DNA of 49,987 nt from Paludibacteraceae bacterium (GTDB lineage Bacteria > Bacteroidota > Bacteroidia > Bacteroidales > Paludibacteraceae), in the NCBI GenBank assembly GCA_024399575.1, contig JAKSNT010000004.1, positions 1-49,987 on the forward strand, written 5' to 3'. Positions 1 through 49,987 of the stretch are shown here, one piece after another (the stretch's first letter is position 1; each line of letters begins with the position of its first letter). The position numbers and the translations under genes are program-made. Below the pieces are notes generated by a model that was not told the DNA's origin, ran no database searches, and saw nothing but the letters and a program-made list of their open reading frames with translations.

Positions 1-20
1 AAGAGTAGGTCGCCGCCGTC
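1..20 (+). rRNA. rrf: 3' end of 5S rRNA (partial)
   Basis: The first bases (AGAGTAGGTCGCCGCC) match the typical 3' end of bacterial 5S rRNA, where a GAGAGTAGG(T/A)CG(C/T)CGCC segment forms the 3' side of the terminal helix. A strong terminator hairpin follows within a few bases, as expected at the end of an rRNA operon. The rest of the gene lies outside the window, so its 5' strand and the 23S and 16S genes cannot be checked. The exact 3' end is approximate. Confidence 0.7.
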
Positions 21-24
21 TTTC

Positions 25-64
25 GAGAGTCTTCAGCTTACGCTGGAGACTCTCTTCTTTTTTT
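25..64 (+). terminator. rRNA operon terminator
   Basis: The arms GAGAGTCT (25-32) and AGACTCTC (47-54) pair perfectly, with a further CAGC/GCTG pairing inside, and a T-rich run follows at 55-64. This is a classic intrinsic terminator and fits the end of an rRNA operon. Confidence 0.85.
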
Positions 65-136
65 ACTATATTGAACTGGTATTCCACAGTTTTCTTCTTT
101 TTTTGTCATCTCTTCTGCCATTTTTGCAGTTGGTAT

Positions 137-144
137 TATCTTTG
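137..144 (+). promoter_or_regulatory. candidate -7 box of the ferritin gene
   Basis: TATCTTTG fits the Bacteroidota -7 consensus TAnnTTTG and lies about 65 bp before the ferritin start. No TTTG sits at the right distance upstream, so this promoter is weaker than others in the window or uses extra factors. Confidence 0.4.
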
Positions 145-208
145 CTGATTATAAATCAAAGGCGCATTTTTTTGTTGCCATAATGTTTAACTTTAAATTT
201 TTAATGCT

Positions 209-691
209 ATGATTTCTGAAAAATTACAGAACTCAATCAACACTCAGATCAATGCTGAGATGTGGTCGTCGAACCTTTATCTTTCAATGTCTTATTATTT
301 AGGACATGCGGGATTCCCAGGTTGTGCTCATTGGATGAAAAAACAGTCGGCTGAAGAATTGGAGCATGCACAGCGACTTGCAGATTACATGTTGTCACGT
401 GGTGAACATCCAAAGGTTTCTGCCATTGCGGCAGTTCCTGAGAAATGGGATGACGTGAATTCTTTGTTCAGACATGCTTTGCAGCATGAACAGCATGTCA
501 GCGAACTTATCAACAAACTCTACAAGCAGGCTTTGAATGAGGAGGATTATGCTACTCAGGATATGCTGATGTGGTTCGTTCGTGAACAGGTTGAAGAAGA
601 GGAGAGTGTTCAAGAGATTATCGACAAATTTGAACATTGTACTTGCGGTTGTTGTGTGATGAATATTGATAACGAATTGGCTAAGAGATGA
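209..691 (+). CDS. ftnA: Ferritin with cysteine-rich C-terminal tail
   Basis: This is a bacterial non-heme ferritin, which oxidises Fe(II) and stores it as a mineral inside a 24-subunit cytosolic shell. Its 160 residues are the usual length. The N-terminal helix (NAEMWSSNLYLSMS), the AEELEHAQ helix with the ferroxidase Glu and His, and the late REQVEEEE segment are all present. The odd part is residues 143-149, HCTCGCC: four cysteines stand where bacterial ferritins normally have a short Gly/Ala/Pro turn before the last helix (here VMNIDNELAKR). The gene stands alone, between the rRNA terminator and its own terminator at 706-746. Family assignment is secure. A role for the cysteines in metal binding, redox or partner docking is inference only. 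Confidence 0.95.
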   Translation: MISEKLQNSINTQINAEMWSSNLYLSMSYYLGHAGFPGCAHWMKKQSAEELEHAQRLADYMLSRGEHPKVSAIAAVPEKWDDVNSLFRHALQHEQHVSELINKLYKQALNEEDYATQDMLMWFVREQVEEEESVQEIIDKFEHCTCGCCVMNIDNELAKR

Positions 692-705
692 TTTTTATAT
701 AATTT

Positions 706-746
706 AGAGCCGTCTTCGTTTTGTGTGGTTGAGGACGGCTCTTTTT
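706..746 (+). terminator. Terminator of the ferritin gene
   Basis: AGAGCCGTC (706-714) pairs perfectly with GACGGCTCT (734-742), followed by a T run to 746. It ends the ferritin transcript. A GTG start at 723 for the next gene would fall in this loop, which argues for a later start there. Confidence 0.85.
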
Positions 747-773
747 ATGTATGTTCTATCAATTAACTTTATT

Positions 774-1565
774 ATGGGAATTACTTTATTGATTATATTT
801 TCCGTGGCTATGGTTGTAAGTGCCATCGGTTGGAAAAAGTTCATTTATTTTATATCCATTGGATATGGCTATAGTATCATGGCGATAGGTATGGCAATGA
901 TGATTATGCATTATGACATAATGTTGTGGAGCGATTTTGTCTTGTCCGCATTGCTGATGATATATGGTTTCAGACTGGCAACATATCTTTTGGTCAGGGA
1001 GCTCAAGAGTAAGGGGTATAGAGAAATCCTGAATGCAAATACCAAACAGCATTATCCTTTTGTTAAGACTTTGATAATCTGGATTAGTTGTGCGTTGTTG
1101 TACCTTTGTCAGACTTCTCCCTTGATATTCGGAGTTGTTAATGGTAGGGAATCTGATTTGTGGGCATGTATAGGAATCTCTGTTATGATTATTGGTATAT
1201 TGCTCGAAGCATTGGCTGACCGTCAGAAATCGAATGCCAAAAAACAGAATCCTGATAGGTTTGTTGACAAGGGGCTTTATCGTATCGTACGTTGTCCTAA
1301 TTACTTTGGTGAGGTTTTGGTTTGGACAGGCATGGTGCTGAGTGGTATTGGGAGCTATGATACATGGTGGCAGTGGGTAATAGCCTTATTAGGATATGTC
1401 GGTATCGTTTACATCATGTTTTCGGGTGCACGTCGTTTGGAGTTGCGTCAAGAAAAAGCATACGGCAATGATCCTGAATATCGTATGTATGTGAATAATA
1501 CACCTATCTTGTTGCCTTTTGTGCCGATATACAGTGTGAAGAAATATTCTTGGTTGAAGGGTTGA
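774..1565 (+). CDS. DUF1295 / steroid 5-alpha-reductase-like membrane protein
   Basis: This is a polytopic inner-membrane protein of the DUF1295 family, related to steroid 5-alpha reductases and isoprenylcysteine methyltransferases. Several hydrophobic helices are followed by the conserved C-terminal block: an RxxNYFGEVLVWTG segment near residue 195, then RRLELRQEKAYGNDPEYRMY and a PxLLPFVP motif. The substrate is unknown for most bacterial members. I prefer ATG 774 (263 residues) because the longer in-frame starts at 723 (GTG) and 747 (ATG) lie in or against the upstream terminator hairpin. The gene stands alone and ends before a strong bidirectional terminator. No clear TAnnTTTG promoter was seen, so some read-through from the ferritin gene is possible. 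Confidence 0.8.
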   Translation: MGITLLIIFSVAMVVSAIGWKKFIYFISIGYGYSIMAIGMAMMIMHYDIMLWSDFVLSALLMIYGFRLATYLLVRELKSKGYREILNANTKQHYPFVKTLIIWISCALLYLCQTSPLIFGVVNGRESDLWACIGISVMIIGILLEALADRQKSNAKKQNPDRFVDKGLYRIVRCPNYFGEVLVWTGMVLSGIGSYDTWWQWVIALLGYVGIVYIMFSGARRLELRQEKAYGNDPEYRMYVNNTPILLPFVPIYSVKKYSWLKG

Positions 1566-1585
1566 GTGCGGTTTTAATAGTATAT

Positions 1586-1627
1586 AAAATAGAGAAGAGA
1601 TTTAAATTGATATCTCTTCTCTATTTT
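1586..1627. terminator. Bidirectional terminator
   Basis: AAAATAGAGAAGAGAT pairs with ATCTCTTCTCTATTTT around a 10-nt loop, with A-rich and T-rich flanks on both sides. It separates the DUF1295 gene from the convergent DUF3127 gene and can serve both. Confidence 0.9.
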
Positions 1628-1652
1628 TTTATAGTGTTGATTTCAAATTTCC

Positions 1653-2189
1653 TCAGAAAGGAAGATCAGAGTCGTATTTGTTTGATTCTGACGCCGTCTG
1701 TGCAGGCTCTGCAGGTGGCATAGGAGCTGCTGCAGGGGCCATTGGCTGTGGAGCAGCTATTGGCTGATAATATTGTTGCTGCTGGTAACTGACTCCGTAC
1801 ATTTGGTTGTTAACCTGACGTTGCACCGACATAGGTGCATCGCTGAACGATACTGGTGGAACATCCTGCATTGCATAACCTTGATTCTGTTGAGGCTGAT
1901 ATGCTCCTGGCTGTATTCTCGTCACGCGGTATGCATTGAGACGGGTGTACCAGCGTTCCATGTATTTTGACGACTCGACATCGAAATTTACATTTACATA
2001 TTCGCCCTGCTGAATGTTGATTTCCGCTATGCGGTCTGCTCCAAAGATTCGGAGACAGGCGTTGCGTGGATACTGCGTGTTTTCATTGTACTCAATTATG
2101 AATTCTTGAGAACTCCATTCTCGTCCGCTGTTTTTGCCTACTCCACTTTGGATTGGCATCACTTCGATTACTCTACCTTGAATTTCCAT
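1653..2189 (-). CDS. DUF3127 family protein (OB-fold-like)
   Basis: This 178-residue protein matches DUF3127, a family common in Bacteroidota. The conserved domain is residues 1-95: MEIQGRVIEVMP, GREWSSQEFIIEY, NACLRIFGADRI and a VNVNFDVESSKY strand, which suggest a small beta-barrel. The second half is a low-complexity Gln/Pro/Ala linker ending in a short acidic tip, SNKYDSDLPF. That layout (compact barrel, Gln-rich linker, acidic DLPF tip) resembles single-stranded DNA-binding proteins, whose acidic tip recruits partners. Function is not established, and an SSB-like role is inference from architecture. It is monocistronic, with a good promoter at 2234-2265 and a terminator behind it. Confidence 0.85.
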   Translation of the reverse strand: MEIQGRVIEVMPIQSGVGKNSGREWSSQEFIIEYNENTQYPRNACLRIFGADRIAEINIQQGEYVNVNFDVESSKYMERWYTRLNAYRVTRIQPGAYQPQQNQGYAMQDVPPVSFSDAPMSVQRQVNNQMYGVSYQQQQYYQPIAAPQPMAPAAAPMPPAEPAQTASESNKYDSDLPF

Positions 2190-2233
2190 AAAATAGGTTT
2201 TTAGTTGGTTTGATTAGTGGTATATAACTTTTG

Positions 2234-2265
2234 CAAAGGTAATACTTTTTTATGTCGTGCACAAA
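2234..2265 (-). promoter_or_regulatory. Promoter of the DUF3127 gene
   Basis: Read on the minus strand this is TTTG-N20-TACCTTTG, an exact match to the Bacteroidota housekeeping promoter (-33 TTTG, -7 TAnnTTTG). The -7 box ends 45 bp before the ATG. Confidence 0.85.
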
Positions 2266-2270
2266 TAAAA

Positions 2271-4076
2271 TCATGATTTTTTGTTAAACCATTTTTTTAT
2301 TGGTATTTCGAACCCTGCTTGGCGCATGAAATTAAATGTTGCGAGGTCTAAACCTTTCTGAAAGTCAGTCCAATCAGGTTGCTTTGCCTCCGTAAATGGT
2401 ATCTCGTTATTGGCAAATGGGTTTGATGTTTTGTCAAGTCGTTTGGCATTGTATGATTCTGGATGTTGTCCTGATGGCGAGTGTATGGTCATGGCGTAAC
2501 GATGCCAAAAGGCACTTTGAATCAAGTCTTCTTGAAATAGTTTGCGGACTGTTGTGAGCGAATCATATAGTTCTGGAATGGTTTGTGTCGGGAATCCATA
2601 CATGAGATAGGCATGTACGAGAATGTTGTTATTTCTGAGATTTCTCATACATTCCGTAGCAGATTCGATTGTCACTCCTTTGTTTATGAGCTTCAGAATG
2701 CGCGGTGATGCAACTTCCAGTCCGCCTGATACCGCGATGCACCCCGAGCGGGCAAGCAGGTAACATAGTTCTGGCGTGAAATTTCGGTCGAACCGGATAT
2801 TTGTCCAATACGACAGTGTGAGGTGGCGTCTGATTATCTCTTCTGCAAGTCGGTGGAGTAGCACTGGCGGTGCAGCCTCATCTATGAAATGGAATCCGCG
2901 TATTCCTGTCGAGTTGATGAGCGATTCCATGATGTCAACAACCTTTGTTACGTCATTCGGAACATAACGGCAAATATAGTCGAGCGATGTGTCGCAAAAT
3001 GCGCATTTATGCCAGTAACATCCGTGGGCGAGCATCAGTTTGTGCCAGCATCCGTCGCTCCACAATCTGTGCATTTGGTTCGTTGAATCGGTGAAATTGA
3101 AGTATTTATGGTAGTCTATGCCTTGTGTCAAGTCGGGAATACCATCAATTTCATATATAGACGATGACGATGTGTCTGTTGAATTGTGAAAAACGATTTT
3201 CCCGTCTTCGAGTATGGCGGTTCTGAGAAGCGGTTTGCCTGTCAGGATGTTCAGTAGTGCTATTTCACCATCGTCGAAGGTCAGGAAATCTATATAATCA
3301 AATAATGTAGTGTCGCTGATCTGTCTGAGTTCGGTGTTTACATATCCTCCGCCCATAATGATTTTAATCTCTGGATGTTTGTTTCGTATATGTTTTGCAC
3401 ACTGTATAGCGGTGAGTAGGTTGCCTGGAAAAGGAACTGAAAAACCTATGTGCGATGGTTGCTGCTCGTCTATCTTGTTTTCTAATAAGTCGAGCATTAT
3501 GCTGGTTATGAATGTGTTTGGCTTGTTGAGTTCGTTGAGTATCGGGTCGAATGTTTCGAGATATGTAGAGATGCGTTCGGCATATTTGATGAGTTGGAAA
3601 TTGTAATCTACGACTGAGATGAGTTCGCACATGTTTTTAATGAACAGCGCACAGAGATATTTGGCTCGGTCGGTTGTGCCTGCCGTGCCGTAAAGCCATT
3701 CCAGTTCTTCGTCGTCGGGAAAGCGGTTAATGTTTTCATAGAAATCCTTGCTTGCGAAACGGGTTGCCATTTCCGGACAGCGATTCTGCAGAAAATATTT
3801 TACAGGTTCTATGTTGTTGATGTAGAAATCGCGGTTCGAGAATGGTATCTTAAGATGTTTTGGAAGAGACTTGTGAGAAATTGAGTCGAATACAATCGAT
3901 ATGTTTTTTCGTGTGAACAGTGTGTCCAGCAGGTCTATGCTGAGGTCGTATGCTGTTGAATCTACGCCTTTATTTCTGAGAAATGCTGATAAATGCGTCA
4001 GCGAGGGATATGGAGCATTTGGCTGAATGAGTGGAGGCAATACGAGCAGCAATTTGTTGTCGGTTGTTTTTGTCAT
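2271..4076 (-). CDS. B12-binding-like radical SAM protein
   Basis: This 601-residue protein has the layout of cobalamin-binding radical SAM enzymes. Its N-terminus (LLLVLPPLIQPNAPYPSLTHL) and the block at about 210-280 (HIGFSVPFPGN, IIMGGGYVNTEL, TFDDGE) look like the B12-binding Rossmann domain, although I see no DxHxxG cobalamin-ligand motif. The radical SAM barrel follows, with the iron-sulfur motif CYWHKCAFC, a CX4CX2C spacing known in some subfamilies, then HFIDEA and GLEVASPRILKLINKG. The C-terminus (from about 480) is less conserved. Its substrate is unknown; relatives include methyltransferases and tailoring enzymes. It has its own promoter, divergent from miaA, and no associated peptide or biosynthetic gene nearby. 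Confidence 0.8.
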   Translation of the reverse strand: MTKTTDNKLLLVLPPLIQPNAPYPSLTHLSAFLRNKGVDSTAYDLSIDLLDTLFTRKNISIVFDSISHKSLPKHLKIPFSNRDFYINNIEPVKYFLQNRCPEMATRFASKDFYENINRFPDDEELEWLYGTAGTTDRAKYLCALFIKNMCELISVVDYNFQLIKYAERISTYLETFDPILNELNKPNTFITSIMLDLLENKIDEQQPSHIGFSVPFPGNLLTAIQCAKHIRNKHPEIKIIMGGGYVNTELRQISDTTLFDYIDFLTFDDGEIALLNILTGKPLLRTAILEDGKIVFHNSTDTSSSSIYEIDGIPDLTQGIDYHKYFNFTDSTNQMHRLWSDGCWHKLMLAHGCYWHKCAFCDTSLDYICRYVPNDVTKVVDIMESLINSTGIRGFHFIDEAAPPVLLHRLAEEIIRRHLTLSYWTNIRFDRNFTPELCYLLARSGCIAVSGGLEVASPRILKLINKGVTIESATECMRNLRNNNILVHAYLMYGFPTQTIPELYDSLTTVRKLFQEDLIQSAFWHRYAMTIHSPSGQHPESYNAKRLDKTSNPFANNEIPFTEAKQPDWTDFQKGLDLATFNFMRQAGFEIPIKKWFNKKS

Positions 4077-4097
4077 GATTTATATATATTTACAATG

Positions 4098-4129
4098 CAA
4101 AGGTAGGTATTTTTTCTGAAGTGGACAAG
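4098..4129 (-). promoter_or_regulatory. Promoter of the radical SAM gene
   Basis: On the minus strand, CTTG-N20-TACCTTTG. The -7 box is perfect and the -33 box has one mismatch. It lies 22 bp from the ATG at 4076. Confidence 0.75.
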
Positions 4130-4154
4130 CTATTGGATTTTTTTGTTTGTAATG

Positions 4155-4186
4155 TTTGGTGCGTGCTGATATTTGTTGTAACTTTG
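4155..4186 (+). promoter_or_regulatory. Promoter of miaA
   Basis: TTTG-N20-TAACTTTG is an exact consensus match, 20 bp before the miaA start. It is divergent from the radical SAM promoter, and the two are separated by about 25 bp. Confidence 0.85.
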
Positions 4187-4205
4187 CAGCATTAAAAATC
4201 GCTGA

Positions 4206-5147
4206 ATGATGAATTTGATGGTTATTTTGGGTCCGACTGCTACAGGAAAAACTGCTGTGGCGACGCGTGTGGCAGTCAGACTTGGAGGTGAGATACTGAG
4301 TGGTGATTCCAGGCAGATATATTGCGGCATGGATATCGGTACTGGCAAGGATTTGAATGAGTATGTTGTTGACGGAGAGAAGGTTCCGTATCATCTGATA
4401 GATATTGCGCCTGCTGGTTTCAAATACAATCTGTACATGTACCAGCGTGATTTCAATATCGCTTACCGAGATATAATGTCACGTGGCAAATTGCCTGTAT
4501 TGTGTGGTGGAACAGGACTATACATTGAGGCGGTTCTTGGTGGCTACCAGTTGCTCGAAGTGCCTCAGAACCCTGAACTCCGTGAGCGTCTCGAATGTAA
4601 AAGTCGTGAGGAACTTGAACGTATATTGCTATCATATAAGGATTATAAGCCTCACAACGTGACGGATTTCTGCAACACCAGACGTGCGATACGTGCAATC
4701 GAGATAGCTGACTATTATGCTAACAATGACATCAAGGGCATAGATGTCCCAGAAATTGACCCTTTGATTTTTGGCATTGACATTTCGCGAGAGCTGCGTA
4801 GGGAGCGAATTACGGCGAGATTGAAAGCGCGTTTGGACGAGGGCATGGTTGACGAGATTCGTGGGCTGATTGATTCCGGTGTCGATCCTGACGATCTGGT
4901 CTATTATGGATTGGAATATAAATACGTCACGAAGTATGTTATTGGGGAACTGAATTTCGACGAAATGCAGCGCCTTTTGGAGATTTCTATCCATCAATTC
5001 GCCAAACGGCAGATGACCTGGTTCCGTGGAATGGAGCGAAGAGGGTATAATATCGAGTGGATTGATGGGACTTTGCAGTTGGAAGAACGTGTAAATCAGG
5101 TGATAGAAATTTTTTTGAAAAAAAATATGAAAACATTTGGTGGGTAA
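4206..5147 (+). CDS. miaA: tRNA dimethylallyltransferase MiaA
   Basis: MiaA transfers a dimethylallyl group from DMAPP to N6 of A37 in tRNAs that read codons starting with U. The P-loop GPTATGKT is at residues 9-16, followed by GDSRQIYCGMDIGTGK (usually DSMQVY) with the catalytic Asp at 34. LCGGTGLY and the tRNA-binding C-terminal segment FAKRQMTWFRG are also present. The length of 313 is normal. Bacteroidota often carry two MiaA-like proteins; this copy has the GKDLNEY and YHLIDIAPAGFKYNLY features of one of those forms. Two ATG codons stand in tandem at the start, and either could be used. The promoter of the following tRNA lies over the 3' end of this gene. Confidence 0.93.
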   Translation: MMNLMVILGPTATGKTAVATRVAVRLGGEILSGDSRQIYCGMDIGTGKDLNEYVVDGEKVPYHLIDIAPAGFKYNLYMYQRDFNIAYRDIMSRGKLPVLCGGTGLYIEAVLGGYQLLEVPQNPELRERLECKSREELERILLSYKDYKPHNVTDFCNTRRAIRAIEIADYYANNDIKGIDVPEIDPLIFGIDISRELRRERITARLKARLDEGMVDEIRGLIDSGVDPDDLVYYGLEYKYVTKYVIGELNFDEMQRLLEISIHQFAKRQMTWFRGMERRGYNIEWIDGTLQLEERVNQVIEIFLKKNMKTFGG

Positions 5148-5167
5148 TGAAAATAGTTGTACCTTTG
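5136..5167 (+). promoter_or_regulatory. Promoter of tRNA-Pro
   Basis: TTTG-N20-TACCTTTG is an exact consensus. Its -33 box lies inside the last codons of miaA. It gives the tRNA its own transcript, with a leader of about 40 nt. Confidence 0.85.
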
Positions 5168-5212
5168 CAGCGCAATTGAGGGAGAGAGATTATCGATTAA
5201 ACTTGAGAGCAA

Positions 5213-5287
5213 CGGGATGTAGCACAGTCCGGTTAGTGTACCTGGTTTGGGACCAGGGGGTCGCGAGTTCGAATCCCGCCATCCCGA
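5213..5287 (+). tRNA. tRNA-Pro (anticodon TGG)
   Basis: The acceptor stem CGGGATG (5213-5219) pairs with CATCCCG (5280-5286), followed by discriminator base A5287. The anticodon stem CCTGG/CCAGG encloses the loop TTTGGGA, with anticodon TGG at 5248-5250. The T arm GCGAGTTCGAATCCCGC is canonical. CCA is not encoded. The C1-G72 pair and A73 fit bacterial tRNA-Pro. Confidence 0.97.
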
Positions 5288-5290
5288 CAA

Positions 5291-5328
5291 AAAAAGAGCC
5301 ATTCAACAAATGTTGGATGGCTCTTTTT
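5291..5328. terminator. Terminator between tRNA-Pro and the flavodoxin gene
   Basis: AAAAAGAGCCAT pairs with ATGGCTCTTTTT around a 14-nt loop, with A and T runs at the two ends. It can end both the tRNA transcript and the convergent phoH operon. Confidence 0.9.
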
Positions 5329-5341
5329 CCACTATTACTTG

Positions 5342-5884
5342 TTATTTCTTCAGATAGTCATTTAGCAGGATTCCGTCTTCGAATTTGACGTTGGGATAAG
5401 TCTTGCGGAGATATTCAACAGCTGGTTCTATTGGCGATGAGCCTGAAGTTGCGAAAGGTATTATTACCTTGTCGTCGAGTATGTTGTTGTCAATCCACGA
5501 GTTTATGATGCGAGGACAGATGCCCCACCAAATAGGGAATCCGAGATAGACTGTGTCGCAAGCCTCGATGTTAGTGCATTCTCTGATAATAGGTCTCTCG
5601 TTAGGGTCTTTCATTTCAAGCGAAGAACGCGAAGTGGAGTCGCGCCAGTCGAGATCTGCTTCGGTGTATGGCTCCATTGCTGGAATGTCCCATAAACGTG
5701 CATTGTGCTCAGCAGCAAGTCGTTTAGCTGCCATGCGAGTGTTCCCTGTCGCTGAAAAGAAACATACGATAACGTGCTGTTCCGATTCATGTTTTACAGA
5801 TTGTGAATTGAACATTGTGGATTGTGCGTTCACCATAGTTGCAAAAATCAGCATACTAAATAGTGATAATAATTTTGTTTTCAT
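5342..5884 (-). CDS. Exported flavodoxin-like protein
   Basis: This is a flavodoxin-fold protein of the Flavodoxin_4 type. The FMN phosphate loop SATGNTR is at residues 44-50, the segment TVYLGFPIWWG carries the usual aromatic flavin-stacking region, and IPFATSGSS follows. The protein begins with a clear Sec signal peptide (a hydrophobic core then VNA-QS, cleavage near residue 20), so it should act in the periplasm or at the envelope, whereas ordinary flavodoxins are cytosolic. At 180 residues it is a single-domain protein. It is last in the phoH - outer-membrane protein - flavodoxin operon, 11 bp after its neighbour. Redox partner unknown. Confidence 0.85.
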   Translation of the reverse strand: MKTKLLSLFSMLIFATMVNAQSTMFNSQSVKHESEQHVIVCFFSATGNTRMAAKRLAAEHNARLWDIPAMEPYTEADLDWRDSTSRSSLEMKDPNERPIIRECTNIEACDTVYLGFPIWWGICPRIINSWIDNNILDDKVIIPFATSGSSPIEPAVEYLRKTYPNVKFEDGILLNDYLKK

Positions 5885-5895
5885 ATTTTTTGTTA

Positions 5896-6489
5896 TTAAA
5901 TTGTGTAACGTAGTGAGAAGGTCAAAGCCCAGTCGATGGTATGGAAATCGGCATTCGGGTACCCTGCAATCTGGTAAAGATGCTTTTGGGGTGCTGTGAA
6001 TGTAGCATATAGGTAAGCATAGCCTGGACGGAAATCGAGTGCGAGGGCAAGAGGAACGTTCTTTACATTGTATTCAAATCCGACGATGGCATTGACTCCT
6101 GCTTTCAGCAACCTGAAATCATGCTGCATTTCTCTGCCCCAGCCTCCTGTCACTCCTGCTCCGATATACATGTTTACATGGACATACCGTTTGTGGTATT
6201 CATAGTTCGGGTTGACTGAAATGTCCCAGTATCGGCAGTCAAGTATTGAACCTTTAGTTGGGTATAGCTCATTATTGATGTAGCATCCTCCGACTGTTGT
6301 GTTTGGGTTGAACGAAAGGTCAACCTGAATTGCAGAGCGTTCAGAGACAAAACCTTTGTACGATATGCCGTTTCTTGAGCCTGCTACAACTCCGACAGAA
6401 TTTTTATAATTCTGAGCAGTGAGTTGCGAGGCTGTTAGAATAAGTATGATAATCAGCGATATATGATATATTATTAAATTATGTGTCAT
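5896..6489 (-). CDS. Small outer-membrane beta-barrel protein
   Basis: This 197-residue protein has a signal peptide (cleavage near residue 26, after QLTA) and alternating hydrophobic/aromatic strands typical of an 8-stranded outer-membrane barrel: SYKGFVSERSAIQVDLSF, VHVNMYIGAGVTGGWG, VPLALALDFRPGYAYLY and a terminal WALTFSLRYTI ending in the aromatic-rich last strand seen in barrel proteins. No enzymatic motif is present. Its start overlaps the phoH stop by 4 bp (ATGA), so the two are probably translationally coupled. The specific function is unknown. Confidence 0.75.
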   Translation of the reverse strand: MTHNLIIYHISLIIILILTASQLTAQNYKNSVGVVAGSRNGISYKGFVSERSAIQVDLSFNPNTTVGGCYINNELYPTKGSILDCRYWDISVNPNYEYHKRYVHVNMYIGAGVTGGWGREMQHDFRLLKAGVNAIVGFEYNVKNVPLALALDFRPGYAYLYATFTAPQKHLYQIAGYPNADFHTIDWALTFSLRYTI

Positions 6490-7811
6490 AATAGGTGCGA
6501 TGCGAGTTCTGAAAGTTCTGAGCGTTCTCCCTTGATGAGGTTCACGTGGGCGAAGACAGGTTGGTTTTTCATTTTGTCAATCATGAATACAAGTCCGTTC
6601 GATTGCATGTCCAGATATGGCGAGTCAATTTGGTGTATATCGCCTGTGAAGACTATTTTCGTTCCTTCTCCAGCACGTGTGATGATTGTCTTTATTTCAT
6701 GAGGAGTGAGGTTCTGTGCTTCGTCAACAATCATGTATGTGTTTGAAAGTGAGCGACCTCTGATAAAAGCAAGTGCTTCGATGATCAGAGTGTTGTCGCG
6801 TTGCATTTGATCAATGGTCTGCACCTCTTTCCCTGTATATCCGAGGTTGTGCTTTATGACGTTGAGATTGTCGAATAATGGCTGCATGTATGGCGAAACT
6901 TTCTCTTTTGCGTCACCTGGCAGTGCGCCGAGGTCTCGGTTCGACATAGCAACGATAGGGCGGGCGAGCATCACCTGTTCGAAATCCTCGTTCTGGGCGA
7001 GGGCTGCGGCAAGAGCGATGAGCGTTTTCCCTGTTCCAGCCTTGCCGGTGAGGGCTACGAGTTTAATGTCCGGGTCGCAGAGTACGTCCATTGCGAAAGT
7101 CTGCTCGGCATTTCGTGGCTCGATTCCGAAAGCACGGTATTTATCAACCCGTGTGATTGTGTTGTCCACAGCATGGTGACGTGCGAGAATCGACGATTTC
7201 GTACTCTTAAGCAGGAAACATTGGTTTGCAACAATGTCTGGAATGTTGAACTTGTCTGCCGGAATGGCAATGCTCTTTTTCGAGTACATTTCGTTGATGA
7301 GTTCGGATGGAATGTTTTCGAATGTCTTGTAATCCTGTTCAAAAACGTCAATATTTTCTACTTTGTCATTGTAGTAATCCTCGGCAGGACACCCGAGCGA
7401 ACGGGCTTTCATGCGGAGATTTACGTCTTTTGTGACGAGAATGGTCTGCATGTTAGGGTGTTTCTTGGCAACGGTGATGGCAGCCGAGAGGATGTAATGG
7501 TCTGGTGTGCGCTCTATGAAGGCGTTCTTGACTTCATCGCACCAGGTGTTGTGAGTGAGTACATAGAGCCTGCCTTTGCCTTCGCCGAGCGATGCGCCTT
7601 TTGTGAAAAATTCCTTGTTGTCAACTATCTCGTCAAGGTCGCGCGCAAACTGGCGGGCATTGAAGTTTTTCTGTTCGTCACCCTTCTTGAATTTGTCCAA
7701 TTCTTCGAGGACAACCATAGGCAACCAGATGTCGTTTTCCTGAAAATTATAGATTGCATTGTGGTCGTGAAGAATGACATTTGTGTCGAGAATAAAATTT
7801 TTCTTAGCCAT
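6486..7811 (-). CDS. phoH: PIN domain-PhoH family ATPase
   Basis: This is a two-domain protein of the PhoH2 / YlaK type. An N-terminal PIN ribonuclease-like domain begins KNFILDTNVILHD, with conserved acidic residues in the first 150 residues. The C-terminal PhoH ATPase carries the Walker A motif LTGKAGTGKT and the Walker B-like MIVDEAQNLTPHE. Relatives with this fusion unwind and cleave RNA. I chose ATG 7811 (MAKKNF, 441 residues). An upstream in-frame extension to 7889 would run through the divergent promoter region and start on the folC start codon, so it is rejected. It is first gene of a three-gene operon with an outer-membrane protein and an exported flavodoxin. Confidence 0.9.
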   Translation of the reverse strand: MAKKNFILDTNVILHDHNAIYNFQENDIWLPMVVLEELDKFKKGDEQKNFNARQFARDLDEIVDNKEFFTKGASLGEGKGRLYVLTHNTWCDEVKNAFIERTPDHYILSAAITVAKKHPNMQTILVTKDVNLRMKARSLGCPAEDYYNDKVENIDVFEQDYKTFENIPSELINEMYSKKSIAIPADKFNIPDIVANQCFLLKSTKSSILARHHAVDNTITRVDKYRAFGIEPRNAEQTFAMDVLCDPDIKLVALTGKAGTGKTLIALAAALAQNEDFEQVMLARPIVAMSNRDLGALPGDAKEKVSPYMQPLFDNLNVIKHNLGYTGKEVQTIDQMQRDNTLIIEALAFIRGRSLSNTYMIVDEAQNLTPHEIKTIITRAGEGTKIVFTGDIHQIDSPYLDMQSNGLVFMIDKMKNQPVFAHVNLIKGERSELSELASHLL

Positions 7812-7831
7812 AGAAAATAATGTTTGAAATT

Positions 7832-7865
7832 TTTGCCAAAGGTACGAAATTTTTTTGTATATTTG
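7832..7865 (+). promoter_or_regulatory. Promoter of folC
   Basis: TTTG-N22-TATATTTG. The -7 box fits; the spacing is 2 bp longer than others in the window. It overlaps the opposing phoH -7 box, so the two promoters may compete. The folC start at 7889 follows by 23 bp. Confidence 0.65.
7837..7844 (-). promoter_or_regulatory. -7 box of the phoH operon
   Basis: On the minus strand this reads TACCTTTG, a perfect -7 box 25 bp before the phoH ATG. No TTTG occurs at 19-20 bp upstream, so the -33 element is weak. Confidence 0.6.
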
Positions 7866-7888
7866 CACCGAAAAATCGTATTTTTTCA

Positions 7889-9139
7889 ATGGAATATTCT
7901 GAGGCTATACAAATGCTTTATAAACAGGCACCTATGTTTTCGCATGTCGGTAAGTCTGGTTATAAGGAGGGTTTGGAGAACACAATATGTATTGACACAT
8001 ATTACCATCGTCCCCACGAAAATTATCCTACAATCCACGTTGCGGGAACTAATGGGAAGGGTAGTACGTCACATTTGATTGCTTCTGTGTTGCAATCTGC
8101 TGGCTTGAAAGTGGGTTTATATACCTCGCCTCACCTTGTCGATTTTGCTGAAAGGATAAGGGTGAATGGCAAGAATATTGACCATGGATATGTGGCAAAA
8201 TTCATTGACGATGCTCAGGAACTGATTCTGAAGGTTCAACCTTCTTTTTTTGAAATTACGACTTCTTTGGCTTTTTGCTATTTCCGCGACATGAACGTGG
8301 ATGTGGCTGTGGTCGAAGTGGGATTAGGGGGACGGTTGGATTGTACGAATGTCATTAACCCGTTAGTGAGCGTGATAACTAATATCAGTCTGGAACATAC
8401 TGATTTGCTTGGTGATACGGTCGAGAAGATAGCATACCAGAAAGCTGGGATAATTAAGGCGGGTGTGCCTGTCGTTGTTGGTGAACGCGACGAATTCACT
8501 TTTCCTGTCTTCAGTCGTGAGGCTGAAAGGGTTGGAGCTGATATTATTGAGTATTGGACTGGCGAAGTGCCTGAAAGCGAGTTGTCGGGCGACCATCAGC
8601 GGCTCAATGAACGTACTGCATACATGGCCTTGAAAACTGTCAGCTCACGTTTTGGCATTACTGATGAAAATATCAGGGATGGCTTCAGTCATGTAGTTGC
8701 GCTGACTGGATTGATGGGTAGATGGCAGAGCTTCAGTGTCTTGACAGCTAATGGTCGTGGGCAGAGGGTGATTTGCGATGTCGGACATAATGCTGCATGT
8801 CTAAGGGTGGATGTTGCACAGTTGAGTCATGAATCTTACCGAACGCTCAGGGTGGTTTTCGGTGTGGTTGCTGACAAGGATTACAATGCTATGGTGAAAG
8901 TGATGCCTCGTGATGGAATTTACTATTTTGTCCAGGCTGCCATTCCACGGGCTCTTGATGGTCTGACGCTTTGCCGTGCTGGCAATGAGGTTGGATTGCA
9001 TGGCGATTTTTGCGGAAGTGTCCGTGAAGGGTTGGAGAGTGCACTTGCCGATTCCGTCGAAGGCGATTTGATCTTGGTCTGTGGCTCTAATTTTGTCGTT
9101 TCTGAAATAATTGAATGTATCTCTGGTGAGGTTGTATAA
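7889..9139 (+). CDS. folC: Folylpolyglutamate / dihydrofolate synthase
   Basis: FolC adds glutamate to dihydropteroate and to folates, an ATP-dependent step that makes and retains cellular folate. The Mur-ligase-type P-loop GTNGKGSTSH lies near residue 48, followed by GLYTSPHLVDFAERIRVNG, the EVGLGGRLDCTNV motif and GDHQRLNERTA in the central domain, with DVGHNAACL in the C-terminal domain. The 416 residues are typical. ATG 7889 (MEYSEAI) is preferred over 7820 because the upstream stretch contains the promoter. folA lies elsewhere in the window (45952-46428). The next gene overlaps its 3' end. Confidence 0.93.
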   Translation: MEYSEAIQMLYKQAPMFSHVGKSGYKEGLENTICIDTYYHRPHENYPTIHVAGTNGKGSTSHLIASVLQSAGLKVGLYTSPHLVDFAERIRVNGKNIDHGYVAKFIDDAQELILKVQPSFFEITTSLAFCYFRDMNVDVAVVEVGLGGRLDCTNVINPLVSVITNISLEHTDLLGDTVEKIAYQKAGIIKAGVPVVVGERDEFTFPVFSREAERVGADIIEYWTGEVPESELSGDHQRLNERTAYMALKTVSSRFGITDENIRDGFSHVVALTGLMGRWQSFSVLTANGRGQRVICDVGHNAACLRVDVAQLSHESYRTLRVVFGVVADKDYNAMVKVMPRDGIYYFVQAAIPRALDGLTLCRAGNEVGLHGDFCGSVREGLESALADSVEGDLILVCGSNFVVSEIIECISGEVV

Positions 9140-9596
9140 GGTCATATTGTTGTTTTCCCTGAGCGTTTGCTGCCTGAATCTTTTTGGAATTGACAGGAAT
9201 GTGCGTCGTGTCAATTTCAGTGAGAGGCGTGGACTTCACTTTGCTAAGGGTACATCGTATAAGGTGGTTGATGGTTACGAGTGGGGAGAACAAGAAATGA
9301 ATAGGATGTATTTTTACGGAAGCGCATTTGCTTTCAGGGAATATAGATATGCGATGCCGTCTAAGGCGGATGTCAATATTGCTGCGATTTCGATGGACAT
9401 TCCGTGTATTGCCTTTCGTGGCGAGCAGCAGGTATCTGATTTTGAGGTGATAGATGAGAATCGCTCCGGAATCAGGAGTCGAACTTTCGTCACTCCCGAG
9501 CAGCAGTCGGATGGTGCTCCGGTTGGCGAGCCGTTGGTGACATTGTTGGTGATGCTCGGTATTTTAGTGATTGTTAAAATGAGGAATCATGATTGA
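9126..9596 (+). CDS. Small secreted, C-terminally anchored protein of unknown function
   Basis: I do not recognise a family. There is no in-frame ATG near the start: GTG 9126 (VRLYKVILLFSLSVCC) or TTG 9111 are the options, both overlapping the folC end. The N-terminus is a signal peptide. The middle (about 100 residues) is polar with Arg/Tyr-rich stretches. The C-terminus is Pro-Val-Gly-Glu-Pro, then one hydrophobic helix (LVTLLVMLGILVIV) and a short basic end, KMRNHD. It overlaps ruvA by 8 bp, and so sits in a tight folC - this gene - ruvA - sprA unit. A protein at 34360-34989 has the same layout. Position next to sprA may hint at an envelope or secretion role, but that is inference. Confidence 0.65.
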   Translation: MRLYKVILLFSLSVCCLNLFGIDRNVRRVNFSERRGLHFAKGTSYKVVDGYEWGEQEMNRMYFYGSAFAFREYRYAMPSKADVNIAAISMDIPCIAFRGEQQVSDFEVIDENRSGIRSRTFVTPEQQSDGAPVGEPLVTLLVMLGILVIVKMRNHD

Positions 9597-10182
9597 TTAT
9601 ATAAAAGGAACTATTGCTGAACTTAATCCTGCCGTCTGTGTGATTGAGAATGGTGGAATGGGTTATGCTGTCAATATCTCGTTGACGAGTTATCAGGCTC
9701 TTCAGGGCGCAAATGATGCTAAGCTGTTTATATATGAGAGTATTAGGGAAGATGCTTTTGTGTTGTATGGTTTCATGACGAAGGAGGAGCGTGAGATTTT
9801 CCTTCTGTTGATTTCGGTTAGTGGTGTCGGTGCTGGTACTGCTCGGATGATTCTGTCGAATTTTTCTGTTGATGAACTTGTGTCTGCCATTGCTGGTGGT
9901 AACGTGCGGGCTATCAAGGAGGTGAAGGGGATTGGTGCCAAGACCGCCGAGCGTATCATTGTTGATTTGAAGGATAAGGTGGCGAAGGTCGGTGCGGTCG
10001 ATCTGACATCAGTCGGGGCATGTAAGGCTGCCAGGAACGAAAAACGGGAAGAGGCTGTTGCTGCTCTCGTTGCGTTGGGTTTCCAGCAGGCGCAATCTGC
10101 CAAGATTGTGGATCGTGTGCTGAAGGAGAATGGTGACTTGAGCGTTGGTGCAATTATCAAAATATCGTTGAAAGCGTTGTAG
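9589..10182 (+). CDS. ruvA: Holliday junction branch migration protein RuvA
   Basis: RuvA binds four-way DNA junctions and loads the RuvB motor for branch migration in recombination repair. The N-terminal OB-fold domain (MIDYIKGTIAEL, GGMGYAVNI) is followed by two helix-hairpin-helix motifs, LLISVSGVGAGTARMIL and AIKEVKGIGAKTAERII, and the C-terminal domain that contacts RuvB (EEAVAALVALGFQQAQ). The length of 197 is normal. The start overlaps the upstream gene by 8 bp, and sprA begins 5 bp after the stop. ruvA directly before sprA is an arrangement I know from other Bacteroidota. Confidence 0.95.
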   Translation: MIDYIKGTIAELNPAVCVIENGGMGYAVNISLTSYQALQGANDAKLFIYESIREDAFVLYGFMTKEEREIFLLLISVSGVGAGTARMILSNFSVDELVSAIAGGNVRAIKEVKGIGAKTAERIIVDLKDKVAKVGAVDLTSVGACKAARNEKREEAVAALVALGFQQAQSAKIVDRVLKENGDLSVGAIIKISLKAL

Positions 10183-10187
10183 TTGTT

Positions 10188-13100
10188 GTGAAAGGGTATT
10201 TGCGTTTTTTATATTGTATGTTGGGGGTAAGCATCTGCCTTTTGGTAGGTGTGGCTGCTTCTGCACAGTTCTCTGAGGGCAGAACCGATTATTCGATGGC
10301 GTTTATTGATGGAGCCGACCCTGTGGCTGACGATGAGGAGACTGGTTTCGAGCGTGATACGTTGGCTCCCCCAATGGGAGTCCATCGTGTTCAGAGCGTA
10401 TCGAAGGAAAATACGGATGATTTGAACGAAAAGTATCCTATCGACCTCAAGACTCCTGGTAATATCAGCAATTCATTTGATTATGACCCTGTTACTGGAG
10501 AATATCTGTTCCGTAGCAATGTCGGCGAGATGGAGATTACTTCGCCGTTGCGCTTGACTCCGAAGGAGTATAATAAATATACGCTCAACCAGAGTATGAA
10601 TAGTTACTGGAAGCAGAAGAATGCTGAAGCGGTTGAGAATTACGAGGATAAGTTCAATATCACTGATATGAAGTTCTCGCTCGGACCTGCCGAGAAGGTA
10701 TTTGGACCTGGCGGTGTCAATATAAAGATGCAGGGGTCGGCAGAGTTGATTTTCGGTATCAAATATAATAATGTGCAGAACTATACTCTTTCCGAGAGGT
10801 TGCGGAAGACGACGGTGTTCAATTTTGATGAGAATATCCAACTCAATGTGAATGCAACTGTCGGTGAGCGTATTAAGTTCGGTATGAACTATAATACTCA
10901 GGCATCTTTTGCACAGGACCAGACGCAGTTGAAACTGGCATACGAGGGCAAGGACGATGATATCATCAAGGCAATAGAGGTTGGTAATGTCAGCCTGCCG
11001 CTGAATACTACGCTCATCACCGGTAGCCAGGCTTTGTTTGGAATGAGAGCTGCCTTGCAGTTCGGCAAATTGAAGATAGATGCAATAGTCGCTCAACAAC
11101 AGGCTCAACAGCAGCAGGTCAATTCGCAAGGTGGTTCGCAACTGATGGATTTTGAGGTAGATGTCGATAACTACGACGAGAATCGTCACTATTTCCTTTC
11201 TCACTATTTTCGCGACCATTTCGAGCAGAGTTTGGCATCGTTGCCATATATATCATCAGGTGTAACCATCACGAGATGTGAGGTTTGGATTACCAACAAG
11301 CGAAACAATTACGAGCAGACGCGAAATATTGTGGCTTTCATGGATATTGGCGAGCATGATGTGGTGGGAAATACACATTGGCAGCCTGGCGTGGTCGTCA
11401 CTCCTGACAATACTGCAAACACACTTTACGATGAGGTGAAGATGAAGGATATCCGTAATGTCCAGACTGTTAATGCAACACTTGATGCCGATCTGGGTGC
11501 TTATGGCATCGTTGGTGGTCAGGACTACGAGAAGATTGAGAGTGCACGCAAGCTGAATGAATCGGAATATACGCTCAATACGCAGTTGGGATTCATATCG
11601 CTAAAACAGCAGCTCAACCAGGATGAGGTTCTGGCAGTGGCGTACGAATATACTTACGGCGGCAAGACCTATCAAGTCGGTGAACTTTCGACTGATGGTG
11701 TTGACGCTCCAAATACATTGATTGTCAAGTTGCTCAAGGGTACTGCAACCAGTGTTTCCACTCCGCTTTGGAAACTGATGATGAAGAATATCTATTACCT
11801 CGGTGGCAACAATGTCCAGGCTGAGAAGTTCAAACTCAATATACAGTACAAGAACGATTCGAGTGGTGTATATGTGAATTATATTCCAGAAGGTGCATGT
11901 GCCAACCAGTTGCTTATTAAGGTTATGGGTCTTGATAAACTCGATAAGCGCAACGAGGCGAACCCTGATGGAAAGTTCGATTTTGTTGAAGGAACGACTA
12001 TATATACCTCTAACGGTCGTATCATTTTCCCCTCGCCCGAGCCTTTCGGTTCATATCTCCGCAAGATGATAGGCAATGATGCAATAGCCGATAAATATTG
12101 TTTTCAGGAACTTTACGATTCGACGCTCGTTGTGGCTCAGGAACATTCCGAGCGCAATAAATTCCGTATTTCGGGTGAGTATCAGGCTACATCTGGCAGT
12201 GTCATTCCGTTGCAGGCGATGAATGTTCCTCGTGGGTCTGTGAAGGTAACCGCTGGAGGACAAGTGCTTACTGAGAATGTTGATTATACGGTCGATTACG
12301 CTATGGGTACCGTGACCATCCTCAATCAGTCGATTCTGGCATCTGGCAATAATATAAATGTGCAGTTGGAAAATCAGCAGACTTTCAATCTTCAGCGTCG
12401 TACACTTGTCGGTACTCATCTTGAATATGAGATTTTCAAGAACTTCTCGGTTGGTGGTACTCTGATGCACTTGACCGAAATGCCGCTTGTTACCAAAACT
12501 CAGGTTGGTTCCGAGCCTATAGCCAACACTATCTGGGGCTTAAATGCTGCCTATAGTTCTGATGCTCCATGGTTGACGAAGGCTGTGAATGCCATCCCAG
12601 GCATCAATGCTACTGCACCTTCATCGCTGACTTTCAATGCTGAAGTTGCTCAGCTCATTCCTGGTCACCGTAAGGTTGACGGCAATCCTGGATATGCTTA
12701 TCTTGATGATTTCGAGAGCACTGAGACCACTATCGACCTTCGATATCCTTATTACTGGCATCTGTGTTCTACGCCAGTCGACCCTGACGAAGGTGCAATG
12801 TTCCCTGAGGCTACCATGACCAACAATGTCGAATATGGCAAAAATCGTGCATTGTTCAATTTCTATGTTATTGACAATACTGTATTTAACCGCGACAATT
12901 CGCAGACGCCTGACCATCTTCGTCGCAACAAGTCTCAACTTTCCAACCATCTGACCCGTGAGGTCATCGAGCAGGAGCTTTTCCCTAATCGTGAGGCTAT
13001 TCTTGGTCAGTCTTCGACAATGTCGGTGCTCAACCTGAGTTTCTATCCTTCAGAGCGTGGACCATACAATCTCGATACGAATGTCTATTTTGATGATGCC

Positions 13101-16100
13101 TCCGGCAAAATGAAACTCAAGGACCCTAAGAACCGTTGGGGAGGTATGTTCCGCAAACTTGAGACATCTGATTTTGAGTCTGCAAACATCGAGTATCTTG
13201 AGTTCTGGATGATGGATCCATTTGTATATGACACTCTTGGTGCAAATCCAGGTGGCGATCTTTATTTCAATCTTGGCGATGTCAGCGAGGATATCCTCCG
13301 TGACGGAAAGAAATTCTTCGAGAACGGAATGCCGACTACAGGAGACACTATCTTGACTGACTGTACCGTCTGGGGTCGTGTTCCACGTTTGCAATCTACC
13401 GTCTTGGCTTTTGATGGGTCGCTCGAATCACGCAAATATCAGGATGTCGGTTTCAACGGTTTGAACTCTGAGGATGAAAAGACATTTCCAGCCTATCGCG
13501 ATTATCTCGTTGCGTTACGCAATACTCTTCCTGCTCAGGCTGTCTCAAAGATGGAATCTGACCCTTTCTCGCCGTTCAACGACCCTGGGGGTGATGACTA
13601 TCATCACTATCGTGGAACGGATTATGATGGTGCTGAACTTGGGATCCTAGAACGTTATAAGCGGTTCAACAACCCAGAGGGCAACTCGCCTGCTTCTGAC
13701 AATACTGTTGAATCTTATTCCACTTCGGCTACCACGGTGCCTGATGCTGAGGATATTAATCAGGACAACACCTTGAACGAATACGAGAAATATTATCAAT
13801 ACAAGGTCTCAATCCGAAAGAACGACATGCAGGTGGGAAGCAACTATATTGTAAATAAAGTGGTGACTACTACCGAAATGGCTGATGGTAGCGAGAGCAG
13901 TGTGACTTGGTATCAGTTCAAGATACCTGTCCGTGAATATGCTAAGCGTGTCGGTTCAATTCGCGATTTCCGGAGCATTCGTTTCATGCGTATCTTCATG
14001 ACGAATTTCGAGCAGGAAATGCACCTGCGTTTCGGAACTCTCGAGCTCGTACGTGGCGAGTGGCGAAAATATAATAAACCGCTCTATACAACACAGGAAC
14101 CACCACTTGTCGAGGCCTCTATGGATGTTTCGTCTGTTAATATTGAGGAGCACGACAACAAGGAGCCTGTCAACTATGTCCTTCCTCCGAATGTGACGAG
14201 GGTGACCGACCCGAGCCAGCCTCAGTTGACTCAGCAGAACGAACAGTCTATGCTGATAAAGATCATGAATCTCTCGCCTGACGATTCGCGTGCGGTATAT
14301 AAGAATCTCCGTTACGACATGCGTAAATACAAACGCTTGCAGATGTTTGCCCATGCCGAGAAAATTAAGGATGACCTGACAGACCTGCAGGATTACGAGT
14401 GCTCAATTTTTCTCCGTATCGGTTCTGACCATACCGAAAACTACTATGAATACGAGATTCCGTTGAAAATCACACCTGAAGGGCATTATAGCAAATGGAG
14501 CAACGAGGTTTGGCCTGAAGGCAATATGTTCGACTTCTCGCTGGACTTGCTGACTGATGTCAAGAACCACAGGAATAACAGCATACGCCAGACGCACGGA
14601 TCGATGGCGCGCCCTTATTCCGAGTACGACCCTGACCATACGCAGAACAAGGTTACCATTGTCGGAAATCCTAACCTTGGAGAAATCAAGACGATGTTGA
14701 TTGGTGTACGCAACCATGGCAAGGAGGTTCGCAATATTGAGGTCTGGGTGAATGAACTACGTCTGACCGAATATGATGAGAAACCGTCCTGGGCTGCTCT
14801 TGGTAATATAGGATTGAACTTTTCTGATGTCGGATCGTTCAATGTCTCTGCACGTTACGAGCAGGCTGGCTTTGGAGGCATTGAGCAGAGTCTCGCTTCG
14901 CGTCGTCTTGATGACCTCACGCAGGTCAATCTTTCGCTCCAGTGGGATTTCGGACGTTTCTTACCTGACAAGGCGAATGTCCGCATCCCTGCTTATTACA
15001 GTTACGGCTATGAGTCCCGTCTCCCTGAATACAATCCGATGGATGAGGACGTTCCGTTGCGTAAGTCGCTTGAATCATTGGAAACCAAGCAGCAGCGCGA
15101 TTCGCTCCGTAACCTCTCAGTGGAAAAGAATATATCGCACAGTTTCAATGTTACCAACATGAAGGTTGACCTTCGTGGAAAGACTCCTCGAATCTGGGAT
15201 CCTGCCAACTTCTCGATTTCTTACTCCTATACCAATATTCAGGATCTTGACCCTGAGACTGCTCGCGACTTCACTATTACCCATAATGCTCAGTTCAATT
15301 ATAATTTCTCGACTACTCCTAAGCCATGGGAGCCTTTCAAGGGCAAGAAGAATCTTGACAAATGGAAGATACTGACCGAATGGGGAATGAACTACGAACC
15401 ATCACTTCTGGCATTCAATGTGAATTTGGCACGTACCTATTCCGAGACACAGCTCCGCGACCTTACTGGTGCCATGCAGGTCGATTTCAGCGACCCTCGC
15501 AACTCGCTGCTCTCGTTCTCGAAAGATTTCACCTGGACCCGTAATTTCCAGTTGAACTACAATCTTACGAAAAATATCAAGTTCACGCTTACTACACAGA
15601 CCAATTCGCGCTTCGACGAGACAAAGTATTCGCCTGTGAATCGTGAGTTCTTCCCGAGCGAATACGAACTTTGGAAGGACACTATCAAGCAGAGTATTGC
15701 TGCTGGTGGTCGTCCGTTGGCTTACCAGCAGTCGTTTACTGCATCGTGGGATATACCTATTAACAAGATACCTGGGCTTGACTGGATTACTGCCCGTGCA
15801 CAGTATTCTGCTAATTACAACTGGAGTACGGCTGTCGTCTATGACGGACAGAACTCAATGGGTAACACCGTTTCGAATATGGCGCAATGGCAGGGTGATG
15901 GAGCAATGAATTTCGAGACATTATATAACAAGTCGAAATATGTGCAGGAACTCAATCGCCGGTTGCAGCAGCGGTCGGGTCAGGGTGGTCGTCGTCAGCA
16001 GAAATTCAACCCTCGCACTTTCGTCAAGACCGTGATTGTTACCGACACTGCAGATGTCGTTCTCAACCATAAACTGAACAGCGACAAGTTCGAGATACAG

Positions 16101-17672
16101 TTTGCTGACAAGAAAGGCAAACCGTTGAATGTGAAATATAAAATCAAGGATAAGAACAATATAGTAATCAAGAAACTCAAGAAGGACACTGAGGTCAAGG
16201 TTACGATAACAACCAAGAATCCTAATGAGGAATCGCCTGCCGAACTTGCTGGATTATATACAGTCAGGGCTTTGATGATGGTTCGTAAGCTTCAGATTTC
16301 GTATAAAGGTTCGAGTAGCGTCTCGATGCCTGGTTTTGCCTCTGGTGGCAGGTTCTTTGGTCAGTCTGTAATGAATGGTAAACTTGAGCCTGGTCTTGAT
16401 TTCGCCTTCGGAGTTCCTGGAGAGAAGTATCTTGAGCGTGCCTTGAGCAATGGCTGGATTGTGATGAACGACTCGATTGTCAATCCTTCGGCGGTCAACA
16501 AGTCGTCTGATTTCGATGGAAAGCTTTCGTTGGAGCCAGTGCCTGGTTTCAAGATTGAGCTGCAATCCAAGCGTGCGATGACACAGATGATTTCCGTTCA
16601 GGCGCAGTTCGCCGATGCTCCGACCACATACAGTGGCACTTTCCGTATGACGACCTGTATGCTGGCGTCTGCTTTCTGGAGCACGGGCAAGGCTGCCAAC
16701 AACTATAGTAGCCGTGCTTTTAATGATTTCCTTGCAAATCGTGATGTAATAGCAGCACGCGTTCAGGAGAAATACACCAATACAGTCTATCCAGTTTCCG
16801 GTTTCATGCGTGATTCGCGTGTGGCTGGATTGCCTTACAATCCTGACAATGGTCAGGTTAACCGCAATTCAGCGGATGTCCTCATACCAGCATTTCTTGC
16901 TGCCTATTCTGGTAAAGACCCTAACCGTCAGTCGCTTGACCTCTTCCCTGGTTTCCTCGCCATGCTCCCTAACTGGAAAATAACCTATGACGGTCTTGGC
17001 AAGCTTAAGGCGATGCAGAAGGTGTTCCGCAGTTTTTCGATTACTCATGCTTATCAATGTGTCTATAATGTAGGCTCTTATACTTCGTATTCCAATTATG
17101 TGGATGCTGGTGATGGACGTGGTTTCGTCAAGGATGTCACTACTGGCAACCCTATTCCTTCATCGCCTTACAATATCACTTCGGTCAATGTCACCGAGAG
17201 TCTCAACCCTCTGATTGGTGTTGACATGGCATTGAAGAACTCGCTTCTCTGCAAGGTGGAATACAAGCGCCAGCGAACCTTGACCTTGAATATCTCGTCC
17301 AACCAGTTGATGGAGGCTAAGAACAACGAGTGGGTTGTCGGTCTCGGCTATGTGCTGAAGGATTTTGACATCATGTTGAAACTCAAGAACAACCGTTTGA
17401 AGAAAGTGAAGAACGACCTCACGCTACGCTGCGACTTCTCGCTGAAGGACATCTCTACCTTGCTACGCAAGATGGATTCGGTTGACGATACTCAGGCGAC
17501 AAATGGCAACAAGACAATAGGTGTAAAGTTCTCAGCCGAATATGTCTTCTCGTCGATGCTTTCGTTCAAACTCTTCTGCGACTACCAGACCAACAAGCCG
17601 TACATCTCGACCTCCTATCCTATCGAGACCTGTGATGTTGGTCTTTCGGTCAAGTTCATGCTTACACGATAA
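10188..17672 (+). CDS. sprA: T9SS outer-membrane translocon SprA/Sov
   Basis: SprA (Sov in Porphyromonas) is the giant outer-membrane barrel through which type IX secretion cargo crosses to the cell surface. The 2494 residues agree with known members (about 2400-2500). There is a signal peptide (ICLLVGVAASAQFSEG), and nearly the whole protein is Asn/Tyr/aromatic-rich beta strand, for example TLSERLRKTTVFNFDENIQLN, LRYPYYWHLCSTPVDPD and a final strand ending VGLSVKFMLTR. The start is GTG 10188, or ATG 10218 within the signal peptide. It appears intact with no frameshift. It lies between ruvA and clpP. Its presence predicts porK/L/M/N-type genes elsewhere in the genome; none are in this window. 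Confidence 0.95.
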   Translation: MKGYLRFLYCMLGVSICLLVGVAASAQFSEGRTDYSMAFIDGADPVADDEETGFERDTLAPPMGVHRVQSVSKENTDDLNEKYPIDLKTPGNISNSFDYDPVTGEYLFRSNVGEMEITSPLRLTPKEYNKYTLNQSMNSYWKQKNAEAVENYEDKFNITDMKFSLGPAEKVFGPGGVNIKMQGSAELIFGIKYNNVQNYTLSERLRKTTVFNFDENIQLNVNATVGERIKFGMNYNTQASFAQDQTQLKLAYEGKDDDIIKAIEVGNVSLPLNTTLITGSQALFGMRAALQFGKLKIDAIVAQQQAQQQQVNSQGGSQLMDFEVDVDNYDENRHYFLSHYFRDHFEQSLASLPYISSGVTITRCEVWITNKRNNYEQTRNIVAFMDIGEHDVVGNTHWQPGVVVTPDNTANTLYDEVKMKDIRNVQTVNATLDADLGAYGIVGGQDYEKIESARKLNESEYTLNTQLGFISLKQQLNQDEVLAVAYEYTYGGKTYQVGELSTDGVDAPNTLIVKLLKGTATSVSTPLWKLMMKNIYYLGGNNVQAEKFKLNIQYKNDSSGVYVNYIPEGACANQLLIKVMGLDKLDKRNEANPDGKFDFVEGTTIYTSNGRIIFPSPEPFGSYLRKMIGNDAIADKYCFQELYDSTLVVAQEHSERNKFRISGEYQATSGSVIPLQAMNVPRGSVKVTAGGQVLTENVDYTVDYAMGTVTILNQSILASGNNINVQLENQQTFNLQRRTLVGTHLEYEIFKNFSVGGTLMHLTEMPLVTKTQVGSEPIANTIWGLNAAYSSDAPWLTKAVNAIPGINATAPSSLTFNAEVAQLIPGHRKVDGNPGYAYLDDFESTETTIDLRYPYYWHLCSTPVDPDEGAMFPEATMTNNVEYGKNRALFNFYVIDNTVFNRDNSQTPDHLRRNKSQLSNHLTREVIEQELFPNREAILGQSSTMSVLNLSFYPSERGPYNLDTNVYFDDASGKMKLKDPKNRWGGMFRKLETSDFESANIEYLEFWMMDPFVYDTLGANPGGDLYFNLGDVSEDILRDGKKFFENGMPTTGDTILTDCTVWGRVPRLQSTVLAFDGSLESRKYQDVGFNGLNSEDEKTFPAYRDYLVALRNTLPAQAVSKMESDPFSPFNDPGGDDYHHYRGTDYDGAELGILERYKRFNNPEGNSPASDNTVESYSTSATTVPDAEDINQDNTLNEYEKYYQYKVSIRKNDMQVGSNYIVNKVVTTTEMADGSESSVTWYQFKIPVREYAKRVGSIRDFRSIRFMRIFMTNFEQEMHLRFGTLELVRGEWRKYNKPLYTTQEPPLVEASMDVSSVNIEEHDNKEPVNYVLPPNVTRVTDPSQPQLTQQNEQSMLIKIMNLSPDDSRAVYKNLRYDMRKYKRLQMFAHAEKIKDDLTDLQDYECSIFLRIGSDHTENYYEYEIPLKITPEGHYSKWSNEVWPEGNMFDFSLDLLTDVKNHRNNSIRQTHGSMARPYSEYDPDHTQNKVTIVGNPNLGEIKTMLIGVRNHGKEVRNIEVWVNELRLTEYDEKPSWAALGNIGLNFSDVGSFNVSARYEQAGFGGIEQSLASRRLDDLTQVNLSLQWDFGRFLPDKANVRIPAYYSYGYESRLPEYNPMDEDVPLRKSLESLETKQQRDSLRNLSVEKNISHSFNVTNMKVDLRGKTPRIWDPANFSISYSYTNIQDLDPETARDFTITHNAQFNYNFSTTPKPWEPFKGKKNLDKWKILTEWGMNYEPSLLAFNVNLARTYSETQLRDLTGAMQVDFSDPRNSLLSFSKDFTWTRNFQLNYNLTKNIKFTLTTQTNSRFDETKYSPVNREFFPSEYELWKDTIKQSIAAGGRPLAYQQSFTASWDIPINKIPGLDWITARAQYSANYNWSTAVVYDGQNSMGNTVSNMAQWQGDGAMNFETLYNKSKYVQELNRRLQQRSGQGGRRQQKFNPRTFVKTVIVTDTADVVLNHKLNSDKFEIQFADKKGKPLNVKYKIKDKNNIVIKKLKKDTEVKVTITTKNPNEESPAELAGLYTVRALMMVRKLQISYKGSSSVSMPGFASGGRFFGQSVMNGKLEPGLDFAFGVPGEKYLERALSNGWIVMNDSIVNPSAVNKSSDFDGKLSLEPVPGFKIELQSKRAMTQMISVQAQFADAPTTYSGTFRMTTCMLASAFWSTGKAANNYSSRAFNDFLANRDVIAARVQEKYTNTVYPVSGFMRDSRVAGLPYNPDNGQVNRNSADVLIPAFLAAYSGKDPNRQSLDLFPGFLAMLPNWKITYDGLGKLKAMQKVFRSFSITHAYQCVYNVGSYTSYSNYVDAGDGRGFVKDVTTGNPIPSSPYNITSVNVTESLNPLIGVDMALKNSLLCKVEYKRQRTLTLNISSNQLMEAKNNEWVVGLGYVLKDFDIMLKLKNNRLKKVKNDLTLRCDFSLKDISTLLRKMDSVDDTQATNGNKTIGVKFSAEYVFSSMLSFKLFCDYQTNKPYISTSYPIETCDVGLSVKFMLTR

Positions 17673-17686
17673 TTTATGTAAATACT

Positions 17687-18385
17687 ATGAATATAAAGGA
17701 TTTTCAAAAATTTGCCGCTTCCGAATGTGGCATTTCGAGCCTTGGATTGGATAAGTACATGCGAGACGTGACTTCCGAGGCTTACATCTCACCTTCGATT
17801 CTCGAGGAACGACAGCTCAATGTGACTCAGATGGATGTCTTCTCACGTCTGATGATGGACCGCATTATCTTCCTCGGTACTCCTATCAACGACTATGTTG
17901 CGAATGTCATTCAGGCTCAGCTTCTTTTCCTCGACACTTCCGACCCTGGAAAGGATATTTCGATATATATCAACAGTCCTGGCGGTTCGGTTCATGCTGG
18001 TCTTGGAATATATGACACGATGCAGTATATCAATTCACGTGTATCGACCATCTGTACAGGCATGGCTGCCTCGATGGCTGCCGTATTGCTCGTGGCTGGT
18101 GCCAAGGAGCGCCGTTTCGCCTTGAAGCATTCGCGTGTGATGATTCATCAGCCAATGGGCGGAATGCAGGGGCAGGCTGCCGATATGGAGATTAACTATA
18201 AGCAGATTATGCTCCTTCGCGATGAGCTCTATCAGATTATAGCCGACCATAGCGGCCAACCATTCAAGAAAATCATGAAGGATTCTGACCGTGACTATTG
18301 GATGACAGCCCAGGAGGCATTGGAGTATGGAATGATTGACAAAGTTTTAGTAAACGAGAAGAACAATGCCGACGCGAAAAAATAA
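17687..18385 (+). CDS. clpP: ATP-dependent Clp protease proteolytic subunit
   Basis: ClpP is the serine peptidase of the ClpXP complex, a double heptameric chamber that degrades unfolded and tagged proteins in the cytosol. The catalytic Ser129 (TGMAASMAA), His154 (MIHQPMGG) and the Asp in KDSDRDYW (198-205) are present. The 232 residues include an N-terminal extension of about 30 residues before the core; extended ClpP forms occur in Bacteroidota, and part may be removed during maturation. It starts 14 bp after sprA and overlaps clpX by 20 bp, so the three are likely cotranscribed. The trigger factor gene often found upstream of clpP is not here. Confidence 0.96.
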
Positions 18386-19604
18386 AATTGAGGAGACGTG
18401 CAGTTTTTGTGGTCGTTCATTCAGCGAAGCAGGAATGCTGCTTGCTGGTATTGACGGCTCGTTGATATGTGAGGAATGTGCCAAGATGGCTATGTCGGTT
18501 TTCGAGGAGCAGCGTATTTCGCAGGCGACTTCCAAGTTCAGTCTCGACCGTAAGCAGTTGCCCAAGCCTAACGAAATCAAGGAATATCTTGACCAGTATG
18601 TCATTGGTCAGGACGATGCCAAGAAATATCTCTCCGTGGCTGTTTATAACCATTATAAGCGTGTCCTGCAGGAGAAGGACGAGAACGAGACAGAGATAGA
18701 AAAATCCAATGTCATTCTTGTAGGTCGTACTGGTACAGGCAAGACTCTGCTTGCACGAACCATTGCCCGCAAGCTGAATGTGCCTTTTGCTATAGTTGAT
18801 GCTACTGTACTCACTGAGGCTGGTTATGTGGGCGAGGATGTCGAATCTTTGCTTGTCCGCTTGTTGCAGGCGTGCGATTATGATGTGAAGGCGGCTGAGA
18901 AGGGTATTGTCTTCATTGACGAGATTGACAAGATTTCGCGCAAGGCTGACAATCCTTCGATCACGCGTGATGTGGGTGGCGAGGGTGTGCAGCAGGGGTT
19001 GCTGAAACTGCTTGAGGGCAGTGTGGTCAATGTCCCTCCTCAAGGCGGTCGCAAGCATCCTGAACAGAAATTCATTCAGGTTGATACCAGGAATATTCTC
19101 TTCATCTGTGGTGGCGCATTCGACGGCATCGAGCGTAAGATTGCTGCAAGAATGAACCGTCATGTTGTCGGTTTCGAGAATACAGGACGCAGAATTGATA
19201 CTGACAATCTGTTGCAGTATGTTGCTCCTCAGGATCTGAAGGCCTTCGGTCTGATTCCCGAGATTGTAGGACGTCTTCCTATACTGACTCATCTCGAACC
19301 GTTGGACCGTGATGCCTTGTTGCGCATTCTGACTGAGCCTAAGAACTCTATCGTCCGTCAGTACCGCAAGCTTTTTGCCATGGATGGGGTTGAACTTGTG
19401 CTTGAACCGGAGGTGCTCGAACTTGTGGTTGACAAAGCCATTGAGTTCAAGCTCGGTGCCCGTGGCTTGCGTGCCATCGTCGAATCTATTCTGATTGACG
19501 ATATGTACGACATTGGCTCGCACGCTTCGTCCAAGACGCGGAAACTTGTGGTTTCGCGTGAATATGCCGAGGTTAAGCTTTCAAAGAATTATACTGCTCG
19601 TTAA
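18366..19604 (+). CDS. clpX: ATP-dependent Clp protease ATPase subunit ClpX
   Basis: ClpX is the AAA+ unfoldase that recognises substrates and feeds them into ClpP. The N-terminal zinc-binding domain has Cys12, Cys15, Cys35 and Cys38. Walker A is GRTGTGKT at 120-127, Walker B is [10 protein letters not shown], and the pore-loop motif GYVGEDVE follows. The ClpP-docking loop reads VGF (in HVVGFENTG) where many ClpX have IGF. Length 412 is standard. The start overlaps clpP by 20 bp. The TAA stop overlaps the stop codon of the convergent surface-protein gene by 4 bp (TTAA), with no terminator hairpin between them. Confidence 0.96.
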
Positions 19605-22408
19605 TGGGTCATTACCTTCCATGATTTCGTGCCTGAGGTGGTTCTGAGGGTGAGAATGAGGAGTGAGTTCTGAGGCAGGAGATTATGGGGTATTGTGACT
19701 TCGGATTCGTTGTCGGCTGTCATTGTGCAGATTGTCTGCCCAGTGATGGTCGATAATTGTATGTGGAGTGGTGTAGCGGGCAGGTTTGCCAGTACGATGT
19801 TCCCCTCGTTGGTGGTAAATACCACGGCATTGTCGTCGGCTATGGTCTCTTCGCCCACTATGGTTTCATGGTGTGTAATGAGGAGGGAGAACCGCGAGTC
19901 GAATGTCCCTTCCTTGAGATGGACTGTGTATGAGTCGTTTGTTATGTCTTTGAGGATGTTCGCCTCGTTGTCGTGGAGCAGTATTTTACCGTTCCATTGC
20001 GTGCGGTTTTCGTTTATGCTGAACGTGTAGTTGCCTTCGTGGTCAGTGACGAGATGAAGGTCTATTGCTTTTCCTGTCGAATCTATCATTTGCTTGTTGA
20101 AGGCGCAGCGTACCGAATCGCTCATCGAGCTAAGTGTTGTTGTCGTCGTGCTGCCGAGATATGCGAGGTCTTCTCCTATTACGTAATGTGTCGAGGCTTC
20201 TGGTTTGTGTACAATGTTGGTGTGGCTGTCGTTGCCCATTTTGTCGGTTATTGTTATTTCTATGTGGTCGGGTATGTCATCTCTCATGCAGGCAACTGGA
20301 GCCTGTTGTGATATTGGACCTAAGACAAGTTTTGTGCCGTTTGTCTGTATGAATATTGTCGAGAAAGGCTGGAATGTGAATGCATCATGTGGATAGGTCT
20401 CAATGTCGTAGTGGGTTATTTTGTTTTTGTTGGTTTCACCGTTGTCGAAATCCACTTTTGCAAATAATCTTTTAGGCAGGTTATTGCCTTTGATGTCGAA
20501 TGTGAATGGGTTGCCTATGAGGTTCCATCCACTTCTGTAGGCTGGTTGTCCTGATGTGAAGCTGGTCGGTATCTCGACTGTTGATGCCGTCGAGTGGAGT
20601 GTGACTCCCTTCTCTGAGAGGAATGACAGTGTGGCATGGGTTGCAGGATTTTCAGCCCCTTCGTATATTGCTACGAGATAGCCTTTGCCCTTTTCGATGG
20701 TGGCACTTGTGTCGAGAGGGATATACGAGTTCCCTAATGTTGTCGATTTTGCGCGTTCCTCTTCGCTGAAGCAGAAGATTGAGTAGAAGTTATGTATATC
20801 GTCTTGTATATATTCCGGACGTGTTGCCGAATATCTTATTTCTGTCTCTGAGCCGTCTGCTTTGTATGCCTTTATTGTCAGGTCGCTCATCTGTGAGTTG
20901 AAAGGCAGCGAGAAGTGGAAATATCGGGTGTTGTTTATCTTGAGGTCGAGGCGTGACTTTGATTCTTTTGGAAGGGTGAGTTCTCTGGTTCCTGTGATAA
21001 CGTATGACGGCAGTGAATTGGTGTCTGTTTCGAAGACAAGATAGCGCAGGCTGTCTGAAAATTGCGTACTTGTGCTGACGCTGATTCGTGCGTAGTGGCG
21101 GATTATCTCGTCGTAGCCGAGAGTGCCTTCCACTACAGTCTCGTCTGTCAGCTTTCCTTCGAATGTAGTGTCCGTAAGTACTGTCTCATCGAAACCCAGT
21201 GGTGATTTCCAATGCATTATGTAGCGTCGGTTAAGTGGTCCTTTATGGACTACTTTCAGTTTCATCTTGTGATTTCCGAATGGGCGTTGGGTATATTCCG
21301 TGCCGTTGCATTTTGCGAGGTATGGGATTGAGACGTGGTCTGATGGCTTGAGTTCTATGTTCTGCGTTATGGGAGAATCGAATGTGGGTGCTGATGATGA
21401 TTTGTGGACGATGAGACAGTTCCTGCCGGCGAAGGCTCTGATTGGCAGAGCGGTCATTGATGACTGTATGTTCAATCTGGTAGGACATTTGGCGAGTCTT
21501 GCGAGTGCGGTGTCTTTCATCTCTTTGACAGTATATGTCACGGAGTTGTCGGTGATTGTTTCAGGGAGAGTGACCTGTATGTTGTACGATGTGTAATTTG
21601 TGAGGTTGATAGGATTTGCGGTTGGGGTGTCAACGATGGTCACTTCGCGGGTTTCTACAGAGTCGGCTGTGGATTGGATTAAGATTGCGTAATTGCTGCT
21701 GTCTTTGTATTGGTGGCAAAGCAGATATGTGTTGCCGTTTTCAGTGTGTGTATTTAAGTATTTTATGTCGCATTTTATTGATATACTGTCGATTACCGCA
21801 TAGAGTATTCCTCCTTCTTCAGGTTCGTGTGCTCCGTTGTATTGAAAGGCTATGGCAAGTTTGTATGTGCCTTGGGTTTTGACTTCGAATGTCTTTTCGA
21901 GGGTTGACCATTCCTGGCTTTCTTCATTTATCAGGGCTTGATCGCCATCGAGCGAAATCCAGCTGTTGGGAAGGTTTGTACTTGTGAAGTTGTTGCTTTG
22001 CGGAAGCGTTTCGCTGTCTGGAATGAGTGCTATGCGGACGAAGTCTTGGTCGTTCACTCCTGAATATGACGGGAAGAATACATGGTATTTGCATCTGACC
22101 GTGTATTTGCCTGTTTCTAAGTTCTGTTGCAAGGTTGCATAGAAGTTGCTGCCGGTTGATGGTCCTTCGTCTTCGTCTTTAGCAAGAATCATTCGGAGAT
22201 ATGTTCCGGGATAAGTTTCTGTTTCCTCTCTTGTTATTGTTCTTATTGTCCAACCTACTCCTCCTTCAGATATCCCCGACCAGTTGCCTTTATTGTCGAA
22301 TTTGTGGGTGTAGCTGTATTGGGCTGATGTCGTCAGGCTGAATATCAGCATCACTATTGTCAGGATGGCGTGATGTCTGCCATTATTAATATTTTCCGAA
22401 TTGGTCAT
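19601..22408 (-). CDS. Large secreted protein with T9SS-like C-terminal sorting domain
   Basis: This 935-residue protein has a signal peptide ([13 protein letters not shown]) and a mostly beta, Ser/Thr-rich body. Residues 28-220 resemble a carbohydrate-binding jelly-roll type domain ([14 protein letters not shown]), which is inference. The last 75 residues look like a type IX secretion C-terminal domain: [22 protein letters not shown], then GQTICTM, and a final [19 protein letters not shown] strand with the basic end usual for these signals. That would send it through SprA, encoded just upstream on the other strand, to the surface. No catalytic motif was recognised. It has its own promoter at 22499-22529 with a leader of about 90 nt. 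Confidence 0.75.
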
Positions 22409-22498
22409 TTTTCCTCATATTTTATATATTGTTCTTTTGTAAGTATGCTGTTGGCGGTTTCTGGTTGGATTGTGTGACTTTTCCACTGAAACCGTCTG

Positions 22499-22529
22499 CA
22501 AAGGTACGACTAATTTTTGACAAGACAAA
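22499..22529 (-). promoter_or_regulatory. Promoter of the T9SS-like surface protein gene
   Basis: On the minus strand, TTTG-N19-TACCTTTG, an exact consensus about 90 bp before the start codon at 22408. Confidence 0.85.
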
Positions 22530-22552
22530 ATGTTTTGTAAAAAAAGTGAGTA

Positions 22553-22631
22553 GGCGTTATACGCCACCTGTAAGATTATACTTCAAACCGAAAGCAAATG
22601 AGCAAGCTCTTTGCTTTGTCGAATGCTCATT
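22553..22631. repeat. Overlapping inverted repeats in a gene-free stretch
   Basis: The 428-bp gap 22409-22836 holds two divergent promoters and, between them, this inverted-repeat cluster. GGCG/CGCC arms lie at 22553-22565. AAAGCAAA (22591-22598) pairs with TTTGCTTT (22610-22617), with an inner GAGC/GCTC. AATGAGCA (22597-22604) pairs instead with TGCTCATT (22624-22631). The last two hairpins exclude each other. Neither promoter would transcribe this stretch, so an attenuator for the flanking genes is unlikely. It may be a repeat remnant, a protein-binding site or part of an unannotated small RNA. Confidence 0.55.
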
Positions 22632-22735
22632 GATGGAGATCATAGTGGTATAGCTATTTTTTTTGTCGTAATTCAGATGTTTCGGAGAGAGGTCAATTTC
22701 ATTTGCACAATTGTTGCAATTTTTTTGCATTTTTG

Positions 22736-22767
22736 TTTGGCAGAATGATTTATTTGTCGTAACTTTG
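22736..22767 (+). promoter_or_regulatory. Promoter of the purB-purA-guaB-guaA operon
   Basis: TTTG-N20-TAACTTTG, an exact Bacteroidota consensus, about 70 bp before purB. It is a native-type promoter in front of genes that look foreign. Confidence 0.85.
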
Positions 22768-22836
22768 CAAACGATATATTGGGGTTTGTTTCATGCGTAA
22801 TGCGTAGAAAATAAAAGGGATAAAAAGTAAATCAAT

Positions 22837-24135
22837 ATGATAGAGAGATATAGCAGAAAGGTGATGAGGGACGTTTGGACGGAGGAGAACAAGTTCAACG
22901 CCTATCTGAAGGTAGAATTGTATGCTGCCGAGGCTTGGAGCAAGCTCGGGGTGGTTCCTGAAGAGGACATTAAGAAACTTTGGCGCGATGCAAAGTTCTC
23001 GGTGCCACGCATATACGAGATAGAACAGCAGACTAAGCACGATGTTGTGGCTTTTACGAGGACTGTCAGCGAGTCGCTCGGAGAGGAACGCAAATGGGTG
23101 CATTATGGACTGACATCTACAGACGTTGTTGATACTGCCAACGGTTATCTCGTCAAGCAGGCTAACGCCATTCTCCGTCAGGACCTCCAGGATTTCGTGG
23201 CTGTGCTGAAGAGACGCGCCATCGAGTTCAAGGAACAACCATGCATAGGCAGGACCCACGGCATACATGCCGACATCACCTGCTTTGGACTGAAATGGGT
23301 GCTTTGGTATCAGGAGATGATGCGCAACATCGAGCGTTTCGAGGCTGCGTGCAGGAATATCGAGGTTGGCAAGATGAGCGGTGCAGTGGGCAACTTCGCC
23401 AATATACCGCCTTTTGTCGAGGAATACGTTTGCCAGCAGCTTGGCATAGACCATGCCCTCGTTTCAACACAGGTAATACAACGCGACCGTCACGCTTACT
23501 ATATGGCGACACTGGCTGTCATAGCCTCATCGCTCGAACAGATGGCAATGGAGGTCCGCAACCTGCAGCGCACTGAGGTGCACGAGGTGGAGGAGGCTTT
23601 CGGCAAGGGGCAGAAGGGCAGTTCGGCAATGCCGCACAAGCGCAACCCTATATCGTCGGAGAACATCTGCGGATGCGCAAGGGTGATGAGAGGGTATATG
23701 ACTGCTTTCTACGAGAACGTGGCTCTCTGGCACGAACGCGACATCTCGCATTCGTCAACCGAGCGTATCATACTGCCAGATGCGACAATGCTTCTGGACT
23801 ACATGCTGAACCGCTTTAAGGGGATACTCGACAACCTCGTGATATTCAAGGACCAGATGATAGCCAACATCTACCGCACGAAGAAGATAATCTTCGCCCA
23901 GCGTGTGATGAACGCATTGATAGCAAAGGGTTTCGTGCGTGAGGAGGCTTACGACACAGTGCAGCCTATTGCCATGAAGGCATGGACCGAAGGGCTCGAC
24001 TACCAGGAATTGCTCGAACAGAACGAAAAGGTGATGAGCTACCTGACGAAGGAGGAACTGGCAGGTTGTTTCACGCTGGAATACTATTTCTCGCAGGTCG
24101 ATATGATATACAAAAGATGCGGAATAATTGATTAA
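22837..24135 (+). CDS. purB: Adenylosuccinate lyase, Bacillus-type
   Basis: PurB cleaves SAICAR to AICAR and adenylosuccinate to AMP, releasing fumarate. The fumarate-lyase signature [11 protein letters not shown] is at residues 261-271, the RTHGIHA segment carries a catalytic His, and [10 protein letters not shown] is conserved. At 432 residues with the start [14 protein letters not shown], it is the short Bacillus/Clostridium form; the Bacteroidota enzyme I know is longer, E. coli-like and begins with an LxAISPVDGRY segment. ATA is frequent among its Ile codons. First gene of the operon; purA follows after 21 bp. Confidence 0.95.
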
Positions 24136-24156
24136 CTATAAAAACAGGACAAAACT

Positions 24157-25440
24157 ATGAATAATACTCTCGTAGTATGCGGAATACAGTGGGGCGATGA
24201 GGGGAAAGGCAAGATGACCGACTACCTGGCACAGGCAGCGGATGTTGTGGTGCGCTATCAGGGCGGCAACAATGCCGGACACACAATCACCTTCGGCGGC
24301 AACAAATACGCATTGCAGTCGATACCTTCAGGGATTTTCAACCCCCATATAAAGAACGTAATGGCTAACGGCATGGTGGTCAACCCAAAAGCCGCCATAG
24401 GCGAACTCGACAAACTGAGAGAACGCGGGATACGTGATTTCCAGCTCTACATCTCGGACCGTGTTGCAGTGATAATGCCTTACCACCTCGCTCTCGACGG
24501 AGCATACGAGGCACTGAAAGGCGGGAAGCAGATAGGCACGACCAAGAAGGGCATAGGACCTGCATATTCCGACAAATATAGCCGTGTGGGTATCCGCATG
24601 GGCGACCTCCTTGACAAGGAGTACTTCGCAGAACGTCTGCGTGACGCACTGCTGCAGAAGAACATGGAACTGAAGATGCTCGGACTGGAGCAGTTCGACT
24701 TCGATACCTTATATAATGAATATCTTGGCTATGGAGAGACGCTTCGCCCATACATCACTGACACCTCCATCCTGCTGAACCACGAGATAGAGGCAGGACA
24801 CAAAGTGCTGTTCGAAGGGGCGCAGGGAGTGATGCTCTGCATTGACAACGGGACTTACCCTTTTGTGACTTCGTCATCGCCAACGGCAGCATCCGTGCCA
24901 TTAGGAGCAGGAATAGCGCCACGGTTTATAGACAATGTGTTGGGCATCTGCAAGTCATATACCACTCGCGTGGGGGCTGGGCCATTCCCAACCGAGCTTT
25001 TTACCGAGCAGGCTGATTATATCCGCGACCGCGGACATGAGTACGGGACAGTTACCGGCAGACCAAGGAGAGTGGGCTTTCTTGATTGCGTGGTGTTGCG
25101 TCACGCATGTCGTGTGTCGGGTGTGAACTACTTGAGCCTCATGTTGTTCGATGTGCTGTCTGGAGTGAAGGATCTCCGGATATGTGTGGGCTACAAGCTC
25201 GACGGCAAGGTGATAGACTACATTCCGTCATGCCTTTCGGCACTCGAAAGATGCGAGCCTGTCTATGAGGTCATGGAGACGTGGGAGGAGGATCTCACTG
25301 GCATGAAAACGTATGAGGAACTGCCTGAAGCAGCGAAGAAATACATCAGACGTGTCGAGGAACTCACTCACACAGAGGTGGCATTCGTAAGCGTAGGTCC
25401 AGACAGGACACAGACTATAATAAGGAAAGAGATTTTTTAA
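24157..25440 (+). CDS. purA: Adenylosuccinate synthetase, Firmicutes-type
   Basis: PurA makes adenylosuccinate from IMP and aspartate with GTP, the first committed step to AMP. The GTP-binding loop GDEGKGK is at residues 13-19, with GGNNAGHT and its catalytic His shortly after, and GTTKKGIGPAY and FEGAQGVML further on. The 427 residues match the Bacillus/Clostridium length. The usual Bacteroidota PurA begins MKVDVLLGLQWGDEGKGKVVD; this one differs throughout the N-terminal third. Codon use is ATA-rich and GC-rich compared with flanking genes. It sits between purB (21 bp) and guaB (12 bp), placing both AMP-branch enzymes side by side. Confidence 0.95.
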   Translation: MNNTLVVCGIQWGDEGKGKMTDYLAQAADVVVRYQGGNNAGHTITFGGNKYALQSIPSGIFNPHIKNVMANGMVVNPKAAIGELDKLRERGIRDFQLYISDRVAVIMPYHLALDGAYEALKGGKQIGTTKKGIGPAYSDKYSRVGIRMGDLLDKEYFAERLRDALLQKNMELKMLGLEQFDFDTLYNEYLGYGETLRPYITDTSILLNHEIEAGHKVLFEGAQGVMLCIDNGTYPFVTSSSPTAASVPLGAGIAPRFIDNVLGICKSYTTRVGAGPFPTELFTEQADYIRDRGHEYGTVTGRPRRVGFLDCVVLRHACRVSGVNYLSLMLFDVLSGVKDLRICVGYKLDGKVIDYIPSCLSALERCEPVYEVMETWEEDLTGMKTYEELPEAAKKYIRRVEELTHTEVAFVSVGPDRTQTIIRKEIF

Positions 25441-26916
<1,476 letters not shown>

Positions 26917-26925
26917 GCAACGGAC

Positions 26926-28449
26926 ATGATACTTGTATTGGATTTTGGAAGTCAGTATAACCAACTCATAGCCCGCAGGATACGCGAGATGGGGGTCTAT
27001 TCGGAACTGAAACCACATGAAATGACCGCCGAGGAGATAAGACGGAGAGGCGATGTGGAGGGAATAGTGTTCAGCGGAGGGCCAAAGAGCATATACGCCG
27101 AGGACGCATACCATTGCGACCCCGAGATATTCAACCTCGGACTGCCTATACTCGGGATATGCTACGGCATGCAGCTGACGACCCAGCATTTCGGCGGAAA
27201 GATAGAGAAAGGCGCGACCAAGGAATACGGACGTATGCCTATAAACATTGATGGCAACTGCCCTCTGTTCGACGGACTGCCCGAAAGGCAGAACGTCTGG
27301 ATGTCGCATGGCGACTATGTGGCACGTGTGGCTGAGGGATTCCAGGTGGCAGCAAAGAGCGACAACGACATCTGCGCCTCGGCATGGGACGAGAAACGGG
27401 GACTCTATCTCGTTCAGTTTCACCCTGAAGTGCGTGGGTCGGAATTCGGCAACGACATAATCAGCAACTTTGTGTTCAAGGTGTGTCATGCGGAGAAGAG
27501 ATGGTCGATGGAGAACTACATCGACATGCAGGTGGAGAAGATACGCGCCCAGGTGGGCAACCGCAAAGTGCTCTGCGGACTGTCGGGAGGTGTTGATTCG
27601 ACAGTGGTTGCAGTGTTGATACATAAGGCTATAGGCGACCAGCTGACTTGTATGTTCATCGACCATGGAATGCTTCGTAAGAACGAGGGCGACCAGGTGA
27701 TGGACATGTGCAAAGGTCTTTTCGGCATAAACGTGGTCAGGATAGACGCCAAGGAGAGGTTCCTTGGCAAACTGGCAGGAGTGACCGAACCTGAACGCAA
27801 ACGCAAGATAATAGGCAACGAGTTCGTATATTGCTTCGACGAGGAGTGCCGGAAGCTCGGCGAGTTTGACTTCCTCGCTCAAGGTACGTTATATACCGAT
27901 GTCATCGAGTCGGGTACCAAGACGGCACAGACCATCAAGTCGCACCACAACGTCGGTGGACTGCCTAAGGATATGAAGTTCAAACTCGTTGAACCATTGA
28001 ACGTGCTTTTCAAAGACGAAGTGCGCGTGCTCGGCGAGAAACTCGGAATACCGTCGCACATAGTATGGCGACAGCCATTCCCCGGACCGGGACTGGCAAT
28101 CAGGGTGATAGGCGACATCACGGAGAAGAAACTCGAGATAGTCCGCGAGAGCGATGCAATACTCCGTGAGGAGATAGCCAAGGCAGGGCTCGACAGGGAG
28201 ATATGGCAGTACTTCACAGTGCTCACCAACCTGCAGAGCGTGGGAGTCATGGGCGACGAGAGAACTTACGACTATGCCCTCGGAATACGTGCCGTGACCT
28301 CAATAGACGGAATGACAGCCGATTGGGCGAGAATACCATACGACGTGCTCGAAATAGTGTCGCGACGGATAGTCAACGAGGTGAAAGGTGTCAACAGGAT
28401 AGTATATGACATAACCTCAAAACCGCCTGCTACGATAGAATGGGAATAA
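26926..28449 (+). CDS. guaA: GMP synthase (glutamine-hydrolysing)
   Basis: GuaA aminates XMP to GMP using glutamine and ATP. The class I glutaminase domain (1-190) has the nucleophile Cys79 in GICYGMQ and the catalytic HPE near residue 166. The ATP pyrophosphatase domain has SGGVDST at 220-226, and the C-terminal dimerisation domain ends [18 protein letters not shown]. Length 507 is the single-chain bacterial form. The sequence resembles Bacillus/Clostridium GuaA; the Bacteroidota form I know has a different glutaminase half. Codon use is ATA-rich. Last of the four purine genes. No terminator separates it from the lipoprotein gene 54 bp on. Confidence 0.96.
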
Positions 28450-28503
28450 ACAAAGCCCGAGATTGGGTAATAAATAACATTATTAATCAAAAACACAAAA
28501 AAA

Positions 28504-29220
28504 ATGAAAAAGTTATTTTTCTTTTTGAGCCTTGCGCTCGCAGTCATTGCAACAGGTTGCAAAGATAACCAGAAAAGTCAACCAGTAGAAGTTCCAAAAG
28601 TGCCAGTTGAGGAGAAAAATTCAGGGGATGACCACATTATTTATCAGTATTATCTGAAGACAAAAGACCTCTGTGGAGCGGCACCAACTACTATTGCGGA
28701 TGAAATGAAAAAAATGCAGTTGGAACAGGCGACTCCTACAGTGTATTTCTTAAACAAGGAAGACCACAGTGTCGAAATCAATTTCATTGATGTTGACGAT
28801 GACTCGAAAGTGGATAAACTGTCAGTCACAGTGTCTCCTTCGGAAGCAGAGAAACATAAGGAAATCATTACCTACAAATATGTAAAGGAGTTTGCAAAAT
28901 TTGTTGGTAAGGAAGACAAGATGTTCGCTACAGGCGTGCCATGCCGTTTCTACGCTTTCTACAGCCAGGCAGGTGCAATGTTCGGAAACAAGAATGACCT
29001 TGAAGGTTTCCTCTCTGACAAATGGGTTACAAGCGAGAACATGAACGGTGGTATGATCTACTGGCTGGATTCTTCAGTTTCAGAGTACATTCCAAACAAC
29101 AAGGAGAAGCCTCAGAAGTTCACAGGTATGTTCGTGAGACCAATTCAGGTCATGAAGGGTGACAATCCAACAAATGAGTACAAAGTCAATTTCACATTTG
29201 TCATTGACCAGGTGCTTTGA
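28504..29220 (+). CDS. Putative lipoprotein of unknown function
   Basis: This 238-residue protein has a lipoprotein signal, FFFLSLALAVIATGC, with the lipidated Cys near residue 19, then a charged linker (KSQPVEVPKVPVEEKNSGDD) and a soluble mixed domain. No family or catalytic motif was recognised. It follows guaA by 54 bp on the same strand with no visible promoter or terminator between them, so it may be cotranscribed. Its codon use is back to the local norm (ATT for Ile), so it probably was not transferred with the purine genes. A terminator follows. Confidence 0.75.
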   Translation: MKKLFFFLSLALAVIATGCKDNQKSQPVEVPKVPVEEKNSGDDHIIYQYYLKTKDLCGAAPTTIADEMKKMQLEQATPTVYFLNKEDHSVEINFIDVDDDSKVDKLSVTVSPSEAEKHKEIITYKYVKEFAKFVGKEDKMFATGVPCRFYAFYSQAGAMFGNKNDLEGFLSDKWVTSENMNGGMIYWLDSSVSEYIPNNKEKPQKFTGMFVRPIQVMKGDNPTNEYKVNFTFVIDQVL

Positions 29221-29241
29221 TAAAAAGTGGAAAATAAATAG

Positions 29242-29278
29242 AGAGACCCAGATCAGTTGATGGTCTGGGTCTCTTCCT
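29242..29278. terminator. Bidirectional terminator
   Basis: AGAGACCCAGA (29242-29252) pairs perfectly with TCTGGGTCTCT (29264-29274). The plus-strand T run is short (TCCTT); on the minus strand CTATTTATTTT follows. It separates the lipoprotein gene from the convergent cysteine desulfidase gene. A second small hairpin, GCCAGC/GCTGGC at 29291-29305, lies next to it. Confidence 0.75.
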
Positions 29279-29341
29279 TATTATGTGTCCGCCAGCAGAG
29301 CTGGCTGGCACAGCTGATGGGAATTTGGCTCTTGTTGGTTA

Positions 29342-30619
29342 TCAGTTTTTGTGGGTCATGATGTTGAGGACGAGCTTGTCTGTCTGGAGCATACCGTCGC
29401 GACCAATCTCGGTCATGTTGCGGATGGAATCGTCAACCGATTCAGAGACAATGCCTTCGACCGAAGTGACGGAGTGGTTGGAGAGAGCGAGTTTTGCACA
29501 CATGAGGGCAGTTCCGACGCCAGTGGCAACCTTGAGCGAGCAGGAAGGTTTGGCACCATCGCAGAGCATACCGGTGAGGGTGGCAACCATGTCTTGTACG
29601 GCAAAGGTCATCTGCTCGTACGTTCCGTTCATCAAGTAAGTTATACCGCAAGCTGAACCAGTTGAGGCAACGACACAACCGCAGAGTGCAGAGAGTCTGC
29701 CGAGATTCTGCTTGATGTAGATGGCAGTGAGGTGGGAAAGAGTGAGCGCACGGATTAGCTGCTCGTCGGAAGCATGAATGGCATCAGCGAAGGCAACTAC
29801 TGGCATGGTGGCGGCAATACCCTGATTGCCAGAGCCAGAATTGCTCATGACTGCCATAGGACAGCCTGCCATACGTGCATCGCAGGCAGCAGCTGTACGG
29901 CTGATGACACTCGAAATGATGGTGTCGCCGAAGGGGTCATACCTGAAGTCGTGGTTGTTGATAGTGTTGCCGACTTGATGACCGAATCTGTTCTGTAGCG
30001 ACTCGCGCGAAACGGCATCGTTCAGGTCGCGGGCTTTTAGGATGAAACGGATGTCATCAATAGGAGTCTGCATTGCGAAATCCCAAATCTTGCGCATCGT
30101 GAGTTCTACAGCCTTGTCGGCAGAGACTTCAGACAAGGATAATTCCTTCTTCAGTAAAATGTTGCCGTTTTCGGAGAGATATATGAAATTAGTGTGCGAG
30201 CCGGCAATGACAGCCTTGGCATTGCGATTTCCAGCTTCGGCAAGCACTTCGATGTAAAGTTTCTCATCGGTCAGTTTATGTTCGACAGTGATGCGGTTTT
30301 CAGCGATGAAACGCTTGCCACGCTCTACAGCTTCAGGGGTGCAGTCGCGGAGTACTTCGAGTTCGTATTCCGACTTTCCAATCAGTGAACCGAGTGCGAT
30401 GGCGATAGGAAGACCAATCATGCCAGTGCCTGGGATACCGACACCCATAGCATTCTTGATAATGTTGGCGCTGAGGCTGACAGTGAGGTGTTCGGGCTCA
30501 GAACCAAGCAGTTCGGTAGCTTTGGCAACGCAAAGCGCAACCGCAATAGGCTCGGTACAACCAATGGCAGGAACCACTTCTCGGTTGATGAGCGCAATTA
30601 TTTTTTCTTTCTCGTTCAT
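29342..30619 (-). CDS. cdsB: L-cysteine desulfidase / UPF0597 family
   Basis: This protein belongs to the CdsB/UPF0597 (YhaM) family, related to the alpha chain of L-serine dehydratase. CdsB breaks L-cysteine down to pyruvate, ammonia and sulfide using an oxygen-sensitive [4Fe-4S] cluster and no PLP. The conserved cysteines lie in AIGCTEP near the N-terminus and in the C-terminal blocks LCGCVVASTGSACG and MLCDGAKPSC. Length 425 is normal. It is monocistronic and divergent from pyruvate:ferredoxin oxidoreductase. Its promoter spacer contains a perfect 8-bp palindrome. Serine rather than cysteine as substrate cannot be excluded from sequence. Confidence 0.88.
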   Translation of the reverse strand: MNEKEKIIALINREVVPAIGCTEPIAVALCVAKATELLGSEPEHLTVSLSANIIKNAMGVGIPGTGMIGLPIAIALGSLIGKSEYELEVLRDCTPEAVERGKRFIAENRITVEHKLTDEKLYIEVLAEAGNRNAKAVIAGSHTNFIYLSENGNILLKKELSLSEVSADKAVELTMRKIWDFAMQTPIDDIRFILKARDLNDAVSRESLQNRFGHQVGNTINNHDFRYDPFGDTIISSVISRTAAACDARMAGCPMAVMSNSGSGNQGIAATMPVVAFADAIHASDEQLIRALTLSHLTAIYIKQNLGRLSALCGCVVASTGSACGITYLMNGTYEQMTFAVQDMVATLTGMLCDGAKPSCSLKVATGVGTALMCAKLALSNHSVTSVEGIVSESVDDSIRNMTEIGRDGMLQTDKLVLNIMTHKN

Positions 30620-30639
30620 AGCGTTGAATTATTCGGCTG

Positions 30640-30670
30640 CAAAGGTACGATTTTTTGCCGAAACGGCAAA
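30640..30670 (-). promoter_or_regulatory. Promoter of cdsB
   Basis: On the minus strand, TTTG-N19-TACCTTTG, an exact consensus about 20 bp before the ATG. Its spacer and -33 box overlap a palindrome (30653-30671). Confidence 0.85.
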
Positions 30671-30671
30671 A
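30653..30671. promoter_or_regulatory. Possible operator palindrome in the cdsB promoter
   Basis: TTTTGCCG-AAA-CGGCAAAA is a perfect inverted repeat lying across the spacer and -33 box of the cdsB promoter, and 30 bp upstream of the nifJ -33 box. Its position would let a bound dimeric regulator block cdsB. No regulator gene is nearby. Confidence 0.5.
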
Positions 30672-30700
30672 TAAATGTGGAAAATAGTTTAAGAAAAAAG

Positions 30701-30732
30701 TTTGGTCATATTAAAAATAATGTGTACCTTTG
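30701..30732 (+). promoter_or_regulatory. Promoter of nifJ
   Basis: TTTG-N20-TACCTTTG, an exact consensus 32 bp before the ATG at 30765. Confidence 0.87.
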
Positions 30733-30764
30733 CAGTGCTGAAAATTATTCATAACATAAACAAT

Positions 30765-33700
30765 ATGAAAGAGAAAAAATTCATCACTTGTGATGGTAAT
30801 CAGGCAGCAGCACACGTTTCGTACATGTTTACGGAAGTAGCTGCAATTTACCCTATTACGCCATCTTCTACAATGGCTGAATATGTAGATGAGTGGGCTG
30901 CCCAGGGACGCAAAAACATCTTTGGCGAGACTGTTATGGTACAGGAAATGCAATCAGAAGGTGGAGCTGCAGGTGCAGTTCACGGTTCGTTGCAGGCAGG
31001 TGCATTGACAACAACCTACACTGCTTCGCAGGGATTGTTGCTGATGATACCTAATATGTATAAGATTGCCGGCGAACTTCTGCCAACAGTATTCCATGTG
31101 TCAGCACGTACGCTCGCTTCGCATGCACTCTGTATCTTCGGTGACCACCAGGACGTTATGTCGTGTCGCCAGACAGGTTTCGCAATGCTCGCTGAGGGCT
31201 CTGTACAGGAGGTTATGGACCTTGCAGGCGTAGCTCACCTCTCGACTATCAAGAGCCGTGTGCCATTCATCAACTTCTTCGACGGTTTCCGCACATCGCA
31301 TGAGATTCAGAAAATAGAGATGCTCGAGAACGAAGACCTCGCAGGACTCATTGACCAGAAAGCATTGGCTGAGTTCCGTGAAAGAGCCTTGTCGCCAGAA
31401 CATCCAGTATCACGCGGTATGGCTGAGAACCCTGACCACTTCTTCCAGCATCGCGAATCGTGCAACAACTATTATGAAGCAGTTCCAGAAATTGTAGAGA
31501 ACTATATGGCTGAGATTTCGAAAATCACCGGCCGCACATATCACCTCTTCGATTATTACGGAGCTAAAGATGCTGAGAACATCATCGTAGCTATGGGTTC
31601 AGTAACCGAGGCAACTCGCGAAGTTATTGATTACCTGATGGCTAAAGGCGAGAAAGTTGGACTCATTGCAGTTCATCTCTATCGTCCATTCTCGGCTAAG
31701 CACTTCCTCGCTGCAATGCCTAAGACGGTTAAGCGCATTGCCGTTCTCGACCGTACCAAGGAGCCAGGAGCACTCGGACAGCCTCTCTATCTTGACGTTC
31801 GCGAAGTACTACAGGATCGCAAGGATCTTACGATCGTCGGTGGTCGTTATGGTCTTGGTTCGAAGGATACTACACCAGCACAGGTTATGGCAGTATATGA
31901 GAACCTTAAGCTCAACACTCCGAAGAATGACTTCACAATCGGTATCAACGACGATGTTACATTCACATCTCTCCCTCAGTTGCCAGAAATCGTATTGAAC
32001 GAGGACGGCATGTTCGAGGCTAAATTCTACGGACTTGGCGCTGACGGTACAGTAGGTGCAAACAAGAACTCGGTCAAGATTATCGGTGACAACACTAACA
32101 AGCACTGCCAGGCATACTTCTCGTACGACTCGAAGAAGTCAGGCGGTTTCACCTGCTCTCACCTCCGTTTCGGCGACCAGCCTATCCGCTCTACATATCT
32201 GGTAAACACACCTAACTTCGTGGCTTGCCACGTTCAGGCATATCTCCGTATGTACGATGTGACTAAAGGTCTCCGCGACAACGGTACATTCCTTTTGAAC
32301 ACAGTATGGGACGAGAAGGAGTTGGCTGAGAAACTGCCAAACCGCGTAAAACGCTATTTCGCTCAGCACCATATCAATGTATATTATATCAACGCAACCA
32401 AGATTGGTATTGAGCTCGGTCTCGGCAACCGTACAAACACAATCCTGCAATCTGCATTCTTCCGTATCACAGGCGTGATACCTGTTGACCTCGCTATCGA
32501 GCAGATGAAGAAATTCATCCAGAAGTCATACGGCAAGAAGGGCGAGGATATCGTTAAACAGAACTATGCTGCAGTTGAACGTGGTGGCGAATACCATCAG
32601 TTGACTGTCGATCCAGCATGGGCTAAACTTGCTGACGAGAAGGCAGAAGCAAACAACGATCCAGCTTATATTAACGATGTGATGCGTGTAATCGCAGCAC
32701 AGGATGGCGATACGTTGCCAGTATCTGCATTCAAGGGTTATGAGGATGGTACATGTCCTTCGGGTACTGCAGCTTACGAGAAACGTGGCGTTATGTCGTT
32801 CGTTCCTGTATGGCATGCTGAGAACTGTATCCAGTGTAACAAATGTGCATTCGTTTGCCCTCACGCTTGCATCCGTCCATTCGTACTCGATGCTGACGAG
32901 CAGAAGAAGGCTCCTAAGTTCGATACACTCGAAATCAAGGCTCCTGCAGCTATGAAGGAGATGCGTTTCCGTATGCAGGTAGGCGTAATGGACTGCTTGA
33001 GCTGCGGCAACTGCGTTGACGTATGTCCAGGCAACAAGAACGGCAAGGCTCTCGAAATGACTACTCTCGATTCGCAGCGCGGCGAAGGTGCAAACTGGAA
33101 CTGGCTCGTTGAAAACGTCAAATCAAAACAGGAACTCGTTGACGTCAAATCGAACGTCAAGAACTCGCAGTTCGCTACTCCATTGTTCGAGTTCTCAGGT
33201 GCTTGTGCAGGTTGCGGTGAGACTCCATACGTCAAACTGCTTTCACAGTTGTTCGGTGACCGTCAGATGATTTCGAACGCAACTGGTTGTTCGTCAATCT
33301 ATTCTGGTTCACTTCCTTCAACTCCTTATACAAAGAATGCCAAGGGACGTGGTCCAGCATGGGCTAACTCTCTGTTCGAGGACTTCTGCGAGTTCGGTCT
33401 TGGTATGACGCTCGCTAACGAGAAGATGCGCAACCGTCTCGTTGACCTCATGAAGAAGGCTCAGGATTGCGACTGCTGCTCGGCAGAACTCAAGGCTCTC
33501 ATGATGGAGTGGGTTGAGAAACGCAACGATGCAGACGAAAGCCGTCGTATTGCTGACAAAATGTTGCCAATGTGCCAGACTTGCGGATGCGACACTTGCA
33601 AGAAGATTGTTGAACTCGGTCACTATCTTGTAAAACGTTCACAGTGGATCATCGGTGGTGATGGTGCTTCTTACGATATCGGTTATGGTGGACTCGACCA

Positions 33701-34271
33701 CGTGATCGCTTCAAACAGAGATGTCAACATCCTCGTTCTTGATACTGAGGTTTATTCGAATACTGGTGGTCAGGCTTCGAAGGCTACACCAATCGGTGCT
33801 ATTGCCAAGTTTGCTGCTGCCGGTAAACGTGTACGCAAGAAAGACCTCGGTATGATTGCTACAACTTACGGCTACGTATATGTTGCTCAAGTTGCTATGG
33901 GTGCTGACAACGCACAGTGCTTGAAGGCAATACGTGAAGCAGAGGCTTACAATGGACCATCAATCATCATCGCTTACGCTCCATGTATCAACCACGGCTT
34001 GAAGTCTGGTATGGGCAAATCGCAGGAAGAGGAGCGTCGCGCTGTAGAGTGCGGTTACTGGCACCTCTGGAGATACAACCCAGAAGCAGAACACCCATTC
34101 ACTCTCGACTCTAAGGAGCCAGACTGGAGCAAGTTCCGTGACTTCCTGAAAGGCGAGGTTCGTTTCGCTTCAATCCTCAAACAGATGCCTGACGAGGCAG
34201 AACAGCTGTTCCAAGCTACTGAGGATAATGCCAAGATACGTTACAATACGTACGTAGAGAGGAACAAGTAA
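30765..34271 (+). CDS. nifJ: Pyruvate:ferredoxin (flavodoxin) oxidoreductase
   Basis: This single-chain enzyme converts pyruvate and CoA to acetyl-CoA and CO2, passing electrons to ferredoxin or flavodoxin in anaerobic metabolism. Domain order is the usual one. It has an N-terminal pyrimidine-binding domain (YPITPSSTMAEY), then the gamma domain. Two [4Fe-4S] motifs follow: CIQCNKCAFVCPHAC near residue 688 and CLSCGNCVDVCPG near 744. A further cluster motif, CAGCGETPY, precedes the TPP-binding domain, with GDGASYDIGYGGLDHV near 964 and the conserved DTEVYSNTGGQ. The ATG at 30765 gives 1168 residues; an upstream start at 30702 would cover the promoter. A terminator follows at 34294. Confidence 0.96.
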   Translation: MKEKKFITCDGNQAAAHVSYMFTEVAAIYPITPSSTMAEYVDEWAAQGRKNIFGETVMVQEMQSEGGAAGAVHGSLQAGALTTTYTASQGLLLMIPNMYKIAGELLPTVFHVSARTLASHALCIFGDHQDVMSCRQTGFAMLAEGSVQEVMDLAGVAHLSTIKSRVPFINFFDGFRTSHEIQKIEMLENEDLAGLIDQKALAEFRERALSPEHPVSRGMAENPDHFFQHRESCNNYYEAVPEIVENYMAEISKITGRTYHLFDYYGAKDAENIIVAMGSVTEATREVIDYLMAKGEKVGLIAVHLYRPFSAKHFLAAMPKTVKRIAVLDRTKEPGALGQPLYLDVREVLQDRKDLTIVGGRYGLGSKDTTPAQVMAVYENLKLNTPKNDFTIGINDDVTFTSLPQLPEIVLNEDGMFEAKFYGLGADGTVGANKNSVKIIGDNTNKHCQAYFSYDSKKSGGFTCSHLRFGDQPIRSTYLVNTPNFVACHVQAYLRMYDVTKGLRDNGTFLLNTVWDEKELAEKLPNRVKRYFAQHHINVYYINATKIGIELGLGNRTNTILQSAFFRITGVIPVDLAIEQMKKFIQKSYGKKGEDIVKQNYAAVERGGEYHQLTVDPAWAKLADEKAEANNDPAYINDVMRVIAAQDGDTLPVSAFKGYEDGTCPSGTAAYEKRGVMSFVPVWHAENCIQCNKCAFVCPHACIRPFVLDADEQKKAPKFDTLEIKAPAAMKEMRFRMQVGVMDCLSCGNCVDVCPGNKNGKALEMTTLDSQRGEGANWNWLVENVKSKQELVDVKSNVKNSQFATPLFEFSGACAGCGETPYVKLLSQLFGDRQMISNATGCSSIYSGSLPSTPYTKNAKGRGPAWANSLFEDFCEFGLGMTLANEKMRNRLVDLMKKAQDCDCCSAELKALMMEWVEKRNDADESRRIADKMLPMCQTCGCDTCKKIVELGHYLVKRSQWIIGGDGASYDIGYGGLDHVIASNRDVNILVLDTEVYSNTGGQASKATPIGAIAKFAAAGKRVRKKDLGMIATTYGYVYVAQVAMGADNAQCLKAIREAEAYNGPSIIIAYAPCINHGLKSGMGKSQEEERRAVECGYWHLWRYNPEAEHPFTLDSKEPDWSKFRDFLKGEVRFASILKQMPDEAEQLFQATEDNAKIRYNTYVERNK

Positions 34272-34293
34272 ATTGTACCTTTCAAAATAAATG

Positions 34294-34330
34294 AAAATCA
34301 ATCCGCTATTTGTTTGGCGGATTGATTTTT
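34294..34330 (+). terminator. Terminator of nifJ
   Basis: AAAATCAATCCGC (34294-34306) pairs perfectly with GCGGATTGATTTT (34317-34329), followed by a short T run. Its loop holds the -33 box of the next gene's promoter. Confidence 0.85.
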
Positions 34331-34344
34331 GTTTTATAACTTTG
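34313..34344 (+). promoter_or_regulatory. Promoter of the gene at 34360
   Basis: TTTG-N20-TAACTTTG, an exact consensus, embedded in the nifJ terminator. The start codon is only 16 bp after the -7 box, so the transcript has almost no leader. Confidence 0.8.
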
Positions 34345-34359
34345 CATACCAATTTGAAT

Positions 34360-34989
34360 ATGAGAAACATTTTACTTTTGATATTGTCTATCTTGTTTTG
34401 TAATAGCCTGTTGGCGCAATTCTCAGAACGTAGTACCCCTGCGAGATGGCAGCGTGGACGCATGTCGTCTGACTGGTCAATGATGAAATTAGGCACAAGG
34501 GAAAGATATTTTATGCCTAAAGACAACCGAGTGGCGCAGCCGTGGATGGAATTTCAGATGGATAATGACAAAGATGTCAGGCGGTATGATGTTTCAGATT
34601 TCGACTGGCAATACAATCTTGGAAAGTCGTCCGTTGTGAAACTGCTCAAGAGTGACATCTCATTATATAATAACGATAGGCAAAATGGCAATGTCGCTTC
34701 TGGTGGGCAGGTGCAGCAGAATTATGTTGGCAACAATGGCGAAACAGTCGATGAGAGTATGGAAGTTGCGTTTATAGACAAAATTGCATTGAATCTCGAT
34801 CTCTTCGCAGACTGTTCTGAATCCGATTATGAAATGCTTGACTTCGGTCAGGATGATGAGATACAGAAGATAGGAAAACGTTCAGCTTCAGCCGACCCAG
34901 TGACACCATTGGAAGACGATGTGATTATATTGTCGCTGATGGTAATGGCGTTGGTAATCATTAAATCAAGGTTCGGCAACGGGCGGTGA
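34360..34989 (+). CDS. Small secreted, C-terminally anchored protein of unknown function
   Basis: No family is recognised in these 209 residues. Start ATG 34360 (MRNILLLILSILFCNSLLAQ) begins a signal peptide; an ORF extension upstream would run through the terminator and promoter. The middle is polar, with several Arg/Trp-rich and Asp-rich stretches. The C-terminus is PVTPLEDD, one hydrophobic helix (VIILSLMVMALVII) and a basic end (KSRFGNGR). The plan matches the protein at 9126-9596 (signal peptide, about 100-150 polar residues, Pro-Val motif, single helix, short basic tail). The 3' end overlaps the convergent MATE gene by 29 bp, with no terminator in between. Confidence 0.65.
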   Translation: MRNILLLILSILFCNSLLAQFSERSTPARWQRGRMSSDWSMMKLGTRERYFMPKDNRVAQPWMEFQMDNDKDVRRYDVSDFDWQYNLGKSSVVKLLKSDISLYNNDRQNGNVASGGQVQQNYVGNNGETVDESMEVAFIDKIALNLDLFADCSESDYEMLDFGQDDEIQKIGKRSASADPVTPLEDDVIILSLMVMALVIIKSRFGNGR

Positions 34990-36256
34990 GATAGATTGAC
35001 CGCACGAGCAGATGGACATCGTATGCAGCGAAAACCGCATATTCGTAACTGAACAGCAGGAAATAAACTGCGAAGAAGGCAACAGCCGACAAAATCATGC
35101 AGATGCAGATGTCGCGAGCAGCTGCTGCCCCTACGAAAATGCCGTCACAGATAAAGGCAGGTGCCGAAATCAACGGCATGACAATCAGATAAACCAACAC
35201 ACTGCTCCCCATTGCTATGACTTCAGAGTCGGTGGTCATCAAAGAAACCGACCAATTCCCGCAGACTGAGAATATGACTGTGAAAATCAGCGACAGGGCG
35301 AACGAATCAATGAAAAGTTGAACAATTGTCTGTTTTAGCCTGTTGCGGTTGCCTTCACCGATGAAGCGTCCTACCAGAGCCTCGGCTGCGTATGCAAAAC
35401 CATCGGTGATGTAGGAGAAGAGCATGAACAGTTTCATCAGAATCGTGCCAGTCGCAACTTGCACTGCGCCATGGTCGGCTGTGAATTTTGTGTAGCCGAC
35501 ATAAATCAGTATGAAACAGACTGAACGGATGATCAGTTGGAAGTTGATGGAGCCAGTTTTGTATTTTAGTTTGGCATTGTTGCAGAAACGGAGATGATTC
35601 CGGTAGCGAAACAGGATAAACAATAGCGAAACGAGCAGTCCTGAATACTGGGCGATGAGCGTTCCGTAGGCGACGCCGAGAATGCCGAGCGGAGTGCGAA
35701 GCGACAGATAGATAGAGAAGACAATGTTGACAACGTTGACTGTGATGTCAGAAACCATTGGAGCAACGGTGTTTTGCATCCCTATGAACCAGCCTTTCAA
35801 AGCCATGAGCAGCAGGGTGGCAGGAGCAGCCCAAATCCTGACAGAGAAATAGGCTCGTGCAAAAGCCTCGGTGTCAGGACTGCAATTGAAGAACGGAAGT
35901 ACAAAATCCAGAAAGGGTTTTTGGATGGCGAGCAACCCCAAGGCACCGAGAAAGGCAATCGACGAATATTTCCGTAAAATCAGCGATATCTGTACGTCTT
36001 CCCTCGCACCGAAAGCCTGAGCCGTCAGCCCCCCAGTGGCGAGGCGGAGAAATCCGAAGTTCCAATATAGGAGGTCGAACAGGGTGGTGGCAATGGCTAT
36101 TCCTGCCAGTCCTTCAGCGTCTGAAATCCTGCCTGTTATGGCTGTGTCAACCATGCCGACCAGTGGAATAGTCAGGTTGGCGAGAATCGATGGGACAGCA
36201 AGACGGATTATCTCGTTCTGCCCTTTTGTCAAATATTTCGTCGCATTCATTGGCAT
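34961..36256 (-). CDS. MATE family efflux transporter
   Basis: This 431-residue membrane protein with about 12 hydrophobic helices belongs to the MATE (NorM/DinF) family, which exports cationic drugs and metabolites by Na+ or H+ antiport. The N-terminal segment EIIRLAVPSILANLTIPLVGMVDTAI and the repeat in the second half (LGVAYGTLIAQYSG, TILMKLFMLFSYITDGFAYAAEALVGRFIGEG) are typical. It is closer to the DinF branch. The substrate cannot be predicted. ATG 36256 and ATG 36250 are both possible starts. The nearest promoter is about 300 bp upstream (36557-36588), beyond a palindrome cluster, giving an unusually long leader. Confidence 0.9.
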   Translation of the reverse strand: MPMNATKYLTKGQNEIIRLAVPSILANLTIPLVGMVDTAITGRISDAEGLAGIAIATTLFDLLYWNFGFLRLATGGLTAQAFGAREDVQISLILRKYSSIAFLGALGLLAIQKPFLDFVLPFFNCSPDTEAFARAYFSVRIWAAPATLLLMALKGWFIGMQNTVAPMVSDITVNVVNIVFSIYLSLRTPLGILGVAYGTLIAQYSGLLVSLLFILFRYRNHLRFCNNAKLKYKTGSINFQLIIRSVCFILIYVGYTKFTADHGAVQVATGTILMKLFMLFSYITDGFAYAAEALVGRFIGEGNRNRLKQTIVQLFIDSFALSLIFTVIFSVCGNWSVSLMTTDSEVIAMGSSVLVYLIVMPLISAPAFICDGIFVGAAAARDICICMILSAVAFFAVYFLLFSYEYAVFAAYDVHLLVRSIYLTARCRTLI

Positions 36257-36300
36257 GGATCAATCGGGCTTCTATATAACTACTTTGTAATTCATCGGCA

Positions 36301-36553
36301 GTAAGGAGTCCTGAAGGGACTCAACAAATCAGCCTAGGGCAGCGCCCTAGGACAGAATGTTTATGTATGTGTTTACGCTGCAACGCAGCAAGACAAATGC
36401 CATATATTTGTTATGCCGCGTTGCGGCGTAATTTGTGTTGTTTGCATACCTAGGGCGACGTGCTCCGCACTCTGCCATAGGCTAATATGTCTAGTGCTTT
36501 CAGCCCATAGAATGTCAAGGGCTATTGGGTAAACCCAACCTCGTCAATCGAGG
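36301..36553. repeat. Cluster of short palindromes in the MATE leader
   Basis: The 452-bp gap 36257-36708 contains at least seven perfect hairpins. These are GAGTCC/GGACTC (36306-36322), CCTAGGGC/GCCCTAGG (36333-36351), GCTGC/GCAGC (36377-36389), ACAAAT/ATTTGT (36393-36411), GCCGC/GCGGC (36415-36427), TTGGGT/ACCCAA (36525-36538) and CCTCG/CGAGG (36539-36553). A second, degenerate CCTAGGGC is near 36450. No ORF of note. It resembles composite intergenic repeats seen in Bacteroidales genomes, and lies between the MATE gene and its promoter. Confidence 0.7.
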
Positions 36554-36556
36554 CTG

Positions 36557-36588
36557 CAAAGGTAGTGTTTTTTTCAGACAATGCCAAA
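36557..36588 (-). promoter_or_regulatory. Promoter pointing to the MATE gene
   Basis: On the minus strand, TTTG-N20-TACCTTTG, an exact consensus. It lies about 300 bp before the MATE start, with the palindrome cluster in between. The remaining 120 bp up to dnaK shows no TAnnTTTG promoter for dnaK, only an imperfect direct repeat (CTGGCTGACAT, GGCTGGCAT) near 36630-36655. Confidence 0.75.
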
Positions 36589-36708
36589 TCTGTCGCAATG
36601 AATTTGATTGTCGTGTCATATTGGCAGGTCTGGCTGACATGATTCAGGCTGGCATACTAATTGATGAAAACAATATAGAATAATAACAAAAAAACACATT
36701 ATATAATT

Positions 36709-38631
36709 ATGGGAAAAATTATTGGTATTGACTTGGGAACAACCAATTCCTGCGTCGCAGTTATGGAAGGTAATGAACCTTCGGTAGTAACGAATTCAGA
36801 GGGTAAACGTACGACACCTTCGATTGTGGCGTTTGTTGATGGAGGAGAGCGCAAAATAGGTGATCCTGCGAAACGTCAGGCAGTTACCAACCCAAAGAAA
36901 ACTGTATATTCAATCAAGCGATTCATGGGCGAGACCTACGATCGCGTACAGACTGAAATATCGCGTATGCCTTACGATGTCAAGAAAGGCGACAACAACA
37001 CACCACGTGTTGATATTGATGGCCGTCTCTATACACCACAGGAAATTTCGGCAATGGTGCTCCAGAAAATGAAGAAGACTGCCGAAGATTATCTCGGTCA
37101 GGATGTCACTGAGGCAGTAATCACCGTTCCTGCATATTTCAGCGATGCTCAGCGTCAGGCGACGAAAGAGGCTGGCGAGATTGCAGGTCTGAAAGTCCGC
37201 CGTATCGTAAACGAGCCAACAGCTGCTGCGCTCGCCTACGGACTTGACAAAGCTAACAAGGATATGAAGATTGCTGTGTTCGACCTCGGTGGCGGTACGT
37301 TCGATATCTCTATCCTTGAGTTGGGCGATGGCGTATTTGAAGTGAAATCGACAAACGGAGATACACATCTCGGCGGTGACGATTTCGACCAGGTAATAAT
37401 CGACTGGTTGGCTGACGAATTCAAGAAGGATGAGGGTGCAGACCTTCGTCAGGACCCTATGGCAATGCAGCGACTGAAGGAGGCTGCCGAGAAGGCTAAA
37501 ATCGAGTTGTCCTCTTCGTCGTCAACCGAAATTAACCTTCCATACATCATGCCGGTAGCCGGAGTTCCAAAGCACCTTGTGAAGACCTTGACGCGTGCCC
37601 AGTTCGAGCAGCTCTCCGACCGTCTGATTAATGCATGCCTCGCTCCTTGCGAGAACGCCCTCCGTGCAGCAGGTTATTCGAAATCAGATATCGACGAAGT
37701 TATCCTCGTGGGAGGTTCGACGCGTATCCCTGCTATCCAGCAGTTGGTTAAGAACTTCTTCGGCAAAGAGCCTTCGAAGGGAGTAAATCCTGACGAGGTC
37801 GTTGCGGTTGGTGCAGCAATCCAGGGAGCAGTCCTCACAGGCGAGGTCAAGGATGTTCTCCTGCTCGACGTCACTCCATTGTCGCTCGGTATTGAGACCA
37901 TGGGCGGTGTGATGACAAAACTCATCGATGCAAACACCACAATCCCTACGAAGAAATCGGAGGTGTTCTCGACAGCTTCGGACAATCAGCCGTCTGTACA
38001 GATCAACGTGCTCCAGGGTGAACGTCCAATGGCATCGCAGAACAAACAGATAGGTATGTTCCATCTTGATGGCATTCCAGCAGCTCCACGTGGTGTGCCT
38101 CAAATCGAAGTTACATTCGATATTGACGCTAACGGTATCCTCAAGGTGTCTGCCAAAGATAAGGCGACAGGCAAGGAACAGTCAATCCGTATCGAGGCAT
38201 CGTCTGGATTGAGCGACGACGAGATCAAACGTATGAAAGCTGAGGCAGAGGCTAATGCTGATGCCGACAAGAAAGAGCGCGAACGTATCGACAAGCTCAA
38301 TCAGGCAGATGGAATGATTTTCCAGACTGAGAAACAGCTGAAAGAACTTGGCGATAAGATTCCTGCTGACAAGAAAGCACCTATCGAGAGCGCATTGGAG
38401 CAGTTGAAGACAGCTCACAAGTCTCAGGATATCGAAGGTATCGACAAGGCAATCGAGGCACTGAACAATGCATTCCATGCTGCAAGCCAGGATATGTACA
38501 ACGCAGCAAATGCAGCTGGAGCGCAGCAGCAGGGCGGCGATTGCAACTGCGGAGGCAACGGCAACTGCGGAGGTCAGCAGGGCGGCAACAACGACAATGT
38601 GACAGACGTAGATTTCGAAGAGGTGAAATAA
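36709..38631 (+). CDS. dnaK: Chaperone protein DnaK (Hsp70)
   Basis: DnaK is the cytosolic ATP-dependent Hsp70 chaperone. The N-terminal ATPase domain opens [20 protein letters not shown], with the phosphate loops [16 protein letters not shown] and [13 protein letters not shown]. The substrate-binding domain and helical lid follow. Length 640 is normal. The disordered tail before the conserved [10 protein letters not shown] end is unusual: [18 protein letters not shown] contains three cysteines, where most DnaK tails are Gly/Ala/Gln-rich without cysteine. No CIRCE element or standard -7 box was found upstream. dnaJ and grpE are not adjacent. The gene ends at a palindromic repeat cluster. Confidence 0.97.
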
Positions 38632-38638
38632 ATATTTT

Positions 38639-38830
38639 CTCTCACGCAGAATATTTTTTCTCACGCAGAATACGCAGAATTATGGGAATATTTTCTCTCT
38701 GCGTATTCTGCGTATTTTGCGTGAAACAGATACATATTTTTCTCACGACGAATACGCAGAATTATGGGATTTTTTTCTCTGCGTATTCTGCGTATTCTGC
38801 GTGAAAAGATACATGGTTCAGCGTGAAAGG
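38639..38830. repeat. Tandem palindromic repeats after dnaK
   Basis: Two units of about 75-80 bp lie head to tail (38659-38735 and 38742-38815), with partial copies on both sides. Each unit is a hairpin. In the first, ACGCAGAATACGCAGA (38663-38678) pairs perfectly with TCTGCGTATTCTGCGT (38698-38713). The second has a shorter perfect stem and one extra TATTCTGCG step. The arms themselves are built from an ACGCAGAAT repeat. The element sits between convergent dnaK and the DUF389 operon and could stop transcription from both sides. It resembles REP/REPIN-type intergenic repeats. The rest of 38632-38888 is featureless. Confidence 0.8.
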
Positions 38831-38888
38831 ATAACCACCACGCCAGCCAGCCGCCGCGTCTCTACAGAGTCGGTGCGGTCGGTGATGG

Positions 38889-40193
38889 CTATTGTCTGCA
38901 ATGGGTAGATTTTTCTTGTTTTACAATCTCTTCCTTGATACATATATCCGGAAAATCGATACGTTGTTTCAGCCATGTCTCGAGTCTGTAATAATCAGGT
39001 TCAATCAGTTCGTCTGTCAGCGAAACAAGGATTATAGTCACGGACCTGGACTTTGAGCTGTCGGCTTCGTAGCCGGTTGTAATGGCTATATTCGTGATTT
39101 CAGGGAATAGTGTGCGTGCTTCCAGCATCAGCTTAGGTGTGATGTTTTCGATATACTGCCTTTGCTGGACTTCAATTGCTCCGATAATCGAAGATTTGTC
39201 AATCTTCGATTTGTCAATGTCGTTGAACGAGGTCTGAACGATTTCCATTTCCGAACCTTCGAGGTTGTAGTAGCCGAGACGGGATTTCGCCTGCTCTATT
39301 TCCAGACTGTCAACCTTGTCGCCGACTATTGCAACGCTGAATGATCTGTTCGAAAAATCAATCTTTTCTTCTACGATACGAGAATTGGGAAAATCGAGTT
39401 CTTTCTGAATGAATTTTGAAACCTGTTGCTCGAAATAATTCTGCTGTACCATATTGAATGTGAGAATGACGGCAGGTATCAGTGTCAGAATGGAAAGTGT
39501 GTAGGCAAGCCGTTTTGTCCATCGTTCCTTAGCATTGTCAATCTCATGTTTCCTGAATTTCATTATGAATGCAGCTCCTACGTATGTGGATAATGCAATG
39601 AAAATTGAGTTGATTACGAACAGATATAATGCACCAAGGGCAAAGGACCAATTGGCAGTGGCTATTCCGAATCCTGCTGTGCAAAGTGGCGGCATGAGAG
39701 CAGTCGCTATTGCTACCCCTGGAATGACATTGCCAATACGTTGGCTCTTGCTGCCTAATGCGATAATGCCTGCAAAGCCTCCGCAAAGTGCTATGAAGAC
39801 ATCGTATATGGAAGGCGAAGTGCGTGCAAGAAGTTCGCTTTGTACTTCGGCTACCGGTGTTATGAGAAAATAGATGGTTGCAGTGATAATACTGAAAAGT
39901 GTCGCGACAATGAAATTGTTCCAACTCGTTTTCAGTAATTTAAAGTCGTTGATAGCCAGACCTACTCCCATGCCAAGAATAGGACCCATAAGAGGAGAAA
40001 TGAGCATCGCACCAATGATTACGGCTGTCGAATTGGTGTTTAAGCCAAGCGAAGCCGTAAAGATGGCACAGATGAGAATCCATAGTTTTGCACCTTGGAA
40101 CTTGACGCTCTTCTCGATGCCTTCAATCACATCTTGTTCATCTGCCGAATCGTTCAGACGGAAGAGGACTGACAGTCTGTTCAGAAAGTTCAT
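38889..40193 (-). CDS. DUF389 (TIGR00341 family) membrane protein
   Basis: This is a polytopic inner-membrane protein of the DUF389/TIGR00341 family, whose function is unknown. The conserved core is AVIIGAMLISPLMGPILGMGVGLAIND, followed by several helices and GNVIPGVAIATALMPPLCTAGFG. The C-terminal 170 residues are soluble and charged (mixed alpha/beta) and may be a regulatory or ligand-binding domain, which is inference. The length is 434. It is last in the long minus-strand operon; its ATG overlaps the mdh stop by 1 bp (TAATG), suggesting coupling. Confidence 0.88.
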   Translation of the reverse strand: MNFLNRLSVLFRLNDSADEQDVIEGIEKSVKFQGAKLWILICAIFTASLGLNTNSTAVIIGAMLISPLMGPILGMGVGLAINDFKLLKTSWNNFIVATLFSIITATIYFLITPVAEVQSELLARTSPSIYDVFIALCGGFAGIIALGSKSQRIGNVIPGVAIATALMPPLCTAGFGIATANWSFALGALYLFVINSIFIALSTYVGAAFIMKFRKHEIDNAKERWTKRLAYTLSILTLIPAVILTFNMVQQNYFEQQVSKFIQKELDFPNSRIVEEKIDFSNRSFSVAIVGDKVDSLEIEQAKSRLGYYNLEGSEMEIVQTSFNDIDKSKIDKSSIIGAIEVQQRQYIENITPKLMLEARTLFPEITNIAITTGYEADSSKSRSVTIILVSLTDELIEPDYYRLETWLKQRIDFPDICIKEEIVKQEKSTHCRQ

Positions 40194-41137
40194 TATTTCA
40201 GCAACTTCATCTCATACAGAGCTGCATTTGTCTTGCGGACAGCAGCCTCGGATGCAGCGAATTTAATCTTTTCGTCGATATTGAGCTGGAGCTCGACAAT
40301 CTTCTCGATACCAGTCTTGCCAAGTATGACAGGGACACCGATGGTGATATCCTTCATGCCATATTCGCCATCGAGGTAGGCAGCGCAAGGAATCATCTTC
40401 TTCTCGTCCTTGATGATTGATTTCGCAACAGAGGCTGCGGCTGCGCCTGGCGCCATCCATGCCGACGTGCCGAGCAGTTTGGTGAGTGTTGCACCTCCGG
40501 TCATTGTGTCCTTGACAACCTTGTCAATCTCCTCTGACGACAGGAACTCGCTGACGGGCATACCTTTGTAAGTGGCAAAACGTGCCAATGGAATCATTGT
40601 CGTGTCGCCATGCCCACCGATGACCATACCCTCGACGTCGTTCTTGTTGCAGCCGATTGCCTGCGAAAGGAAATATTTGAATCGTGCGCTATCTAATGCT
40701 CCGCCCATACCGATGACACGGTTGCGTGGCAGTTTCAGACTCTTGTAGGTCAGATAGGCAAGAGGGTCCATAGGGTTGGCAACAATAATCAATATGGCAT
40801 CTGGCGAATATTTCAAGCAGTTGTCAACAACGCCTTTCACAATACCTGCATTCACGCCAATCAGTTCCTCGCGAGTCATTCCTGGCTTGCGTGGCATACC
40901 CGACGTCACAATTACAATATCAGAATCGGCTGTCTGCTTGAAATCGTTTGTTACTCCATTTACAACAGTGTCGAAACCAATAAGTTGCGATGTCTGCATA
41001 ATGTCCATTGCCTTACCTTCGGCAAACCCTTCCTTAATATCTATCAGACACACCTGATTGGCAACTTCGTGAACTGCCAACACATTTGCGCAGGTTGCCC
41101 CAACGTTCCCTGCTCCCACAATAGTTATTTTACTCAT
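40193..41137 (-). CDS. mdh: Malate dehydrogenase (LDH-like type)
   Basis: Mdh interconverts malate and oxaloacetate with NAD(H). In fermentative Bacteroidales it mainly serves the reductive branch from oxaloacetate to fumarate and succinate. The NAD-binding loop GAGNVG is at residues 8-13, the substrate loop GMPRKPGMTREEL carries the Arg that sets malate over lactate, and the catalytic His is in IGGHGDTTMIPL. Length 314 is typical of the LDH-like bacterial Mdh. The gene lies 14 bp after the ABC-F gene and overlaps the DUF389 gene by 1 bp. Confidence 0.96.
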   Translation of the reverse strand: MSKITIVGAGNVGATCANVLAVHEVANQVCLIDIKEGFAEGKAMDIMQTSQLIGFDTVVNGVTNDFKQTADSDIVIVTSGMPRKPGMTREELIGVNAGIVKGVVDNCLKYSPDAILIIVANPMDPLAYLTYKSLKLPRNRVIGMGGALDSARFKYFLSQAIGCNKNDVEGMVIGGHGDTTMIPLARFATYKGMPVSEFLSSEEIDKVVKDTMTGGATLTKLLGTSAWMAPGAAAASVAKSIIKDEKKMIPCAAYLDGEYGMKDITIGVPVILGKTGIEKIVELQLNIDEKIKFAASEAAVRKTNAALYEMKLLK

Positions 41138-41151
41138 AGTATCTTTATGTT

Positions 41152-42933
41152 TTATGAAATTTTCTCTTCCAGTTCAAGCCAGCGCATCTCTTTTTCGTCT
41201 ATCTGGCTTTTTATCTCTTCATATCGCCTTGATGTTTCGGCTATCTTGCCTGGGTCAGTCATTTCGCCTGAAGCAAGGGCGGTCTCAATCTCGTTTTTCT
41301 CCTTCTCGAGTGCCTGCAACTCCTTTTCAATCTGTTCGTATTCACGTTGTTCCTTATATGTCAGGCGTTTCTTGCTTTCGGCAGAATGAGTCGGTTTATA
41401 ATCTTCTTTCGGTTGACTCGCTTTCGCTGCCTTTGTTTCGTTTTTCTTGTATTCTCGATAATCGGTGTAGTTGCCGGGAAAATCCTTAATTACGCCATTC
41501 CCCTTGAAAACCAGCAGATGGTCAACTATCCTGTCCATAAAATAGCGGTCGTGGCTGACCACTATGACGCACCCTTTGAAATTGACAAGATAGTCTTCCA
41601 GAATATTAAGGGTCGAGATGTCGAGGTCGTTGGTAGGCTCGTCGAGCACCAGGAAATTAGGGGAACGCATGAGCGTCATGCAGAGGTTCAGACGGCGGCG
41701 CTCGCCACCAGACAGCTTTTCAATATAATCATATTGCTTTTCGTGTGGAAACAGGAAGTGGTTCAGCATCTGGGCAGCAGTGAATTTGCGCCCTCCACCG
41801 AGATCGACAACTTCGGCTATATTGCGGATGGCATCTATCACCTTTTCGCCTTCGTTGAACGTCATGCCTGTCTGGCTGTAATATGCAAAACGTACAGTCT
41901 CGCCTATATCGAAACGGCCTTTGTCGGGCTCAACCTCGCCTACCAGCATCTTTACGAATGTGGATTTCCCAGTGCCGTTGCTGCCAATGATTCCAAGTTT
42001 CTCGTAGCGCGAGAAGTTGTAATAGAAATCGTTGAGCAGAACCCTGTCGCCGTATGCTTTGGAGATGTATTGAGCTTCGAAAATCTTTGAACCTATATAT
42101 GCCGATTTGACATTTAACTGAATGTTATCTTCAACAATTCTTTCGTGAGCACGTTTGTCGAGGGCATCAAATGCCTCGATGCGGTATCTCGCCTTGTGTC
42201 CGCGTGCCTGGGGCATCCTCCTCATCCAGTCAAGTTCTTTTCGGTAAAGGTTGCGCATCCTTTCGGTCGTGGCATTGAAATTCGAAATCCTCTCTTCCCG
42301 TTTTTCGAGATAGTATGAATAATTCCCTTTATAATGGAACATTGTCTGTTCTGCAATCTCAAGAATGTCGGTACATACGGAATCGAGGAAATAGCGGTCG
42401 TGTGTCACGACGAGCAATGCCATCTTGCCGCGCTTCAGCATATCCTCTAACCATTCAATCATCTCTAAATCGAGGTGGTTGGTGGGCTCGTCGAGTATCA
42501 AGAGGTCGGGTTTCGACAGAAGCACGTTGGCGAGGGCAATGCGTTTCTGCTGACCGCCAGAGAGGGTGTCAATCCTCAACGAGAGGTCGTGGATGTCGAG
42601 TTTGCCGAGTATCTGCTTGATATTAACATGATAATCATCGGCATCCAAATCGACATTCTCTGATTTCGTATGGAAACATGCCTCGCTGATAGTCGTGCCG
42701 GCAGGGAACGCGGGATCCTGTGGCAGATAGGCTATCTGAGTGTCTTTCTGAAAAGTTATGCTGCCTGAATCAACCGATTCACGTCCCATAATCATTTTCA
42801 GGAGTGTGGTTTTCCCTGTGCCGTTCTGTGCCACTATGGCATACCTGTCGCCTTGGTCTATGCTGAAGCTGACTTTCTCGAACAGCAGTCTGTCGCCAAA
42901 CGATTTCGATATGTCCTCAACCTGCAGCAGCAT
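41152..42933 (-). CDS. ABC-F family ATPase (Uup-like)
   Basis: This 593-residue cytosolic protein has two ABC ATPase domains and no membrane segments. ABC-F proteins bind the ribosome E site or assist ribosome-related processes. Each half has Walker A (AQNGTGKTT; GSNGTGKST), signature (LSGGQQKRIAL; LSGGERRRLNL) and Walker B (LLILDEPTNHLD; FLVLDEPTNDLD). The linker between them is charged. The last 75 residues (TYKEQREYEQIEKELQALEK onward) form a coiled coil typical of Uup, which binds branched DNA or ribosomes. Uup is the best subfamily guess; an antibiotic-resistance ABC-F cannot be ruled out by eye. It begins 1 nt after the rseP stop. Confidence 0.9.
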   Translation of the reverse strand: MLLQVEDISKSFGDRLLFEKVSFSIDQGDRYAIVAQNGTGKTTLLKMIMGRESVDSGSITFQKDTQIAYLPQDPAFPAGTTISEACFHTKSENVDLDADDYHVNIKQILGKLDIHDLSLRIDTLSGGQQKRIALANVLLSKPDLLILDEPTNHLDLEMIEWLEDMLKRGKMALLVVTHDRYFLDSVCTDILEIAEQTMFHYKGNYSYYLEKREERISNFNATTERMRNLYRKELDWMRRMPQARGHKARYRIEAFDALDKRAHERIVEDNIQLNVKSAYIGSKIFEAQYISKAYGDRVLLNDFYYNFSRYEKLGIIGSNGTGKSTFVKMLVGEVEPDKGRFDIGETVRFAYYSQTGMTFNEGEKVIDAIRNIAEVVDLGGGRKFTAAQMLNHFLFPHEKQYDYIEKLSGGERRRLNLCMTLMRSPNFLVLDEPTNDLDISTLNILEDYLVNFKGCVIVVSHDRYFMDRIVDHLLVFKGNGVIKDFPGNYTDYREYKKNETKAAKASQPKEDYKPTHSAESKKRLTYKEQREYEQIEKELQALEKEKNEIETALASGEMTDPGKIAETSRRYEEIKSQIDEKEMRWLELEEKIS

Positions 42934-42934
42934 A

Positions 42935-44362
42935 TCAGTATTTGAATATCAATTTCAATATGTCGTTGCCGTTGGCATATATAAGCAGAGCAAGCAGCAG
43001 TACCATGCCAATATTCAGTGCAATGTTCATGAATCTGTCGGATGGTTTCTTGCCTGTGATCATCTCGAAGATTATCATCAGCAGGTACCCTCCATCGAGG
43101 ACGGGAATAGGCAGAATGTTCATAAACGCCAGTATGACTGATATGAATGCCGTTATGCTCCAGAAATAGGTCCAATCCCAGAATGCAGGGAAAATCTTGC
43201 CAATGGCAATGAATCCGCCTACCGATTTTGCGCCTGCCTTAGTGAAGACGAGACGGAACTGTTTGATATAGTTTACAAGAGTCTCTACTCCGTTCCTGAT
43301 TCCGGCAGGAATAGCCTCGATGAAATTGTAGTCGATGTGCTTCACTTCGAAAATATCGATTGAAGGCTTGACGACAAACCCAATCTTTCCTGCGGTATCA
43401 GGTGTGGCCGCTATGTTCAGTGTGTCATTGCCTCTCATGACGGTGAGTATCACCTCTTCTTGCTTGTGATTGCCGAGCATCTCCACAAAATCGGAAGCAA
43501 TGCAAACAGGAGTGCCATTCAGCGCAATGATACTGTCGCCTGCCATCAGCCCTGCACGCTCAGCTTCCGACCCCTCTGCGACATCGTTCACAGTGAAAGG
43601 AAAACGGAACTGCATGAATGACGTCTCGTTGGCTGCAACCACCTTTTCGCTGAACGCTTTAGGCAGCAGGATCCTTGCAGTGTCGCCATCGCGAAGGACC
43701 TTGACATCGCATTTGCCTTCGATTATTATCTTTTCAGTCACCTCTTTTGTCGTTTCTACATTTTCACCGTTGACGGTCATGATTATATCTCCATTCCGGA
43801 AACCGTATTCCTTTGCCGTCGCACAATAATCGTAACCATAATATGCATTGCGTACCGGCAGATACTCCTCGCCATTGACGAACAGCAACATTATGTATAT
43901 AATGACTGCCGCAACGAAATTCATCAGCACACCGCCCGTGATGATGAACATGCGTTTCCATGCAGCCTGCGAACGGTATTCCCAAGGCTTGGGCTCTTCA
44001 GCCAGCTGGTCGGCTTTCTGGGTCTCGTCAACCATTCCGTCGATGGCACAATAGCCACCGAAAGGAATCCAGCCTATTCCCCACTCGGTATGTTCTGGAT
44101 ATTTACGCCAGTCGTCATCGTTAAGCGTTTCGATGCTTTCGTTTTCCTTCAACTCTTCAAGGTTTTTAGCGAAGAACCTGACATGCCATTTCCCGTTGAA
44201 TTTCTTTGCCCTGACCAACGAGAATTTCGAATTGAAGAACATATAGAACTTGTTCACACGCACACCGAAGATGCGCGCAAACATGTAATGTCCAAACTCA
44301 TGTATCACTACCAAAAGCGATAACGACAGTATCAACTGCACTATTCTGATGAAAACTTCCAT
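42935..44362 (-). CDS. rseP: RIP metalloprotease RseP (site-2 protease)
   Basis: RseP is an intramembrane zinc metalloprotease that cleaves membrane-bound regulators and signal-peptide remnants. The zinc motif HEFGH is at residues 21-25 in the first helix. A PDZ-containing periplasmic region follows, including GFRNGDIIMTVNG and ERAGLMAGDSIIALNG, which suggests two PDZ domains. The third zinc ligand motif, NILPIPVLDGGYLL, is near residue 420. Length 475 is normal. It lies 4 bp after dxr, a conserved pairing in many bacteria. No anti-sigma factor substrate is encoded nearby. Confidence 0.95.
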   Translation of the reverse strand: MEVFIRIVQLILSLSLLVVIHEFGHYMFARIFGVRVNKFYMFFNSKFSLVRAKKFNGKWHVRFFAKNLEELKENESIETLNDDDWRKYPEHTEWGIGWIPFGGYCAIDGMVDETQKADQLAEEPKPWEYRSQAAWKRMFIITGGVLMNFVAAVIIYIMLLFVNGEEYLPVRNAYYGYDYCATAKEYGFRNGDIIMTVNGENVETTKEVTEKIIIEGKCDVKVLRDGDTARILLPKAFSEKVVAANETSFMQFRFPFTVNDVAEGSEAERAGLMAGDSIIALNGTPVCIASDFVEMLGNHKQEEVILTVMRGNDTLNIAATPDTAGKIGFVVKPSIDIFEVKHIDYNFIEAIPAGIRNGVETLVNYIKQFRLVFTKAGAKSVGGFIAIGKIFPAFWDWTYFWSITAFISVILAFMNILPIPVLDGGYLLMIIFEMITGKKPSDRFMNIALNIGMVLLLALLIYANGNDILKLIFKY

Positions 44363-44366
44363 AACT

Positions 44367-45515
44367 TTATCTGAAATACTCTGCTGTTATTATTCTTGTC
44401 TCCTTGTCGAATTCAACATAATCCTCGTAAGTAGGATTGCTGATGAATGCAATTCTGTTTAATGTCTTTTCTATTATGTCGCTCATTTCGAGGAATCCCA
44501 CCCTGTCGTGCAGGAAAGCATCAACGACAACCTCGTTTGCCGCATTCAGCACGCATGGCATGTTGCCTCCGCGTTTCAAAGCTTCGAAAGCCAGTCCGAG
44601 ATTCTTGAACCTCGTGATGTCTGGTTTCTCGAAAGTAAGTTGTCCCTGACGTGCAAAATCCATACGCTCTATCCTGGAATCTATCCTTTCGGGAAATGAC
44701 AGTGCATACTGTATAGGCAACCGCATATCTGGAACGCCAAGCTGTGCTTTGACCGAGCCATCAACATATTGCACCATCGAGTGTACGACCGACTGAGGAT
44801 GAACCACCACATCTATCCTGTCGGCAGTGATGCCAAACAGCCAGCGAGCCTCCATGACCTCAAAACCTTTGTTCATGAGCGATGCTGAGTCGATAGTGAT
44901 TTTTGCCCCCATTTGCCAAGTCGGGTGTTTCAGTGCGTCTGCTGCCTTTACGTCTTTTAGTTCGTCGATAGTTTTGTTCCTGAACGGTCCTCCTGATGCT
45001 GTGATTATCAGTCTGTCAACATCTTCAGGACGTTCGCCCACAAGGCATTGGAATATTGCACCGTGTTCAGAATCGACAGGTACTATCTGTGCTTTATGCT
45101 GGACTGCCAGTTCTGTCACCAATTCGCCTGCAACGACCAAAGTCTCTTTGTTTGCCAATGCAATGCGTTTGCCAGCCTTTATGGCTGACAGGGTAGAGGC
45201 GAGGCCCGCATACCCCACCATGGCAGTCACAACCACGTCAACTGCCGTCATCTTCACTACCTGATTTACAGAATCGCTTCCTGTGAATACCTTTATCGGT
45301 AATTTTTCGAGAGCAGCCTTGAGTTTCTCGTAATGTGCCGTATTGCTGATTACAACAACCTCTGGCTGAAACTCCTTCGCCTGCGCTATCAACTTGTCAA
45401 CACTATTGTTGGCAACCAATGCGTAAACTTCATATCTGTCAGGGTGCCACCGAACTACGTCTAATGTCTGGGTGCCTATAGACCCGGTTGAACCGAGTAT
45501 TGCCAATCTTGTCAT
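44367..45515 (-). CDS. dxr: 1-deoxy-D-xylulose 5-phosphate reductoisomerase
   Basis: Dxr converts DXP to MEP with NADPH, the first committed step of the MEP pathway to isoprenoids. The NADPH-binding loop GSTGSIGTQTLDVV starts at residue 8, ANKETLVVAG lies near 122, and the metal and substrate motifs PVDSEHGAIFQ and SASLMNKGFEVMEA are intact. Length 382 is typical. Its start overlaps the stop of the upstream gene by 4 bp (ATGA). DMAPP from this pathway would also feed MiaA, encoded at 4206-5147. Confidence 0.97.
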   Translation of the reverse strand: MTRLAILGSTGSIGTQTLDVVRWHPDRYEVYALVANNSVDKLIAQAKEFQPEVVVISNTAHYEKLKAALEKLPIKVFTGSDSVNQVVKMTAVDVVVTAMVGYAGLASTLSAIKAGKRIALANKETLVVAGELVTELAVQHKAQIVPVDSEHGAIFQCLVGERPEDVDRLIITASGGPFRNKTIDELKDVKAADALKHPTWQMGAKITIDSASLMNKGFEVMEARWLFGITADRIDVVVHPQSVVHSMVQYVDGSVKAQLGVPDMRLPIQYALSFPERIDSRIERMDFARQGQLTFEKPDITRFKNLGLAFEALKRGGNMPCVLNAANEVVVDAFLHDRVGFLEMSDIIEKTLNRIAFISNPTYEDYVEFDKETRIITAEYFR

Positions 45516-45955
45516 CTCTTTTCTTTGTGTTCTTTTACAAACTTTTTTTCGCGTTCTGTTGCTTCGATTGTGAGTGACTTGTTCTTCTCTATTATAACAG
45601 AGTCTGCCCTTGGGATAGAATCGACCGAAATATCGTCTGCAATCACTCTTTTAATGTTTTCCAATTGTTGATTGTTCACCTCGATTGAATGTGACAGAGA
45701 GTCTATCCTTATCGCCTGTTCTATCATCTCGTGATTGCTTGCCGCATTGCCGTACCCTGGCAGATAATGCTTTATAGGTGTGAAAAAAATCAGCAACGAC
45801 AATAGTGCGAACGACACAAGAATCAGAACTCCTGCCAGTGCGGTCAACGACAACCACGACAGATGAATATTGAACTTCTCTGTCAACGTGTTCTCGTTGA
45901 TTACCACAACGTTGTATTTGAACCTTATTTTTTTGAAAAAGTCCTTGAATTTCAT
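45512..45955 (-). CDS. Membrane-anchor protein resembling the N-terminus of an M23 peptidase
   Basis: The 147 residues begin at ATG 45955 (MKFKDFFKKIRFKYNVVVINENT). A basic N-terminus is followed by one transmembrane helix (about 36-60), the motif FTPIKHYLPGY, and a charged helical segment ending in EREKKFVKEHKEKR. This matches the anchor and coiled-coil region of M23-family peptidases that I know from Bacteroidota, often encoded beside dxr. The peptidase domain (HxxxD and HxH zinc motifs) is absent: the protein stops where that domain would begin. It is coupled on both sides by 4-bp ATGA overlaps (with folA and dxr), so the short form looks stable rather than a recent break. Function unknown. 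Confidence 0.7.
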   Translation of the reverse strand: MKFKDFFKKIRFKYNVVVINENTLTEKFNIHLSWLSLTALAGVLILVSFALLSLLIFFTPIKHYLPGYGNAASNHEMIEQAIRIDSLSHSIEVNNQQLENIKRVIADDISVDSIPRADSVIIEKNKSLTIEATEREKKFVKEHKEKR

Positions 45956-46428
45956 CTTCGTTCGTAGGTGACATAGCGATATCCCAATCCACACTCTCTT
46001 TCGAATGGTGATTCATCAATCACTTTCCATATATTCATGTCAATCGCCGGAAAGAATCTGTCAGCACTTTCAGCTTCAATGTCAACGTGTGTCACGATGA
46101 GTCGGTCGGCATGTCCAATCGTCTGGCTGTAAATCTGTTCTCCACCAATGACGAAAACGTCTTCGTTATTAACCATTCTGATTGCCTCGTCCACCGATTT
46201 CGCCACTTCCATGCCTTCGACGGCGGTCATGGATTTCGAAATCACAATATTCCTGCGTCCTTTCAATGGTTTGAAAGGCAGCGACTCCCATGTGTTTCGC
46301 CCCATCATCACAGTGTGTCCCATGGTGATGGACTTGAATCTTTTCAAGTCTGCCGAAATATGCCATGGAATGTCGTTATTCCGTCCTATGGCGTTATTTC
46401 TGTCAATTGCTACAATTATCGAAATCAT
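45952..46428 (-). CDS. folA: Dihydrofolate reductase
   Basis: FolA reduces dihydrofolate to tetrahydrofolate with NADPH. The active-site segment AIGRNNDIPWHISADLKRFKSIT has the conserved Trp and the catalytic acidic position, followed by MMGRNTWESLP and the NADPH-contacting VIGGEQIYSQ. Length 158 is typical. The start overlaps the stop of the large LRR protein gene by 4 bp (ATGA), and its own stop overlaps the next start by 4 bp. thyA, a common partner, is not in the window. Confidence 0.96.
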   Translation of the reverse strand: MISIIVAIDRNNAIGRNNDIPWHISADLKRFKSITMGHTVMMGRNTWESLPFKPLKGRRNIVISKSMTAVEGMEVAKSVDEAIRMVNNEDVFVIGGEQIYSQTIGHADRLIVTHVDIEAESADRFFPAIDMNIWKVIDESPFERECGLGYRYVTYERR

Positions 46429-49400
46429 TTCTCGTATTCGTATTTGATTTCGTATGTCGGTGCGAAACTCTCACCGGTATTCTTGAATCCTTTCCAGTAT
46501 TCGTGCTTCAGATATTCAGATACGAGACCAGGACCGCATTTCAATTCGGAATTTGCCTTGACATTTTTGTCGAAGATAGCACCTGGACAGGTAGGCATTG
46601 ATGGCGATGGCACGATGAACATTCTGAGACCTGTGCAGTTGAAGAATGCCTCCTTGCCAATGTAGTTCACTGATGCAGGCAACACCACTTCTCTTATTTT
46701 CGAGCAGAATTTGAATGCTCCGTCGTCAATTGTTGTCGTCCCTTCTTCCACTGCAAGTTTTTCCACTGCCCTGCCAGGAGGACATACTATGACTCTCGAC
46801 ATGTCTTTTGTGTAGAGTATTCCGTTCTTGACTATGAAATCGTCATTGTCCTTCTTGCAAGTGACATTCGACAGGTTGCGACATGCACCTATTGCACCTA
46901 CTCCTATCTCCTTCATGAAACTATGTACTGTAAATTTGTTGATGCCAGTGTTGAAAAGGGCATAATCGCCTATAATGTCAATATATTCAGAGATTCGGAT
47001 ATTGCGGAGATTCTCGCAATTTTCGAACGCATGGGCACCAATCTGCTTGCACTTGCTCTTCTCGCCGATTGATGCGCGAGCCAACGCTTTGAGATCCTTG
47101 CAGAGATATGGCGGAATGGCTGTCACCTTGTCGTCGAAGGCGAATCCCGCCAATGCTGTGCAGCCCTCGAAGGCGCTGTGCACTTCGCCATTGATTGTCC
47201 CACTTGCCACTTCGCATTGAACGGCATTGAAATATACGTTGGCAAGTGCAGTGCAATTTGCGAATGCCAAGGCTCCTATTCCTGTCACGTTTGCTGGTAT
47301 CTCTATGAGTTTCACCATGCTGCATCCGTAGAACAATCCTTCTGGTATGAACTTGACTTTTTTGCCGAAGTTGACATCGTTTATCTTGTTTTTCCCACCG
47401 AATGGATAGATTGTTGAGTCAGTTGCGAGGCTGAATGCTGCAACGCAGTTCTCGGCATTGAAATTTACCGTGATGAGGTTCTCGCAGTCCGAGAATGCAC
47501 CGCCTCCTATGGCTGTAATGCCTTCAGGAATGGTGAGCTCGTTCAGTCCATTGACGTGTGCGAACGACATTGCACCAATCTTTTTTAGCGATTTCCCCCA
47601 CTTTATCTCGTTTGTCATCGTACATCCGTAGAATGCGAAATCAGGAATCTGCTCGACCTTTGGCCCGATGGTTATCCTTGTGGCAGGCGTGTTCATGAAA
47701 GCCGCTATCGTGACTCCTTTCTCTACCGTCTTCATGTTGATGCAGTTGGTTGCGTTGAACGTGATGTCCATCATCGATGAGCAACCTTCAAATGCTCCTC
47801 CTCCAATGTTCCTGACGTTCTCAGGAATTGTTATTTTCTTCAGACCTGTGCATCCCTGGAAAGCGTATTTGCCTATCACTTCTGTGTTTGCAGGTATGGT
47901 GATGTTTGCCAAACGGTTACAACCGGCGAATGCGTAATTCGGAATCTCCTTCACGTCTGGTCCGAGATTTACGCCTGTGAGCGCTTCGTTGCTGAATATT
48001 GAGCGTTTCGCATTTGGGTCTGAGAAGATTTCGCATCTCTCTGCGTTATAATCTATGGTGTTCAGTCCAGAACATCCATCGAAAATGTGTTTGCCTATCT
48101 GCTTGACGCTCTTAGGTATGTTGATTTTTGTCAGTCCGGAGCATCCTGCAAACATATATTCTGGCAATATCTCGACTTCATTGCCTATCGTGACAGTCTT
48201 GATTGAGCCACAGTTCTGAAATGCAGAATAGGTGATGTTCTTCTCGACTTTTGTGACACCGGTGCAGCGTCTTGCGTTGAAATTCAGAGTCGCAAGATTG
48301 TCGCAACCTGCGAAAGCCAGACCGCCTATTGATGTCACGTTTTCAGGTATTGTCACTGAAGGAAGTGACGAGCAGTTATAGAATGCTTTTGTTCCAATCT
48401 GTTTTACTTCGTCTGGGATCTGTATGTTTTTCAGTGACTTGCAGTTTGAGAAGGCGTTGTCTGGAATGATTTTCACTTCCTTGCCGAAAACTACTGTCGT
48501 GAGTGACGAATTCTCGAAGGCGGGAATTGGCACATTGTTGTTGTAGGTTGTTGCATTGACGCAGTTTATTGCATTGAAATAGATTGTCGTGAGGTTGCTG
48601 CAACCACCGAAGGCGCGTCCCCCGATTGAAGTTACTGTCTCAGGAATAGTCACCTGACTGATTGACGAGCAGTTCAGAAATGCACATTCGCCTATGGTCT
48701 CAGTCGATGGCGAGAGTACGAGGTCGGTGATGCCACTGCAACCGTAGAACAGGTAGTTTGGAATGTTGTGAACCTTCTGACCGAAATTCACGGTCGTGAT
48801 GGCTGGATTGTTGAAAGCTGTGATAACCTGCTGTCCCTGTGCTTTATATGCATTGTTGCACTCAGTTGCATTGAAATTCACTGTCGTCAGACTCGGACAG
48901 TCGTAGAAGGCTGCTGCTCCTATTGATGTCACCTGTTCTGGTATCGTAATCTGGGTCAGTGTGTTGCACCCTTTGAAGGCGTAGTCGGGAATTGATGTCA
49001 CGTATGGACCAAACACCACGTTGGTTATTGGCGATCCCATGAATGCCGCTCCTGCCTTCGAGCCGAGAGTCTTGCAATCGCGTGCATCAAATTTGATGAC
49101 CGACAGACTTTTGCAGTCACAAAAAGCGCGTCCGCCTATTGATGTGACATATTCGGGAATGGTAAGCTCTGTGATTCCCGTGCAGCCCCAGAATATGTAT
49201 TCAGGGATTGAAACGACATCTCCGCCGAGGTTCAGCATTGAAATGGAGATGCAGTCCTCAAATGCAGGCATGATTTTTTTACCTTGAGTTCCAGCTGCTG
49301 TCACACAGTTGGTTGCATTGTAATTTACTGTCGTCAGACCTACACAGCCTTTGAATGCGTGACCTCCTATTCTCGTGATGGTCTTGGGAATTGTTATCGT

Positions 49401-49658
49401 TGTGAGCGACTTGCAGGCATAGAATGCTTTGTCGGCTATCACTTTAACTGGGATCGTCTTCCCTTCGTAGGACACGTTTTCAGGGATGGCCACAACTCCT
49501 GTATATGGTACCCCCTCGGACGGCAACACCGTTGCGTATTCGTCTTTCAGATTGATGTCGTATGTGATTTCAACACCTTGACTGTTAGTGATTACCACTC
49601 CGGCGTATGTTGCTATTGCCGAGCATGTCATTAACGTTAAAAGTAAAAATTTCTTCAT
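46425..49658 (-). CDS. BspA-like leucine-rich-repeat surface protein
   Basis: This 1077-residue secreted protein has a signal peptide (FLLLTLMTCSAIATYA) and is built almost wholly of LRR_5/BspA-type repeats (IPxxVTSIGxxAFxxCxSLTTV). These sit in a higher-order unit of roughly 95-100 residues, repeated about nine times, each marked by an (N/Y)FNAxxC strand and an IPxYxFxGC strand. BspA-like proteins bind host matrix proteins and other bacteria. The C-terminus (ESFAPTYEIKYEYEK) shows no T9SS sorting domain or membrane anchor, so how it stays on the surface is unclear. It leads the long operon, with a promoter at 49730-49760, and is coupled to folA by a 4-bp overlap. Confidence 0.88.
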   Translation of the reverse strand: MKKFLLLTLMTCSAIATYAGVVITNSQGVEITYDINLKDEYATVLPSEGVPYTGVVAIPENVSYEGKTIPVKVIADKAFYACKSLTTITIPKTITRIGGHAFKGCVGLTTVNYNATNCVTAAGTQGKKIMPAFEDCISISMLNLGGDVVSIPEYIFWGCTGITELTIPEYVTSIGGRAFCDCKSLSVIKFDARDCKTLGSKAGAAFMGSPITNVVFGPYVTSIPDYAFKGCNTLTQITIPEQVTSIGAAAFYDCPSLTTVNFNATECNNAYKAQGQQVITAFNNPAITTVNFGQKVHNIPNYLFYGCSGITDLVLSPSTETIGECAFLNCSSISQVTIPETVTSIGGRAFGGCSNLTTIYFNAINCVNATTYNNNVPIPAFENSSLTTVVFGKEVKIIPDNAFSNCKSLKNIQIPDEVKQIGTKAFYNCSSLPSVTIPENVTSIGGLAFAGCDNLATLNFNARRCTGVTKVEKNITYSAFQNCGSIKTVTIGNEVEILPEYMFAGCSGLTKINIPKSVKQIGKHIFDGCSGLNTIDYNAERCEIFSDPNAKRSIFSNEALTGVNLGPDVKEIPNYAFAGCNRLANITIPANTEVIGKYAFQGCTGLKKITIPENVRNIGGGAFEGCSSMMDITFNATNCINMKTVEKGVTIAAFMNTPATRITIGPKVEQIPDFAFYGCTMTNEIKWGKSLKKIGAMSFAHVNGLNELTIPEGITAIGGGAFSDCENLITVNFNAENCVAAFSLATDSTIYPFGGKNKINDVNFGKKVKFIPEGLFYGCSMVKLIEIPANVTGIGALAFANCTALANVYFNAVQCEVASGTINGEVHSAFEGCTALAGFAFDDKVTAIPPYLCKDLKALARASIGEKSKCKQIGAHAFENCENLRNIRISEYIDIIGDYALFNTGINKFTVHSFMKEIGVGAIGACRNLSNVTCKKDNDDFIVKNGILYTKDMSRVIVCPPGRAVEKLAVEEGTTTIDDGAFKFCSKIREVVLPASVNYIGKEAFFNCTGLRMFIVPSPSMPTCPGAIFDKNVKANSELKCGPGLVSEYLKHEYWKGFKNTGESFAPTYEIKYEYEK

Positions 49659-49729
49659 ATTCTATAGCGTTTTTCTTTCTTTCTTTTTAATGCCTTCCCG
49701 CCTCCGGGACACCTATTTTTATGCGACCG

Positions 49730-49760
49730 CAAAGTTAATAACTTTTTTCGTAACTGCAAA
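49730..49760 (-). promoter_or_regulatory. Promoter of the LRR protein - folA - dxr operon
   Basis: On the minus strand, TTTG-N19-TAACTTTG, an exact consensus about 70 bp before the ATG at 49658. The leader holds a small CCCG/CGGG hairpin at about 49697-49708. No other strong promoter was seen within the operon. Confidence 0.85.
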
Positions 49761-49878
49761 GCCTTTGTTGAAAATTATTTTGGGCATTTTCCATGCCTGC
49801 CTGCGTGCTCTTGGTTATAGTATGCTCTCTTAATTTCTTTCGGAATTTAAATGCAATAACACAGATGTACCCAGAAAA

Positions 49879-49945
49879 CTCCCATAATCATCCCATAAAA
49901 AATGGGAGGATGATGGGAGGTGGATGGGAGGATGATGGGAGGTGC
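49879..49945. repeat. 11-bp tandem repeats with an inverted copy
   Basis: Four 11-bp units, alternating ATGGGAGGATG and ATGGGAGGTG(G/C), run from 49902 to 49945, so the true period is 22 bp. Just upstream, CTCCCATAATCATCCCAT (49879-49896) is an inverted copy with few mismatches, forming a hairpin over a 5-nt A loop. The rest of 49761-49987 has no gene that I can support. It may be the 3' region of a gene beyond the window. Confidence 0.75.
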
Positions 49946-49987
49946 AGTTACATATCAATCCTTGCGCATGGATTGATGATTCAGGTT

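Follow-up and report, generated by a model that had tools for sequence, protein, structure and literature searches.

The window, i.e. the whole stretch of 49,987 nucleotides analysed here (contig JAKSNT010000004.1 of genome G000, Paludibacteraceae), carries four purine genes, purB, purA, guaB and guaA, whose ORFs are all intact and lie on the plus strand. They form a single tight cluster with intergenic gaps of 21, 12 and 9 bp, as a sequence-only reading of the same DNA had claimed, and a promoter is predicted ahead of them. The features are as follows.

22736..22767, plus strand: predicted promoter of Bacteroidota type, TTTG-N20-TAACTTTG, starting 101 bp upstream of purB (pattern only)
22837..24135, plus strand: purB, adenylosuccinate lyase, 432 aa, Bacilli type (TIGR00928; 76% identity to Ca. 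Avacholeplasma; tree)
24157..25440, plus strand: purA, adenylosuccinate synthase, 427 aa, Bacilli type (NF002223; donor identity; tree; AU test)
25453..26916, plus strand: guaB, IMP dehydrogenase, 487 aa, Bacilli type (TIGR01302; donor identity; AU test)
26926..28449, plus strand: guaA, GMP synthase, 507 aa, Bacilli type (NF000848; donor identity; AU test)

Curated NCBIfam cut-offs were exceeded by PurB (530.5 bits against TIGR00928, cut-off 326.2), PurA (578.8 bits against NF002223, cut-off 402) and GuaB (619.6 bits against the IMP dehydrogenase model TIGR01302, cut-off 481.5). GuaA scored 796.1 bits against NF000848 (GMP synthase, glutamine-hydrolysing; cut-off 400); both of its halves are present, and TIGR00888 and TIGR00884 are over their cut-offs too. 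The starts of PurB and PurA agree with the earlier description, PurB being short and lacking the LxAISPVDGRY start.

The claimed host-type promoter upstream of purB is present, and its pattern is enriched in the window, where TTTG-N20-TAACTTTG occurs at 10 sites against 0.53 expected from shuffles. Within the 250 bp examined before purB, the strict form TTTG-N18-22-TANNTTTG was found in four of the 12 carriers of the cluster genes described below (G000, G002, G004 and G027) and a looser form in three, with none in the other five. Judged from this pattern, host control of the purine cluster appears well supported for the window and less so for the whole carrier clade. A single transcript started at the host-type promoter would then serve both exits from IMP, PurA and PurB leading to AMP and GuaB and GuaA to GMP, co-transcription and enzyme activity being predicted from sequence.

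A search of Rfam at the gathering score, covering the window and 18 other stretches, returned only tRNA and Acido-Lenti-1 matches, and a known regulatory RNA ahead of the operon was ruled out on this result. The Acido-Lenti-1 match in the window (RF01687) is at 36307-36351, before a MATE transporter gene.

The window also contains, at 10188-17672, the gene for SprA, which we take to be linked to type IX secretion and to mark a Bacteroidota chromosome; by this marker, the chromosome carrying the purine cluster is that of a member of the Bacteroidota. At 46425-49658 the window encodes a BspA-type leucine-rich repeat protein of 1077 aa.

Carrier genomes and the native genes

HMM searches for each protein family (PurA, PurB, GuaA and GuaB) covered 61 genomes, i.e. 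the window's own, 8 of its genus, 28 more of its family and 24 of its order. In 12 of the 37 family genomes, PurA, PurB, GuaA and GuaB all share a single type, with 69-93% identity to the window proteins (GuaB of G023 is cut by a contig end). Eight of these carriers, G000-G004 and G006-G008, belong to genus g1, and G019, G023, G024 and G027 represent four other genera. Because the carriers make up this share of the family and span five genera, the transfer argued for below appears to be old. PurB scored 525-538 bits in the 12 carriers and at most 412 bits in the remaining family genomes. Among the native-type relatives whose sequences were taken (for PurA, all but seven of the family genomes concerned), identity to the window proteins is 40-46% for PurA, about 50% for GuaA and about 60% for GuaB, and PurB is remote.

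It had been suggested that the cluster replaced the native genes, and native copies were indeed not found in G000, where the profile search gave one match each for PurA, PurB and GuaA and, for GuaB, a single match over the full length accompanied by weak ones to CBS domains; since this genome is a MAG and 86% complete, their absence from it is not absolute. No second true copy of any of the four genes was found in G000, G019 (100% complete) or G004 (99%), and the extra profile matches in these three genomes are weak lyase-family or CBS-domain matches.

In the HMM search, purA, purB, guaA and guaB are all absent from four of the 37 family genomes (G005, G016, G017 and G028; 80, 88, 97 and 100% complete, respectively), which likely depend on purine salvage. 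Loss of the genes thus happens in this family, and because of these genomes it is plausible that an auxotrophic ancestor, living on salvage, regained the genes from its gut neighbours, so that no genes in use were displaced. Against this order of events stands a PurC of subfamily NF009251 that lies beside a first PurC in a foreign-looking operon of G000, and which, if native, would indicate that old and new genes overlapped. We give loss followed by regain close to an even chance.

Phylogenetic placement and donor lineage

In order of PurA identity, a scan of named genomes yielded Alistipes sp. RGIG4198 (74%), Ca. Avacholeplasma faecigallinarum (64%) and, at no more than 56%, Streptococcus and various other bacteria, all among the best 80 of 581 confirmed loci; PurB identity is 76% to both Alistipes sp. 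RGIG4198 and Ca. Avacholeplasma faecigallinarum. The genus Ca. Avacholeplasma is incertae sedis in NCBI; its order, made up of Bacilli-like gut bacteria, is placed by the PurA tree alongside Thomasclavelia and further Bacilli. GuaA, GuaB and PurA were searched in 120 genomes drawn from this order. GuaA of 70-74% identity was found in 10 of them and GuaB of 70-77% in 19, while full-length identity of PurA was 70% at most; the top identities in the order are 76, 70, 77 and 74% for PurB, PurA, GuaB and GuaA, respectively. The sequence-only reading had described all four proteins as Bacillus/Clostridium-like forms. A Bacillota origin stands, but trees and identities place the nearest source in the Ca. 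Avacholeplasma order (the donor order in the following) and not in Bacillus or Clostridium themselves.

The proposal that all four genes were transferred from Bacillota into Bacteroidales agrees with the trees, in which every one of the four proteins falls inside the diversity of the donor order. In the PurA tree, the 12 family genomes form one clade (support 100/98), which is sister to a second Bacteroidales group (jointly 100/99), and both groups are nested among 20 donor-order rows, with enclosing forks supported at 99/98 and 99/93; grouping with native Bacteroidales PurA was rejected (p-AU 0.004). The 12 family GuaA sequences likewise form one clade inside the donor order (100/99), and grouping with the native Bacteroidales form was rejected (AU p 0.0026). 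Two kinds of GuaA exist in the donor order, and the family has the kind that lies close to Bacillus and Lactobacillales. GuaB is placed in the donor-order group and its grouping with the native form was also rejected (AU p 0.010), but the 11 family rows form one clade in 40% of bootstraps (support 14 in the other tree), and because the unity of family GuaB is so weakly supported this gene could have entered more than once. The 12 family PurB sequences group in a single clade (99/95) that falls within the donor order. Native Bacteroidales PurB sits on a very long branch, and the AU tests of native grouping covered PurA, GuaB and GuaA; a single Bacteroidales PurB clade, i.e. one gain, was not rejected (p-AU 0.108).

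The gene trees of the purine enzymes conflict with the organism's relatives, as is the case in xenologous displacement. We infer the direction of transfer from rooting with other bacteria and native Bacteroidales. A host-marker tree of a ClC-type channel (28 rows) has its 8 foreign-type genomes on one side of a branch, weakly (80/73).

Row sets differed among the trees. PurB of G031 was under the 60-bit entry limit and was dropped before tree building. The first PurB tree was computed without G074, G088, G091, G093 and G098, and the one with the 99/95 family clade without all PurB below 350 bits (native ones included) and without G082, G090, G095 and G099. The earlier PurA tree was computed without G080, G082, G090 and G141 and the AU-tested one without 21 genomes; the earlier GuaB tree without G023 (cut) and rows below 400 bits and the AU-tested one without nine genomes and the low scorers; and the AU-tested GuaA tree without seven genomes.

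Donor-type PurB was found in 7 of 393 genomes sampled across the order (few of them from this family), namely G000, three genomes of family f2 and three of family f113. All three f113 genomes have a purB-purA pair, and their PurA, together with that of Alistipes RGIG4198, is sister to the family PurA. In G037 of family f2 (L047-L050), PurB is the only one of the four that is donor-type, and it stands apart from the others; two more f2 genomes (L332 and L333) share this PurB type.

Such scarcity across the order argues against vertical inheritance, by which an old Bacteroidota form or paralogue would have been retained here and lost elsewhere. That reading would accommodate the presence of the genes in five genera and their G+C content, which is 0.41-0.59 in carriers (0.52 in G000) against 0.31-0.40 in donors. 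It is made very improbable by the AU tests, which reject native grouping of PurA, GuaB and GuaA, and by the position of the genes, which are nested inside one Bacilli-like order and not beside Bacillota.

Codon usage had been taken as further evidence of transfer. The isoleucine counts are correct (ATA for 8 of 8 in the first 80 codons of guaB, and for 1 of the first 6 in clpX), and the pattern is not widespread in the genome: the other long ORFs in G000 (482 with 300 aa or more) have a mean ATA fraction of 0.40 and a mean GC3 of 0.48, and purB, purA, guaB and guaA, which are high in both, are equalled or exceeded on both measures by 0, 1, 0 and 0 of them, respectively. As evidence of transfer, however, the ATA bias fails. 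The same genes in eight donor genomes are ATT-rich (ATA 0.02-0.29, GC3 0.14-0.32), and the bias arose later; it is absent from the sister species G002 and G004 (ATA 0.11-0.38), and other family carriers range from 0.00 to 0.66. A donor trace in the codon bias is therefore excluded. It is possible that later exchange within the genus lies behind the bias in G000, and this codon outlier does not bear on the old transfer.

Contamination and chimeric assembly of the contig have to be considered as well, G000 being a MAG (1.66 Mb, 75 contigs, 86% complete) in which the four genes jointly stand out by their codons. We regard the chance of either as negligible. The genes are found in 12 separate genomes of five genera, a serine dehydratase gene lies downstream of the cluster in G000, G002 and G004 alike, the G+C content of the G000 genes differs from that of the donors, and the stated contamination of the genome is 0.07%.

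Gene order and the wider purine pathway

The idea that the four-gene block moved as such is not borne out by the donors: the window order occurs in none of 16 donor-order loci, and donor purA is separate where it could be placed; in G159, G167 and G196 it shares a contig with the other genes at a distance of about 15-27 kb. In 7 of the 16 loci purB-guaB-guaA is contiguous (with purB cut by the contig end in one), and purH-purD-folD lies upstream in all five loci with upstream sequence, purM and purN being additionally seen there in G167. G062 has purC-F-M-N-H-D-folD-purB-guaA, without guaB. No single donor locus among those read has purC through guaB-guaA in one piece, which is a composite only.

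Among the carriers, the order purB-guaB-guaA-purA was found in G001, G003, G006, G007, G008 and G019, and G023 is consistent with it. The order purB-purA-guaB-guaA is shared by G000, G004 and, up to the contig end, G002, and the four genes are split between two loci in G024 and among three in G027. Because most carriers have purB-guaB-guaA-purA and donors have purB-guaB-guaA, the window order is most simply derived as a reshuffle within the genus, seen in three species. Acido-Lenti-1 repeats lie at 4435-4479, 8954-8999 and 9164-9209 in the G004 locus (L035), where one sits between guaB and guaA and the other two precede purB; the repeat between guaB and guaA is a possible candidate for the agent of rearrangement.

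The multi-locus layout of G024 and G027 also fits a stepwise gain, and instead of one transfer there may have been several gene-by-gene gains, clustered afterwards. Partial sets elsewhere would be expected from such a history, e.g. the lone donor-type PurB of G037, the purB-purA pair of f113, and the foreign PurA and PurB of Alistipes RGIG4198, which has native-type GuaA and GuaB; the dispersal of the G027 genes and the weak family clade of GuaB point the same way. The adjacency of purB and guaB is donor order, however, and is retained in 9 of the 12 carriers, the other three being the reshuffled subclade, and family GuaA, PurA and PurB are each one clade. Separate gains, later clustered, are in our view rather unlikely.

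Further purine genes of G000 are found on contig C39, as purE-purL-purC-purC-purF-purM-purN running to the contig end, and on contig C69, as purD-folD at the contig end; no purH turned up in the window or in a further 1.19 Mb of sequence that was read. The two purC genes on C39 (L372 10913-12593) are in tandem and differ, one product being 237 aa long and closest to the donor order among the loci compared (50%) and the other 324 aa long and of subfamily NF009251. By sequence comparison, PurM of G000 appears clearly foreign-type: it shares 80% identity with the Alistipes RGIG4198 protein, to which it is sister among donors (99/97), and 68-77% with donor proteins. Its top score against PDB chains is 454.6 bits, as opposed to 65 and 60.7 bits to 3mdo and 3kiz, presumably Bacteroidota PurM. 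PurF (65-66% to Alistipes RGIG4198 and to donors) and PurN, PurD and FolD (only 49-60% to donors) are likely of foreign origin, the comparison being with donors and Alistipes RGIG4198. Alistipes RGIG4198 itself has the order purC-F-M-N-H-D-folD-purB.

Very probably, then, the purine genes of the ancestor of the five carrier genera were acquired from, or near, the Ca. Avacholeplasma order, the native ones are gone, and the acquired ones were later reshuffled. This ancestor, within one gut Bacteroidales family, would have taken purB-guaB-guaA, the 3' end of a longer donor purine cluster, together with purA from an Avacholeplasma-order bacterium or close kin, and probably the upstream IMP-synthesis genes too, which may have moved jointly with the others. 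The native purA, purB, guaA and guaB would have disappeared, and in the window's subclade purA would have left the 3' end for a place between purB and guaB. The cross-phylum replacement of the IMP branch point is real and old, and purine synthesis was probably replaced to a greater extent than these four genes.

Significance and comparison with known systems

Purine synthesis is usually seen as core and vertically inherited, and here its IMP branch point has been swapped across phyla in the gut. The enzymes are ordinary and the kind of event is known; the replacement itself is notable. No published account of this transfer was found by title and opening lines among the papers listed in literature searches, which did not cover most subscription papers; PMC4945068 is a study of Firmicutes gut genomes and not about the present transfer.

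Parts of the donor set are present in families f1, f2 and f113 and in Alistipes RGIG4198, ranging from purB alone, through purB-purA, to most of the pathway. We tentatively suggest, with less than even confidence, that purine synthesis is lost time and again in gut Bacteroidales and restored with genes from a single Bacilli-like order, overlapping donor parts being present in at least three families. If this is true, the purine pathway would be an exchangeable trait of the community, and its donor lineage can be named. As different lineages hold different parts, the replacement of an essential pathway, and auxotrophy with salvage as a bridge to it, become testable. Caution is also advised in using purA, purB, guaA and guaB as phylogenetic markers or for contig sorting in Bacteroidales.

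The closest known systems are the purine clusters of the Ca. Avacholeplasma order, a Bacillota-type pur operon with the same enzymes, in which PurB, GuaB and GuaA are 69-77% identical to those of the window in the closest donors. Where these clusters have purB-guaB-guaA, the window has purA after purB, and its four genes are detached from the upstream pathway and preceded by a Bacteroidota-type promoter. The native PurA, PurB, GuaA and GuaB of Bacteroidales catalyse the same reactions, with a remote PurB of 447-459 aa, and their genes are far apart in the one-contig genomes G009 and G031; native-type neighbours are guaB-guaA in Alistipes RGIG4198 and guaB-purA in G021. Xenologous displacement of operons, in which a foreign set replaces the native orthologues, is a general phenomenon. 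The present case differs in that what crossed between phyla is a central branch point, probably along with further steps of the pathway, and in that relatives of the same genes are found in up to three Bacteroidales families.
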